Assembly: GCF_018598585.1 (NCBI RefSeq)
Contig: NZ_JAHESD010000050.1
Span: 1-46,174 of the forward strand
DNA length: 46,174 nt
Reading direction: 5' to 3'
From: Chryseosolibacter indicum
GTDB taxonomy: Bacteria; Bacteroidota; Bacteroidia; Cytophagales; Cyclobacteriaceae
Under the pieces are notes generated by a model. It made no database searches. It was not told the DNA's origin and was given only the letters and a program-made list of their open reading frames with translations. Position numbers and translations under genes: made by a program. Below, piece after piece: positions 1-46,174 of the stretch (its first letter is position 1; each line of letters opens with the position of its first letter).

Positions 1-182
1 CAATAGCAGGTGTTAAAGAAGTGATGGAAATTTCATCCAATACCTATCGGATCACGAGCACGGAAGAAAAGGACCTTCGTCCTGAAATTTTCAGGTTCGC
101 TGCCGACAGAAATCTTTCTATGGTAGGGTTGAAACAGGAGAAGAACTCCCTTGAAAGTATTTTTCAAGAGCTGACCAAGTAG
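1..182 (+). CDS. C-terminal fragment of a GldA-like ABC transporter ATPase (5' end outside window)
   Basis: The frame beginning at base 3 is open to a TAG at 180-182 and gives about 59 residues. They contain an arginine/aspartate-rich stretch ending in SLESIFQELTK. This pattern (a short beta-alpha module, then SLE-[ED/SI]-F-x-x-LT at the very end) is how GldA and related ABC-2-type ATPases of Bacteroidota finish. GldA is the ATP-binding subunit of the GldAFG transporter linked to gliding motility. The nucleotide-binding motifs lie outside the window, so the family call rests on the tail alone. Another ABC-2 ATPase (drug or lipid export) is possible. The gene reads toward the convergent serine hydrolase, whose stop lies 18 bases away. 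Confidence 0.6.
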   Translation, partial: IAGVKEVMEISSNTYRITSTEEKDLRPEIFRFAADRNLSMVGLKQEKNSLESIFQELTK

Positions 183-200
183 CTTACTTTTTAGTAACTT

Positions 201-1610
201 CTAATATTCCTGATTTTCTATCGAAGTTTGACTATTCGGAAGTGCATTTATGATTTTTGCAAGAAACTCGTTATCATCAAGATAATTGCCTTGCGAGAGG
301 CTTAGTTTCACCACCACTAATTTTTTTGATGGAAGTATAAAGACGTTTTGTCCTTCAAAACCATCAGCCCAATACAAATCTGTAGGAACGCTTGGGTAAT
401 ATCGTAACTCCGGTTTTCCGGGGGCACCTGCATTTAACCAGAATTGCGCACCATATTGTCCTCTATCAGCACCACGTGCAGGTGTAGTTGTGTATTTTAC
501 CCATCCTTCTGGTAGTATGCGTTCGCCATTCCATACACCATCATTTAAATACAAGAGTCCAAATCTGGCCCAATCTCTCGCCGTTCCAAATGAGTATGAA
601 GAACCAACGAAAGTGCCGGATGCGTCTGGTTCCAGCGTTGTATTAAACATTCCAATCTTATAAAATAACTCCGTGTAGGGAAACTGATAATAGTTCTGAT
701 CACCAATAGCGTCTCTTACAATCCTGGAAATTATATTAGTAGTACCACTTGAGTAATAGAAGACCTTTCCCGGTTCGTTAGCCAATGGTACGTCAGCCGC
801 ATATGTTCCCATTGCCTTCTTCTTAAAAAGCATGTTGGTAGCGCCGCTAGGGCCACTATAATTCTCCTCCCATTTTAATCCGGAGCTGGCATGCATCAGG
901 TCATTTAAAGTAATCCTGTTTCGGTCATCATTCTTCCATTCACCAACAGGGGCAGGTTCATTTACGTCTAGTTTGCCTTGCTTTACAAGAATACCCACAA
1001 GTGCATTGGTTATACTTTTGGTCATTGACCACCCGATCAACTTTGATTCTGTGGTAAAGCCAGGTGCATAGCGCTCTGCAATTATTTTTCCGTTATGTAC
1101 TACAATCACGGCTCTTGTTCGCCGTAGCTTTTTTGGCCCTGGTTCTGCAAAGGCAGTTTCTAATACAGCTTCAAGTGTCTCATGCTTTGTACTTTCATTA
1201 ATTGAATCCATTATTAGATTTCCAGTAGGCCATGCGACAGTATCCTGATTAACACGGGGAGGAGCAGGGATGTTAATCTTTTGATTTCTGAGGTCTTCCT
1301 CGTCCATTTCTGCAATTAAAGTGCATCCTAATCCCTTGCGATAAATGGCTTTTCTCTTCGCAAGGCCGAATACAGTACCAGTTGTTGAAGAGTCATTGAA
1401 GTTAACAGAGAATGAACCAAGGTGAAGCGGGAATTTGCCCAACTCGTTTTTAATAACATCTTCAGCGTTTCGTTGAGCAAGCATTACGCATGAACACATG
1501 TTTTTAGCTCCATAACCGCTTATTATCGGAAATGCTCTCCATACATAAAAGAGAGCATAAGCAATTATAAGTAACAGGGAAATAAGGAGGATACGCTTTA
1601 AGATTTTCAT
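201..1610 (-). CDS. Membrane-anchored serine hydrolase, beta-lactamase class C / penicillin-binding fold
   Basis: The protein has 469 residues from the ATG at 1610; a TTG one codon upstream is less likely. Residues 4-24 form an uncleaved membrane anchor, so the enzyme should face the periplasm. The catalytic S-x-x-K motif is SMTK (Ser195, Lys198), and a later YSSG-type segment fits the Tyr-containing second motif of the beta-lactamase/esterase EstB/PBP4* superfamily. The roughly 160-residue N-terminal region before the motif is longer than in a minimal beta-lactamase and contains a C-x-C pair near residues 39-41. The fold is clear but the substrate is not: it could be an esterase, a D-aminopeptidase or a peptidoglycan-related hydrolase rather than a resistance enzyme. 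It is divergent from the next gene and convergent with the GldA-like tail. Confidence 0.8.
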   Translation of the reverse strand: MKILKRILLISLLLIIAYALFYVWRAFPIISGYGAKNMCSCVMLAQRNAEDVIKNELGKFPLHLGSFSVNFNDSSTTGTVFGLAKRKAIYRKGLGCTLIAEMDEEDLRNQKINIPAPPRVNQDTVAWPTGNLIMDSINESTKHETLEAVLETAFAEPGPKKLRRTRAVIVVHNGKIIAERYAPGFTTESKLIGWSMTKSITNALVGILVKQGKLDVNEPAPVGEWKNDDRNRITLNDLMHASSGLKWEENYSGPSGATNMLFKKKAMGTYAADVPLANEPGKVFYYSSGTTNIISRIVRDAIGDQNYYQFPYTELFYKIGMFNTTLEPDASGTFVGSSYSFGTARDWARFGLLYLNDGVWNGERILPEGWVKYTTTPARGADRGQYGAQFWLNAGAPGKPELRYYPSVPTDLYWADGFEGQNVFILPSKKLVVVKLSLSQGNYLDDNEFLAKIINALPNSQTSIENQEY

Positions 1611-1690
1611 CAATAGAAGTATAGAGTCATTGCTGCTAAATTATTTAAAGATTGTAGGATTTACATTAATCTTGTAAAAATCAAATTGCA

Positions 1691-2488
1691 TTGGCGCGCA
1701 GGTTAACTATTTCAGAACTAAAAGAATTCCTGGATGAGAAAACGGATCAATACAACGTTGAAGGCTTTATAGAGAATGATCCTGTTTCAATTCCTCATGA
1801 GTTTAAGAAGAAACAGGATATCGAAATTGCTGGTTTTTTTGCAGCAGTACTTGCCTGGGGGCAGCGGGTAACAATTATAAGGAAATGCCGTGAGCTTTTA
1901 GAACGGATGGATAACGATCCTTATAAATTCATTCTTAATCACAGAGAGAAAGATTTAAAGCAATTTGAGGATTTTAAACACAGGACTTTTAGCAGTACGG
2001 ATGCTCTATATTTTATTGAAGCCTTAAAATCTATTTACTCACAGTATCCATCGCTCGAAGAGGCTTTCAAGGTACCGCAAGAAGCTGAGAATATTGAAGC
2101 GGGCCTCGTTCAATTCCATCATCTCTTCTTTAGTTTGGAGCACCATCCCCATCGCACCAAGAAGCATTTGCCGACACCCGAAAGGAAGTCGACCTGTAAG
2201 CGACTCAATATGTACCTAAGATGGATGGTTAGAGCTGATAATAAAGGTGTTGACTTTGGAATATGGAAAAAGATCTCTCCATCTCAGCTGATATGCCCAT
2301 GTGACCTTCATGTAGATCGTGTATCCAGAAGACTTAAACTTATTAAAAGAAAGCAAACAGACTGGTTAACAGCAGTTGAGTTAACAAATAACCTGAAGAA
2401 GTTTGATCCGATAGATCCCGTAAAGTATGATTTTGCATTATTTGGTTTAGGTATAGAGGAGGGGTGGTCGAAGTTGAAGTTGGATTAA
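1691..2488 (+). CDS. TIGR02757 (DUF2400) family protein
   Basis: This 265-residue protein is recognisable as the TIGR02757 family, common in Bacteroidota. Visible features are the early IEIAGFFAAVLAWGQR block, the FSSTDALYFIEAL block, and a C-terminal CPCDLHVDRVSRRL segment followed by DPVKYDFALFGLGI. The overall helical pattern resembles HhH-GPD DNA glycosylase-like proteins, but I know of no proven activity for the family. The start is a TTG. No in-frame ATG exists nearby, and the alignment-like beginning (helix EFLDEKTDQYN) supports it; an ATT two codons upstream is the only alternative. The gene stands alone, divergent from the serine hydrolase with an 80-base gap that must hold both promoters. 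Confidence 0.8.
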   Translation: MARRLTISELKEFLDEKTDQYNVEGFIENDPVSIPHEFKKKQDIEIAGFFAAVLAWGQRVTIIRKCRELLERMDNDPYKFILNHREKDLKQFEDFKHRTFSSTDALYFIEALKSIYSQYPSLEEAFKVPQEAENIEAGLVQFHHLFFSLEHHPHRTKKHLPTPERKSTCKRLNMYLRWMVRADNKGVDFGIWKKISPSQLICPCDLHVDRVSRRLKLIKRKQTDWLTAVELTNNLKKFDPIDPVKYDFALFGLGIEEGWSKLKLD

Positions 2489-3016
2489 CAAACATTAAGG
2501 CCATATTAGAAAGACGTGTCGCTGTAAAATGCGCGTTTAATTTTTCTAAGATATTAACGAATAAAGGTTAAGTTTGAAAAGGCTTAATTCTTAGGCATTA
2601 GAACCGGAAGCCGGAAAGGCTTAGATAACCTGCAGGAGAACAATGAGGAGTTTATGAAGGCAAAACAAGGTTTTTAAATAAATTAGATATACCGACTCTT
2701 TAAGATATAAGTTAAGATAAATACAGTGATAGTAAGTAGTTGTACGTTGCCTTAAGTACTTCTACTTATTTAGTAGTTATTAAACTGAAGAAGAGTCCTT
2801 CAAAAAGGGTGATGTCAATTTAAAATCGTTCTAAATTAATAATTTCTCGCTTCTTGTTCGCTTTCTGTAACTACCTTTCGCGGCCGATTTCGCGCCTTGT
2901 GATCGAGCCTTTAAAATATTGATAAAATATTGTGCAGAACCATAAATAAATTTGAAAAAATGAGTTCCGATAGTAGATTTGTGCCACTTGTTTTGGAAAC
3001 GGACACTAACCTAATC
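2489..3016 (+). other. Gene-free leader upstream of the act-cox operon
   Basis: About 530 bases carry no convincing gene. The region is AT-rich, has no tRNA-like fold that I can see and no recognisable riboswitch. Frames reading into actA from TTG 2930 or ATG 2960 lack a plausible signal-peptide start. The stretch probably holds the promoter and regulatory sites of the operon; TAAGTTTG at 2569 and TAAATTTG at 2947 both fit the Bacteroidota -7 consensus TAnnTTTG, but neither has a well-spaced TTG -33 box. Confidence 0.5.
2947..2954 (+). promoter_or_regulatory. Candidate -7 promoter element of the act-cox operon
   Basis: TAAATTTG matches the Bacteroidota sigma-A -7 consensus TAnnTTTG and lies about 60 bases before the chosen actA start at 3017. 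The nearest TTG upstream (2930) is only 14 bases away, short of the usual 17-23, so the -33 half is weak. If used, it would exclude the longer starts at 2930 and 2960. Confidence 0.3.
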
Positions 3017-4267
3017 ATGATAAATAATTACCTTTATTCATCGTACAAGTCCTTCATATTAGTTTTCCTTCTCTCATTATTTAGTTTCACCGCTTTTTCC
3101 CAGGATATTCCATCAGAACCTGCTGCGATTTCAGCTGGAGAACAACTATTTAACGGAAACTGTAAGGCCTGTCACCGTGTAAATCAGAAACTGGTTGGCC
3201 CAGCATTGGCAGGCGTATACGATAGGGCTCCTTCCATTGACTGGATCAAGTCTTTTATAAAGAATTCTTCTGCCGTGATTGCAAGCGGAGATCAGTACGC
3301 TGTGAACTTGTTTAACGAGTACAACAAGACACAGATGACTGCTTTCACAAGCTTTAAGGATCAGGACATCATGAACATCCTGGCCTATATTAAGGCTGAA
3401 GCAGGAAAAGCACAGGCAGGACCAGATGGAGGTGGACAAGACGGAGGCGCGCCAGTACCTCCTCAAGGCGGAGATACTGCACCAAAATATCTTAACATCA
3501 TTCTGATAGGAATGGTGATCATCCTCATTCTGCTCGTTATCATATTAGGCTTCTTGATTTCTGCTATCAAGCGTTTCCTCGATCAAAAAACTTTAACAGA
3601 AGAAGAAAGAGAAGTTGTACATTCTCCTATTACGGCAGGATCAATCACAAGAAGTCCTGGTTTCATCTTCGCTGTTACATTTATTGTTGCGGCACTTGGT
3701 TTCAAGACAGTAATTAATGGTTTATACTCTGTTGGTATTCAACAAGGTTATGCACCAAAACAACCAATTGCATTCTCACACAAAGTACACGCGGGTCAGT
3801 ATGAAATTGACTGTAAATATTGCCACACTGGTGTAATGAAGTGGCAAAGCGCAACAATTCCTTCTGTAAATATTTGTATGAATTGTCATAATCAGATTAA
3901 GTCAGGTACAAATACAGGCGAAGGAGAGATAGCAAAAATTGTAAGAGCCTATAATGAGAATAAACCTATTGAATGGGTTCGCATTCACAATCTGCCTGAT
4001 TTGGCATACTTTAACCACGCGCAGCACGTAAATGTTGGTGGTGTTGAATGCCAGACCTGCCATGGTCCTATTCAGGAAATGGATGTAGTTCGCCAGCATT
4101 CTTTATTAACAATGGGATGGTGTATTGACTGCCATAGAAAAACCGATGTTAATGCAAAAGGTAATGCGTATTACGATAAGCTAGTTGAATTACATAATAA
4201 GACATCTAAGCAACCAATGAAAGTTGAAGACATTGGTGGTCTTGAATGTTCTAAATGTCACTATTAA
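3017..4267 (+). CDS. actA: Alternative Complex III subunit ActA, multihaem cytochrome c
   Basis: Electron-transfer subunit of Alternative Complex III, the quinol:cytochrome c oxidoreductase that replaces bc1 in many Bacteroidota. The start at ATG 3017 gives 416 residues with a clean signal-like helix (residues 13-27) ending in AFSQ. Six CxxCH haem c sites are visible: Cys49 (CKACH), Cys266 (CKYCH), Cys287 (CMNCH), Cys345 (CQTCH), Cys369 (CIDCH) and Cys411 (CSKCH). The first lies in a separate monohaem domain (about 30-130), followed by a Gly/Pro linker, a membrane helix (about 160-183) and the five-haem domain, with a further hydrophobic helix near 217-233. The Rhodothermus ActA is described as pentahaem, so the N-terminal monohaem domain looks like an addition. 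First gene of actABCDEF-coxBA, with 44 bases to actB. Longer upstream starts were rejected because they put 29 polar residues before the signal helix. Confidence 0.93.
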   Translation: MINNYLYSSYKSFILVFLLSLFSFTAFSQDIPSEPAAISAGEQLFNGNCKACHRVNQKLVGPALAGVYDRAPSIDWIKSFIKNSSAVIASGDQYAVNLFNEYNKTQMTAFTSFKDQDIMNILAYIKAEAGKAQAGPDGGGQDGGAPVPPQGGDTAPKYLNIILIGMVIILILLVIILGFLISAIKRFLDQKTLTEEEREVVHSPITAGSITRSPGFIFAVTFIVAALGFKTVINGLYSVGIQQGYAPKQPIAFSHKVHAGQYEIDCKYCHTGVMKWQSATIPSVNICMNCHNQIKSGTNTGEGEIAKIVRAYNENKPIEWVRIHNLPDLAYFNHAQHVNVGGVECQTCHGPIQEMDVVRQHSLLTMGWCIDCHRKTDVNAKGNAYYDKLVELHNKTSKQPMKVEDIGGLECSKCHY

Positions 4268-4311
4268 GAAGAAAAGATTAGTCTAGATCTAGAAGATATA
4301 GTATTAAACAG

Positions 4312-7300
4312 ATGAAAGATTCTAAGAAGGTTTACTGGAAAGGCATCGAGCAACTCAAAAATTCTTCTGAGTTTGTAAAAAATGCTAACGCAGAATTTGC
4401 TCAACCTGGTCCGGAAGAAGATTTAGGTCACTCACGCAGAGATTTCTTAAAGATGATGGGATTTGGTGTTGCTGCAGCTTCATTGGCTGCCTGCGAAGCC
4501 CCTATCAGAAAAGCAATTCCATATGTGCAGAAACCTGTTGATGTAGAGCCAAGTCTTCCAAACTACTACGCGTCTACATATATTAACGGTGGTGATTATT
4601 GCAGCATTGTTGTTAAAACACGCGAAGGTCGTCCTATAAAGATTGATGGTAACGCGTTATCATCAGTAACACAAGGCGGCGTTAATGCACAAGTTGAAGC
4701 TTCAGTTCTTTCATTATACGATAACTCAAGACTTCGCGGGCCAAAGGCAGCAGGTAAGAAGATCGATTGGGCAGATCTAGATAGTCAAGTTATTGCAAAG
4801 CTTAACGAGATTGCCGGAAAGGGTGGTCAGATAAGAATTATCAGTTACAGTATTTTAAGCCCGAGTACAAAAGCTGTAATTGAAAGATTTAAAACAAAAT
4901 ATCCTACTACACAGCACATTCAATACGATCAAACTTCACATTACGGAATTGTAAAAGCTAATGAGGAGTCTATTGGCAGTGCTATTTTCCCTTCTTATGA
5001 TTTCAGCAAGGCAAATACTATAGTAAGTATAGCTGCGGATTTTCTTAACAGCTGGGGATCTACAATAGAGAATACAAAGCAGTATGCTAAGACACGTGAC
5101 GTTTCTGACGATAAGAAAGTAATGTCACGTCACTACCAGTTTGAGTCTATATTGTCAATTACTGGTGCAAATGCTGATTATAGAACACAAATTAAACCTT
5201 CTGAAGAGGGTGCGGTTGCGATACAAATTTATAATACAATCGCTTCCAAAGCAGGACGTCCTACAATTTCAGGAGGTATTGAAAAGCCAAATGTAGCTAA
5301 GGCTGCAGAAGAATTATGGGCTAACCGCGGAAAGGCGTTAGTAGTTGCAGGTTCTAATGATAAGTCAGTACAGACAATCATTAATGCGATCAACGATATG
5401 CTTGGAAGTTATGGAACCACCATTCTTCCTAATATCCCTGTGAACTTTAAACAAGGCAACGATGCTGCAATGGCAGCTTTCGTTTCAGATCTAAAAGCAG
5501 GAAAGATAGAAGGTGTAATCTTCTTAAACAGCAACCCTGTATACGATCATCCAATGGGACAGGAAATTGCCGAAGGATTAAAAACAATTAATCTCTCTAT
5601 AGCAACAGGTTATAAGGAGGAAGAAACTGCTGCGGCAGCTCCTTCGATCTTTATTGCCCCTGATCATCACTACCTGGAATCATGGAATGATGCAGAACCT
5701 AAGAGAGGTTTCTATAGCCTTTCTCAACCTACCATCACACCAATATTTAAGTCACGTGCTGCACAAGAAAGCTTACTTATTTGGGCTGGTGAGACTAACG
5801 CTGATTACTTTGAATTTGTAAAAAATAACTGGAGAAATTGGTTCTATACAAACCAATCAATGGACTTCCAGACCTTCTGGGATAAATGTCTGTACGATGG
5901 TATTTATGAGCAACCAATTCAGGGATCGGGCTCTGTTTCTTTTACAGGAGATGTAAATGCAGCAGCAAGAGCAATAGCAAGCAACTATAAGTCTGAAGGA
6001 TTCGAAGTTGTCTTTTTTGAAAATGGTACAGTTGGAAATGGCTCGCAAGCCAACAACCCACTTTTGCAAGAGCTACCTGATCCTATTACAAAGGCCGTTT
6101 GGGATCACTACGCAACTGTATCTCCTAAAGATGCGAAGGAGATTTCTTTCGATGAGAGCTTTACCAAATTCGCTTCAATAACTATCAACGGTAAAACAGT
6201 TAAAGTGCCAGTACTGGTACAGCCTGGTCAAACACCGGGAACAATTGGATTGCCAGTTGGTTACGGTCGTACAAAAGCAGGTAAAGTTGCTGATGGAATA
6301 GGGGTAAATGCTTATCCATTAGTAGCAATGGTTAACGGATCATTGAGCTACAGTGCAACTAATATTAAGTTCGAGATCACATCTGAAAATTATCAGATTG
6401 CTCAAACTCAAACACATGAGACTCACATGAATCGTCAAACTGTAATACAGGAGACGACGCTTGATAAATATCAGGATGGTAGCTTTAAAGAAGATCACTA
6501 CCAGCCAATGATCAATACATGGAAAGATCCTGATCACAAGATGGATCCGGAGAAGCTTTCATTATGGAAAGGTCACGATTATAAGAAGCATCATTGGGGA
6601 ATGGCAATTGACCTCAACACCTGTACAGGTTGTGGTGCTTGCGTAGTTGCATGTAACGTGGAAAATAACGTGTCTCTTGTTGGCCGTGATGAAGTAATTA
6701 AGAGAAGAGAGATGCACTGGTTACGTATTGACCGCTACTACAGCAGTGATGCGGCACCGGATGATTGGAAAGGACTTGAAGATGCAGCTGAGAATCCTGA
6801 AGTAGTATTCCAGCCGATGCTATGTCAGCATTGCAATAATGCACCATGTGAAACCGTATGTCCTGTTGCTGCAACAACACACAGTACTGAAGGTTTGAAC
6901 CAAATGGCTTATAACCGTTGCATTGGTACTCGTTACTGCGCTAACAACTGTCCTTATAAAGTAAGACGTTTTAACTGGTTTAAATATCACGACAACAAAC
7001 AGTTCCAGGACGTGAATCCGGCGATGAATACCGATCTAGGTAAGATGGTATTAAATCCGGACGTAACAATCCGTTCACGCGGTGTAATGGAAAAATGTAC
7101 ATTTTGTGTACAACGCATCCAGGCTGGTAAATTAAATGCGAAAAAAGAACGCAGAGATGTTAGAGACGGTGAGGTAGTAACTGCTTGTTCTGCTGCCTGC
7201 TCTACTGGTGCGATTGTTTTCGGAGATATGAATGATCCTGAAAGCAAAGTTGCAAAACTGTTAAAGATCAGACCGCTTTATCCTGAGAGACCGCTTATCA

Positions 7301-7413
7301 ACGATAAGGAATCTGATAATCCACGTGCATACAGTGTACTGGAAGAAATTAACACACGTCCTAATATCTGGTACCTCACAAAGGTTAGAAATAAGGATAC
7401 TAATAAAGCTTAA
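4312..7413 (+). CDS. actB: Alternative Complex III subunit ActB, molybdopterin-fold plus iron-sulfur protein
   Basis: Periplasmic iron-sulfur subunit of Alternative Complex III, 1033 residues, the usual length for the fused Bacteroidota form. A twin-arginine motif (SRRDFLK, Arg42-Arg43) is followed by a hydrophobic stretch and a lipobox LAAC (Cys61), so it is probably Tat-exported and lipid-anchored. Residues about 70-730 resemble the molybdopterin oxidoreductase fold, known to be cofactor-free in this complex. The C-terminal part carries ferredoxin-like cysteine clusters: CTGCGACVVAC from Cys771, then CQHCNNAPCETVCP, CIGTRYCANNCP and CTFC with a later CSAAC. In the family these hold three [4Fe-4S] and one [3Fe-4S] centre. 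They form the wire between the ActC quinol site and the haems of ActA and ActE. Confidence 0.95.
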   Translation: MKDSKKVYWKGIEQLKNSSEFVKNANAEFAQPGPEEDLGHSRRDFLKMMGFGVAAASLAACEAPIRKAIPYVQKPVDVEPSLPNYYASTYINGGDYCSIVVKTREGRPIKIDGNALSSVTQGGVNAQVEASVLSLYDNSRLRGPKAAGKKIDWADLDSQVIAKLNEIAGKGGQIRIISYSILSPSTKAVIERFKTKYPTTQHIQYDQTSHYGIVKANEESIGSAIFPSYDFSKANTIVSIAADFLNSWGSTIENTKQYAKTRDVSDDKKVMSRHYQFESILSITGANADYRTQIKPSEEGAVAIQIYNTIASKAGRPTISGGIEKPNVAKAAEELWANRGKALVVAGSNDKSVQTIINAINDMLGSYGTTILPNIPVNFKQGNDAAMAAFVSDLKAGKIEGVIFLNSNPVYDHPMGQEIAEGLKTINLSIATGYKEEETAAAAPSIFIAPDHHYLESWNDAEPKRGFYSLSQPTITPIFKSRAAQESLLIWAGETNADYFEFVKNNWRNWFYTNQSMDFQTFWDKCLYDGIYEQPIQGSGSVSFTGDVNAAARAIASNYKSEGFEVVFFENGTVGNGSQANNPLLQELPDPITKAVWDHYATVSPKDAKEISFDESFTKFASITINGKTVKVPVLVQPGQTPGTIGLPVGYGRTKAGKVADGIGVNAYPLVAMVNGSLSYSATNIKFEITSENYQIAQTQTHETHMNRQTVIQETTLDKYQDGSFKEDHYQPMINTWKDPDHKMDPEKLSLWKGHDYKKHHWGMAIDLNTCTGCGACVVACNVENNVSLVGRDEVIKRREMHWLRIDRYYSSDAAPDDWKGLEDAAENPEVVFQPMLCQHCNNAPCETVCPVAATTHSTEGLNQMAYNRCIGTRYCANNCPYKVRRFNWFKYHDNKQFQDVNPAMNTDLGKMVLNPDVTIRSRGVMEKCTFCVQRIQAGKLNAKKERRDVRDGEVVTACSAACSTGAIVFGDMNDPESKVAKLLKIRPLYPERPLINDKESDNPRAYSVLEEINTRPNIWYLTKVRNKDTNKA

Positions 7414-7454
7414 GAATAAAGAAGAAGTAAATAACGGATAACGTATAAACGACA

Positions 7455-8861
7455 ATGGCAGTAACTTCGGCAGTTCGCGACCCGCTTATCACAGGAGGGA
7501 AAACCGTAGGGGATGTTTCTCATGACATTAGCCGTCATGTGGAAAACAAACCAACACGCTCATGGTATTTAGCCATGGCAATTTCTCTGGTACTTTTTGC
7601 CTATGGTCTTTACTGTGTTTGCACAGTTCTCTGGCAAGGTATCGGGATGTGGGGTCTTAATAAAACAGTAGGTTGGGCGTGGGATATTACAAACTTCGTA
7701 TGGTGGGTTGGTATCGGTCACGCAGGAACATTGATATCTGCAATTCTTTTACTATTCCGTCAGCGTTGGAGAATGTCAATCAACAGAGCCGCAGAGGCAA
7801 TGACGATCTTCGCCGTAATTTGTGCTGCAACGTTCCCTTTGATTCACATGGGGCGTTTGTGGTTAGGATTCTATTGGGCACTTCCACTTCCAAACACATT
7901 CGGTTCGCTTTGGACGAACTTTAACTCTCCTCTACTTTGGGACGTATTCGCGATCTCTACATATTTCACAGTATCATTGGTTTTCTGGTACATCGGTCTT
8001 ATTCCTGATTTCGCAACAATTCGCGACAGGGCAGTAAGGCAAGGAAAGAAAGTTCGTGCAATTGTTTATAACACGCTTAGCTTTGGCTGGCAAGGTGGTG
8101 CAAAAACATGGATGAGATATGAAGCAGTTGCATTGATATTAGCCGGGCTTTCTACACCACTTGTATTGTCTGTGCATACAATCGTATCCATGGACTTTGC
8201 AACATCTGTAATACCAGGATGGCATACTACTATATTTCCTCCGTACTTCGTTGCCGGTGCGATTTTCTCGGGCTTCGCTATGGTGTTAACCCTGCTGTTG
8301 ATTACGCGTGCACTATTTAAACTTGAGGATTATATTACCATCTATCACATTGAACTGATGAACATCATCATTATTGTTACAGGTTCAATTGTGGGGGTTG
8401 CTTACATCACAGAGTTGTTTATTTCGTGGTACTCAGGTGTAGAATATGAAGGTTATGCATTCTACAATCGTGTATCTGGTCCATACGCATGGTCATACTG
8501 GTCTATGATGACTTGTAATGTAATCTCTCCTCAGCTTTTCTGGATTAAGAAGATCAGAACAAGTATTGTAGCAACATTTGTATTGTCAATAATTGTAAAT
8601 ATAGGAATGTGGTTTGAACGCTTCGTAATCATTGTTACTTCATTGCATAGGGATTATGTTCCTTCAAGCTGGACAATGTTTCACCCGACAATGTATGATA
8701 TAGGTGAATACGTATTTACTTTCGGATTGTTCTTCTCAGCATTCTTACTGTTTGCTAAGTTCTTTCCTGTGATTAATATGGCAGAAGTAAAGAGTATTGT
8801 GAAATCAACTTCTGAGGGGACACAAGGCACACCAAGAGAAGTAGATCAAACAAGACATTAA
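7455..8861 (+). CDS. actC: Alternative Complex III subunit ActC, NrfD/PsrC-type membrane subunit
   Basis: Integral membrane subunit of 468 residues with about ten hydrophobic helices, of the NrfD/PsrC (polysulfide reductase membrane) family. Together with ActB it forms the quinol-oxidising module of Alternative Complex III. Recognisable blocks include WWVGIGHAGTLISAILLLFRQ and the ...FPLIHMGRLW segment, which carry conserved histidine and arginine residues near the quinol pocket in the family. The start at ATG 7455 is preceded by an A-rich leader containing AACGGATAACG, an 11-mer also found before actF. The gap from actB is 41 bases and to actD 30 bases, so the genes are surely cotranscribed. 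Confidence 0.95.
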   Translation: MAVTSAVRDPLITGGKTVGDVSHDISRHVENKPTRSWYLAMAISLVLFAYGLYCVCTVLWQGIGMWGLNKTVGWAWDITNFVWWVGIGHAGTLISAILLLFRQRWRMSINRAAEAMTIFAVICAATFPLIHMGRLWLGFYWALPLPNTFGSLWTNFNSPLLWDVFAISTYFTVSLVFWYIGLIPDFATIRDRAVRQGKKVRAIVYNTLSFGWQGGAKTWMRYEAVALILAGLSTPLVLSVHTIVSMDFATSVIPGWHTTIFPPYFVAGAIFSGFAMVLTLLLITRALFKLEDYITIYHIELMNIIIIVTGSIVGVAYITELFISWYSGVEYEGYAFYNRVSGPYAWSYWSMMTCNVISPQLFWIKKIRTSIVATFVLSIIVNIGMWFERFVIIVTSLHRDYVPSSWTMFHPTMYDIGEYVFTFGLFFSAFLLFAKFFPVINMAEVKSIVKSTSEGTQGTPREVDQTRH

Positions 8862-8891
8862 TATTTTCCGATAACTACAGTTATAAGATAA

Positions 8892-9422
8892 ATGGAAGCA
8901 AATAAGAATTATATAGTAGGAGTTTTTGAGGATGAAGATGTGCTGCTTGATGCTGTAACAACAGTAAGAAACTCTGGTGTGAAGATACATGAAGTATATT
9001 CTCCATTTCCTGTACACGGCCTTGAGACGGCTTTGGGGTATAAGAGAAGCAGACTACCAATTGCGGCTTTCTTTTTTGGACTGACAGGTACCACACTCGC
9101 ATTGACGATGCAGATCTGGATGCTTGGGTTCGACTGGCCCATGATTATTGGTGGTAAAAACTTTGTCTCTCTACCTCCTTTTATTCCAGTTACGTTCGAA
9201 TTGACAGTACTTCTTGCGGCATTAGGTATGGTTGCCACTTTCATGATAGTAAGTGACATGAAGCCTTATAAATGGCCTCAGCAGTTTGATGTGAGAAGTA
9301 CAGACGATAAACATGTAATGGCAATTGATCTAGCTACTAATTCAGGGAAGACTACTGACGACCTCAGCAGCTTGCTGAAGAAAGTTGGAGCTTCGGAAGT
9401 TAATCTAAAGAGTTTTGAATAA
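8892..9422 (+). CDS. actD: Alternative Complex III subunit ActD (DUF3341)
   Basis: The 176-residue product has an N-terminal ferredoxin-like soluble part beginning with the conserved YIVGVFEDEDVLLDAV pattern. The segment ending in SPFPVHGLETALG follows, then two membrane helices (about 57-80 and 97-120) and a short cytoplasmic C-terminal domain. This is the DUF3341/ActD architecture. ActD is a structural subunit without cofactors that packs beside ActC and ActF. Spacing is tight: 30 bases from actC and 6 bases to actE. The length is normal for the family and no key region is missing. Confidence 0.93.
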   Translation: MEANKNYIVGVFEDEDVLLDAVTTVRNSGVKIHEVYSPFPVHGLETALGYKRSRLPIAAFFFGLTGTTLALTMQIWMLGFDWPMIIGGKNFVSLPPFIPVTFELTVLLAALGMVATFMIVSDMKPYKWPQQFDVRSTDDKHVMAIDLATNSGKTTDDLSSLLKKVGASEVNLKSFE

Positions 9423-9428
9423 TAAGAT

Positions 9429-10085
9429 ATGCGCTTAGTAAAAAGCTTATTAATAGGATTTGCAGGAATTTCACTACTGGCTTCATGTAGCGCTGGAGGT
9501 GATGATCAGGGAACTGAGTATGCTCCTAACATGTACCATTCTGTAGCTTATGAACCTTATAAGCAGATTACAGATAAGGAAGCAGGACGTTGGGTAACGT
9601 CAATTGAATATCCTGATAATCATGCGGAGTATTACAATTCAAATAATTTCAATCCGTTCCGCATGAATATGAGGACGCCTCCTGCCAATACAGTTAAACG
9701 TAATGCCCAAGGATGGTTGCCTTATCGTTTGCCAAATGATTCAACTGGTTTAAGGCTTGCCGATAGATTAAAGAATCCTTTGGATTCTACAGTTCAGGTT
9801 CTTTCTGACGGCAAAGCACTATACGAAATGTATTGCGATCATTGTCACGGTGCAAAAGGAGAAGGAGATGGTAAAGTAGCTTCTGGGGTGAAAGTTGATG
9901 GAAAGGACAAAAGTGCATACGCAGGTGTACCTAATTACAAGTCAGATGCATTGAAAGGTATTACAGAAGGACACATTTTCCATGTTATAACCTATGGTAA
10001 AAATTTAATGTGGCCACATGGCTCTCAAATAGCTCCTGAAGATCGCTGGAAGATTGCGAAGTATGTAAAAACACTACAGAAATAA
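9429..10085 (+). CDS. actE: Alternative Complex III subunit ActE, monohaem cytochrome c lipoprotein
   Basis: Periplasmic monohaem cytochrome c of 218 residues. A lipoprotein signal ends in LLASC (Cys20), so it should be anchored by lipid. One haem c site is present, CDHCH (Cys136, Cys139, His140), followed by the GAKGEGDG loop typical of class I cytochromes and a later methionine (NLMWPHG) that could be the distal ligand. In the complex, ActE accepts electrons and can pass them to the oxidase or a soluble carrier. It starts only 6 bases after actD, and 55 bases separate it from actF. Confidence 0.94.
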   Translation: MRLVKSLLIGFAGISLLASCSAGGDDQGTEYAPNMYHSVAYEPYKQITDKEAGRWVTSIEYPDNHAEYYNSNNFNPFRMNMRTPPANTVKRNAQGWLPYRLPNDSTGLRLADRLKNPLDSTVQVLSDGKALYEMYCDHCHGAKGEGDGKVASGVKVDGKDKSAYAGVPNYKSDALKGITEGHIFHVITYGKNLMWPHGSQIAPEDRWKIAKYVKTLQK

Positions 10086-10140
10086 ATATAAGAGCAAAAG
10101 ATTTAACGAATAACCGATAAACGGATAACGGAACAAAACA

Positions 10141-11544
10141 ATGGCTCATCATCAAACAATAGTTGCAGACGAACAATACGTATACAGGACGGAGACGCGC
10201 AATAAGCTCTTTATACTATTAGGTGTAGGGGTGGCGTTATTTATCCTGGGCTTGATACTTGCCATGAGCGGAGGTGGAGATCATCACGGGGCAGAACATG
10301 GCGGCGGTCATGCTGAAACGGTAAATACAAGTAAATTAGTTGCGGGCCTTCAGGATGGACAGCAACATGATACCGAAACTTCATCTGAGGAGGATCAGCA
10401 CGAGGTACCTGCAGGTCATCATGAAACTACGTATTGGGTTAAAAGATTGTTCACAACACTTTGGATGAACAATGTTTTCTTTGCAGGTCTTGGAATCATT
10501 GGTTTGTTCTTCATTGCTATTCAATATGCCGCACAGGCGGGATGGTCTGCTGGCGTACTTCGTGTACCAATGGCTATGGCCAATTGGATTCCGATTGCTG
10601 GTGTTTTAATGCTTGTTCTATGGTTTATTACAGGTCATGATATTTTCCATTGGACTCATGATTACCTGTATAAAGAAGGGGCTACGTTTGATCCGATTAT
10701 AAATAAGAAAGCACCGTTTTTCTTCTGGCCAGGATCGCCAGGTGGGTTTCCGATATTCTACATTTTTAGAATGGTATTGTTCTTCGGAATGTGGTATTGG
10801 TTCTTCATCATGATCAGGAGAAATATGCTTGCAGAGGACCTGGATCCATCAACATCATATTGGTATAAGAACAGGGTTGTATCTACGGTATTCCTTATCT
10901 TCTTTGGTGTAAGTTCTTCAATAGCAGCCTGGGATTGGGTAATGAGTATTGATACGCATTGGTTCAGTACAATGTTTGGCTGGTATGTATTTGCAAGCTG
11001 GTGGGTAACCGGTCTAGCAATGATCACTTTAATTGTTGCTTATTTGAAGAGCGCGGGGTATCTGAAAGTTGTGAATGAGAATCACTTACACGATTTAGGA
11101 AAATTCTGCTTTGCGTTCTCAATCTTCTGGACATACATATGGTTCGGTCAATTCCTGTTGATTTATTATGCGAACATTCCTGAAGAATCTGTTTACTTTA
11201 TTGAGCGTATAACAACAAGTCCTTACGGCTGGATATTTTATACCAGTCTTATCCTAAACTTCGTATTGCCTTTCTTGTTATTAATGACAAGAGATGCAAA
11301 ACGCCAGGTATCTATGCTAAAGGTTGTTTGTCCGATTATCATTGTAGGTCACTGGTTTGATTTCTATAACATGGTAACACCGGGAGTTATGCAACTACAA
11401 GGGGGACTGGGTTTCCTCGAAATAGGATTGTCCTTGGTATTCCTTGCTGTGTTCCTGTTGGTTGTTTTAAGCAGTTTAGCAAAGCATCCATTGGTTGGTA
11501 AAAATCATCCGATGTTACAAGAAAGTCTTCATCATCACATTTAA
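10141..11544 (+). CDS. actF: Alternative Complex III subunit ActF, NrfD-like membrane subunit
   Basis: Second NrfD/PsrC-like membrane subunit of Alternative Complex III, 467 residues with about ten helices. Between the first helix and the second lies a histidine- and glutamate-rich loop (roughly residues 47-95, rich in HHGAEHGG-type stretches) typical of Bacteroidota ActF and of no proven role. The ATG at 10141 follows an A-rich leader carrying AACGGATAACG. The C-terminus ends in a short His cluster. ActF is thought to be structural or to contribute to proton translocation, since its counterpart ActC binds the quinol. coxB follows after 13 bases, which ties the complex to its oxidase. Confidence 0.94.
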   Translation: MAHHQTIVADEQYVYRTETRNKLFILLGVGVALFILGLILAMSGGGDHHGAEHGGGHAETVNTSKLVAGLQDGQQHDTETSSEEDQHEVPAGHHETTYWVKRLFTTLWMNNVFFAGLGIIGLFFIAIQYAAQAGWSAGVLRVPMAMANWIPIAGVLMLVLWFITGHDIFHWTHDYLYKEGATFDPIINKKAPFFFWPGSPGGFPIFYIFRMVLFFGMWYWFFIMIRRNMLAEDLDPSTSYWYKNRVVSTVFLIFFGVSSSIAAWDWVMSIDTHWFSTMFGWYVFASWWVTGLAMITLIVAYLKSAGYLKVVNENHLHDLGKFCFAFSIFWTYIWFGQFLLIYYANIPEESVYFIERITTSPYGWIFYTSLILNFVLPFLLLMTRDAKRQVSMLKVVCPIIIVGHWFDFYNMVTPGVMQLQGGLGFLEIGLSLVFLAVFLLVVLSSLAKHPLVGKNHPMLQESLHHHI

Positions 11545-11557
11545 CAGATAGCGATTT

Positions 11558-12631
11558 ATGACGAGTTTGATAATAGGTTTAGGTGTAATTCTGATTCTAT
11601 ATATATTTTATCTAATATTCAGAGTTAGCAACCTGGTTAGTATTGCAAAAGGAAGAAAGACTGACCGCGTAGATGAATCAAATGGGGTTCATGCAATTCT
11701 GTTTGTTGTGTTCATGGTGATAAGCTTAGGAGTATTCTTCTGGTATTCATATACCTTCTTCGATGATTACACATTGCCAATAGCATCTGAACATGCTGTT
11801 AAAACTGACAGTGTTTTCTGGATTACAATGGCTGTGACGGTAATAGCATTTTCTATCATCAGTATTGTAATGTTCATCTTTGTTTACAAGTACCAGTATA
11901 AGGAAGGTAACAGAGCCAAATTTTATCCAGACAACCACTATCTGGAATTAACATGGACGATTATTCCTGCTATCGTTCTTGCTATACTAATCTTTACAGG
12001 TCTTCGTGCCTGGAATGAGATAACCAGTCCTGCTTCAAAGGAAGCTGAGGTTATTGAAGTTGTTGCGCAGCAGTTTGCATGGACAGCAAGATACCCAGGT
12101 ATCAAGGATAATGAGTTAGGCAAGTATAACTTCAAATTGATTGACCCGATTAATGAATTTGGGTTGGATCTTTCGGATAAGAACTCTTTTGATGATTTTA
12201 AGTCGTTGGAGCTTCATCTGCCAAAAGGAAAAGAAGTTTTATTAAAGATCAGAGCAAAAGATGTAATTCATTCTGTATTCCTTCCTCACTTCCGTGTGAA
12301 GATGGACGCCGTACCTGGAATGCCTACACAATTTAAATTCGTAGCTACAAAAACTACGCAAGAGATGCGCGATGAGATTGGAAATCAGAATTTCAACTAT
12401 GAGCTTGCTTGTACTGAAATCTGCGGTCGTGGTCACTTCTCTATGAAAATGCCTGTGTTTGTTCATGAAGAGGAAGAATATGAACAATGGAAAAAAACAC
12501 AGGAAGCCTGGTTAAAGCAAAATCCTGACTATCTGAAGAAGGTTCCGGCAGCTTTGCAGGAAGCTGCAATGATCAAAGCAGGTCTTCAGGAAGATCCAGG
12601 GAACACGGTAGCGGAGAACGAAGTAAAATAA
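11558..12631 (+). CDS. coxB: Cytochrome c oxidase subunit II with CuA centre
   Basis: Subunit II, 357 residues, accepts electrons at a binuclear CuA site on the outer face of the membrane. Three hydrophobic helices are visible, one at the N-terminus (2-22) and two forming the usual hairpin (about 45-65 and 88-112). The cupredoxin domain follows. The CuA ligands are clear: Cys285, Glu287, Cys289, His293 and Met296 (CTEICGRGHFSM), plus an earlier His in the DVIHSVFLPHF block. No CxxCH is present, so this is an aa3-type subunit without the fused cytochrome c of caa3 enzymes. Electrons would come directly from Alternative Complex III. It is 13 bases after actF and 17 bases before coxA. Confidence 0.95.
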   Translation: MTSLIIGLGVILILYIFYLIFRVSNLVSIAKGRKTDRVDESNGVHAILFVVFMVISLGVFFWYSYTFFDDYTLPIASEHAVKTDSVFWITMAVTVIAFSIISIVMFIFVYKYQYKEGNRAKFYPDNHYLELTWTIIPAIVLAILIFTGLRAWNEITSPASKEAEVIEVVAQQFAWTARYPGIKDNELGKYNFKLIDPINEFGLDLSDKNSFDDFKSLELHLPKGKEVLLKIRAKDVIHSVFLPHFRVKMDAVPGMPTQFKFVATKTTQEMRDEIGNQNFNYELACTEICGRGHFSMKMPVFVHEEEEYEQWKKTQEAWLKQNPDYLKKVPAALQEAAMIKAGLQEDPGNTVAENEVK

Positions 12632-12648
12632 GTAAAAGAAATTAGAAC

Positions 12649-14535
12649 ATGGCAACAACAGATATTCACACCCATCTCGATGTTCACCACCATGATGATC
12701 ATAGCCATGATCACGAACATCATGAAGGAAATTTTTGGACAAAATATATCTTCAGTGAAGACCATAAGGTAATTGGAAAACAATTCCTTTTTACCGGTAT
12801 TTTCTGGGCATTGATAGGCGGTACGCTTTCAGTGATTTTTAGATTGCAACTGGGTTTTCCTGATGCAAATCTTGATTGGTTAAGGCCGATATTAGGAGAA
12901 TGGATTACAGGTGAAGGCAAACTCGATCCTGAGTTTTATCTCGCCCTTGTAACAATGCACGGAACCATTATGGTATTCTTTGTCCTTACTGCTGGCTTGA
13001 GTGGTACATTCTCAAATTTCCTTATCCCATTGCAAATAGGAGCCAGAGATATGGCTTCTGGGTTCATGAACATGCTGTCATACTGGTTCTTTTTCTTGGC
13101 CAGCGTGATAATGTTTATCTCTTTCTTCCTTGAGACAGGGCCTGCCGGTGGTGGATGGACCATCTATCCTCCGTTAAGCGCGTTGCCGCAAGCTATTAAA
13201 GGTTCGGGTACCGGTATGACGATGTGGCTTGTATCGATGGCGTTGTTTATCGTAAGCCAGCTTTTAGGTGGTATAAACTATATCACAACTGTTATTAACC
13301 TGAGAACACAAGGTATGTCGTTCACAAGAATGCCCCTTACAATTTGGTCATTCTTCTTTACGGCTATTATTGGTTTGCTTTCATTCCCTGTATTGTTCGC
13401 AGCTGCGTTACTGCTGATCTTTGATCGTAGTTTTGGTACCAGCTTCTATTTATCTGATATTTATATTGGCGGTGAAGCATTACCTCATACAGGAGGAAGT
13501 CCGATTTTATTCCAGCACTTATTCTGGTTCTTAGGTCACCCTGAAGTATATATTGTACTTCTGCCTGCATTAGGTATTAGCTCTGAGATTATAGCTACTA
13601 ACTCTCGTAAACCAATATTTGGTTACAAAGCGATGATTGGATCAATGTTATTTATTGCTATCCTTTCATTTATCGTCTGGGCGCACCATATGTTCGTAAC
13701 AGGTATGAATCCGTTCTTAGGGTCAATCTTCATGCTGTTAACACTGATCATTGCAGTGCCTTCTGCTGTGAAGATCTTTAATTACGTGACTACTTTATGG
13801 AAAGGTAATATCAGATTTACTCCTGCCATGTTGTTCTCGATTGGACTTGTGTCATTTTTCCTTACAGGAGGTATCACAGGTATATTCCTAGGTAACTCAG
13901 CTATTGATATTCAGCTTCACGATACCTATTTCGTAGTTGCACACTTTCACCTTGTAATGGGTAGTGCGTCATTCTTTGGTATGCTAGCAGGTATCTATCA
14001 TTGGTTCCCTAAAATGTTCGGTCGTATGATGGATAATAGATTGGGAGCGATTCACTTCTGGTTGACATTCGTAGGTGTGTATCTTGTATTCTTTCCAATG
14101 CACTACATTGGCATAGCAGGTTTCCCTAGAAGATATTACTCATGGACTAACTTCGATACATTCAATGGGTTCTTTGATTTGAACATGCTTGTAAGTATTG
14201 CAGCGATTGCGACATTAGCGGCTCAGTTCATATTCCTTTTCAATTTCTTCTATAGCATTTTCCGTGGTCGCCTAGCGTCTACGAATCCGTGGTACTCAAA
14301 TACTTTAGAGTGGACTACTCCGCGTGTTCCTGGTCATGGTAACTGGGCAGGCCCGATTCCTTCGGTTTATCGATGGCCTTATGACTACAGCAAACCAGGA
14401 GCGAAGGATGACTATATTCCTCAACATATTCCATACTCTGAAACCCCTGAATCCAATTTGCCTCATGAAAATGAGCTGATTAAACTAGAGACATCAGGTG
14501 AACAGGGAGCGATAATTGTAGAAGGAAAACACTAA
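12649..14535 (+). CDS. coxA: Cytochrome c oxidase subunit I
   Basis: Catalytic subunit I of the haem-copper oxidase, 628 residues with twelve or more helices. The ligands are in place: His104 (MHGT) for low-spin haem a; His297 with the cross-linked Tyr301 (GHPEVYI), His346 and His347 for CuB; His432 for haem a3; and His434 for haem a (HFH). The EVY signature marks a type A oxidase with a K-channel tyrosine. The N-terminus has a histidine-rich cytoplasmic stretch (residues 5-25) that could bind metal but is not required in the family. A strong hairpin terminator follows 20 bases downstream, ending the first block of the respiratory run. Confidence 0.96.
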   Translation: MATTDIHTHLDVHHHDDHSHDHEHHEGNFWTKYIFSEDHKVIGKQFLFTGIFWALIGGTLSVIFRLQLGFPDANLDWLRPILGEWITGEGKLDPEFYLALVTMHGTIMVFFVLTAGLSGTFSNFLIPLQIGARDMASGFMNMLSYWFFFLASVIMFISFFLETGPAGGGWTIYPPLSALPQAIKGSGTGMTMWLVSMALFIVSQLLGGINYITTVINLRTQGMSFTRMPLTIWSFFFTAIIGLLSFPVLFAAALLLIFDRSFGTSFYLSDIYIGGEALPHTGGSPILFQHLFWFLGHPEVYIVLLPALGISSEIIATNSRKPIFGYKAMIGSMLFIAILSFIVWAHHMFVTGMNPFLGSIFMLLTLIIAVPSAVKIFNYVTTLWKGNIRFTPAMLFSIGLVSFFLTGGITGIFLGNSAIDIQLHDTYFVVAHFHLVMGSASFFGMLAGIYHWFPKMFGRMMDNRLGAIHFWLTFVGVYLVFFPMHYIGIAGFPRRYYSWTNFDTFNGFFDLNMLVSIAAIATLAAQFIFLFNFFYSIFRGRLASTNPWYSNTLEWTTPRVPGHGNWAGPIPSVYRWPYDYSKPGAKDDYIPQHIPYSETPESNLPHENELIKLETSGEQGAIIVEGKH

Positions 14536-14554
14536 ACGATTTTAAATATGTAAG

Positions 14555-14602
14555 AGTCCAAAGTTTAAAGAGAGCTAATTTTTAAACTTTGGACTTTTCT
14601 TT
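14555..14602 (+). terminator. Rho-independent terminator after coxA
   Basis: A perfect 15-bp inverted repeat (14555-14569 with 14581-14595, AGTCCAAAGTTTAAA and its complement) has an 11-base loop and is followed by TTTTCTTTT. It reads as an intrinsic terminator on the plus strand. The next start codon, of ctaA, is only 12 bases beyond it, so the following genes need read-through or a promoter overlapping the hairpin. Confidence 0.85.
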
Positions 14603-14614
14603 TGTACAGATATT

Positions 14615-15625
14615 ATGCGATCATTTCGCAGATTAAGCATCGGAACATTAGTTGCAGTATACGTACTGATAATGGTGGGAGGAATTGTGAGAAGCACAGG
14701 TTCTGGTATGGGATGTCCTGATTGGCCTCGGTGTTTTGGCAGCTGGGTGCCGCCAACGTCTGTTAAAGAGCTTCCTGAGAACTACAAGGAAATATATGCT
14801 GATTATCGGCATAAAAAGAATGTCAAGTTTTCGAAGTATCTTAATTTCATTGGTCTCTCAGAAACTGGAGAGAAAATATTAACCAACGAGTCTATTCTTG
14901 AAGAAGGAGATTTTAATCCTACGAAGACACTTATTGAATATGTAAACAGAATAATCGGAGTAATTATTGGCTTTCTGATTTTCGCAGTCTTTGTAAGCTC
15001 ATTAAAATTCTGGAGATCACAAAGAATGTTAACCATTGTCGCCTTGCTTACCTTCCTTCTCGTTGGTTTTCAAGGCTGGATTGGCTCTTTCGTCGTATCA
15101 ACCAACCTTACCCCTTGGACCGTTACAGTCCATATGTTTTTAGCTATTGTCATTGTCGCCCTACTCATTTATCTTGTTGATCAATGTGATTACGATCATT
15201 ACTCCATACAAAGTCCCGTACCTTTCTGGCTATTACTGGGATGTATTGTTACGCTGCTGATACAAATATTGTTGGGTACTCAGGTGAGGGAAGCAATTGA
15301 TCTGGTAGCATCAACAACGGAAAGAAGTAATTGGCTAACGTCAATTGGTACCACGTTTACTATTCATAGGTCATTTTCCTGGTTGGTGTTGATCTTACAC
15401 GTTGGTTTAATTCTGATTTTGAGAAAAACTAAGGGACTAAAAGCTTTCCCGCTTACTTTAATACTGTTAATTTTGGGGACTATATTAACAGGTATAAGTA
15501 TGGCTTGGTTTGCTATTCCTTCCTTTCTTCAGCCTGTTCATTTAGTACTTGCTACAATCTGTTTTGGTGTGCAGTTTATGTTGTTGTTGAAGTTAAACAG
15601 AAAAGAGGAACCCGTATTAAATTGA
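14615..15625 (+). CDS. ctaA: Haem A synthase, COX15/CtaA family
   Basis: The 336-residue membrane enzyme has about eight helices and converts haem O to haem A. Family blocks are visible: the N-terminal GGIVRSTGSGMGCPDWPRCFG segment (two cysteines, as in Bacteroidota and mitochondria-like forms), GFQGWIGSFVVSTNL with the following TVHMFLA histidine, then TIHRSFSW and ILHVG in the second four-helix bundle, and the late PVHLVLA histidine. The extracytoplasmic loop after the first helix is long, about 70 residues. The gene is followed by ctaB after one base, as expected for enzymes acting in series. It begins directly after a strong terminator. Confidence 0.93.
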   Translation: MRSFRRLSIGTLVAVYVLIMVGGIVRSTGSGMGCPDWPRCFGSWVPPTSVKELPENYKEIYADYRHKKNVKFSKYLNFIGLSETGEKILTNESILEEGDFNPTKTLIEYVNRIIGVIIGFLIFAVFVSSLKFWRSQRMLTIVALLTFLLVGFQGWIGSFVVSTNLTPWTVTVHMFLAIVIVALLIYLVDQCDYDHYSIQSPVPFWLLLGCIVTLLIQILLGTQVREAIDLVASTTERSNWLTSIGTTFTIHRSFSWLVLILHVGLILILRKTKGLKAFPLTLILLILGTILTGISMAWFAIPSFLQPVHLVLATICFGVQFMLLLKLNRKEEPVLN

Positions 15626-15626
15626 T

Positions 15627-16523
15627 ATGATTGCCGGACAAATTCATACTTTATCAGGGGCGTCGCTTCTACTCGCCAAGTCCAAAGCATATTACGAATT
15701 GCTTAAATTTCGTCTTTCTTTTTTAGTTGCCTTTTCATGTGCTTTTGGGTACGTTCTAGCCTCAAGAACTGTCGAACCATTAGTATTAGTAATGTTATTT
15801 ATTGGGGGCTTTTTGTTATCCGGAGCGTCTTCAATAATCAATCAGATCATAGAAAGGGACCTTGATAAGCTGATGGGAAGAACCATGAGCCGTCCGTTAC
15901 CTTCTGGCCGCGTTTCGGTTAATGAAGCGCTTGCGTTATGCTTTGTTTGTTTTCTATTGGGAGTTATAATTCTTTCATTATTCACTAATACACTTACTAC
16001 TGTCCTATCAGTAGTTTCGATGATCTTATATGCTTTTGTTTACACGCCTCTTAAGCGAGTGGGTTCCATTGCTGTCTTTGTTGGAGCTATTCCAGGAGCG
16101 CTTCCTCCACTCTTAGGATGGATAGCATCTCGTGGAGCCATTACGCATGAAGCGTTAATTATATTTGGTATCCAATTTATTTGGCAATTCCCCCATTTTT
16201 GGGCAATAGCCTGGGTGGCGGATGAAGATTATAAAAAAGCTGGGTTTAAATTACTTCCGTCAGGTGGTGCGAAAGATCTTAACACTGCAATTCAAATCAT
16301 GATCTATACGATGTGTCTTATACCCTTAGGGTTATTACCAGCAGCTTTTGGAATAACAGGTATTACGTCGGCAATTGTTGCAACAGTTTGTGGTGTACTT
16401 TTCTTTGCCCAAACCTTTTCTTTAATGCGATCAGGAGATAGAAGATCGGCATTAAAGATAATGTTCGGATCTTTTTTGTACTTACCCGTTGTTCAAATAG
16501 CGTATTTGTTAGATAAACTTTGA
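15627..16523 (+). CDS. ctaB: Protohaem IX farnesyltransferase (haem O synthase)
   Basis: UbiA-family prenyltransferase of 298 residues with eight to nine helices. It attaches a farnesyl group to haem B to give haem O, the substrate of CtaA. The first Asp-rich motif appears as NQIIERDLDKLMGRT with the RPLPSGRVS continuation. The second region around DEDYKKAGFKLLPSGGA matches the family's second conserved loop. The start at ATG 15627 is one base after the ctaA stop. The spacing and order (ctaA-ctaB-subunit III) agree with an oxidase biogenesis block. Confidence 0.94.
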   Translation: MIAGQIHTLSGASLLLAKSKAYYELLKFRLSFLVAFSCAFGYVLASRTVEPLVLVMLFIGGFLLSGASSIINQIIERDLDKLMGRTMSRPLPSGRVSVNEALALCFVCFLLGVIILSLFTNTLTTVLSVVSMILYAFVYTPLKRVGSIAVFVGAIPGALPPLLGWIASRGAITHEALIIFGIQFIWQFPHFWAIAWVADEDYKKAGFKLLPSGGAKDLNTAIQIMIYTMCLIPLGLLPAAFGITGITSAIVATVCGVLFFAQTFSLMRSGDRRSALKIMFGSFLYLPVVQIAYLLDKL

Positions 16524-16542
16524 TTAGTAGGGTAGATTAAAT

Positions 16543-17127
16543 ATGGCAGCAGATATTAAAATAGTAGAAGAAGCAAAAAAGCCACTCTCAATGCATCCGC
16601 AAAAGTTTGCTTTGTGGCTTTTTATAGTAACTGTTATCATGCTTTTTGGTGCATGGACCAGTGCTTACATTGTAAAAAGAGGAGATATTGGATGGTCTGA
16701 AATTGTGATTCCTAATCTTTTCTATGTTAATACCGGTATTATTGTATTGAGCAGTATTAGCATGGTTTGGGCTGTGAATGCGGCCAGAAAGGATAATTTG
16801 GAGAAGTTAAAGCTGGCAATCAGTATTACAACCATACTTGGTGTAGCTTTTTTAGTTGGTCAGTTTCTTGCGTATGGTGAGATGATAGCGATGAAGGAAT
16901 TCTTCACTGGTGGAAATGTTTCGCATTCATTCATGTATGTGTTGAGTGGGGCGCATGCATTGCACGTGATAGGAGGGGTGGTATTTTTATTGATAGTATT
17001 AACGGCATCATTTAAAAACAAAGTACATTCAAAAAGCATGGTACGCATAGAAATGTGTGCTACCTACTGGCATTTTTTGGATATCCTTTGGCTATATTTG
17101 TTCATCTTTCTAATATTGAACCGATAA
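16543..17127 (+). CDS. Haem-copper oxidase subunit III family protein, short paralogue
   Basis: The product has 194 residues with five helices, the five-helix form of subunit III. Family hallmarks are the AWTSAYIVKRGD block at the first helix, the GAHALHVIGGVVFLL histidine-containing helix, and a C-terminal YWHFLDILWLYLF segment. Subunit III stabilises subunit I and helps proton uptake but has no redox centre. It is followed after 14 bases by a second, longer subunit III, so the two may form a pair in one enzyme. The start at 16543 is preceded by a 19-base gap from ctaB. Confidence 0.9.
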   Translation: MAADIKIVEEAKKPLSMHPQKFALWLFIVTVIMLFGAWTSAYIVKRGDIGWSEIVIPNLFYVNTGIIVLSSISMVWAVNAARKDNLEKLKLAISITTILGVAFLVGQFLAYGEMIAMKEFFTGGNVSHSFMYVLSGAHALHVIGGVVFLLIVLTASFKNKVHSKSMVRIEMCATYWHFLDILWLYLFIFLILNR

Positions 17128-17141
17128 ATTGAAATAAAACA

Positions 17142-17915
17142 ATGGCAAGTACCTCAACGACTAGTGTTCAAGCACCCGGAAGAAGTATATGGGATGGCGG
17201 AGTATCACCAATGGGCGCAAGCTACGGCAAGCTCATGATGTGGTTTTTCCTTCTTTCCGATGCTTTTACTTTCTCAGCATTACTTATTACTTATGGTCTA
17301 GTGCGCTCTTCTCACCCTGGATATTCAGGTGAGGTTGAGTCTTTTGTATTCTCTCCGGAATATTGGCCAGTTCCAGAAAAAGTATTTGATGCTGTGCCAT
17401 TCCTTCACGGCGTTGAACTTCCTCTTGTCTTTGTTGGTATTATGACATTTATCCTGATCATGAGTAGTGTAACCATGGTGTTGGCAGTTGAAGCCGGACA
17501 TCGTATGGATCGTGCTGCTGTTGAAAAATGGATGCTCTGGACTATTATCGGAGGAATTACTTTCCTTTCTTGCCAGGCCTGGGAATGGACTCACTTTATT
17601 ATTGGTACTGATGCAGGCACAGTTGTAAAACAAATTATCAATGGCCAGGAAGTAACAAGAACCATTTTTGGAGCTAACCTTATGGAAAATCAATATGGTC
17701 CTCCGGATTTTGCTGGATTCTTTTTCTTCATAACCGGATTCCATGGGTTTCACGTATTTAGTGGAGTTTGTTTAAATTTCCTCGTTTACTTCAATACAGT
17801 AATGGGAGTTTATGATAGACGTGGGCACTACGAAATGGTTGAAAAAGTTGGTTTGTACTGGCACTTTGTTGATCTTGTATGGGTGTTCGTATTTACTTTC
17901 TTCTACCTGGTTTAA
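17142..17915 (+). CDS. Cytochrome c oxidase subunit III, long paralogue
   Basis: The 257-residue subunit III carries the GFHGFHVFSGVCLNF helix and the terminal YWHFVDLVWVFVFTFFYLV block, both diagnostic. The middle region, between helices two and four, has an extra soluble loop (about residues 145-190, including TVVKQIINGQEV) not found in the short neighbour. A serine/threonine-rich N-terminus precedes the first helix. It lies 14 bases from the short paralogue and 26 from the subunit IV gene, clearly in one transcript. Possession of two subunit III genes side by side is a Bacteroidota pattern. Confidence 0.92.
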   Translation: MASTSTTSVQAPGRSIWDGGVSPMGASYGKLMMWFFLLSDAFTFSALLITYGLVRSSHPGYSGEVESFVFSPEYWPVPEKVFDAVPFLHGVELPLVFVGIMTFILIMSSVTMVLAVEAGHRMDRAAVEKWMLWTIIGGITFLSCQAWEWTHFIIGTDAGTVVKQIINGQEVTRTIFGANLMENQYGPPDFAGFFFFITGFHGFHVFSGVCLNFLVYFNTVMGVYDRRGHYEMVEKVGLYWHFVDLVWVFVFTFFYLV

Positions 17916-17941
17916 TTTGATAAAAAGATAATTAAGATAAG

Positions 17942-18280
17942 ATGGCACATCACGAAGAATCACATTCCCATGTTACAGTTCTACCTCCGGATAAGGAGAA
18001 GATTAAGAAGCTTTGGACTGTAGCTGGTATTTTAGGTATTATTACTGCACTGGAATTTGCTGTAGCCTTTCTTGTGCCTCATGAATATGCTAATGTACGT
18101 GTATGGATTTTTATTACCATGACTATTGTAAAGGCTGCTTACATTGTTGGTGAGTTCATGCACTTACGTCATGAAGCAAAGGTTTTAATCTGGTCTATTC
18201 TGATACCTTTAATTTTTATTGTTTGGATGTTAGTTGCCTTTATTTACGAAGGAACATCTATATCAGATGCAAGGTTTTAA
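17942..18280 (+). CDS. Cytochrome c oxidase subunit IV, prokaryotic type
   Basis: This small membrane protein of 112 residues has three helices (about 26-46, 52-72 and 80-100) after a His-rich N-terminus. The ITALEFAVAFLVP and MTIVKAAYIVGEFMHLRHE blocks are characteristic of the COX4_pro/CtaF family. The protein is an accessory subunit that stabilises the CuB region during assembly in related oxidases. It closes the second block of respiratory genes, with a strong terminator 26 bases after its stop. Confidence 0.88.
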   Translation: MAHHEESHSHVTVLPPDKEKIKKLWTVAGILGIITALEFAVAFLVPHEYANVRVWIFITMTIVKAAYIVGEFMHLRHEAKVLIWSILIPLIFIVWMLVAFIYEGTSISDARF

Positions 18281-18305
18281 TTCTTGGATATTATAAAAAT
18301 ATGAG

Positions 18306-18340
18306 AGAGGCTTAGGTTTAACCTAAGCCTCTTTATTTTC
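18306..18340 (+). terminator. Rho-independent terminator after subunit IV gene
   Basis: An 11-13 bp perfect stem (AGAGGCTTAGG with CCTAAGCCTCT, 18306-18332) has a five-base TTTAA loop and then TTATTTTC. It is GC-rich compared with its surroundings. The next gene begins at 18346, six bases after the T-rich tract. Confidence 0.85.
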
Positions 18341-18345
18341 AGTAC

Positions 18346-18834
18346 ATGCGAAGTAAAAAGTTAATATTCCTGTTCGTCGCGCTGTTGCTACCAGTGTTGA
18401 TTTTTGTTTTTCTCAGAATATTTGGAAAAAATCAGTTCGAAGTTCCTCTTATTTTTGAAGAAGGTGTCACTGATGTCCCTTCCGAGTGTAATTTCGAATA
18501 CACCTCGCCTTATGTATTACCAGATTCACTTGTAAATAAGCTTTCCATTGCAGAAAATAAGTTGACCATTCTTACCTTTGCCAGGGAAACGCAGGCTCTT
18601 AGACGCGTTGTCGAGGGTTTGAATGATGATGGAAGGATAACCATGTTAAATGGTAACGCGCTAGGGTTCAAAAATGAAAATTTAGTTAAAAATTGCGTCT
18701 TGCTTTTAAAAAGCCCTAACGATGTCGTTCTTTTTGATGGACAAAAGCAGATCAGGGGCTATTATGATTCACGGGACAGAGATGAGCTGGACCGCCTTGA
18801 GGCTGAACTAAAAATCCTTTTGGAGAAATATTAA
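18346..18834 (+). CDS. SCO/thioredoxin-fold-like membrane-anchored protein lacking copper ligands
   Basis: The 162-residue protein has an N-terminal membrane anchor (residues 5-24) and a periplasmic domain. Its C-terminal part (LLLKSPNDVVLFDGQKQIRGYYDSRDRDELDRLEAELKIL) matches the end of SCO1/SenC proteins of Bacteroidota, where the sequence [VL]-D-x-x-x-x-IRGYYD-x-x-D is conserved. SCO proteins deliver copper to CuA through a CxxxC pair and a histidine. Neither is present here: the only cysteines are isolated, near residues 50 and 123, and the segment where CxxxC should sit reads LTFARETQALRRVV. I infer a structural or chaperone relative of SCO in oxidase assembly rather than a copper donor. 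The context (before DUF420, after the subunit genes) fits that. Confidence 0.6.
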   Translation: MRSKKLIFLFVALLLPVLIFVFLRIFGKNQFEVPLIFEEGVTDVPSECNFEYTSPYVLPDSLVNKLSIAENKLTILTFARETQALRRVVEGLNDDGRITMLNGNALGFKNENLVKNCVLLLKSPNDVVLFDGQKQIRGYYDSRDRDELDRLEAELKILLEKY

Positions 18835-18835
18835 T

Positions 18836-19372
18836 ATGAATAAAGTAAATGCAATTCAGTCAAAAGACCCGTACAGCAAATGGGTGATTACTCTTTCTAT
18901 AGCAATACCTGTTGTTGTTGCAGTATTATTCGGCATGCCTAAAGTCGAAGGATATAACTTTTCTTTTCTTCCGCCAATTTATGCTACAATAAATGGATTA
19001 ACAGCTGTGTTCTTAGTTGCAGCAGTAATGGCGATAAAGAATGGAAAGCGACAACTTCATGAGCGATTGATCAAAGTCTGCATTACATTGTCTGTTTTAT
19101 TTTTGGCAATGTACGTAGTCTATCACTTGACAAGCGATAGCACTCCTTTTGGTGGAGAAGGGGCAATACGGTACGTTTACTTTTTTATTCTTATTTCGCA
19201 CATTTTGCTATCTATTGTTGTTATTCCTTTTGTGTTGTTCACATATGTACGAGGCGTAATTGGTAATTACGAAAAGCACAAGGCTTTGGCAAAATACACT
19301 TTCCCGCTTTGGCTTTATGTTGCTGTAACCGGTGTTGTAGTCTTTCTGATGATAAGTCCATATTACAAGTAA
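18836..19372 (+). CDS. DUF420 membrane protein, CtaM/YozB-like
   Basis: The 178-residue polytopic protein has five helices and the DUF420 pattern: FLPPIYATINGLTAVFLVAAVMAIKNGKRQLHERLIK, then a histidine in YHLTSDSTPFGGEG, and ISHILLSIVVIPFVLFTYVRG with a third histidine. In firmicutes a DUF420 protein (CtaM) is needed for aa3 oxidase maturation, so the same role is likely here. It starts one base after the stop of the SCO-like gene and the next gene starts one base after its own stop, so translation is probably coupled across the three. Confidence 0.87.
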   Translation: MNKVNAIQSKDPYSKWVITLSIAIPVVVAVLFGMPKVEGYNFSFLPPIYATINGLTAVFLVAAVMAIKNGKRQLHERLIKVCITLSVLFLAMYVVYHLTSDSTPFGGEGAIRYVYFFILISHILLSIVVIPFVLFTYVRGVIGNYEKHKALAKYTFPLWLYVAVTGVVVFLMISPYYK

Positions 19373-19373
19373 T

Positions 19374-19628
19374 ATGAAAAAAGTTTTGTTTATCCTATCG
19401 ATTTTGATCCTTGCAATTACACACGTAGAGGCCCAATGTGCTATGTGCAGATCAACGTTAGAAAATAATTTCAGTAACGGAAATCCAGGTATAGCTTCTG
19501 GGATCAATACAGGTATTTTGTATTTGCTTTCTATGCCCTATCTGGCGGCGGCAGTAATTGGTTATCTGTGGTATAAAACAAGTAAAAATGCCAGGAAGAA
19601 ATTATCTGACAGCGTTATTGCAAGGTAG
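19374..19628 (+). CDS. Small CxxC membrane protein of the oxidase cluster
   Basis: The product is 84 residues: a signal-type N-terminal helix (residues 4-20), then a CAMC motif just after the predicted cleavage site (QCAMCRSTLENN), a glycine-rich linker and a second helix (about 46-67) with a basic C-terminus. I recognise the pattern as a small protein often found next to DUF420 in Bacteroidota, but I know of no proven function. The CxxC could bind copper or take part in thiol exchange, by analogy only. Its last 41 bases overlap the start of the DUF983 gene in another frame. Confidence 0.65.
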   Translation: MKKVLFILSILILAITHVEAQCAMCRSTLENNFSNGNPGIASGINTGILYLLSMPYLAAAVIGYLWYKTSKNARKKLSDSVIAR

Positions 19629-19971
19629 ATGTCCACGTTGCAGAACAGGAAAGATGTTTGCCTTTCCCGCTACTAACATTGCTAAATTTAATGTGATGCA
19701 TACAGAGTGTCCTGTGTGCGAACTAAGGCTTCAGCCAGAACCAGGGTTTTACCAGGGTGCGATGTATGTAAGTTACGCATTCACCATTGCCTTTCTTGTT
19801 GTTGTAAGTGTGGTTCTTTATTACTTTGCAGGAGATCCTTCAGAGTGGGTATATATTGGTGTTTTTATAACACTCATGATTTTATTGGTGCCATTGAATT
19901 ACCGTTATTCGCGCATTCTATTTCTTTATCTATTTGGAGGGATTAAATATAATCCGCCCCTCTCGAAGTAA
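19588..19971 (+). CDS. DUF983 zinc-ribbon membrane protein
   Basis: The start at ATG 19588 gives 127 residues beginning MPGRNYLTALLQGRCPRCR. A TTG ten codons earlier would only extend it into the preceding gene. Two CxxC knuckles (CPRC and CPVC) about 30 residues apart form a zinc-ribbon-like pair, followed by a PGFYQGAMYVSYAF motif and two hydrophobic helices. This is the DUF983 family, with no proven function. It overlaps the upstream gene by 41 bases, suggesting translational coupling with the oxidase-assembly group. Confidence 0.8.
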   Translation: MPGRNYLTALLQGRCPRCRTGKMFAFPATNIAKFNVMHTECPVCELRLQPEPGFYQGAMYVSYAFTIAFLVVVSVVLYYFAGDPSEWVYIGVFITLMILLVPLNYRYSRILFLYLFGGIKYNPPLSK

Positions 19972-20001
19972 ATTCGTAAATTTAGTTTTTACTAATCTCT
20001 A

Positions 20002-23000
20002 ATGAGTTTGAACAAAAAGTCAATCTTATACTTTATTGTTTTTATTCTATTCCTTTCTGCAGGACTTGTTACTGCTCATTTTTTCACACAACCTCAGACT
20101 GCAGAAGAAATAACCGAAGAGATAGCAATAGCTGTAGCGGAAGAGTTAAAAGAAGTAGATAAAGATCTTGAGTGGATTTCGAAAGCATCGCCTTATGACT
20201 ACTATGAAAAGGCAGATGAATTTCAGTATCCTGTATTTATCTTCATTAATAGACGTTTGATCTATTGGTCGGATAATAAGTTTATACCACCTGCAGAAGT
20301 TACAGCAGATAGTGCCACTATCGGACTTATTACAACCGGAAGCGAAGCCTATCTTTTGAGAAAGAAATTTCTTGATGATGGAAGGGTAATAGTAGCCTCT
20401 ATACAACTCTTGAAAAAATACCCGATTAATAATAATTATCTGACTCCTCAATACAATAAGCAGATATTACTTTCGGAAAATGTAAACGTTTTTGATTTAA
20501 GTGCTACTTCCGGTACGGAGGTTTGTGTGAGAGGTAAATGTTTTTTTAGAATAAGTTTTCAGTCAGGTGATATTCCTGCTCACCGAGATCTGAGATTTAT
20601 TGCGTTTGCCTTTCTCTCTTTAGCTATCGTTGCACTTATACTACTCATCTATAGCCTTCTACCTACTATAAGAAAAAGATATTATGAGTTAGGGCTTATC
20701 TACTTGCTAGCAGTTTTTTATTTGCTACGTATTATAATGACGCAGACTGCTTTTCTTAGTAACGTTATTATTGATTCTCCATTATTTGATCCGCTGGTTT
20801 TTGCGTCCTCATCATTAAATCCCTCCCTGGCAGATCTTGTAATGAACCTTCTCGCATTGCTTGCACTCGGTTTTTATCTGTTTAGAAATTATTTTAAGTT
20901 CCACTTATTTAAGTATACTACAAGCCGTCGCATCTCATGGTATTTGGGGATCCTTTATGCAACAGGTGCTTTTTTCTCGTTACTCTTTCCGATTGTTGTA
21001 ATTCAAACATTGTATAACAACTCTACAATTGTTTTAGATATAACTCAGTCTTTAAAGTTTGATGGATTAAGGATCGTTGCTATCATATCATTACTACTTT
21101 CCGGAGTGTGTGCTTTTTTGTTTTCACATGCGTTTATCAGAATGCTGGTGGCACTTAATAGTAGCGTTAAAATATTTATTTCATTGATAGCCGGTGCTGG
21201 TTTGTTTAGCTTAATTAATGAGTATACCGGCCAACAATACTTGTCTACATTAATTCTGTCCTGTGGTTATTTTTTAATTATTTACTGGTTTCACCTTTAC
21301 AAGACCCTTAAGCGGCTTACGTTTGAAACTTTTGCTTACTTATTTGCTGCTATCTTTTTTCTATCCTTAAACGGCGCATTAGCTATTCAGTCATTTACGC
21401 ACAAAGAGAGAATTGAGAATCAGTTTCGTTTTGCCAGCAATTTCTTAATTGATCGTGATTACTTTGGCGAGTATTTGTTACACGAGGCGTCACAGAAGAT
21501 AGCAAAAGATGTTTTTACTCAAAAGCGACTTATTAGTCCTTTTTTAGGTAAGGATGCAATCAGACAAAAGATTCGTCATGTATTTCTTTCAAGTTACTTT
21601 AATAAGTATGATGTAGACATTCATATTTTTAATTCGTTGGGTGAGCCTGTTGATAACAGCAACATGAGCTTTTCTGAATTTGTAAAATTATATGATAAGG
21701 ATTCATACAAAACACAATATGAAGGTATTTACTTCGTAAATAACCCCCATTCTGATGTAACACAAGAGTACTTAATCAAGGTACCTATAAGGCGTTCTGT
21801 CATTAGAATTGGTTATGTTATTGTTCAGCTTTCGCTGAAAAAGATAATACCAGAGAATGTGTATCCTGAACTTCTTGTTGACTACCGCTCGCAGCAGTCT
21901 TATAGGACCGGAGATTTAAACTACGCGATCTTCTCAGGAAAAAGCATAGTATTGACTTCAGGTAACTTTAATTATGATCGCTTTTTTCCTAGGGAGTTAC
22001 TAGGGAGCATCGAGCTTTATACTAAAGGTGTCTCTTTTGCCGGTTATGACCATATTGCGGAAGATGATCAGAATGGAAGGATCGCTGTTGTATCCGCTAA
22101 ACAAATTCCGTTTACATATAAGCTTTCTAACTTCTCTTTTCTTCTTGTACTCGGACTATTTATTGTTTTGATCCTTATCTTCTTTCAAGGTATATACCAG
22201 TATTTTCTTGGTGGAAGACTGTTCTTCTCAGCAAGAATACAATTGTATTTAAACCTTGCGTTTTTCATACCACTCATTATCGTGAGCATCAGCACACTCG
22301 GCCTTGCAAGTAGATCTTCTCAAGGTCAACTTGATGAGGAATACATCAGTCGAAGTAAGGTATTCAGTCAGCAGATAATTGATTACCTGGATGAGGTGAG
22401 TGATCAAAAATCTTCTGAAGGTATCACTTTGTCAAATCGTGTAAGTGATCTCGCCAAGCTATCTAATCTCGATGCCAATGTTTATAGCCCGCAAGGTTAT
22501 CTGGTAGCTACAAGTCAGCCCCAGATTTTCGAAAGCAATCTCATTTCAAATTACGTCAATTCAAGGGCGTATGAAAGAATTAAGAGGGGAGAGAACTTTT
22601 TTATAGAATCAGAAAGGGTAGGAACGCTTCAATACTTTGTTTCTTATGCTGTTCTTAAATCTTCGCAGACGGGAAACATTATAGGCATCTTGGGCATTCC
22701 ATTTTTTCAGTCTTCTTACATGCTTGAAAAAATCCAATCAGTAGCACTGATTAACATTCTTAATATTTTCGCCTTCATATTTATTATCCTGCTTATACTC
22801 TCTTATGTTGTTGCCGGAAGTCTGACTTTTCCGTTGCGATTTATCACACAGTCTTTAAGAAAAACTTCGCTTAATAATAATACACCACTTACTTGGGAGG
22901 CTCAGGATGAAATTGGGTTGATGGTAAAGGAGTACAACAGCATGCTTTACAAGTTAAGTGAAAGCAAAACAGAACTAGAGCAAACGCAACGGGAAAAGGC

Positions 23001-23649
23001 ATGGAGAGAGATAGCGCAACAAGTTGCGCATGAGATTAAGAACCCACTGACACCGATGAAGCTCACCTTACAACAATTGGAGCGTAACGTGCAGCAAGGG
23101 AACAATACAACCGAACGAACACAAAGGGCCATTAGTACACTACTAACGGCGGTTGAAACGTTGAACGATATTGCATCATCTTTCAGCGGATTTGTAAAAA
23201 TGCCTGCGCCTATCATTCAGGAGTTGGATATTGTAACTACTGTAAAGCGGGCTGTGGATTTACATAGCCCTACAGGTGAAATATCATTTAAATCAGCTTT
23301 AAAGGAAGCTTGGGTGTTAGGCGATAACCAATTATTAAGTCGTACCTTTTCAAATATTATTCTCAATGCTTTACAAAGTGGTAAGGTTGGGCAACACACG
23401 CATGTGCATGTAAGGGTAGAGAAGGTTTACCACCAATGCCGTATCTCGTTTGTTGACAATGGTAACGGAATGGAACCTGAAGTAGCGGAACGTATCTTTC
23501 TCCCTCATTTTACAACTAAGAAGTCAGGCTCAGGGCTTGGATTAGCAATTGCAAAACACGCTATTGAGCAAATGAAAGGAAGAATATGGTTCGAAACACA
23601 AATTGGTAAAGGCTCCTCATTTTATATAGACTTACCCTTACTTAAGTAG
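20002..23649 (+). CDS. Large membrane sensor histidine kinase, NtrY-like C-terminus
   Basis: A single chain of 1215 residues. One helix at 8-28 precedes a periplasmic domain (about 30-195). A cluster of helices (about 200-460) comes next, then a second large extracytoplasmic part, further helices near 710-775, another sensory segment and a final helix near 905-930. After a HAMP-like region comes the HisKA core, AHEIKNPLTPMKL, with phospho-acceptor His1010. The ATPase domain shows an N-box (NIILNALQSG), G1 (DNGNGM) and G2 (GSGLGLAIAKH). The AHEIKNPLTPM core is of the NtrY/multisensor type. The N-terminal half is far longer than in NtrY and unlike any sensor I recognise. No response regulator lies in the window, so its partner must be elsewhere. 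It begins 30 bases after DUF983 on the same strand. Confidence 0.88.
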   Translation: MSLNKKSILYFIVFILFLSAGLVTAHFFTQPQTAEEITEEIAIAVAEELKEVDKDLEWISKASPYDYYEKADEFQYPVFIFINRRLIYWSDNKFIPPAEVTADSATIGLITTGSEAYLLRKKFLDDGRVIVASIQLLKKYPINNNYLTPQYNKQILLSENVNVFDLSATSGTEVCVRGKCFFRISFQSGDIPAHRDLRFIAFAFLSLAIVALILLIYSLLPTIRKRYYELGLIYLLAVFYLLRIIMTQTAFLSNVIIDSPLFDPLVFASSSLNPSLADLVMNLLALLALGFYLFRNYFKFHLFKYTTSRRISWYLGILYATGAFFSLLFPIVVIQTLYNNSTIVLDITQSLKFDGLRIVAIISLLLSGVCAFLFSHAFIRMLVALNSSVKIFISLIAGAGLFSLINEYTGQQYLSTLILSCGYFLIIYWFHLYKTLKRLTFETFAYLFAAIFFLSLNGALAIQSFTHKERIENQFRFASNFLIDRDYFGEYLLHEASQKIAKDVFTQKRLISPFLGKDAIRQKIRHVFLSSYFNKYDVDIHIFNSLGEPVDNSNMSFSEFVKLYDKDSYKTQYEGIYFVNNPHSDVTQEYLIKVPIRRSVIRIGYVIVQLSLKKIIPENVYPELLVDYRSQQSYRTGDLNYAIFSGKSIVLTSGNFNYDRFFPRELLGSIELYTKGVSFAGYDHIAEDDQNGRIAVVSAKQIPFTYKLSNFSFLLVLGLFIVLILIFFQGIYQYFLGGRLFFSARIQLYLNLAFFIPLIIVSISTLGLASRSSQGQLDEEYISRSKVFSQQIIDYLDEVSDQKSSEGITLSNRVSDLAKLSNLDANVYSPQGYLVATSQPQIFESNLISNYVNSRAYERIKRGENFFIESERVGTLQYFVSYAVLKSSQTGNIIGILGIPFFQSSYMLEKIQSVALINILNIFAFIFIILLILSYVVAGSLTFPLRFITQSLRKTSLNNNTPLTWEAQDEIGLMVKEYNSMLYKLSESKTELEQTQREKAWREIAQQVAHEIKNPLTPMKLTLQQLERNVQQGNNTTERTQRAISTLLTAVETLNDIASSFSGFVKMPAPIIQELDIVTTVKRAVDLHSPTGEISFKSALKEAWVLGDNQLLSRTFSNIILNALQSGKVGQHTHVHVRVEKVYHQCRISFVDNGNGMEPEVAERIFLPHFTTKKSGSGLGLAIAKHAIEQMKGRIWFETQIGKGSSFYIDLPLLK

Positions 23650-23758
23650 TAAAATGAAATAAACTTGTTACTACGTTGTAACTTTTTTTGGGGCCCTGGG
23701 TAATAAGGATGCAACCTTTGTTTTTGTCATAGGTCATTTCCTTAAACCTGTTAGAGAT
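23650..23758 (+). promoter_or_regulatory. Gap with a weak hairpin before the permease gene
   Basis: A short GTTAC...GTAAC repeat followed by a run of seven T bases (near 23668-23693) could end the kinase transcript. A TTTG pair further on has no good -7 partner. The stem is only five base pairs, so both readings are weak. Confidence 0.3.
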
Positions 23759-26119
23759 ATGCTTAAAAATTATCTGACCATTGCCGTAAGAAACATCTTC
23801 CGGAATAAGCTCTTTTCGTTTGTCAACATCCTAGGGCTGGCCTTTGGTATGTGTAGCGCGCTGGTAATCTTCCTTTGGGTTAATGATGAAATCCAAGTAG
23901 ATAAATTTCATACAAATATCAATCGTCTTTACAGGGTAATGGAGAATCAGCACTACTCCGATGGAAGGTTGTTTACATTCGCATCTACGCCTGGCCCAAT
24001 GGCGCCATACATCAAGGAGAAGTATCCAGAAATTGAAAAAGCGTCCAGGTTGACATGGGAGGTCAACAATCTTTTTCGCTTTGATGACAAGTCATTCTAT
24101 GAGCCTGGTAGATATGCTGACCCTGACTTTATTGAAATGTTTTCTATCCCTTTTAACGCTGGGAATAGTTCAACAGCACTAAATGGCAAAAACTCAATTG
24201 TGATAAGTAAATCGATGGCAGAGAAGTATTTTGGAGATGAAGACGTCATCGGAAAGATATTGCTTATGAATACAAAAACGCCCTTTACCGTTACAGGTGT
24301 TTTTGCCGATATGCCTAAGAACTCTTCGCTTCAGTTTCAATATTTGCTTCCATTTCAATATTTCTTTGATGAGAACAAAAGCTGGCTTGACCAATGGGGT
24401 AACAATAACATCCGCACGTATTTAATGTTAAGAACAGATGCAACCATTAACAACTTCTCTGCAAAACTTAAAAACGAAGTAAAGCTTCATAACGAGCAGA
24501 GTAATGTTGAATTGTTCATTCAACCTTTTGGTGATGCTTATCTGTACGGCGATTTTGAGAACGGTGTTCAGGCAGGGGGGAGAATTGAATATGTACGCAT
24601 TTTCTTTATCGTAGCAGTTTTTGTATTGATAATTGCTTGTATCAATTTTATGAACCTTTCTACCGCCCAAGCTACTAAACGTGCTAAGGAAGTAGGTTTA
24701 AGAAAAGTAATAGGCGCCATACCCCATCAGTTATTCCGGCAGTTTATGGGAGAGTCTTTTCTTACCGTTATTATTGCTGCGTGCCTGGCTGTGCTGTTTC
24801 TAATTGTGCTCTTGCCATTTTTTAATGAAATCACAGGCAAAGCCCTGGGACTAAATCTGCTCGACCTCAGGATTGTAATGATATTTGTGGCTATCGTTTT
24901 CTTTACTGCATTTCTGGCAGGAAGTTATCCAGCATTTTTTATTTCTGAGTTTAAACCTGTCCAAGTTCTTAAAGGGCAGTTAAAAAGTGGTAATCGCGCA
25001 TCCGTATTTCGTAGAGCATTGGTGACAATTCAGTTTTCACTATCAATTATATTAATTATCAGTACTGCTGTGGTGTTCAGGCAAATGCAGTTTATGCAGA
25101 ACCGCGATATCGGTTTCGATCGCAACAATGTTTTCTACGCATGGCTCGATGGTGATGTTGCAAATAACCTTGAAACGGTTCGAAACAGGTTATTATCATT
25201 ACCTGGAATTGATGGGGTCACTGCTGCAAGTCAATTGCCTATTGATATTGGAAATTCTACCTCAAACTTATCATGGGAAGGAAAAGATCCGGAAGCAAAT
25301 ATTCTTTTCAGCGTACTAGCGGTTGACCAAGACTTTATTCAAACAATGAAGATGGAAATGATTGAAGGTCGTCCGTTCGATAGAAATTTAGTAACAGATA
25401 CGGCTAACTATATCGTTAATCAGAAGGCCGCTGAGAAACTTGGTTTTAAAGATGAGGTAGCAGGTAAGGACTTGACGCTGTGGGACCGAAAAGGAAAGAT
25501 CATAGGTGTTGTTAAGGATTTTAATTTCGGATCGCTTCATAATCCCATCGAGCCATTGATATTAAGGGTTCCTCGTAATGATTTCTTTTGCTTACTTATT
25601 CGGGCAAAACAAAATGAAACGGAAGCTGCGATTAGGTCAGCAGAAGGTATATGGAAGGAATATGCTCCAGGTTATCCGTTCAAGTACTCTTTTTTAAATC
25701 AGGACTGGGAAGAATTTTATAAAGCAGAAGGACAACGTGGAAAAGTTTTTAATACACTTGCTATTCTCTCCATATTTATCTCTTGTCTTGGTTTGTTCGG
25801 ATTAAGTGCTTTTTCAGCAGAGAGAAGAACCAAAGAGCTCGGGATAAGAAAGGTTTTAGGTGCTTCAGTGCCTGGTCTTGTTCAGCTAATGAATAAAGAA
25901 TTTATCACCTTAGTAATTCTTTCAGCAATCATTGGATGTCCGTTGGGCTGGTACCTAATGAGTATGTGGTTGGAGAATTACGCTTACCATGTTGAAGTAG
26001 GTTTAATTACATTAATTGTAGCAGCTTCTGTTTGTTTGACTATTGCAGTTATTACTGTTTCCTATCATTCACTAAGAGTGGCTTCCACAAACCCGGCCAA
26101 AAGCCTGCGATACGAATAA
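23759..26119 (+). CDS. FtsX/MacB-type ABC transporter permease
   Basis: This 786-residue permease is of the eight-helix duplicated form common in Bacteroidota. The N-terminal LTIAVRNIFRNKLFSFVNILGLAFGM pattern opens the first MacB_PCD periplasmic domain (about 45-275). A first FtsX three-helix core (about 280-400) comes next, then a helix near 425, a second periplasmic domain, and a C-terminal FtsX core. Both cores carry the KEVGLRKVIGA / KELGIRKVLGA coupling motif. In the family these act with a separate MacB-like ATPase in mechanotransmission or export. No ATPase of that type is adjacent. The next two genes on the other strand are a different (Mla) transporter. Confidence 0.88.
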   Translation: MLKNYLTIAVRNIFRNKLFSFVNILGLAFGMCSALVIFLWVNDEIQVDKFHTNINRLYRVMENQHYSDGRLFTFASTPGPMAPYIKEKYPEIEKASRLTWEVNNLFRFDDKSFYEPGRYADPDFIEMFSIPFNAGNSSTALNGKNSIVISKSMAEKYFGDEDVIGKILLMNTKTPFTVTGVFADMPKNSSLQFQYLLPFQYFFDENKSWLDQWGNNNIRTYLMLRTDATINNFSAKLKNEVKLHNEQSNVELFIQPFGDAYLYGDFENGVQAGGRIEYVRIFFIVAVFVLIIACINFMNLSTAQATKRAKEVGLRKVIGAIPHQLFRQFMGESFLTVIIAACLAVLFLIVLLPFFNEITGKALGLNLLDLRIVMIFVAIVFFTAFLAGSYPAFFISEFKPVQVLKGQLKSGNRASVFRRALVTIQFSLSIILIISTAVVFRQMQFMQNRDIGFDRNNVFYAWLDGDVANNLETVRNRLLSLPGIDGVTAASQLPIDIGNSTSNLSWEGKDPEANILFSVLAVDQDFIQTMKMEMIEGRPFDRNLVTDTANYIVNQKAAEKLGFKDEVAGKDLTLWDRKGKIIGVVKDFNFGSLHNPIEPLILRVPRNDFFCLLIRAKQNETEAAIRSAEGIWKEYAPGYPFKYSFLNQDWEEFYKAEGQRGKVFNTLAILSIFISCLGLFGLSAFSAERRTKELGIRKVLGASVPGLVQLMNKEFITLVILSAIIGCPLGWYLMSMWLENYAYHVEVGLITLIVAASVCLTIAVITVSYHSLRVASTNPAKSLRYE

Positions 26120-26155
26120 CATAAGACTGACCTTTGGGTAGCTTAAGAAGTAGAA

Positions 26156-26908
26156 CTATTGTTTTTCTCTCAGGCTACTCATTACCTTATTCGCAAAGAT
26201 AAAATCATCCATTTCCTGGACGTTGGAATGTGTGATTTCATTCTTTGTTCCTTCCCAAAGCTTTTGTCCTTTATAGATGAACAAGATCTTTTCTCCAATA
26301 CCCATTACAGAATTCATATCATGGGTAACAACAATAGTTGTCATGTTAAAATCTTCTGATATGTCCTGGATCAGTTCATCGATAAGGATAGAGGTTTGTG
26401 GGTCGAGACCAGAGTTAGGTTCGTCACAGAAAAGATAATTAGGGTTGTTTACAATGGCACGGGCAATGCCTACACGTTTCTTCATACCGCCACTCAATTC
26501 AGAAGGCATTTTCTTGTTGGCATTTTCCAACCCTACACGCTTGAGGCAAAAATTAACACGTTCCTGTTTTTCCTCACGTTGCATCTTTGTTAGTGTATCG
26601 AGTGGAAAGCGAACGTTCTCTTCAACTGTTTTAGAATCAAAAAGAGCCCCTCCCTGAAAGAGCATCCCAATCTCGCGCCTGATAGCTATTTTGGTGTCTC
26701 TGTCTCCTTCAAAGAAATCGCGGTTGTCGTATAGTACAGAGCCTTCGTCAGGCTTTACAAGTCCTACAATACATTTCAGTAAAACACTTTTACCTGTACC
26801 GCTCGCGCCTATAATCAGATTTGGTTTACCTTTTTCAAACACCCCACTTACGTTCTTTAAAATGGGGCGGCCATTAAACGACTTGGATAGATTACGTACT
26901 TCGATCAT
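26156..26908 (-). CDS. mlaF: ABC transporter ATP-binding protein, MlaF-like
   Basis: The 250-residue ATPase has all motifs: Walker A GASGTGKSV (around residue 34), the signature LSGGMKKRVGIARA, Walker B YLFCDEP, the D-loop SGLDP and the switch histidine in VTHDMNS. The DEPNSGLDP sequence is typical of MlaF/Ttg2A lipid transporters, which move phospholipids between inner and outer membrane. Its start codon overlaps the mlaE stop (ATGA), so the pair is one operon. No MCE-domain (MlaD) gene is in the window, though Bacteroidota often encode it elsewhere. Confidence 0.88.
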   Translation of the reverse strand: MIEVRNLSKSFNGRPILKNVSGVFEKGKPNLIIGASGTGKSVLLKCIVGLVKPDEGSVLYDNRDFFEGDRDTKIAIRREIGMLFQGGALFDSKTVEENVRFPLDTLTKMQREEKQERVNFCLKRVGLENANKKMPSELSGGMKKRVGIARAIVNNPNYLFCDEPNSGLDPQTSILIDELIQDISEDFNMTTIVVTHDMNSVMGIGEKILFIYKGQKLWEGTKNEITHSNVQEMDDFIFANKVMSSLREKQ

Positions 26909-27642
26909 TTTGAAAGGAGAAGTTGAGCCAGGAAATAGTCTGCTAATAGAACGGCGATAACACTATTGGTTACCGCTTGTGTGCTTGATACACCTACTTC
27001 CAAAGCACCACCTTGCGTGTGATAGCCTTTGAAAGAAGATATTGATGAGACAAGAAAAGCGAATACTACAGATTTAATTAATGCAAATGTGATAGTAAAC
27101 TCATTAAAGTTATACCGTATGCCATATACATACTCGTTGGGTGTAATGATACCTGTAAGTGTACCTACAATATAACCGCCACCCAAACCACATACTCCTG
27201 CAATAATTACCAGCAGCGGGTACATAAGCATGGAAGCAGCAATTTTAGGTAATACCAGGTACGAGATAGAATTTATACCCATTACTTCCAGGGCATCTAT
27301 TTGTTCTGTAATACGCATCGTGCCAAGGCCCGACGCCATACTAGAGCCAATCTTTCCTGCAAAAATTACGGCGATGATAGTAGGGGCCAGCTCAAGCACC
27401 GTCATTTCCCTTACCACCTGTGAAATTACGTAATTGGGAATAAGCGGGCTCACCATGTTATATGCAGTTTGCACGGTAGTTACAGCTCCCATAAAGGTAG
27501 AAACCAATGCTACGAGAAGAACAGATCCAAGTCCTATAGCCACACTCTCTTCAAGGATTAACTTATAATATGTTTTGAATGGCTCCCGGTTTGTAAAAAG
27601 GTGGCCGAGAAAGATGAAATACCTGCCAATCTCGCTGATCAT
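26905..27642 (-). CDS. mlaE: ABC transporter permease, MlaE family
   Basis: The 245-residue permease is recognisable by the MlaE core: VVREMTVLELAPTIIAVIFAGKIGSSMASGLGTMRITEQIDALEVMG, the most conserved block of the family, followed by LVLPKIAASMLMYPLLVI. Five to six helices are visible. It is the membrane partner of MlaF in lipid asymmetry maintenance. Divergent from the SDR gene, with a 63-base gap that carries a GCAATT-ATTA-AATTGC inverted repeat. Confidence 0.9.
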   Translation of the reverse strand: MISEIGRYFIFLGHLFTNREPFKTYYKLILEESVAIGLGSVLLVALVSTFMGAVTTVQTAYNMVSPLIPNYVISQVVREMTVLELAPTIIAVIFAGKIGSSMASGLGTMRITEQIDALEVMGINSISYLVLPKIAASMLMYPLLVIIAGVCGLGGGYIVGTLTGIITPNEYVYGIRYNFNEFTITFALIKSVVFAFLVSSISSFKGYHTQGGALEVGVSSTQAVTNSVIAVLLADYFLAQLLLSK

Positions 27643-27660
27643 GAACGTTATTAATCTGAC

Positions 27661-27676
27661 GCAATTATTAAATTGC
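27661..27676. promoter_or_regulatory. Inverted repeat in the mlaE/SDR divergent promoter region
   Basis: GCAATT and AATTGC flank a four-base ATTA spacer, a perfect 6+6 bp palindrome in a 63-base divergent gap. It is a candidate operator or chance AT-rich symmetry. Confidence 0.3.
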
Positions 27677-27705
27677 TAAAGATACTTCAAAATAAAACAT
27701 CAGCA

Positions 27706-28413
27706 ATGCGTAAATTAATTGTAGTCACTGGCGGATCAAAAGGAATAGGCAGAGCCATTATCGAAAAATTTGTGATTAATGGTTTTGATGCGGTTACATG
27801 CTCAAGAAATGAAGATGATTTAAAACAACTAAAGCATGATCTTTTAAAATTATCTCCGGTAGGGCAGACTTATACGATGCAGGCAGATATGTCGAACAAA
27901 GCTGACGTTAAGAATTTTGCGCAGTTTATTCTCGATCTAAATCGCCCTATAGATGTGCTGGTGAACAATGCAGGATATTTTGTGCCCGGAGCAATACTCA
28001 CCGAGCCTGAAGGAACCCTTGAAAGTATGGTGGATGCTAATCTCTACAGTGCTTATTATATGACTAGGGGTATAGTATCCGCCATAAAGAAAACGCCTGG
28101 TGCTCATATATTTAACATCTGTTCTATTGCCAGTATTAAAGCTTATCACAATGGAGGATCTTATGCGATAACAAAATCTGCGATGTTGGGTTTCTCGAGG
28201 TGCATCCGCGAAGAACTAAAGGAGCAACAGGTTAGGGTTACCGCTGTCATGCCGGGGGCCACTAAAACCCGCAGCTGGGAAGGAGTGGACCTGCCCAACG
28301 ACCGCTTTATGAAAGTGGAAGACGTTGCTGAAATAGTTTATGCAACCTATTCTTTATCCCCTCAAAGCGTGGTTGAAGAGATTCTCATAAGACCTCAGTT
28401 GGGCGATATTTAA
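27706..28413 (+). CDS. Short-chain dehydrogenase/reductase
   Basis: Start at ATG 27706 (235 residues). A TTG 11 codons upstream would add a non-conserved leader. The NAD(P) fold shows TGGSKGIG near residue 8, an NNAG motif in the middle, and the active site serine (CSIAS) with Y-x-x-x-K (YAITK). SDR enzymes reduce or oxidise a wide range of alcohols, ketones and acyl carriers; the substrate is not evident. The motif TGGSKGIGRAI and the basic residue after the first beta strand favour NADPH, by inference. The gene is the divergent partner of mlaE, and no pathway neighbour narrows the role. Confidence 0.85.
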   Translation: MRKLIVVTGGSKGIGRAIIEKFVINGFDAVTCSRNEDDLKQLKHDLLKLSPVGQTYTMQADMSNKADVKNFAQFILDLNRPIDVLVNNAGYFVPGAILTEPEGTLESMVDANLYSAYYMTRGIVSAIKKTPGAHIFNICSIASIKAYHNGGSYAITKSAMLGFSRCIREELKEQQVRVTAVMPGATKTRSWEGVDLPNDRFMKVEDVAEIVYATYSLSPQSVVEEILIRPQLGDI

Positions 28414-28557
28414 AAAAGAAAGTAATATCCTTCACTCGGAATTAGGCTTTTTAAGCAGGCTCTTTAACCAATAACCTCGGTAAAGGCCGTTTTGTATGAT
28501 TTTATTGTAGAACTTGTTTCAAATTAAAATAGGGCTTTTAAGGAAGAAGACATTAAC

Positions 28558-28670
28558 CATGCTCCACGATAGCTAGACCATACCGGTGCTACCTTCACCG
28601 CTCGCTTTTTTGCGAGTAAGAGGATCGACGCGAAACCCTCGACTGAGGGATAAAAAGAACTTGGAGCATG
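28558..28670. repeat. Multi-branched structured element, possibly a mobile or repeated RNA/DNA unit
   Basis: A perfect 9-bp inverted repeat (CATGCTCCA 28558-28566 and TGGAGCATG 28662-28670) encloses three small perfect hairpins: CGGTG/CACCG (28584-28588 with 28596-28600), CTCGC/GCGAG across a T6 loop (28601-28605 with 28612-28616), and CCCTC/GAGGG across GACT (28636-28640 with 28645-28649). This gives a cloverleaf-like fold of 113 bases. It is GC-richer than its surroundings and is not a tRNA: it lacks a T-loop and a CCA end. It could be a terminator-like 3' end for the SDR gene, a repeat dispersed in the genome, or a small RNA. The strand is undecided. Confidence 0.45.
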
Positions 28671-28718
28671 TTCTTTTATAAAACCATTCATTGTAAACAA
28701 AAACCGGTTTTAATCGGT

Positions 28719-28726
28719 TAATTTTG
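28719..28726 (+). promoter_or_regulatory. Candidate -7 element for ispG
   Basis: TAATTTTG fits TAnnTTTG and lies 19 bases before the GTG start. A TTG at 28691 is 25 bases upstream, a little beyond the normal spacing. Confidence 0.3.
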
Positions 28727-28744
28727 TAGATAAATCGATTATAC

Positions 28745-30706
28745 GTGAATCCGTTAGTAACATCAGTAAAGCAGTATTGCAATAGCCTTATCCAATATAG
28801 CAGAAGAAAGACGATTGAAGTGAAGATTGGCGATATTCCCTTGGGAGGCATCAATCCGATTCGTATCCAATCCATGACCACGATAGATACTATGGATACC
28901 CAAGGTTCTGTTGACCAGGTTATTAGAATGGTAGACGCAGGTTGCGAGTATGTACGGATCACGGCACCGAGTGTTAAGGAGGCACAAAACCTTCAGGAAA
29001 TAAAGAAAGAATTAAGCGCCAGGGGATACCAGGTGCCCCTTATTGCAGATATTCATTTTACCCCCAATGCGGCGGAACTGGCTGCAAGAATAGTAGAAAA
29101 GGTAAGGATCAATCCAGGTAATTACGCCGACAAAAAGAAGTTTGAGGAGATAGAATATACCGATGCTTCTTATGAGGCAGAACTGGAAAGGATTCGCCTT
29201 AAGTTTACCCCGCTTATTAAAATTTGTAAAGAATATGGAACTGCACTGCGCATTGGCACAAACCATGGCTCTTTATCAGACCGTATCTTAAGCCGATATG
29301 GCGATACACCGCTTGGCATGGTTGAGAGCGCATTGGAATTTTTAAGAATATGTGAAGCTGAGAGTTATTACAATATTGTGCTTTCTATGAAGTCCAGTAA
29401 CCCACAGGTCATGGTACAAGCCTACCGATTACTGGTGCAAAAACTAGACGAAGAAGGATTAAAACCTTATCCATTGCATTTGGGTGTAACAGAAGCAGGC
29501 GACGGAGAGGATGGAAGAATTAAGTCATCCGTTGGTATAGGAACATTACTTGAAGATGGATTGGGCGATACAATTCGTGTATCCCTTACGGAAGAGCCGG
29601 AGGCTGAGGTTCCGGTGGCGAAAGCGCTCGCGGATCGTTATGTAAATCGTGCACCACATGATGTAATTCCTCCTATACAACAATATCCGGTTAATCCTTT
29701 TAACTATAGCAGAAGAGTAGCAAATGAAGTTGTAAATATTGGAGGTGCACAGGTTCCTCGCGTAATTGCTGATTTTTCTGCAAAGGATAAAATAACACCT
29801 GCATCCTTGTTTGCGACAGGCTATAATTATTCTATTAAGTTGGATAAATGGAACATTGGAGACATGGCCTGTGATTACGTTTTTCTTGGTAGCCAGGTTA
29901 TAGATTTCGAAATTCCAGGAACACTCGGAGTAATCTATAACCATAGCACATGGCTAACGCAAAAGGAAAAAGAGCGAACTTATCCTTTTATTAAACCAGA
30001 CCAATACCTAGCTGGAGTAGAGACATCATTAAAACTTAATTTCATTTATGCAACACTCAAGCATCTTACACCCTCTTTGATTGATAAGTTAAAGATAGAT
30101 TCAACTGCGGTTCTCCTTATAGATACCTTCAACGAGCACGGCCTTGCAGAACAGCGGCGACTTTTTGTTGATTTAATGAACAATGAGTGTAATGTTCCTG
30201 TAATTATCGGAAGAGCTTATAAAGATCTTACGCCTGATAAATTGCAATTATATGCTGCTACTGATATCGGAGGATTGTTAATTGATGGGTTGGGAGATGG
30301 TGTGTTTATTTCTGCAGAAAACTGCGGGGGAGACAAACTAGTTAATCAAACAGCATTTAATATTCTTCAGGCTACAAGAACAAGAATATCAAAGACAGAA
30401 TATATTTCCTGCCCATCTTGTGGCAGAACGCTTTTCGATTTACAGGAGACCACCGCCAGAATCAGGGAGAGAACCTTTCATTTGAAAGGAGTAAAAATTG
30501 GAATTATGGGATGCATTGTCAATGGTCCTGGTGAAATGGCTGATGCCGATTACGGGTATGTTGGCTCCGGTCCTGACAGGATTACGCTTTATCGCGGAAA
30601 AGAAGTGGTGAAGAGAAACGTTCCTACAGCCAAAGCTGTTGATGCATTGATAGACTTAATTCGTGAAGACGGGAATTGGATTGAGCCTTCTCTTGTAGAA
30701 CAGTAA
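28745..30706 (+). CDS. ispG: 4-hydroxy-3-methylbut-2-en-1-yl diphosphate synthase (long form)
   Basis: IspG (GcpE) converts MEcPP to HMBPP in the MEP isoprenoid pathway. At 653 residues it is the long form of Bacteroidota, Chlamydiae and plants, about twice the core length, with an insertion domain between the TIM barrel and the iron-sulfur domain. The barrel begins at RRKTIEVKIGDIPLGGINPIRIQSMT. The [4Fe-4S] ligands lie in CPSCGRTLFDLQ and GIMGCIVNGPGEMADADYG near the end. The start is GTG at 28745; no ATG is in frame before the conserved block. A small membrane protein gene follows after 11 bases. Confidence 0.93.
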   Translation: MNPLVTSVKQYCNSLIQYSRRKTIEVKIGDIPLGGINPIRIQSMTTIDTMDTQGSVDQVIRMVDAGCEYVRITAPSVKEAQNLQEIKKELSARGYQVPLIADIHFTPNAAELAARIVEKVRINPGNYADKKKFEEIEYTDASYEAELERIRLKFTPLIKICKEYGTALRIGTNHGSLSDRILSRYGDTPLGMVESALEFLRICEAESYYNIVLSMKSSNPQVMVQAYRLLVQKLDEEGLKPYPLHLGVTEAGDGEDGRIKSSVGIGTLLEDGLGDTIRVSLTEEPEAEVPVAKALADRYVNRAPHDVIPPIQQYPVNPFNYSRRVANEVVNIGGAQVPRVIADFSAKDKITPASLFATGYNYSIKLDKWNIGDMACDYVFLGSQVIDFEIPGTLGVIYNHSTWLTQKEKERTYPFIKPDQYLAGVETSLKLNFIYATLKHLTPSLIDKLKIDSTAVLLIDTFNEHGLAEQRRLFVDLMNNECNVPVIIGRAYKDLTPDKLQLYAATDIGGLLIDGLGDGVFISAENCGGDKLVNQTAFNILQATRTRISKTEYISCPSCGRTLFDLQETTARIRERTFHLKGVKIGIMGCIVNGPGEMADADYGYVGSGPDRITLYRGKEVVKRNVPTAKAVDALIDLIREDGNWIEPSLVEQ

Positions 30707-30717
30707 ACTTTAAAACG

Positions 30718-30930
30718 ATGGAAACAAAAGCTGAAAATAATACAACCCGGAAGAAGACGGGATGGAAAAACTTCTTCTCTTTAGGGGAAGTTGGTGGATA
30801 TTTCTTCAGAGGGAAAGATTCTTCGAGGCCCAATAATATTAACATCAGAATGATGCATGGTATTAACAAGATCTCTATTGTAGTGTTTCTTTTGGGTGTT
30901 ATTTTTCTTATCCTTAAAAGATTGCTTTAA
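30718..30930 (+). CDS. Small single-helix membrane protein
   Basis: The product is 70 residues: a polar, basic N-terminus (residues 1-45) with the block LGEVGGYFFRGKDSSRPNNI, and one helix (about 51-67) ending in KRLL. The pattern agrees with a small Bacteroidota family that I believe is DUF6728, but this is from memory and unverified. It is 11 bases after ispG and 23 before the YjbR-like gene, both on the same strand, so it is translated in an operon. The ATG is preceded by an A-rich leader. I cannot give a function. Confidence 0.6.
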   Translation: METKAENNTTRKKTGWKNFFSLGEVGGYFFRGKDSSRPNNINIRMMHGINKISIVVFLLGVIFLILKRLL

Positions 30931-30953
30931 TTCATAGATATTCCTGACCCATA

Positions 30954-31307
30954 ATGGACATTGAAGGATTCCGAAGTTATTGTCTTTCCAAAGCTGGTGT
31001 AACAGAGGAGTTTCCTTTTGGTGAGAATACCCTTGTGTATAAGGTAATGGGTAAGATGTTCGCCTTAACTGATATCGAACTGTTTGAAAGTATAAACCTG
31101 AAAGTTGACCCGGAAGTAGGAGTTGAGTTGAGAGAACACCACGAAAGTGTTCAACCCGGATATCATATGAATAAAAAGCATTGGATTACGGTACTTATAG
31201 ATGGCTCGATTCCTGATAAGTTATTGTGTACTTGGATCGATAACTCATATGACCTTGTTGTAAAATCCCTCACTAAAGTAAAGCAGCGTGAATTGGGCGT
31301 TGTCTGA
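30954..31307 (+). CDS. MmcQ/YjbR family protein
   Basis: The 117-residue protein has the compact alpha/beta fold of the MmcQ/YjbR (CyaY-like) family. The signature is a short N-terminal helix with the EEFPFGENTLVYKVMGKMFAL block, a central KVDPE strand, and the GYHMNKKHWITV block. The family is often called DNA-binding from its fold, yet no defined role is known. Length and order of motifs are normal for the family. It is the last gene of the ispG operon. Confidence 0.87.
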   Translation: MDIEGFRSYCLSKAGVTEEFPFGENTLVYKVMGKMFALTDIELFESINLKVDPEVGVELREHHESVQPGYHMNKKHWITVLIDGSIPDKLLCTWIDNSYDLVVKSLTKVKQRELGVV

Positions 31308-31462
31308 GTTGAGTTTCAGCTAACATCTGTTAGACGTCGAATTAAATTGCCTCTTGATCTACTAAATGAGGTTTTTCCCCGTTATAGTTAATGTAATGTT
31401 AAATAAGAATAAAACGGCAAAAATACAATGATTACTGTTATTTTTGCTTATTAACCCGCTTC
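31308..31462. promoter_or_regulatory. Gap with a weak terminator and a -7-like site
   Basis: CCTC and GAGG arms near 31353-31375 precede a T5 run and could end the YjbR transcript; the stem is weak. TATTTTTG at 31439-31446 fits TAnnTTTG and sits 16 bases before the ATG of the lipoprotein gene, but no good -33 box is visible. Confidence 0.35.
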
Positions 31463-32464
31463 ATGACCAGGGCTTTTTACGTTATTATTGGAATAGTTAC
31501 CTTGCTGGCGTCTTCCTGCACCCAGCGAACGGTATGCCCTGCGTATCAAAGTGCCTTTATTTACGATAGAAATGAACTTAGAAAGAAGTTCAGCTATTTT
31601 CAGGAGGATTCAACACCTAAGGTACTTGTTGCAAGCAAAACAAAATATCTTGTTGCTGAGCCTACACCTTACAGGAAGAAATTAAGAAGTATTCAAACTG
31701 TTGAAGCTAAACGAATATTCGTTGCTGTTCCTGATTCCATCAGTGGTGTTGGAAAGGATTCTGTTGCTGCAGAGGATCTTGACAGAGCAGCCAGGTCAGT
31801 TATTGACACCATTATGGTAGTTGATGTGCCAGCAAAGGAAGCAATTGAGAAAAAAGCTGAAGATAGTGTTTATGTTATTTCTAAAGATCGTGAAGTAAGG
31901 CTATTAAAGTATAACATGCCCGACAGCCTGAAGTATGACGACATCTTAAAGAAATATGTTGCTGAAAAACCCAAGTATTACGTAGAAGAAGTAGGCTTTA
32001 ATACAGAGCAGGATAATTACATGTGGTACCTTCGCCATTCACTTGTTCTGCCAGACGTACGCCTTGCAAAATTACAGGCGGCCAATGCCAAGGCAGGAGA
32101 GGGTAAGAAAGCGCAGAGCGAGAAAAAAGGATTCTTTGGGTTCTTCAAGAATCTGTTTAAGAAGAAAGACAAGGCCGACATCGATTCAGCAGAACTTGAT
32201 ATACCAGGTGACGACGAGTTTGATTATATAGATACGACAGAAACGGTAGTACCTGTAAAACCTGTTCAGCGTAAGCAAAAACGTAATGAATTGAAAGCCG
32301 ACGAGCAGGATGAGAACGTTGAGCCCACAACGGAGGCAATTAACCCTGCGAAGCCTGATAAGAAGAAAAAGAAATCAAAGAAAGATAAGACTGAGAAAAC
32401 AACTACACCGCAGCAACCTCAGCAGGAGAAGAAGAAGGAAGAGGATGACGACGATGGCTTTTAA
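31463..32464 (+). CDS. Lipoprotein with a lysine-rich C-terminus
   Basis: The 333-residue protein has a lipobox (LLASSC, Cys19). The first half is moderately conserved-looking: a CPAYQSAFIYDRNELRKKFSYF block follows the anchor, and a QDNYMWYLRHSLVLPD block appears near residue 185. The second half is a low-complexity, Lys/Glu/Asp-rich tail, including KKGFFGFFKNLFKKKDK and a run of mixed lysine and acidic residues to the end. I do not recognise a characterised family. The tail suggests interaction with anionic partners or membranes. The stop codon overlaps that of the convergent SRAP-like gene by four bases. Confidence 0.7.
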   Translation: MTRAFYVIIGIVTLLASSCTQRTVCPAYQSAFIYDRNELRKKFSYFQEDSTPKVLVASKTKYLVAEPTPYRKKLRSIQTVEAKRIFVAVPDSISGVGKDSVAAEDLDRAARSVIDTIMVVDVPAKEAIEKKAEDSVYVISKDREVRLLKYNMPDSLKYDDILKKYVAEKPKYYVEEVGFNTEQDNYMWYLRHSLVLPDVRLAKLQAANAKAGEGKKAQSEKKGFFGFFKNLFKKKDKADIDSAELDIPGDDEFDYIDTTETVVPVKPVQRKQKRNELKADEQDENVEPTTEAINPAKPDKKKKKSKKDKTEKTTTPQQPQQEKKKEEDDDDGF

Positions 32465-33159
32465 TCAAACAAGGTAAGATTACCATGTTGGTCAGCCGGA
32501 GGTGTTGGAAGAATCAAAGAGGCAACATCAAGCGAAGTATTAGCAATACCAGGCGATACTGGATAATAATTTAAGTTAGATGCACTAATTGGCTTAAGCA
32601 GATCTACAATCTTCTCTTCCCCGGATGTTTTATCCAACCATATTTGCTCGCCGTTCCTGTTAAGGATAACAGGCATTCTTTCAGCGATGTTGTTTACAAT
32701 GTCGTCTGCTGGTAAAGTGATAATGGAAAAAGTCTGAATTTGATTGCCCTCAGTATCTTCAAACTCCTCCCATAAAGCAGCAATAGAAAAGGTCTCCCGA
32801 TCAGCCATCATAAAGTGATAGGGAATGCTTGTTTTTTTACCCACCTTCTTCCAGGCATAAAATCCATCAGCAGGAACAAGACACCTTGTTTTCATTAAGG
32901 CCCTTTTAAGAGCTGGGCGATCGTTAAAACTCTCTGTGCGTACGTTAATGATCTTTTCGCTCACCATTTTATTCTTGGACCACTCCGGTGAAATGCCCCA
33001 ATAAAAAAGAGAAACTCCTTCAGGAGCAGAGCTTGTAATAACAGGAAGAAGTTGTGTGGGAGCGGCATTATACCTTTCCTTATAAAAGTCCGGTACATCA
33101 ACAGAAAATCTTTCTGCTAAATCTGTACGTGATGCGGTAATGGTATAACGTTCAATCAT
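32461..33159 (-). CDS. SRAP-fold (YedK/HMCES) protein lacking catalytic residues
   Basis: The 232-residue protein has the fold of SOS response-associated peptidases, which capture abasic sites in single-stranded DNA through Cys2. Family blocks are clear: RYNAAPTQLLPVI, LFYWGISPEW, INVRTES (Asn72 and Arg74), CLVPADGFYAWKK and AERMPVIL. But all three active residues are replaced. Cys2 is Ile2 (MIERY instead of MCGRY), the Glu of GF[YF]EWKK is Ala102, and the His of the HDRMP block is Ala159. The DNA-protein crosslink and self-processing should therefore be impossible, while the DNA-binding surface remains. The start ATG is clear; no earlier Met-Cys is in frame nearby. The gene is convergent with the lipoprotein gene. 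Confidence 0.85.
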   Translation of the reverse strand: MIERYTITASRTDLAERFSVDVPDFYKERYNAAPTQLLPVITSSAPEGVSLFYWGISPEWSKNKMVSEKIINVRTESFNDRPALKRALMKTRCLVPADGFYAWKKVGKKTSIPYHFMMADRETFSIAALWEEFEDTEGNQIQTFSIITLPADDIVNNIAERMPVILNRNGEQIWLDKTSGEEKIVDLLKPISASNLNYYPVSPGIANTSLDVASLILPTPPADQHGNLTLFD

Positions 33160-33257
33160 TAAAACGGGATGGTAAAGCGATTTAAAAATTATTCAAGATT
33201 GGAGCAAGACGTTCCGGATATTTCATCTGCAGGAGCAGCATAAAAAAACAGGAGCAA

Positions 33258-34214
33258 TTACCTTTCATGTTGAATCCAATCCAATGCCCGTTGTTCAGAC
33301 CAATACAAACCGTTGCTATTTATTTGTGTGAAACCAACATGTCCGCCTCGCAGAGGCATCTCTAATTTTACGTATGGATGTTGTCTTAATAAATCAAAAG
33401 GAAAGCATTCCATGCTCAGGAACGGATCATTCTTTGTATTAACAATAAGTGTTGGTATTTGAATATTATCAAGGAAGAAAATGGAACTACATTTAGAATA
33501 GTAGTCGACGGCGTTTTTAAAGCCATGAAGAGGTGCTGTATAGGCGTCATCAAAATCGATTAACGTATTGATTGATCGAAGCTTCTGGGTGTCAAGACCG
33601 CTCATGAGATGAGCCTTGATAACAATCTTTTTCTTGAGTGAGACCACGAAACGTTGTGAGTAAATTTTGTTGGACGGTAGCGAAATCTTTGTGCAGCTAC
33701 TTTCAAGGTGCAGGGGTACAGAAAATACAGCTACCCTTTTAATTTGAGGGACTACTTGTCTTTCTCCAAGATACTTCAAGGTAATATTTCCACCTAGGCT
33801 AAAGCCAATAAGGAAAATTTCGTCGTATTGTTTTTTAGCCAACGCATGTTCAATAACGGTATGAAGGTCATCGGTAGCACCACTGTGGTAGAAACGTAGC
33901 TGCCTGTTCATTTCCTGGCTGCACCCCCGATAATTCCAAGCTAGGATATCAAAGCCATTTTTGTAAAATGCTTTTGCCATTCCTTTTATATATGCCCGGT
34001 AGCTATTACCCTCTAAGCCATGCTGAATTACAACCAGCTTTTTGGTGTTATTTGTCAACCAATCAAGATCAAGAAAATCATTGTCGGGCGTACTAATACG
34101 CTCTCTTCTAAAAGATGCAATAGAAACACGTCTGAAAAGCGCCGGATAAATGGTTTCCAGATGTGCATTGAAAAGAAAGAAAGGAGGGTTATAAGGATTT
34201 ATAAGATCTGCCAT
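33258..34214 (-). CDS. YheT-like alpha/beta hydrolase
   Basis: The 318-residue hydrolase of the YheT/ABHD1-3 family has HLETIYPALFRR near residue 18, a His-Gly-Leu-Glu-Gly oxyanion segment (QHGLEGNS), the FDILAWNYRGCS block and the nucleophile elbow GFSLGG. The aspartate is in the NTKNDPFL block and the histidine in RGGHVGF near the C-terminus, completing a triad. The family's substrates are probably lipid or ester compounds. A good -7 element (TACCTTTG) lies about 33 bases upstream on the minus strand. Confidence 0.87.
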   Translation of the reverse strand: MADLINPYNPPFFLFNAHLETIYPALFRRVSIASFRRERISTPDNDFLDLDWLTNNTKKLVVIQHGLEGNSYRAYIKGMAKAFYKNGFDILAWNYRGCSQEMNRQLRFYHSGATDDLHTVIEHALAKKQYDEIFLIGFSLGGNITLKYLGERQVVPQIKRVAVFSVPLHLESSCTKISLPSNKIYSQRFVVSLKKKIVIKAHLMSGLDTQKLRSINTLIDFDDAYTAPLHGFKNAVDYYSKCSSIFFLDNIQIPTLIVNTKNDPFLSMECFPFDLLRQHPYVKLEMPLRGGHVGFTQINSNGLYWSEQRALDWIQHER

Positions 34215-34246
34215 TCCAAATACTTCAGTAGTATACTTTGAATTGG

Positions 34247-34254
34247 CAAAGGTA
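34247..34254 (-). promoter_or_regulatory. Candidate -7 promoter element for the YheT-like gene
   Basis: On the minus strand TACCTTTG fits TAnnTTTG, 33 bases before the ATG at 34214. A TTG lies about 27 bases further upstream, outside the preferred spacing. Confidence 0.35.
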
Positions 34255-34300
34255 TATGGTTAAACTAATAAATCTTTATAACAATATATTCAGTAAAAAT

Positions 34301-34825
34301 TTATTTCTTGCTTACAATCTCCAAATGACTGAGGTGATGTTCTCCGTGCCATGCATAAGTGGCTATCATCCTTTCCAGCGAGATATACTTCTTTGTTTCC
34401 GGATGGAGGAACTGCTTCTCCATGTCTTTCTCAGTAAGTAACTTAAGAAGCGAAACCCATTTAACATGCAATGCGTTAAGCAAGTTTAGTGAGATAGATG
34501 GATCTAAGTTTACTTCCGGCGTCTCCGCCCATGCACCTTCGTCATATGCTTTAATCAAAGGTGTATTTTCAGTTAACGTCCATTTGAGGCGTATGTAAGC
34601 GTTCATATGGCTATCTGAAAGGTGATGAATAACCTGTCTTGCTGTCCAGCCGCCTTCTCTGTAGTTGGTATCGAGTTGTTTGGCTGTAAAATTCTTTACA
34701 AGTACTTCAACTTTTGAAGGTAGTGCTTCAATAGTAGAAATAAGACTGCTGATGTCGTCTGCACTATAAGATTCTTTAGGAGAGAATTTTCCAATAGGGT
34801 ATCTGAGGCTTTCATCATTATTCAT
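34301..34825 (-). CDS. yfiT: YfiT/DinB-like four-helix metal-dependent protein
   Basis: The 174-residue protein of the DinB superfamily opens with YPIGKFSPKE, a typical YfiT/BstA start. Metal-binding histidines appear in VIHHLSDSHMN and in the C-terminal WHGEHHLSHLE block, giving the three-histidine site. YfiT proteins are described as metal-dependent hydrolases or bacillithiol transferases. Bacteroidota use bacillithiol in some lineages, so a thiol transferase role is possible but not shown. Its start overlaps the stop of terC by eight bases, so the two genes are cotranscribed and probably translationally coupled. Confidence 0.85.
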   Translation of the reverse strand: MNNDESLRYPIGKFSPKESYSADDISSLISTIEALPSKVEVLVKNFTAKQLDTNYREGGWTARQVIHHLSDSHMNAYIRLKWTLTENTPLIKAYDEGAWAETPEVNLDPSISLNLLNALHVKWVSLLKLLTEKDMEKQFLHPETKKYISLERMIATYAWHGEHHLSHLEIVSKK

Positions 34826-35573
34826 GTGCTTCTTCTTTAGCTTGTTTACGCTTGTTTCTCACACGTATATTTATCATTTCAATACTCATCGAGAAAACAA
34901 CAGCGAAGTAGATATAACCTTTAGGAATATCCTTATCCAACCCTTCCAGAAATATCATGAATCCTATGAGGATAAGAAATCCCAGGGCAAGCACTTCCAT
35001 AGAAGGATGTTTGTGAATAAAGTCACTGATCTTGCCGGAGAAGATGATCATAATTCCTATTGAAAGAACAACTGCTATAATCATGATGCTGACATGATTT
35101 GTTAACCCTACAGCTGTTAATATAGAATCGAAGGAAAAGATTATGTCCAGTAAAATGATCTGCGTGATAACACCGGTAACATTTACTTTCTTCTTTTGAT
35201 TTCCTCCATCCAGGTCTTCTTCTTCTCCTTCTGTCTGATGATTAATTTCTCGTGTACTTTTAGCAATCAGAAACATTCCACCGAAAATGAGGATAAGGTC
35301 ACGTCCACTGATAGATCCGTCTTCACTTATCCAATGGGGTACATGGAATAAAGGTTCGGTAAACTTCATTACCCAGGTAATAGTGAGAAGCAGGAGGATT
35401 CTAACTCCCATTGCTAAAAGTAACCCAAGGTTTCGTGTGCGCGCCCGAAGGTCTGCAGGTAATCGGTTGGATACGATGGAGATGAAAATAATATTATCTA
35501 TTCCTAAAACGACTTCAAAAAATGTGAGGGTCAACAGGGCTAACCATGTTTCTGCCTTCAGGAAAATTTCCAT
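34818..35573 (-). CDS. TerC family integral membrane protein
   Basis: The 251-residue TerC-family protein has about seven helices. The LTFFEVVLGIDNIIFISIVSNRLP block with its acidic residues and the LLDIIFSFDSILTAVGLTNH block are the two diagnostic motifs. They lie in helices thought to conduct or bind metal ions. TerC proteins are linked to manganese or tellurite handling and to membrane protein metalation. An acidic loop (EGEEEDLDGG) follows the third or fourth helix. The gene precedes yfiT in an overlapping pair. Confidence 0.9.
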   Translation of the reverse strand: MEIFLKAETWLALLTLTFFEVVLGIDNIIFISIVSNRLPADLRARTRNLGLLLAMGVRILLLLTITWVMKFTEPLFHVPHWISEDGSISGRDLILIFGGMFLIAKSTREINHQTEGEEEDLDGGNQKKKVNVTGVITQIILLDIIFSFDSILTAVGLTNHVSIMIIAVVLSIGIMIIFSGKISDFIHKHPSMEVLALGFLILIGFMIFLEGLDKDIPKGYIYFAVVFSMSIEMINIRVRNKRKQAKEEAHE

Positions 35574-35697
35574 TATAGGGTTTTCGTATTGTTTGGAAAG
35601 TTAAAAATAAGAGAAGTAAGAGTATCCTCCAAAGGAAGGAAAGTTAATACTAATGAGTTCCAAATAGAACATTGCTTTCTGATAATGTAAGCTATAA

Positions 35698-35738
35698 GAC
35701 ATTGAGAGCCATTCCATATTCAAATGGCTTTCAATGTC
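35698..35738 (-). terminator. Long hairpin downstream of the giant T9SS gene
   Basis: A 16-bp stem (35698-35713 with 35723-35738) has one imperfect pair and a nine-base loop. It begins 19 bases beyond the stop of the giant gene. On the minus strand no strong T-run follows, so it may be a processing or stability hairpin more than a classical terminator. Confidence 0.5.
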
Positions 35739-35756
35739 CGAATAAGTAGTAATCAA

Positions 35757-38700
35757 TTAGTGAACTATTGAAACTTTCTTCTGTAATAGGCCTCTGTTCG
35801 TTTCTATTTGTAACAAATATACCCCCGAAGTAAGATCTCTGGTCGACAAAGACTTTGATCTTTCACCTGTATTTACGTTACTACGCAATACAAGTTTCCC
35901 AAAGCTATCAAAAACATGTATTGAACTTTCTTTGTTTACAGTTTCCGACAGTTCGACATTAAGTACTTCACTAGCAGGAACCGGATAAACGTTTATTGTG
36001 CCTTCTAAAGCGATTTCTGATCCTGTTACTAATACAGGACGAGCAGGGTGATCAACCAGTTTTGCCTGAATAACTTCTTTGGAGCTTGCAGTTACCTTTT
36101 GAACAAAGACTACAATGGCACCTTCATTTGGATCAATAAGGCTTAATTTGTTCCATTCAATGGAAGGAACGGAATAAGACTCTCCTGGTTGAAACATTGC
36201 GGGCAGTTGAAGCCCTGCCGGTGAAGGTAATATATCTCTCGCCACATACTTGAACAGTTGATCGCCGTTGTTTCCTAAGAAGGCGGGGTTGTCGATTTTC
36301 TTTTCAACAATAACCGTAAACACGTTCAGGTCACTCGTATTTATTGAAGCACCTGCGGTGTTCGTAATTTTTGTATTGATTTTTACAACATCCCCGTCTT
36401 TAACAGGTACTATATCTATTCTCAACGGAGACGGCTCGAGCACACGGTTGTCGTACATCAAAGGAGCCCAGTTGGAATAGGGTCCGTTTTGGAAAGAACC
36501 ATCTATTCTTAATGAAGGAGAGCTTGTCAGTCCATAAAATGCGGCCCTTGCATTATTCATATTCTGGTTCGCTTTATTAAGTGGATCTTCTCCAGGAAAT
36601 GCAGTGTGATATTGTAAACCTATAATTTCAGAGGACACGTCTGTCAGTTGATTAAAGAACTCGTTTTGTGCACGTGCGTTTGCAACAGCCGACGAGTTAG
36701 TAAAGTTTTCAATGAGGATGGAACGACTTCTTTCCCCTACAACAATATTATCAAAAGCAAACCCTTCTCTGCTGCCAGTGTTGCTTGCAAAAGCAATCCG
36801 GAACTTCACATCAGATTTACCGATAAGTTCGTCTAGTTTATAGACAGCGTGCCTCCAGCTTTTGTACTTTCCTCCTGAAGCATCGCCTGTCCATCCAACA
36901 TCGGTTGACGATTGGTTGCCAGGGCTTGAAGTTATACCATTATGATCATACCAGTTAACACCTGTACTAATATCACCAAGTACTTTCCAGTTATTGCTAT
37001 CTTCAATATTACCTGTTTCGTTATACTGTAATACAGCGCCATCCAAACCTCTTGGTGTTTCAGACCAGATGTCCATGGCGATAACTGGCTTTTTTGCCTG
37101 ACTGAAGTCAAAGCATGGACTCAATACCCACGATTGCTCATTTGCATTGCTTTTCCCGTGGAGGTTTGTCTTCCATGCATTGCCATTACCCGTCGCAGAA
37201 GAATCACGGTTAATAATTACAGCAGAAGGTTTTCCAAATCCCCATGATGAATTCGTACCACCGCTAATCCAGCCTCCGCTTCCATTATCAAAAGTTTGAG
37301 CATAAGAATCATTTTCGGTGATAGGAGCAACCCGCGGAGTTATAAAAACAGGTTTTTCAACTGTATCACGACAGTTGTTAACAGATTGTACAATTAAACG
37401 TACAGTATCCATACCAATAGTGCCGTAAACCACTTCGGGAGAATCTGTATATTCGCCATGAAGCGTATTTATCGCCAATTGGTTTTTCTTATTAAAATTC
37501 CAATCGTAAGATGCAATAGAAACGCCGTTGGAGATTGTGGCATTAAAATAAGTTTCTGTTCCCAGGCATGCATCCCTCCAGGTAAAGTTTGCATTTGGTA
37601 TGGGATAGATATCAATTGGAGCAGTACCAGAAACCACACATCCATCACTTGTCATCATCCTGTAATTGACAGAATAATTTCTTACAGTCGGGAATTTGTG
37701 TTTGATATTTCTATAGGTCCCTTTAGTAGTACCTCCATGAGTATTATCAGGTATAAGGCCGTTACCAAAATCAAGGATACCGGTGTTGTCATCGAAATTC
37801 CATGAGTAGCTGGTTATGGTAGAGGTAGCTGAAGAAGGAATAATCTCTGAGTTATTATCAATGTCTACGAAAAAGCCATTGCAGGAAGTGCCTAGATCAA
37901 CCTGAGCATGGATACTTGGAAGAATGGTGATAGTAGCAGATGCCTGGTTTGAACAGGAAGTAGAAGCATCTGAATAAGTATAAGTAAGGTTGTAAGAGCT
38001 GCCGGGATTAAAGGTTGGACTATTTGGTAAAATATCTACAGTTCCAGAGCCAAAGTTACCTAACCCAGTAAATGCAGTGCCTCCCCATGTTCCTCCTGGA
38101 ATGGACTTAATTGATATAGGTCCATCTGACTTACATATTTCTGTTAAATCAATTTCAGGATTTGCTGTACTGATAGCAACAGCAGGAAGATCCTTGATTG
38201 TTATGGTTACTTTTCTGTTAGAACTCTGGCATCCGTCAATTGTTTGCGTTACAAACCTGTTAAAAGTAAATGGGCTGGAGGAAGAAAGCGCTAACTCAAC
38301 AGGTGAAGCATTCGTTGGTGTTGTTACAGTTATTTCATTTGCAGGGCTTTGTGTTTCGTCGTTATACCACTTAACAGTGGCTGAAGGCGATGAGGTAGTT
38401 ACCTGCAAAGGAGAAATTGCTGCATTTAAGCAATACTCAGCTGAATTGCTTAAGGGTGGTAAAGGAACTTGTTTAACTGTAATATTTATGGTGGATACAG
38501 GGCTTTCGCAGGAATTTATAATCTGCGAAACAAAACGTTGAAAAGTTGTTGTTGACGTGACGCTATTAGGGACTTCCAGCTGACCTGGTGTTGCCGTATT
38601 TGAAGTTGGAGAATAAACTACATCCCGGTCAGGTGTGTTTGCTGCCAGGGCGCCATACCACCTGTATGCACCACTTCCTCCTGCTACTGTAATTGGCAGA

Positions 38701-41700
38701 AATGCGTCATTCGAACAATAGGCAGGTATAGACGGCACTGCAGGAGGAGTAGGGTTACTATTAACAACAATATTAACTTGTGAAGCAGGACTCGTGCATC
38801 CATTAATTGTAGTTGTCATGTAAGATGTAAAAGTACCTGCACTATTTTCAGGAACGTTTAATTGAGAAAATTTTGGAGTGGCCGGGTTGGGTGATATTGG
38901 AATGGGAGATGTAAGCGAGTTATTGCTATACCATTGGATGGTCCCGCCAGATGTTACTTTAACTTCTCTATTGGAAATATCATCAGAAACGCAAAGCGGG
39001 GCAATAGCCTCAAAAGAAGGTGCTACAGGATTCTCGCTGATTGTTGTTCTTCCATAAACTGCTAAGTATTCAGTAGTTCCGTTTGTAACAAATACGTCAA
39101 GATAGTAGGACCCAGCCCCCACAGCAGATGGATTTAATCGAAATGTTTTAGGATTACTTCCAACAACTTCCTGGAACATATTTTGATAATTTGCAGGATC
39201 GGCGACATCAAGGTACCCATGCGGTCCATTACCAGCAAATCGATACAATCTTATTCGGATATAGGTTGTGGTAACAGGAATCGTTGCAGGATTATGGCTT
39301 AATACGCTACTCAATCCATCGGAAACACAATACTGGTTTTGTAAGTTGTTTACAATTGCTGAAGAGCTAAATACGTTTACAGCAATAGAGGTACTGTTAG
39401 AACAACCTGCATCACTCGTATGGGTATAAGTAATTGTAATTGGATTGTTAGCGGTGCCTGCAACCTGCGGGTTGAATTTGTATTTTCCATCAGGATATAA
39501 ACTAACACCCAAGCCTGAAAATACTCCTGTTCCATTATTGGGTATTACAGTTGCATTTAATTCATAAGGGTCCTGTGTATTATTAAATTGTGTCCTTACC
39601 ATCGCTTCTGTACCAGAGGGAGCGAAGCTAACAGCAGGGGTTGGATTAACTGTAAAATCAATTCTATTACTTTCTTTTGAACAGCCTCCTGTTACCTGTT
39701 GAACAACTACAGAAAATTTATCTCCGTTTGTAAAATCTGTTCCTGCTATTCTGTTAAGGTTTTGGTTACTACCGTTGTTAATTGAAGTTTGTAGTACATC
39801 CGAAGAATTGTACCTTCTGAAGGTATAGTTAAATGCAGCGGAAGGTGTCGCCCTTAACGTTATTGCATTTCCCGAACATAAGGCTGCAGAACCCGAAACT
39901 AATGTAATGTCTGCAGTGGGGGTAGGATTTACGGTTAAGGTAACTGGTGTTGCTGCGCTTCTGCAGACTCCAGGGGTTTGTGTAACATACCGAGTAATGG
40001 TAGCTGAGGATGATGTTACAAATCCAAGCAAAGTCATGTCCGCTGAAGTCGGATTAGCAGGGTTAGAAAGCCCTGTTATTTCTGTAGTAAGGTTAACATC
40101 AGAATACCACTTAACATTAATGTTGTTGGCTGTAACAATTGGACGAGGATTAATAACATCTCCCTGACAATATGTATGTGGTGTAAATGTAACTGCAGGA
40201 CTCGCCGCATTACTACCTGCGTTGATTGTAGCAAGGTTACCGGTCAATCCATTAATCGTTCCACTTCCTCCGGTCTTATTAATGTGGGCAGTTGAGTTTG
40301 ATGAACCATCATAAGTGACTTTAATTCCACTGATAATAATTGACTCTTTGTCATTATTGTTACCGTCCAAAGTATAAGTAATGGTAATTCGCGATGCATT
40401 AACAACTATTGAAAGTGTTTCAATATCATTATACATCGTACCTGGAGGTCCTGGGCTAACAGAGACACTTCCCTGACCGGGTACAAAACTGTAAGCCAAA
40501 TTATCAAGCTCAAAGATAATTGTTCCTTGATTTGCAATATCACTCTTTCCTACTTCCGCAATAGTAATGTTGGATAAGGTTATAGAAGATCCCTGGCAGA
40601 CTGATGCGGTATTCGCTGGTGTCACTGCTACCCCTGTCGAGGGAGTTTCCGAGGCAGTTAAAATAGTTGCACTTGTTAAGTAATTGTAAGTTTGGCTGTT
40701 GACGCCATTCCAATTAAAAGGAATAATAGCATAATTGTACTGCGTTCCTGCGGTTAAACCGGTATGGACATATGAAACATCAGAAGGAGAGGTTACGGTA
40801 GTAATTACGGTAGTTCCGCTTGGTAACGTAAATGAACCTGGAGCTACACCATCATCTATTCCGGTAACAGTGGGATCTGCGCCATCACTTCTTCTTAAAA
40901 TAATATATCCATCTGCGTTTGTAATTGTATTGGCAGCGGTAAAAAACAGTGTTATCTGCGTTGAACTTGTTGCTACGGCATCGAAGTCTGAAGGGTGGGC
41001 TGACGGTTCGAGTGCATAAGTAAAGCTATTTGCTGAGGGAGGAGAATCAGTTTTGTAATTTATTGAAGAGCCTGATCCATTATAGGAATATATTTGAAAA
41101 TTGTAATTGGCTTGAGGATCAAGTCCCGTCCAATCATAGTGGTCAGGGCCCGCAATATGTGCGACGTTAATTACACCCCTGAAATTAGCATCGGTAAAAT
41201 CATTGTCATCAGCGAGCGTATTTCCATCCGTTATGGTGTGAAATGTCCCTGAGGGATTTTTCTTAGCTACAATAATATAATTAGATGGAAGATTTGTACC
41301 CGTTGCGCCTGTCCAGGTTAATCGTATGGTGGTTGCGTTAATGGCAGATGCTGCAAAAGCAGTAGGTTGGTTGGAAGGTTGTACGGCTAATGTTGTAGCA
41401 GATATAGTTGGAACACTTGCTGTATTATAATTAATAGTGGCGGATGATCCGTTATAAGCATAAACTGCAAAATCGTATGAAGTGTTGGGATCCAGCCCAG
41501 TCCAATCATATTGGTTAACCCCTGCGGTATGTACAACATTGTGTGCACCATTTAAATCTGCGCCGGTAAAATCAATATCATTGGCTACCGCAACACCATC
41601 TACCACAGAAGGATAAGAACCTCCGGAATTTTTCTTTGCCACAATCAGGTAGTTTGATGGGGTTACAGCACCCACCGCCCCATTCCATGTAAGTCGTATT

Positions 41701-42188
41701 GAACTCTCTCCAAGTACTGATACATTTAAACCTGAAGGTTGATTAGTAGGTTCGTCAGCAAAGGTAGTAGCAGATGCGGAAAGGGGAGATGAGGTTTTAT
41801 AATTAGAACTTGCTCCTGCGCCCGTATACGGATAGATTTGAAATTCATACGCAGTTTGGTTGTCTAATCCCGTCCAATCGTATTCATTTAGACCACTATC
41901 ATGCGTAACATTGATAGCACCATTTTTGTTACTGTCTGAAAAATCGTTGTCATCTGCTACAGCAGTTCCATCCGTTACAGTTTGAAAAACACCACCTGAA
42001 GATTTCCTTGCAACGATCAGGTAGTTTGCAGGGATGGTAGCACCCGTTGCGCCAGTCCATGACAGACGAATTGAAGAAGAACTTGTAGCCGTTGCTGTAA
42101 AGCCTGTCGGATGGTTGGTAGGTTCCTGTGCGAATCCTAAAGAAGTTATAAGTACCAGACTTAGAATGTGGGGTAATAAACGTATCAT
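35757..42188 (-). CDS. Giant multidomain secreted protein with T9SS C-terminal sorting domain
   Basis: The product is 2143 residues. A signal peptide (1-21) is followed by four FN3-like units: residues about 22-145, 146-265, 266-390 and 391-510. The first three share the nearly identical blocks YLIVA[RK]K, ADDNDF and YDWTGLD. The middle (about 510-1420) is a string of Ig-like/HYR-type repeats with CxGxxxxL patterns and ...TVNPTP linkers. Two PKD-like domains (about 1430-1520 and 1560-1620, both with [SY]-x-WNF) come next, then a lectin-like jelly-roll segment (about 1626-1815). An Omp28-like thioredoxin-fold domain (about 1823-2050) lacks the usual CxxC. Last is a T9SS type A sorting domain from about 2063 (NVYPVPASEVLNVEL, ending VSIVH). 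The protein should reach the cell surface or medium as an adhesin or carbohydrate-binding protein. It is last in the minus-strand cluster. Confidence 0.85.
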   Translation of the reverse strand: MIRLLPHILSLVLITSLGFAQEPTNHPTGFTATATSSSSIRLSWTGATGATIPANYLIVARKSSGGVFQTVTDGTAVADDNDFSDSNKNGAINVTHDSGLNEYDWTGLDNQTAYEFQIYPYTGAGASSNYKTSSPLSASATTFADEPTNQPSGLNVSVLGESSIRLTWNGAVGAVTPSNYLIVAKKNSGGSYPSVVDGVAVANDIDFTGADLNGAHNVVHTAGVNQYDWTGLDPNTSYDFAVYAYNGSSATINYNTASVPTISATTLAVQPSNQPTAFAASAINATTIRLTWTGATGTNLPSNYIIVAKKNPSGTFHTITDGNTLADDNDFTDANFRGVINVAHIAGPDHYDWTGLDPQANYNFQIYSYNGSGSSINYKTDSPPSANSFTYALEPSAHPSDFDAVATSSTQITLFFTAANTITNADGYIILRRSDGADPTVTGIDDGVAPGSFTLPSGTTVITTVTSPSDVSYVHTGLTAGTQYNYAIIPFNWNGVNSQTYNYLTSATILTASETPSTGVAVTPANTASVCQGSSITLSNITIAEVGKSDIANQGTIIFELDNLAYSFVPGQGSVSVSPGPPGTMYNDIETLSIVVNASRITITYTLDGNNNDKESIIISGIKVTYDGSSNSTAHINKTGGSGTINGLTGNLATINAGSNAASPAVTFTPHTYCQGDVINPRPIVTANNINVKWYSDVNLTTEITGLSNPANPTSADMTLLGFVTSSSATITRYVTQTPGVCRSAATPVTLTVNPTPTADITLVSGSAALCSGNAITLRATPSAAFNYTFRRYNSSDVLQTSINNGSNQNLNRIAGTDFTNGDKFSVVVQQVTGGCSKESNRIDFTVNPTPAVSFAPSGTEAMVRTQFNNTQDPYELNATVIPNNGTGVFSGLGVSLYPDGKYKFNPQVAGTANNPITITYTHTSDAGCSNSTSIAVNVFSSSAIVNNLQNQYCVSDGLSSVLSHNPATIPVTTTYIRIRLYRFAGNGPHGYLDVADPANYQNMFQEVVGSNPKTFRLNPSAVGAGSYYLDVFVTNGTTEYLAVYGRTTISENPVAPSFEAIAPLCVSDDISNREVKVTSGGTIQWYSNNSLTSPIPISPNPATPKFSQLNVPENSAGTFTSYMTTTINGCTSPASQVNIVVNSNPTPPAVPSIPAYCSNDAFLPITVAGGSGAYRWYGALAANTPDRDVVYSPTSNTATPGQLEVPNSVTSTTTFQRFVSQIINSCESPVSTINITVKQVPLPPLSNSAEYCLNAAISPLQVTTSSPSATVKWYNDETQSPANEITVTTPTNASPVELALSSSSPFTFNRFVTQTIDGCQSSNRKVTITIKDLPAVAISTANPEIDLTEICKSDGPISIKSIPGGTWGGTAFTGLGNFGSGTVDILPNSPTFNPGSSYNLTYTYSDASTSCSNQASATITILPSIHAQVDLGTSCNGFFVDIDNNSEIIPSSATSTITSYSWNFDDNTGILDFGNGLIPDNTHGGTTKGTYRNIKHKFPTVRNYSVNYRMMTSDGCVVSGTAPIDIYPIPNANFTWRDACLGTETYFNATISNGVSIASYDWNFNKKNQLAINTLHGEYTDSPEVVYGTIGMDTVRLIVQSVNNCRDTVEKPVFITPRVAPITENDSYAQTFDNGSGGWISGGTNSSWGFGKPSAVIINRDSSATGNGNAWKTNLHGKSNANEQSWVLSPCFDFSQAKKPVIAMDIWSETPRGLDGAVLQYNETGNIEDSNNWKVLGDISTGVNWYDHNGITSSPGNQSSTDVGWTGDASGGKYKSWRHAVYKLDELIGKSDVKFRIAFASNTGSREGFAFDNIVVGERSRSILIENFTNSSAVANARAQNEFFNQLTDVSSEIIGLQYHTAFPGEDPLNKANQNMNNARAAFYGLTSSPSLRIDGSFQNGPYSNWAPLMYDNRVLEPSPLRIDIVPVKDGDVVKINTKITNTAGASINTSDLNVFTVIVEKKIDNPAFLGNNGDQLFKYVARDILPSPAGLQLPAMFQPGESYSVPSIEWNKLSLIDPNEGAIVVFVQKVTASSKEVIQAKLVDHPARPVLVTGSEIALEGTINVYPVPASEVLNVELSETVNKESSIHVFDSFGKLVLRSNVNTGERSKSLSTRDLTSGVYLLQIETNRGLLQKKVSIVH

Positions 42189-42214
42189 AGAAATATACTA
42201 TAGCTCTTAAAGAA

Positions 42215-43489
42215 TTAATTTTTTAGTTCACCATTTTCATCAATCTTCAATAGCATCATTGATGATAAGCCAGACATTGTATTAGTTCCGCAAATAATAA
42301 GGCTGCCATCTGTATCTTCAGCTACTGATATTACATCTTCATCCCCGTCTCCTCCATAAATTTTACTCCAGATAATGTTACCAAAGGCATCTGCTTTAAT
42401 TACATAAGCATCTCTTGTACTTGTCCCTCCCTTAGTTGTTCCGATAATAACATAACCACCGTCATGTGTTGATGTAATGCCTTCACCACTGTCTTGATTT
42501 GCCGACTCCATTGCAGATACAGTTCTGTCATTAAACAAACTACTTCCATCATACAATTTCTCGGAGCCTTCGATAAAGCTACCCTGCCTGTTCACACGCG
42601 CAAAGTATATGTTGGCGTTTGCTCCATCTGTTTGAGAACGGGTTCCCACTACAGCAAAGCCCATTGCTTGATTGTAGTCTCTGCAGATATCTCCTGCCTT
42701 ATAAAATTGACTTGATGTTTCTCCTCTCAAAGAAAAATTTTTGAAAGTGGAGTTTTCGGCTGCCACCGGAATGGCTAAATAGCTTTCATTAAAAGCAGGT
42801 TTTAAGATGGATGAAGCCCATAGAATATTGCCATTGTCGTAGTAGATTGACTTGCTATTAACATAGTTACGTTCAAGCAAATCATACTGCTTCATCCATT
42901 TCAATTGTAAATCTTTATCAAGTAATGCAATGAATGGTTTTTCAGCACTTGATAAATCCTGTTTATACAACCCAAGAGCGACAATGTCACCGTTTTCAGT
43001 AAGCTGCATAGAACTACTCATGAAATCTGTTATGGCAGATGACTGGTTGGTATTCTTGTCTTCGAACTTTTGCTTATTTAATACCGTTCCGTCTGCTGTA
43101 ACTTTCAAAATATGTGTTGAAAGGATTTCAATGTTTGCGACGTTATCCGTGTTCTCATTTCGTTGGATGCTGTCTCCTAATACAATATACTCACCTGTAG
43201 ATAGTATCTCGAACGACTTCGACCTTATCCCCGGGATATAAACAGTTTTGCCTGATGGTGAACCTTTTTTATCTGTTGTTATAAGTACTGTTGAATATCT
43301 TCCTTCATTACTGGTTGTATTTCCCAATAAGACGTAGCCATCAGAAACCACCTTTAGGTCTACTCCAGTGTAGCTATTCAAACCATGAAAGAACTTGATG
43401 AATGTTTTATTGGGCGAGATTTTAGCATCATCAATGTTGTTGCAGGATGCAGCAGTCAATGCAATTACGAAGACAAAGATGAATTTCAT
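42215..43489 (-). CDS. Beta-propeller-like lipoprotein
   Basis: The 424-residue protein has a lipobox LTAASC (Cys16). Repeated blades of the form DGGYVIIGTTxGG...DAYVIKxDxxGNIIWSKxYGG occur at the C-terminal end, and earlier segments repeat VVSDGYVLLG and GEYIVLGDS. This blade type belongs to seven-bladed propeller families that bind ligands or other proteins. No catalytic motif is visible. The ATG overlaps the stop of the barrel gene (4 bases), and the giant T9SS gene follows after 26 bases. Confidence 0.7.
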   Translation of the reverse strand: MKFIFVFVIALTAASCNNIDDAKISPNKTFIKFFHGLNSYTGVDLKVVSDGYVLLGNTTSNEGRYSTVLITTDKKGSPSGKTVYIPGIRSKSFEILSTGEYIVLGDSIQRNENTDNVANIEILSTHILKVTADGTVLNKQKFEDKNTNQSSAITDFMSSSMQLTENGDIVALGLYKQDLSSAEKPFIALLDKDLQLKWMKQYDLLERNYVNSKSIYYDNGNILWASSILKPAFNESYLAIPVAAENSTFKNFSLRGETSSQFYKAGDICRDYNQAMGFAVVGTRSQTDGANANIYFARVNRQGSFIEGSEKLYDGSSLFNDRTVSAMESANQDSGEGITSTHDGGYVIIGTTKGGTSTRDAYVIKADAFGNIIWSKIYGGDGDEDVISVAEDTDGSLIICGTNTMSGLSSMMLLKIDENGELKN

Positions 43490-44532
43490 TTTCCTACTTG
43501 GAGTTTTTTAGGTTTGAAAATGTTCTGAACGTACCCAGCAGTTATCGAGAGTGAGCTGAGCCTGAACAACGCATCGCCTACGTTGTTGTTGAAGTTAATT
43601 TCAATGTTCTGGTAGTATGTATTGGCTGAGTTGACTTTGGTTAACCCATAAAGATATTTTAACTCGGCTGTCATATATCCGCCGAAGATGCGCATTTTGA
43701 TTCCCGCAGAAGCAGTCGCGCTTATGTTAAAGCGCTCACGTGTTATTTCGATGGTTTTCTGTTGAACCGCTCCTGCATTGTCTTGTAACGTTTCTGTAGT
43801 AACGTTTGAGGCAAGAAGAAGGTCAGGGGTTATGCCCAGAGAAAGGTATGGAATAAAATTGGTCTCATCTTTTAAAATATATTGAACTGATAAGGGAACA
43901 GTAACCCAATTCTGCTTTTCCTGTGCTGTAGTTGTATTGTAAACAGCAACATTTGTTACCTCATCTAATCCACGGTAAACGCGGTTTGTAAGATCAAATG
44001 CTTTTTGTTGAAATAATACTCCAGGGTTTAGCGTGAGTTTCTTCGTTAATGGAATTTCGCCGACAATACCTGCCTGAAAACCAAGTGCATTCTTATACTT
44101 ACTGTCACCCTGGTTTGTGGTAATGCGTTCAGTAACGTTGGGCTGAGTGGTGTTAACGCCAATATTTACACCAAGACGGTAAATAGGTTCTGTTCTGAAT
44201 GTTCTGTATAAGGCAATAAATTCAGCGGGATCAACAGCGGAGTTTACTTTAAAATAGGGATCGGCCTTCAGTAAGTTCAGCATTTCTTCATCAGCTTTTC
44301 CCGGTTCTTCAAGATAGATGTATGTAAGGGTTAATAACTTATAGGCATTAATCCGTTCCTGATTGGTAAAGCCGTTTTTCAGACAGTTCTGAATTAACGC
44401 TGGAAGTTCCTGAAGACGACCCTGATCATAAGCTGATTGGGCCAGACGTAAAGTTTGCGTACAGGTTGATTGACCTATTGCAAGGTAATGCGATGACATT
44501 GTCACCACTATGAGTAGTAGGGTTTTCCTCAT
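43486..44532 (-). CDS. Outer-membrane beta-barrel protein with N-terminal TPR-like domain
   Basis: The 348-residue protein has a signal peptide (1-20, cleaved near AIGQ). A short helical domain of about 90 residues with TPR character (AQSAYDQGRLQELPALIQNCLKNGF, LLTLTYIYLEEPGKADEEM) is followed by a barrel of alternating strands, from GVNIGVNTTQPNV to the terminal AGYVQNIF. The order TPR then barrel is a Bacteroidota surface-protein design. The protein may display or export the neighbouring lipoprotein and the giant secreted protein, an inference from operon position. It ends four bases inside the lipoprotein gene. Confidence 0.7.
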   Translation of the reverse strand: MRKTLLLIVVTMSSHYLAIGQSTCTQTLRLAQSAYDQGRLQELPALIQNCLKNGFTNQERINAYKLLTLTYIYLEEPGKADEEMLNLLKADPYFKVNSAVDPAEFIALYRTFRTEPIYRLGVNIGVNTTQPNVTERITTNQGDSKYKNALGFQAGIVGEIPLTKKLTLNPGVLFQQKAFDLTNRVYRGLDEVTNVAVYNTTTAQEKQNWVTVPLSVQYILKDETNFIPYLSLGITPDLLLASNVTTETLQDNAGAVQQKTIEITRERFNISATASAGIKMRIFGGYMTAELKYLYGLTKVNSANTYYQNIEINFNNNVGDALFRLSSLSITAGYVQNIFKPKKLQVGK

Positions 44533-44555
44533 AGGAGGTTATTATTAGCATTTGT

Positions 44556-44582
44556 GATAATCGTTTAATACGAACGATTATC
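44556..44582. repeat. 10-bp inverted repeat between the WD40 and barrel genes
   Basis: GATAATCGTT (44556-44565) and AACGATTATC (44573-44582) form a perfect stem with a seven-base gap. It lies 13 bases after the WD40 gene start region's stop side and 24 bases before the barrel gene start on the minus strand. There is no T-run on the minus strand side, so it looks more like an operator or attenuator than a terminator. Confidence 0.4.
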
Positions 44583-44595
44583 TGGTTAGTTATAC

Positions 44596-46174
44596 TTATT
44601 TGTTGTTAGATGGCAGACTTTCGCACGTTAATACGTAAGGAAGATCTTTGTCTACATACGTCTCCCATTCATCCTTACTTAAGTTGCGAGGTAGAAATCC
44701 ACATAAAATACCCGACATGGTTTGTATTCTTGTCGGCCATGCATGAATCGTCTGATCTACCTGTCCAACCCTTGTTTCCTTTACACTTTGAATGCCTGCA
44801 ATAAGTTGTTCATCATCGGGAGTAAAGGCAACATTCCATACCCAATCATGATCGCTTAAAACAATGGGTTGTTTGGTTAGATCTTTGTAGTTCCAAAGGC
44901 GAACAGTAAAGTCTTTACTCGCCGTTGCCATGAACGTTCCTGCATTATTGAATTTTATGTGTTCAATATTTGAAGTGTGACCTGTAAGCGGACGGGAGAG
45001 GATGCCATTGTCAACAAAGAACACTTGCCCGTTTGTATTACCAATCACTATCTTCTTATCCGGAGTAAAACAAATTGACGTAAGACTTGCATTGGAGACT
45101 TTAATCGCTGATTCAGTAAAATTGTTTTTGATGTCCCATATATAAAGCACCCCATTAATTCCTGCTCCTGCAAGTTTACTTCCGTCAGCACTTAGGTCAA
45201 GTGATGTGATTCTTTCTCTGGGAGAAATAATTTCTTTTGCGGTGCTTAGGTCAGAATAACGGATACTTTTACCTGAATTATCTCTTGCATAAAATCCTTT
45301 TCCATCAGGGGTAAAGTGTATATCATCGATGTCAGATTTAAAACCAAAAATCTTTTTGGGAGCCTGATCGGGTTTATTCAGGTTATACAGTTCTGCGTAA
45401 TTCTGATCGGGGTTTTTAGGATAACTTCCTCCGGCAACTAATAATGATTCATCAGGACTAATGTCCAATGAAAATACGAGGTAATCATTGTTAGGATTAT
45501 TATCACTAACGCGGTCAGCAACTATCTCAAGGGCCCGCCATTGACCATTTATGTAACTCCATTGGATTATTTTTCCATCACTGCCACCAGAGAAAATATG
45601 ATTGCCATCGCTTCGCGTTTCAAGCGCCCTTGCGCCACCTTTTTTATGTCCTTCAAGACTTTTGGTAAGCGTGTGATTTTGTGTTCTTAAAGCGTAGAAC
45701 AAACCATTGTAGATGTCATTGTCATAGTCGTAATCTCCGTACGCTTTGTTAAAGTTATAGGCTTGCTGCGCCAGTAATGATTGCTGATCAGGATCACTTG
45801 ACAGTTCTTTAGACTTAATGGCCATAGCTTTTGCAATGGCAATGTATCGCCTCTTGTCGGCCAAGGCTTTCTGTGCCTTTGCTTCTTGTTCTTTTTCTAC
45901 AGCAAGGTCACGGGCCTGAAGTGCATTTTGCTCTTCTATCTCCGCCCTTTGTTTCTGAGCATTTGCCAGCTCCTCATTATCGCGCGCGAGCTGAGCATTT
46001 CTGATAGCGAGGTCTTTCTGTATCTCCGCTTCTGTTTGAGCAATCCGGGCTGAATCACGCGCTATTAACGCAATGTGCTCCTGACGTTTTGCTTCTGCGG
46101 CCGCCGTTTTTGGCTGTTGTGGATTTTTTTGGTCCCGCGTTTTTTTTTTTTATTCGTTTTGTGTTTGTCTGTGA
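44596..46174 (-). CDS. Coiled-coil WD40-repeat protein (5' end outside window)
   Basis: The frame is open from the window edge to a stop at 44596. A start inside the window (TTG 45864) would cut the coiled coil, so the true start lies further upstream. The N-terminal visible part (about 45865-46110) is a long Ala/Glu/Gln/Lys-rich helix, a coiled coil. A QQAYNFNKAYGDYDYDNDIYNGLFYAL block follows, then at least six WD40 blades, including GHKKGGARALETRSDGN and GHTSNIEHIKFNNAGTFMATASKD. The C-terminus ends LPRNLSKDEWETYVDKDLPYVLTC, a tail typical of Bacteroidota WD40 proteins. The extreme 5' side is described as possibly low-quality sequence. Probably a scaffold protein for the cluster. Confidence 0.75.

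Follow-up and report, generated by a model that had tools for sequence, protein, structure and literature searches.

The DNA analysed here (the window, 46,174 nucleotides of a Chryseosolibacter indicum contig) encodes a protein that is a member of the SRAP superfamily (PF02586) by descent and fold. Its gene, at 32461–33159 on the minus strand, starts with ATG, contains no internal stop and specifies 232 residues, of which residues 1–207 match the Pfam SRAP domain (E 2e-54, 184.8 bits against a cut-off of 27.1). The gene, its key codons and its upstream neighbour are placed as follows.

32461..33159, minus strand: SRAP-fold protein of 232 residues with the crosslinking residues replaced (open reading frame, Pfam PF02586, model and fold search)
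33154..33156, minus strand: codon 2, ATT, Ile replacing Cys2 (sequence and alignment column states)
32944..32946, minus strand: codon 72, Asn kept (YedK Asn75; PDB sequence alignment and column states)
32854..32856, minus strand: codon 102, Ala replacing Glu105, in GFYAWKK (PDB sequence alignment and column states)
32683..32685, minus strand: codon 159, Ala replacing His160, in AERMP (PDB sequence alignment and column states)
32677..32679, minus strand: codon 161, Arg of RMP, kept (column states and count of basic positions)
32467..32493, minus strand: tail DQHGNLTLF, residues 223–231, resembling a clamp-binding motif, with the chain end of low confidence in the model (alignment, pattern search, model)
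33258..34214, minus strand: alpha/beta hydrolase (Abhydrolase_1), upstream neighbour of the SRAP gene (Pfam and locus comparison)

Residues 72, 102 and 159 were placed on YedK Asn75, Glu105 and His160 by a PDB sequence alignment that included the YedK, HMCES and BT_1218 chains. That alignment begins at residue 14, and the Cys2 column was placed through alignment with MCGRY proteins of the same family. The reading frame and the alignments agree with the first-pass annotation, which had listed Ile2, Ala102 and Ala159 in place of Cys2, Glu and His, and they add that the active-site Asn is kept. Of the residues that mark an AP-site crosslinking SRAP, the window protein has the counterpart of Asn75 (N72) and lacks those of Cys2, Glu105 and His160. 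A wrong start is ruled out as the source of this pattern, since the in-frame stretch upstream, 11 residues (IIFKSLYHPVL) back to the previous stop, holds no Met-Cys and no ATG, GTG or TTG codon.

Two other window genes were noted in passing. The gene for a 333-residue protein, at 31463–32464 on the plus strand, is convergent with the SRAP gene and overlaps it by 4 bases; the protein begins with a hydrophobic stretch that has a Cys close to its end, finishes rich in Lys and Glu, and matched nothing in Pfam. A 2143-residue protein encoded at 35757–42188 on the minus strand contains fibronectin III and Ig-like repeats and a match to a Por secretion tail.

SRAP proteins have so far been explained by one chemistry, the adduct of Cys2 with abasic DNA, and the founding paper of the family describes the cysteine as absolutely conserved (PMC3765255). 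In YedK, Cys2 and then Glu105 are the most important residues for crosslinking, E105A and H160A slow the reaction, E105D slows it only modestly, and N75A has no more than a modest effect at an internal AP site (PMC9436759). Because Asn75 matters little at an internal AP site, its retention in the window protein says little. With Cys2 and Glu gone, both thiazolidine and Schiff-base chemistry would be switched off, and since Cys, Glu and His are all missing, no adduct is expected from this protein. Its residues support the earlier suggestion of a pseudoenzyme, as far as AP-site crosslinking is concerned.

It is quite improbable that an altered covalent chemistry persists, such as a Schiff base or lyase reaction through the N-terminal amine. 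Under the N-terminal processing rule, Met is expected to stay in front of Ile2, and the His position varies widely within the lineage; both points tell against such a chemistry. YedK C2A does still form the Schiff base and shows lyase activity, which speaks for it, but this activity is reduced by E105Q (PMC9436759), and the Glu is lost in the window protein. Our search of the literature, which covered titles and abstract openings and had most subscription papers outside its scope, turned up no report on SRAPs without these residues and none on a clamp-binding tail in a SRAP.

The body of the protein is predicted to retain the SRAP fold. An AlphaFold2 model, built from the window protein and 31 relatives, reached a pLDDT of 89.3 and a pTM of 0.87, with residues 62–64 and 230–232 below 50. 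The best Foldseek matches were BT_1218 of Bacteroides thetaiotaomicron (TM 0.81), YedK with DNA (0.77–0.79) and HMCES (0.79–0.80), at an rmsd of about 3.2–3.6. BT_1218 (PDB 2F20) is the best solved relative by both sequence and fold, although it is only 26–27% identical in the Foldseek alignment. With E. coli YedK and human HMCES the window protein shares the fold (TM 0.77–0.80, DNA-bound entries), the Asn and RMP Arg positions and the length, whereas it lacks equivalents of Cys2, Glu105 and His160 and carries a C-terminal DQxGN(L/Y)(T/S)LF tail.

Basic residues that could contact DNA are partly preserved. Thirteen positions (4, 17, 62, 64, 69, 81, 86, 92, 104, 105, 108, 109 and 161) are basic in the window protein and in at least 90% of the family sequences with Ile2, and position 115 is Lys or Arg in 93% of those rows and His in the window protein. 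The window protein as a whole is acidic (net charge -6, pI 5.1), and the median net charge is -2 for Ile2 rows and +1 for intact rows. Position 74 (R74, YedK Arg77) holds Lys or Arg in 73% of Ile2 rows and in 31% of other degenerate rows. Given the drop in charge and the variability at position 74, DNA binding may be weakened.

A similarity search of genome contigs, biased in that two of its six query peptide patterns derive from GFYAWKK and the tail, recovered 35 relatives at 45–65% identity. Their record titles name Ohtaekwangia, Chryseolinea, Pseudochryseolinea and Chryseotalea as well as MAGs labelled Cyclobacteriaceae, Flammeovirgaceae, Fulvivirgaceae, Cytophagales or just Bacteroidetes. 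At residue 2, 32 of them carry Ile and one each Val, Phe and Cys; the Glu position holds Ala in 33 and Cys in two, and the His is retained in three. Sequencing error is ruled out because the same losses recur across these relatives (34/35 without Cys, 35/35 without Glu, 32/35 without His). A Pfam search of 39 genomes, the source genome included, is independent of the GFYAWKK and tail patterns; it found SRAP in 31 genomes, with intact and degenerate forms both occurring within one family.

We assembled a state alignment of 159 distinct SRAP sequences, 133 with the tail and 26 without, in which identical sequences were counted once and from which the fragments L147, L178, L079, L087 and L089 had been removed. 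Some starts were set automatically at a motif, and a few of the residue-2 states may therefore be wrong. Of the 133 sequences with the tail, Cys, Glu and His are all present in 43 and all missing from 67, and 23 are intermediate (Cys only, 10; Glu and His, 4; Glu only, 4; His only, 3; Cys and Glu, 2), and the Asn corresponding to YedK Asn75 is kept in 118. Cys2 is missing from 78 of the 133, where residue 2 is instead Ile (45), Pro (8), Ser (6), Gly (5), Phe (5), Leu (4), Val (3), Tyr (1) or Thr (1). The Glu position of the 45 Ile2 rows holds Ala in 37, Gly in three, Cys in two, Val in two and Ser in one. Asp replaces Glu in seven of the 80 non-Glu rows; because YedK E105D slows only modestly, these rows, although counted as lost, may not be dead and may keep activity.

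The first-pass annotation had raised the possibility of a whole lineage rather than a single case, which both the 35 relatives and the 133-sequence set confirm. Its suggestion that all three residues were lost at once does not hold. Within the genus of the source organism, L014 has Cys102 with the His kept and L017 has Gly102 with Gln159, and these intermediate states, along with the five intermediate classes in the family, mean that the three residues were not lost in one step.

Among the rows from the Pfam search, 26 of 51 are non-canonical, and 20 of these bear the tail. The six non-canonical rows without it are L072, whose missing Cys among the 26 no-tail rows is an artefact of a wrongly assigned start, L081 and L085, which are longer and have only the Glu changed, and L073, L084 and L088. 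The last three are SRAP-like proteins with degenerate active sites from genomes of the same family; tail-less degenerate examples read MKRFG..., MRFRYG... and MCNRF without Glu or His.

Phylogenetic analyses establish that the residue losses happened in parallel rather than once. In trees built without the three trait columns and without the tail, the minimum number of changes on a quick tree of 137 rows is 10 for Cys, 10 for Glu and 11 for His. A careful tree of 79 rows, with three long rows left out, requires 8, 10 and 9 changes, and 6 for the distinction between intact and not intact. These counts carry no direction, and the polarity of loss rests on four intact outgroup rows. Trees that force all the non-Cys rows into a single clade are rejected (p-AU 7e-5), and so are those that do this with all the non-Glu rows (p-AU 1e-50). 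One clear example is provided by L150–L152, which keep Cys, have lost Glu and His and nest in the quick tree inside an otherwise intact MCGRY clade; L150, the one of these checked in the careful tree, again falls inside that clade.

Constraint acts on the degenerate genes too, though a little less tightly than on the intact ones. dS was usable for 21 of the 39 close, non-overlapping pairs, and with several dS values above 1 the resulting ratios are rough: dN/dS is 0.030–0.097 in 11 degenerate pairs, 0.010–0.042 in nine intact pairs and 0.052 in one mixed pair. Purifying selection on a conserved body, as proposed at first reading, is thereby upheld, and so is the accompanying claim that the gene is not decaying, given that length, tail and synteny are conserved as well. 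The repeated loss of active-site residues is what a decaying relic or pseudogene would also show, but the low dN/dS of the degenerate pairs (0.03–0.10) rules out that account, to which we assign next to no probability. The family members that have lost catalytic residues while constraint persists are probably best described, from sequence, as pseudoenzymes under selection.

The genomic setting points to loss in place. In 82 of 96 loci (the window, the 35 relatives and 60 others) the gene immediately upstream of the SRAP gene is a relative of the alpha/beta hydrolase; the count is not of independent loci because some are one place drawn from two collections. The 82 include 12 of the 15 loci with intact copies. 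Because intact and degenerate genes stand behind the same hydrolase, the residues were lost in place, and the degenerate genes do not form a separate paralogue. The closest comparison is with the tailed MCGRY-type SRAPs of the same family (for example, L120, L133 and L162), which share the length, the hydrolase in front in those intact loci and the tail, where most of them have Tyr in place of Leu, but differ by having Cys, Glu and His. No conserved DNA-repair neighbourhood was seen in the 3–4 kb flanks of the 96 loci, where the hydrolase is the constant neighbour. At greater distances, a DNA_pol3_alpha match (15695–16405) lies about 6.6 kb from the intact tail-type SRAP L003 (23010–23630) on G004:C132, and on G006:C53 a tail-type SRAP and an IMS match are about 14 kb apart.

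The first-pass annotation had also cast the protein as a possible competitor or adaptor, which we took to mean a role alongside a second, active SRAP of the cell. Raw counts across 97 genomes, for which second-copy states were hand-coded from search tables, favour such a relationship: of the 58 genomes that carry a degenerate copy, 37 have another SRAP of any state, and of the 39 that carry an intact one, 5 do (Fisher 4e-7). Kinship accounts for much of the material, however, leaving three independent pairs on supported branches, or eight on all branches, which are too few for a test; strong as the raw association is, we rejected the idea of a degenerate paralogue beside an active twin. Twenty-one of the 58 degenerate-copy genomes, some of them drafts, yielded no second SRAP, and a Pfam search of the source draft (5.8 Mb, 183 contigs, 99.4% complete) found none either. 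The competitor role fails in the source genome as assembled, and a competitor or adaptor function strikes us as improbable. That a second copy freed the residues to be lost is possible for some lineages, and the source genome lends it no support.

The best clue to function is a feature absent from the first reading, the C-terminal tail. This DQxGN(L/Y)(T/S)LF segment lies beyond the Pfam match (1–207) and beyond the end of the YedK match. All 35 relatives end in DQ(F/H/Y)GN(L/Y)(T/S/R)LF plus at most one residue, with Arg for T/S in two. When the window protein is aligned with 31 of the 35 relatives, with no filter applied for the tail, its 9-mer tail segment ranks third of 224 stretches by conservation, and only two stretches on the DGFYAWKK strand are more conserved, narrowly so. 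It ranks first in sets selected by the tail, partly by choice, and its invariance among tail-bearing rows (90/90) arises by construction, since Q, G, N, L and F are set in the pattern that selected those rows. In the model, pLDDT averages 74 over residues 221–230 and is below 50 at 230–232, and a highly conserved segment without a confident fold of its own looks like a docking motif.

The tail is a property of the family and is shared by intact and degenerate copies. Four of the intact MCGRY-type proteins in the Pfam search end in DQFGNYTLFG and one in DQFGNYTLFN. A degenerate DNA pattern for the tail matched 232 of 295 family genomes, intact and degenerate copies taken together, against two for a reversed control. 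Outside the family, the exact pattern was found in none of 137 genomes from other families of the order and none of 145 drawn from the class, where the reversed pattern gave one match; L071 and L086, from two genomes of other families, have variants of the tail. Among 90 loci fetched on the tail, some of them genes already in other sets, 89 have an open reading frame above 90 residues that ends in it and is of SRAP length except in the fragments L147 and L178, and the 90th (L090), in which a contig end cuts the frame, reads like the end of a SRAP. Genome G264 has two matches of an NLRLF-tailed form, L147 and L148, the former with an open frame of only 125 residues.

The tail resembles the motif by which bacterial proteins bind the beta sliding clamp. 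The reported consensus is QL[S/D]LF or, more generally, QxxLF, and in E. coli clamp binding is weakened or lost when motif positions 1, 4 and 5 are changed (PMC12309361). Positions 4 and 5 are Leu-Phe in the window protein (L230 F231) and in 35/35 relatives, and the segment occupies the last residues of the chain, in keeping with the flexible or terminal placement of clamp motifs. Position 1 is Asn rather than Gln (Asn227 in the window protein, Asn in 35/35 relatives), and this substitution is the main weakness of the clamp reading. For comparison, human HMCES binds PCNA through a C-terminal motif.

The source genome itself contains proteins with clamp motifs of the standard form. Its best IMS polymerase match, which we read as Pol IV, ends in DQLSLF, and the counterpart in G001 ends in SSQLSLF; when the best IMS match of each of ten genomes is considered, the remaining eight finish instead with six residues resembling QLxLx(F/L), and the Pol III alpha of the source genome carries QASLF. 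The tail and the C-terminal QLSLF of the two IMS polymerases are alike in having xx(S/T)LF at the C-terminus or no more than one residue from it. They differ in that the window tail has Asn for Gln and sits on a SRAP rather than a polymerase body.

Taking these observations together, we lean towards regarding the window protein as a clamp-docked, non-covalent SRAP that acts at the replication fork and makes no covalent link to abasic DNA. The tail would dock on the beta sliding clamp, as the Y-family polymerase of the source genome presumably does via its terminal QLSLF, and the body would still recognise single-stranded or junction DNA through the kept Arg, Asn and Lys positions. Docked in this way, the protein could cover lesions or primer junctions reversibly or tune the access of translesion polymerases, and a reversible cover would leave no DNA–protein adduct in need of removal. 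For the family at large we propose, tentatively, that SRAP might be a clamp-docked fork protein whose covalent chemistry is optional and was dropped in parallel while docking was kept, the indispensable service being the non-covalent one.

Alternatively, tail and body might bind a Y-family polymerase or another mutasome subunit rather than the clamp, making the protein a regulatory subunit of a translesion complex. We consider this unlikely, if deserving of attention. SRAP-like proteins have been proposed as subunits or partners linked to UmuC-like polymerases (PMC12926913), and the source genome has three IMS-domain and three DNA_pol3_alpha matches. In related work, srap genes are described as somewhat enriched near polB2 (PMC11791011). 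The UmuC partners are likewise SRAP-related and have a regulatory role proposed, but the window SRAP has no polymerase neighbour. More broadly, an IMS-type gene occurs in the flanks (3–4 kb) of only three of the 96 loci, no polymerase gene is a conserved neighbour, and the tail resembles a motif found at the end of the IMS polymerase itself, all of which argue against a polymerase partner.

HMCES has crosslink-independent roles. That a gene common in the family has given up the adduct chemistry repeatedly, and is still strongly selected, suggests that SRAP has another task, one that involves no adduct. The degenerate SRAPs are natural separation-of-function proteins for finding that task, and the clamp-like tail names a concrete candidate partner.

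Clamp-like ends are found in other SRAPs as well. We searched the last 12 residues of other open reading frames in the studied loci with the expression [QN]x[STDGNEQ][LIM]F, which was written after the tails were known and admits Asn. Among 586 such frames of at least 200 residues, 11 matched: eight SRAPs that lack the family tail and end in, for instance, QLSLF, QGSLF or QLDLF, three IMS polymerases, one of whose matches looks like chance, and nothing else. A class-wide Pfam sample gave three matches, one of them weak, among 26 SRAPs without the family tail. Clamp-like C-termini recur in some SRAPs of the class, of which the family tail looks like one fixed variant, with Asn for Gln. L019, L020, L067, L076, L081, L085, L004 and L026 are SRAPs of this kind, with clamp-like ends (QLSLF, QLDLF, QLGLF, QGSLF, QGDLF) in place of the family tail; fork tethering may be more general among such proteins.
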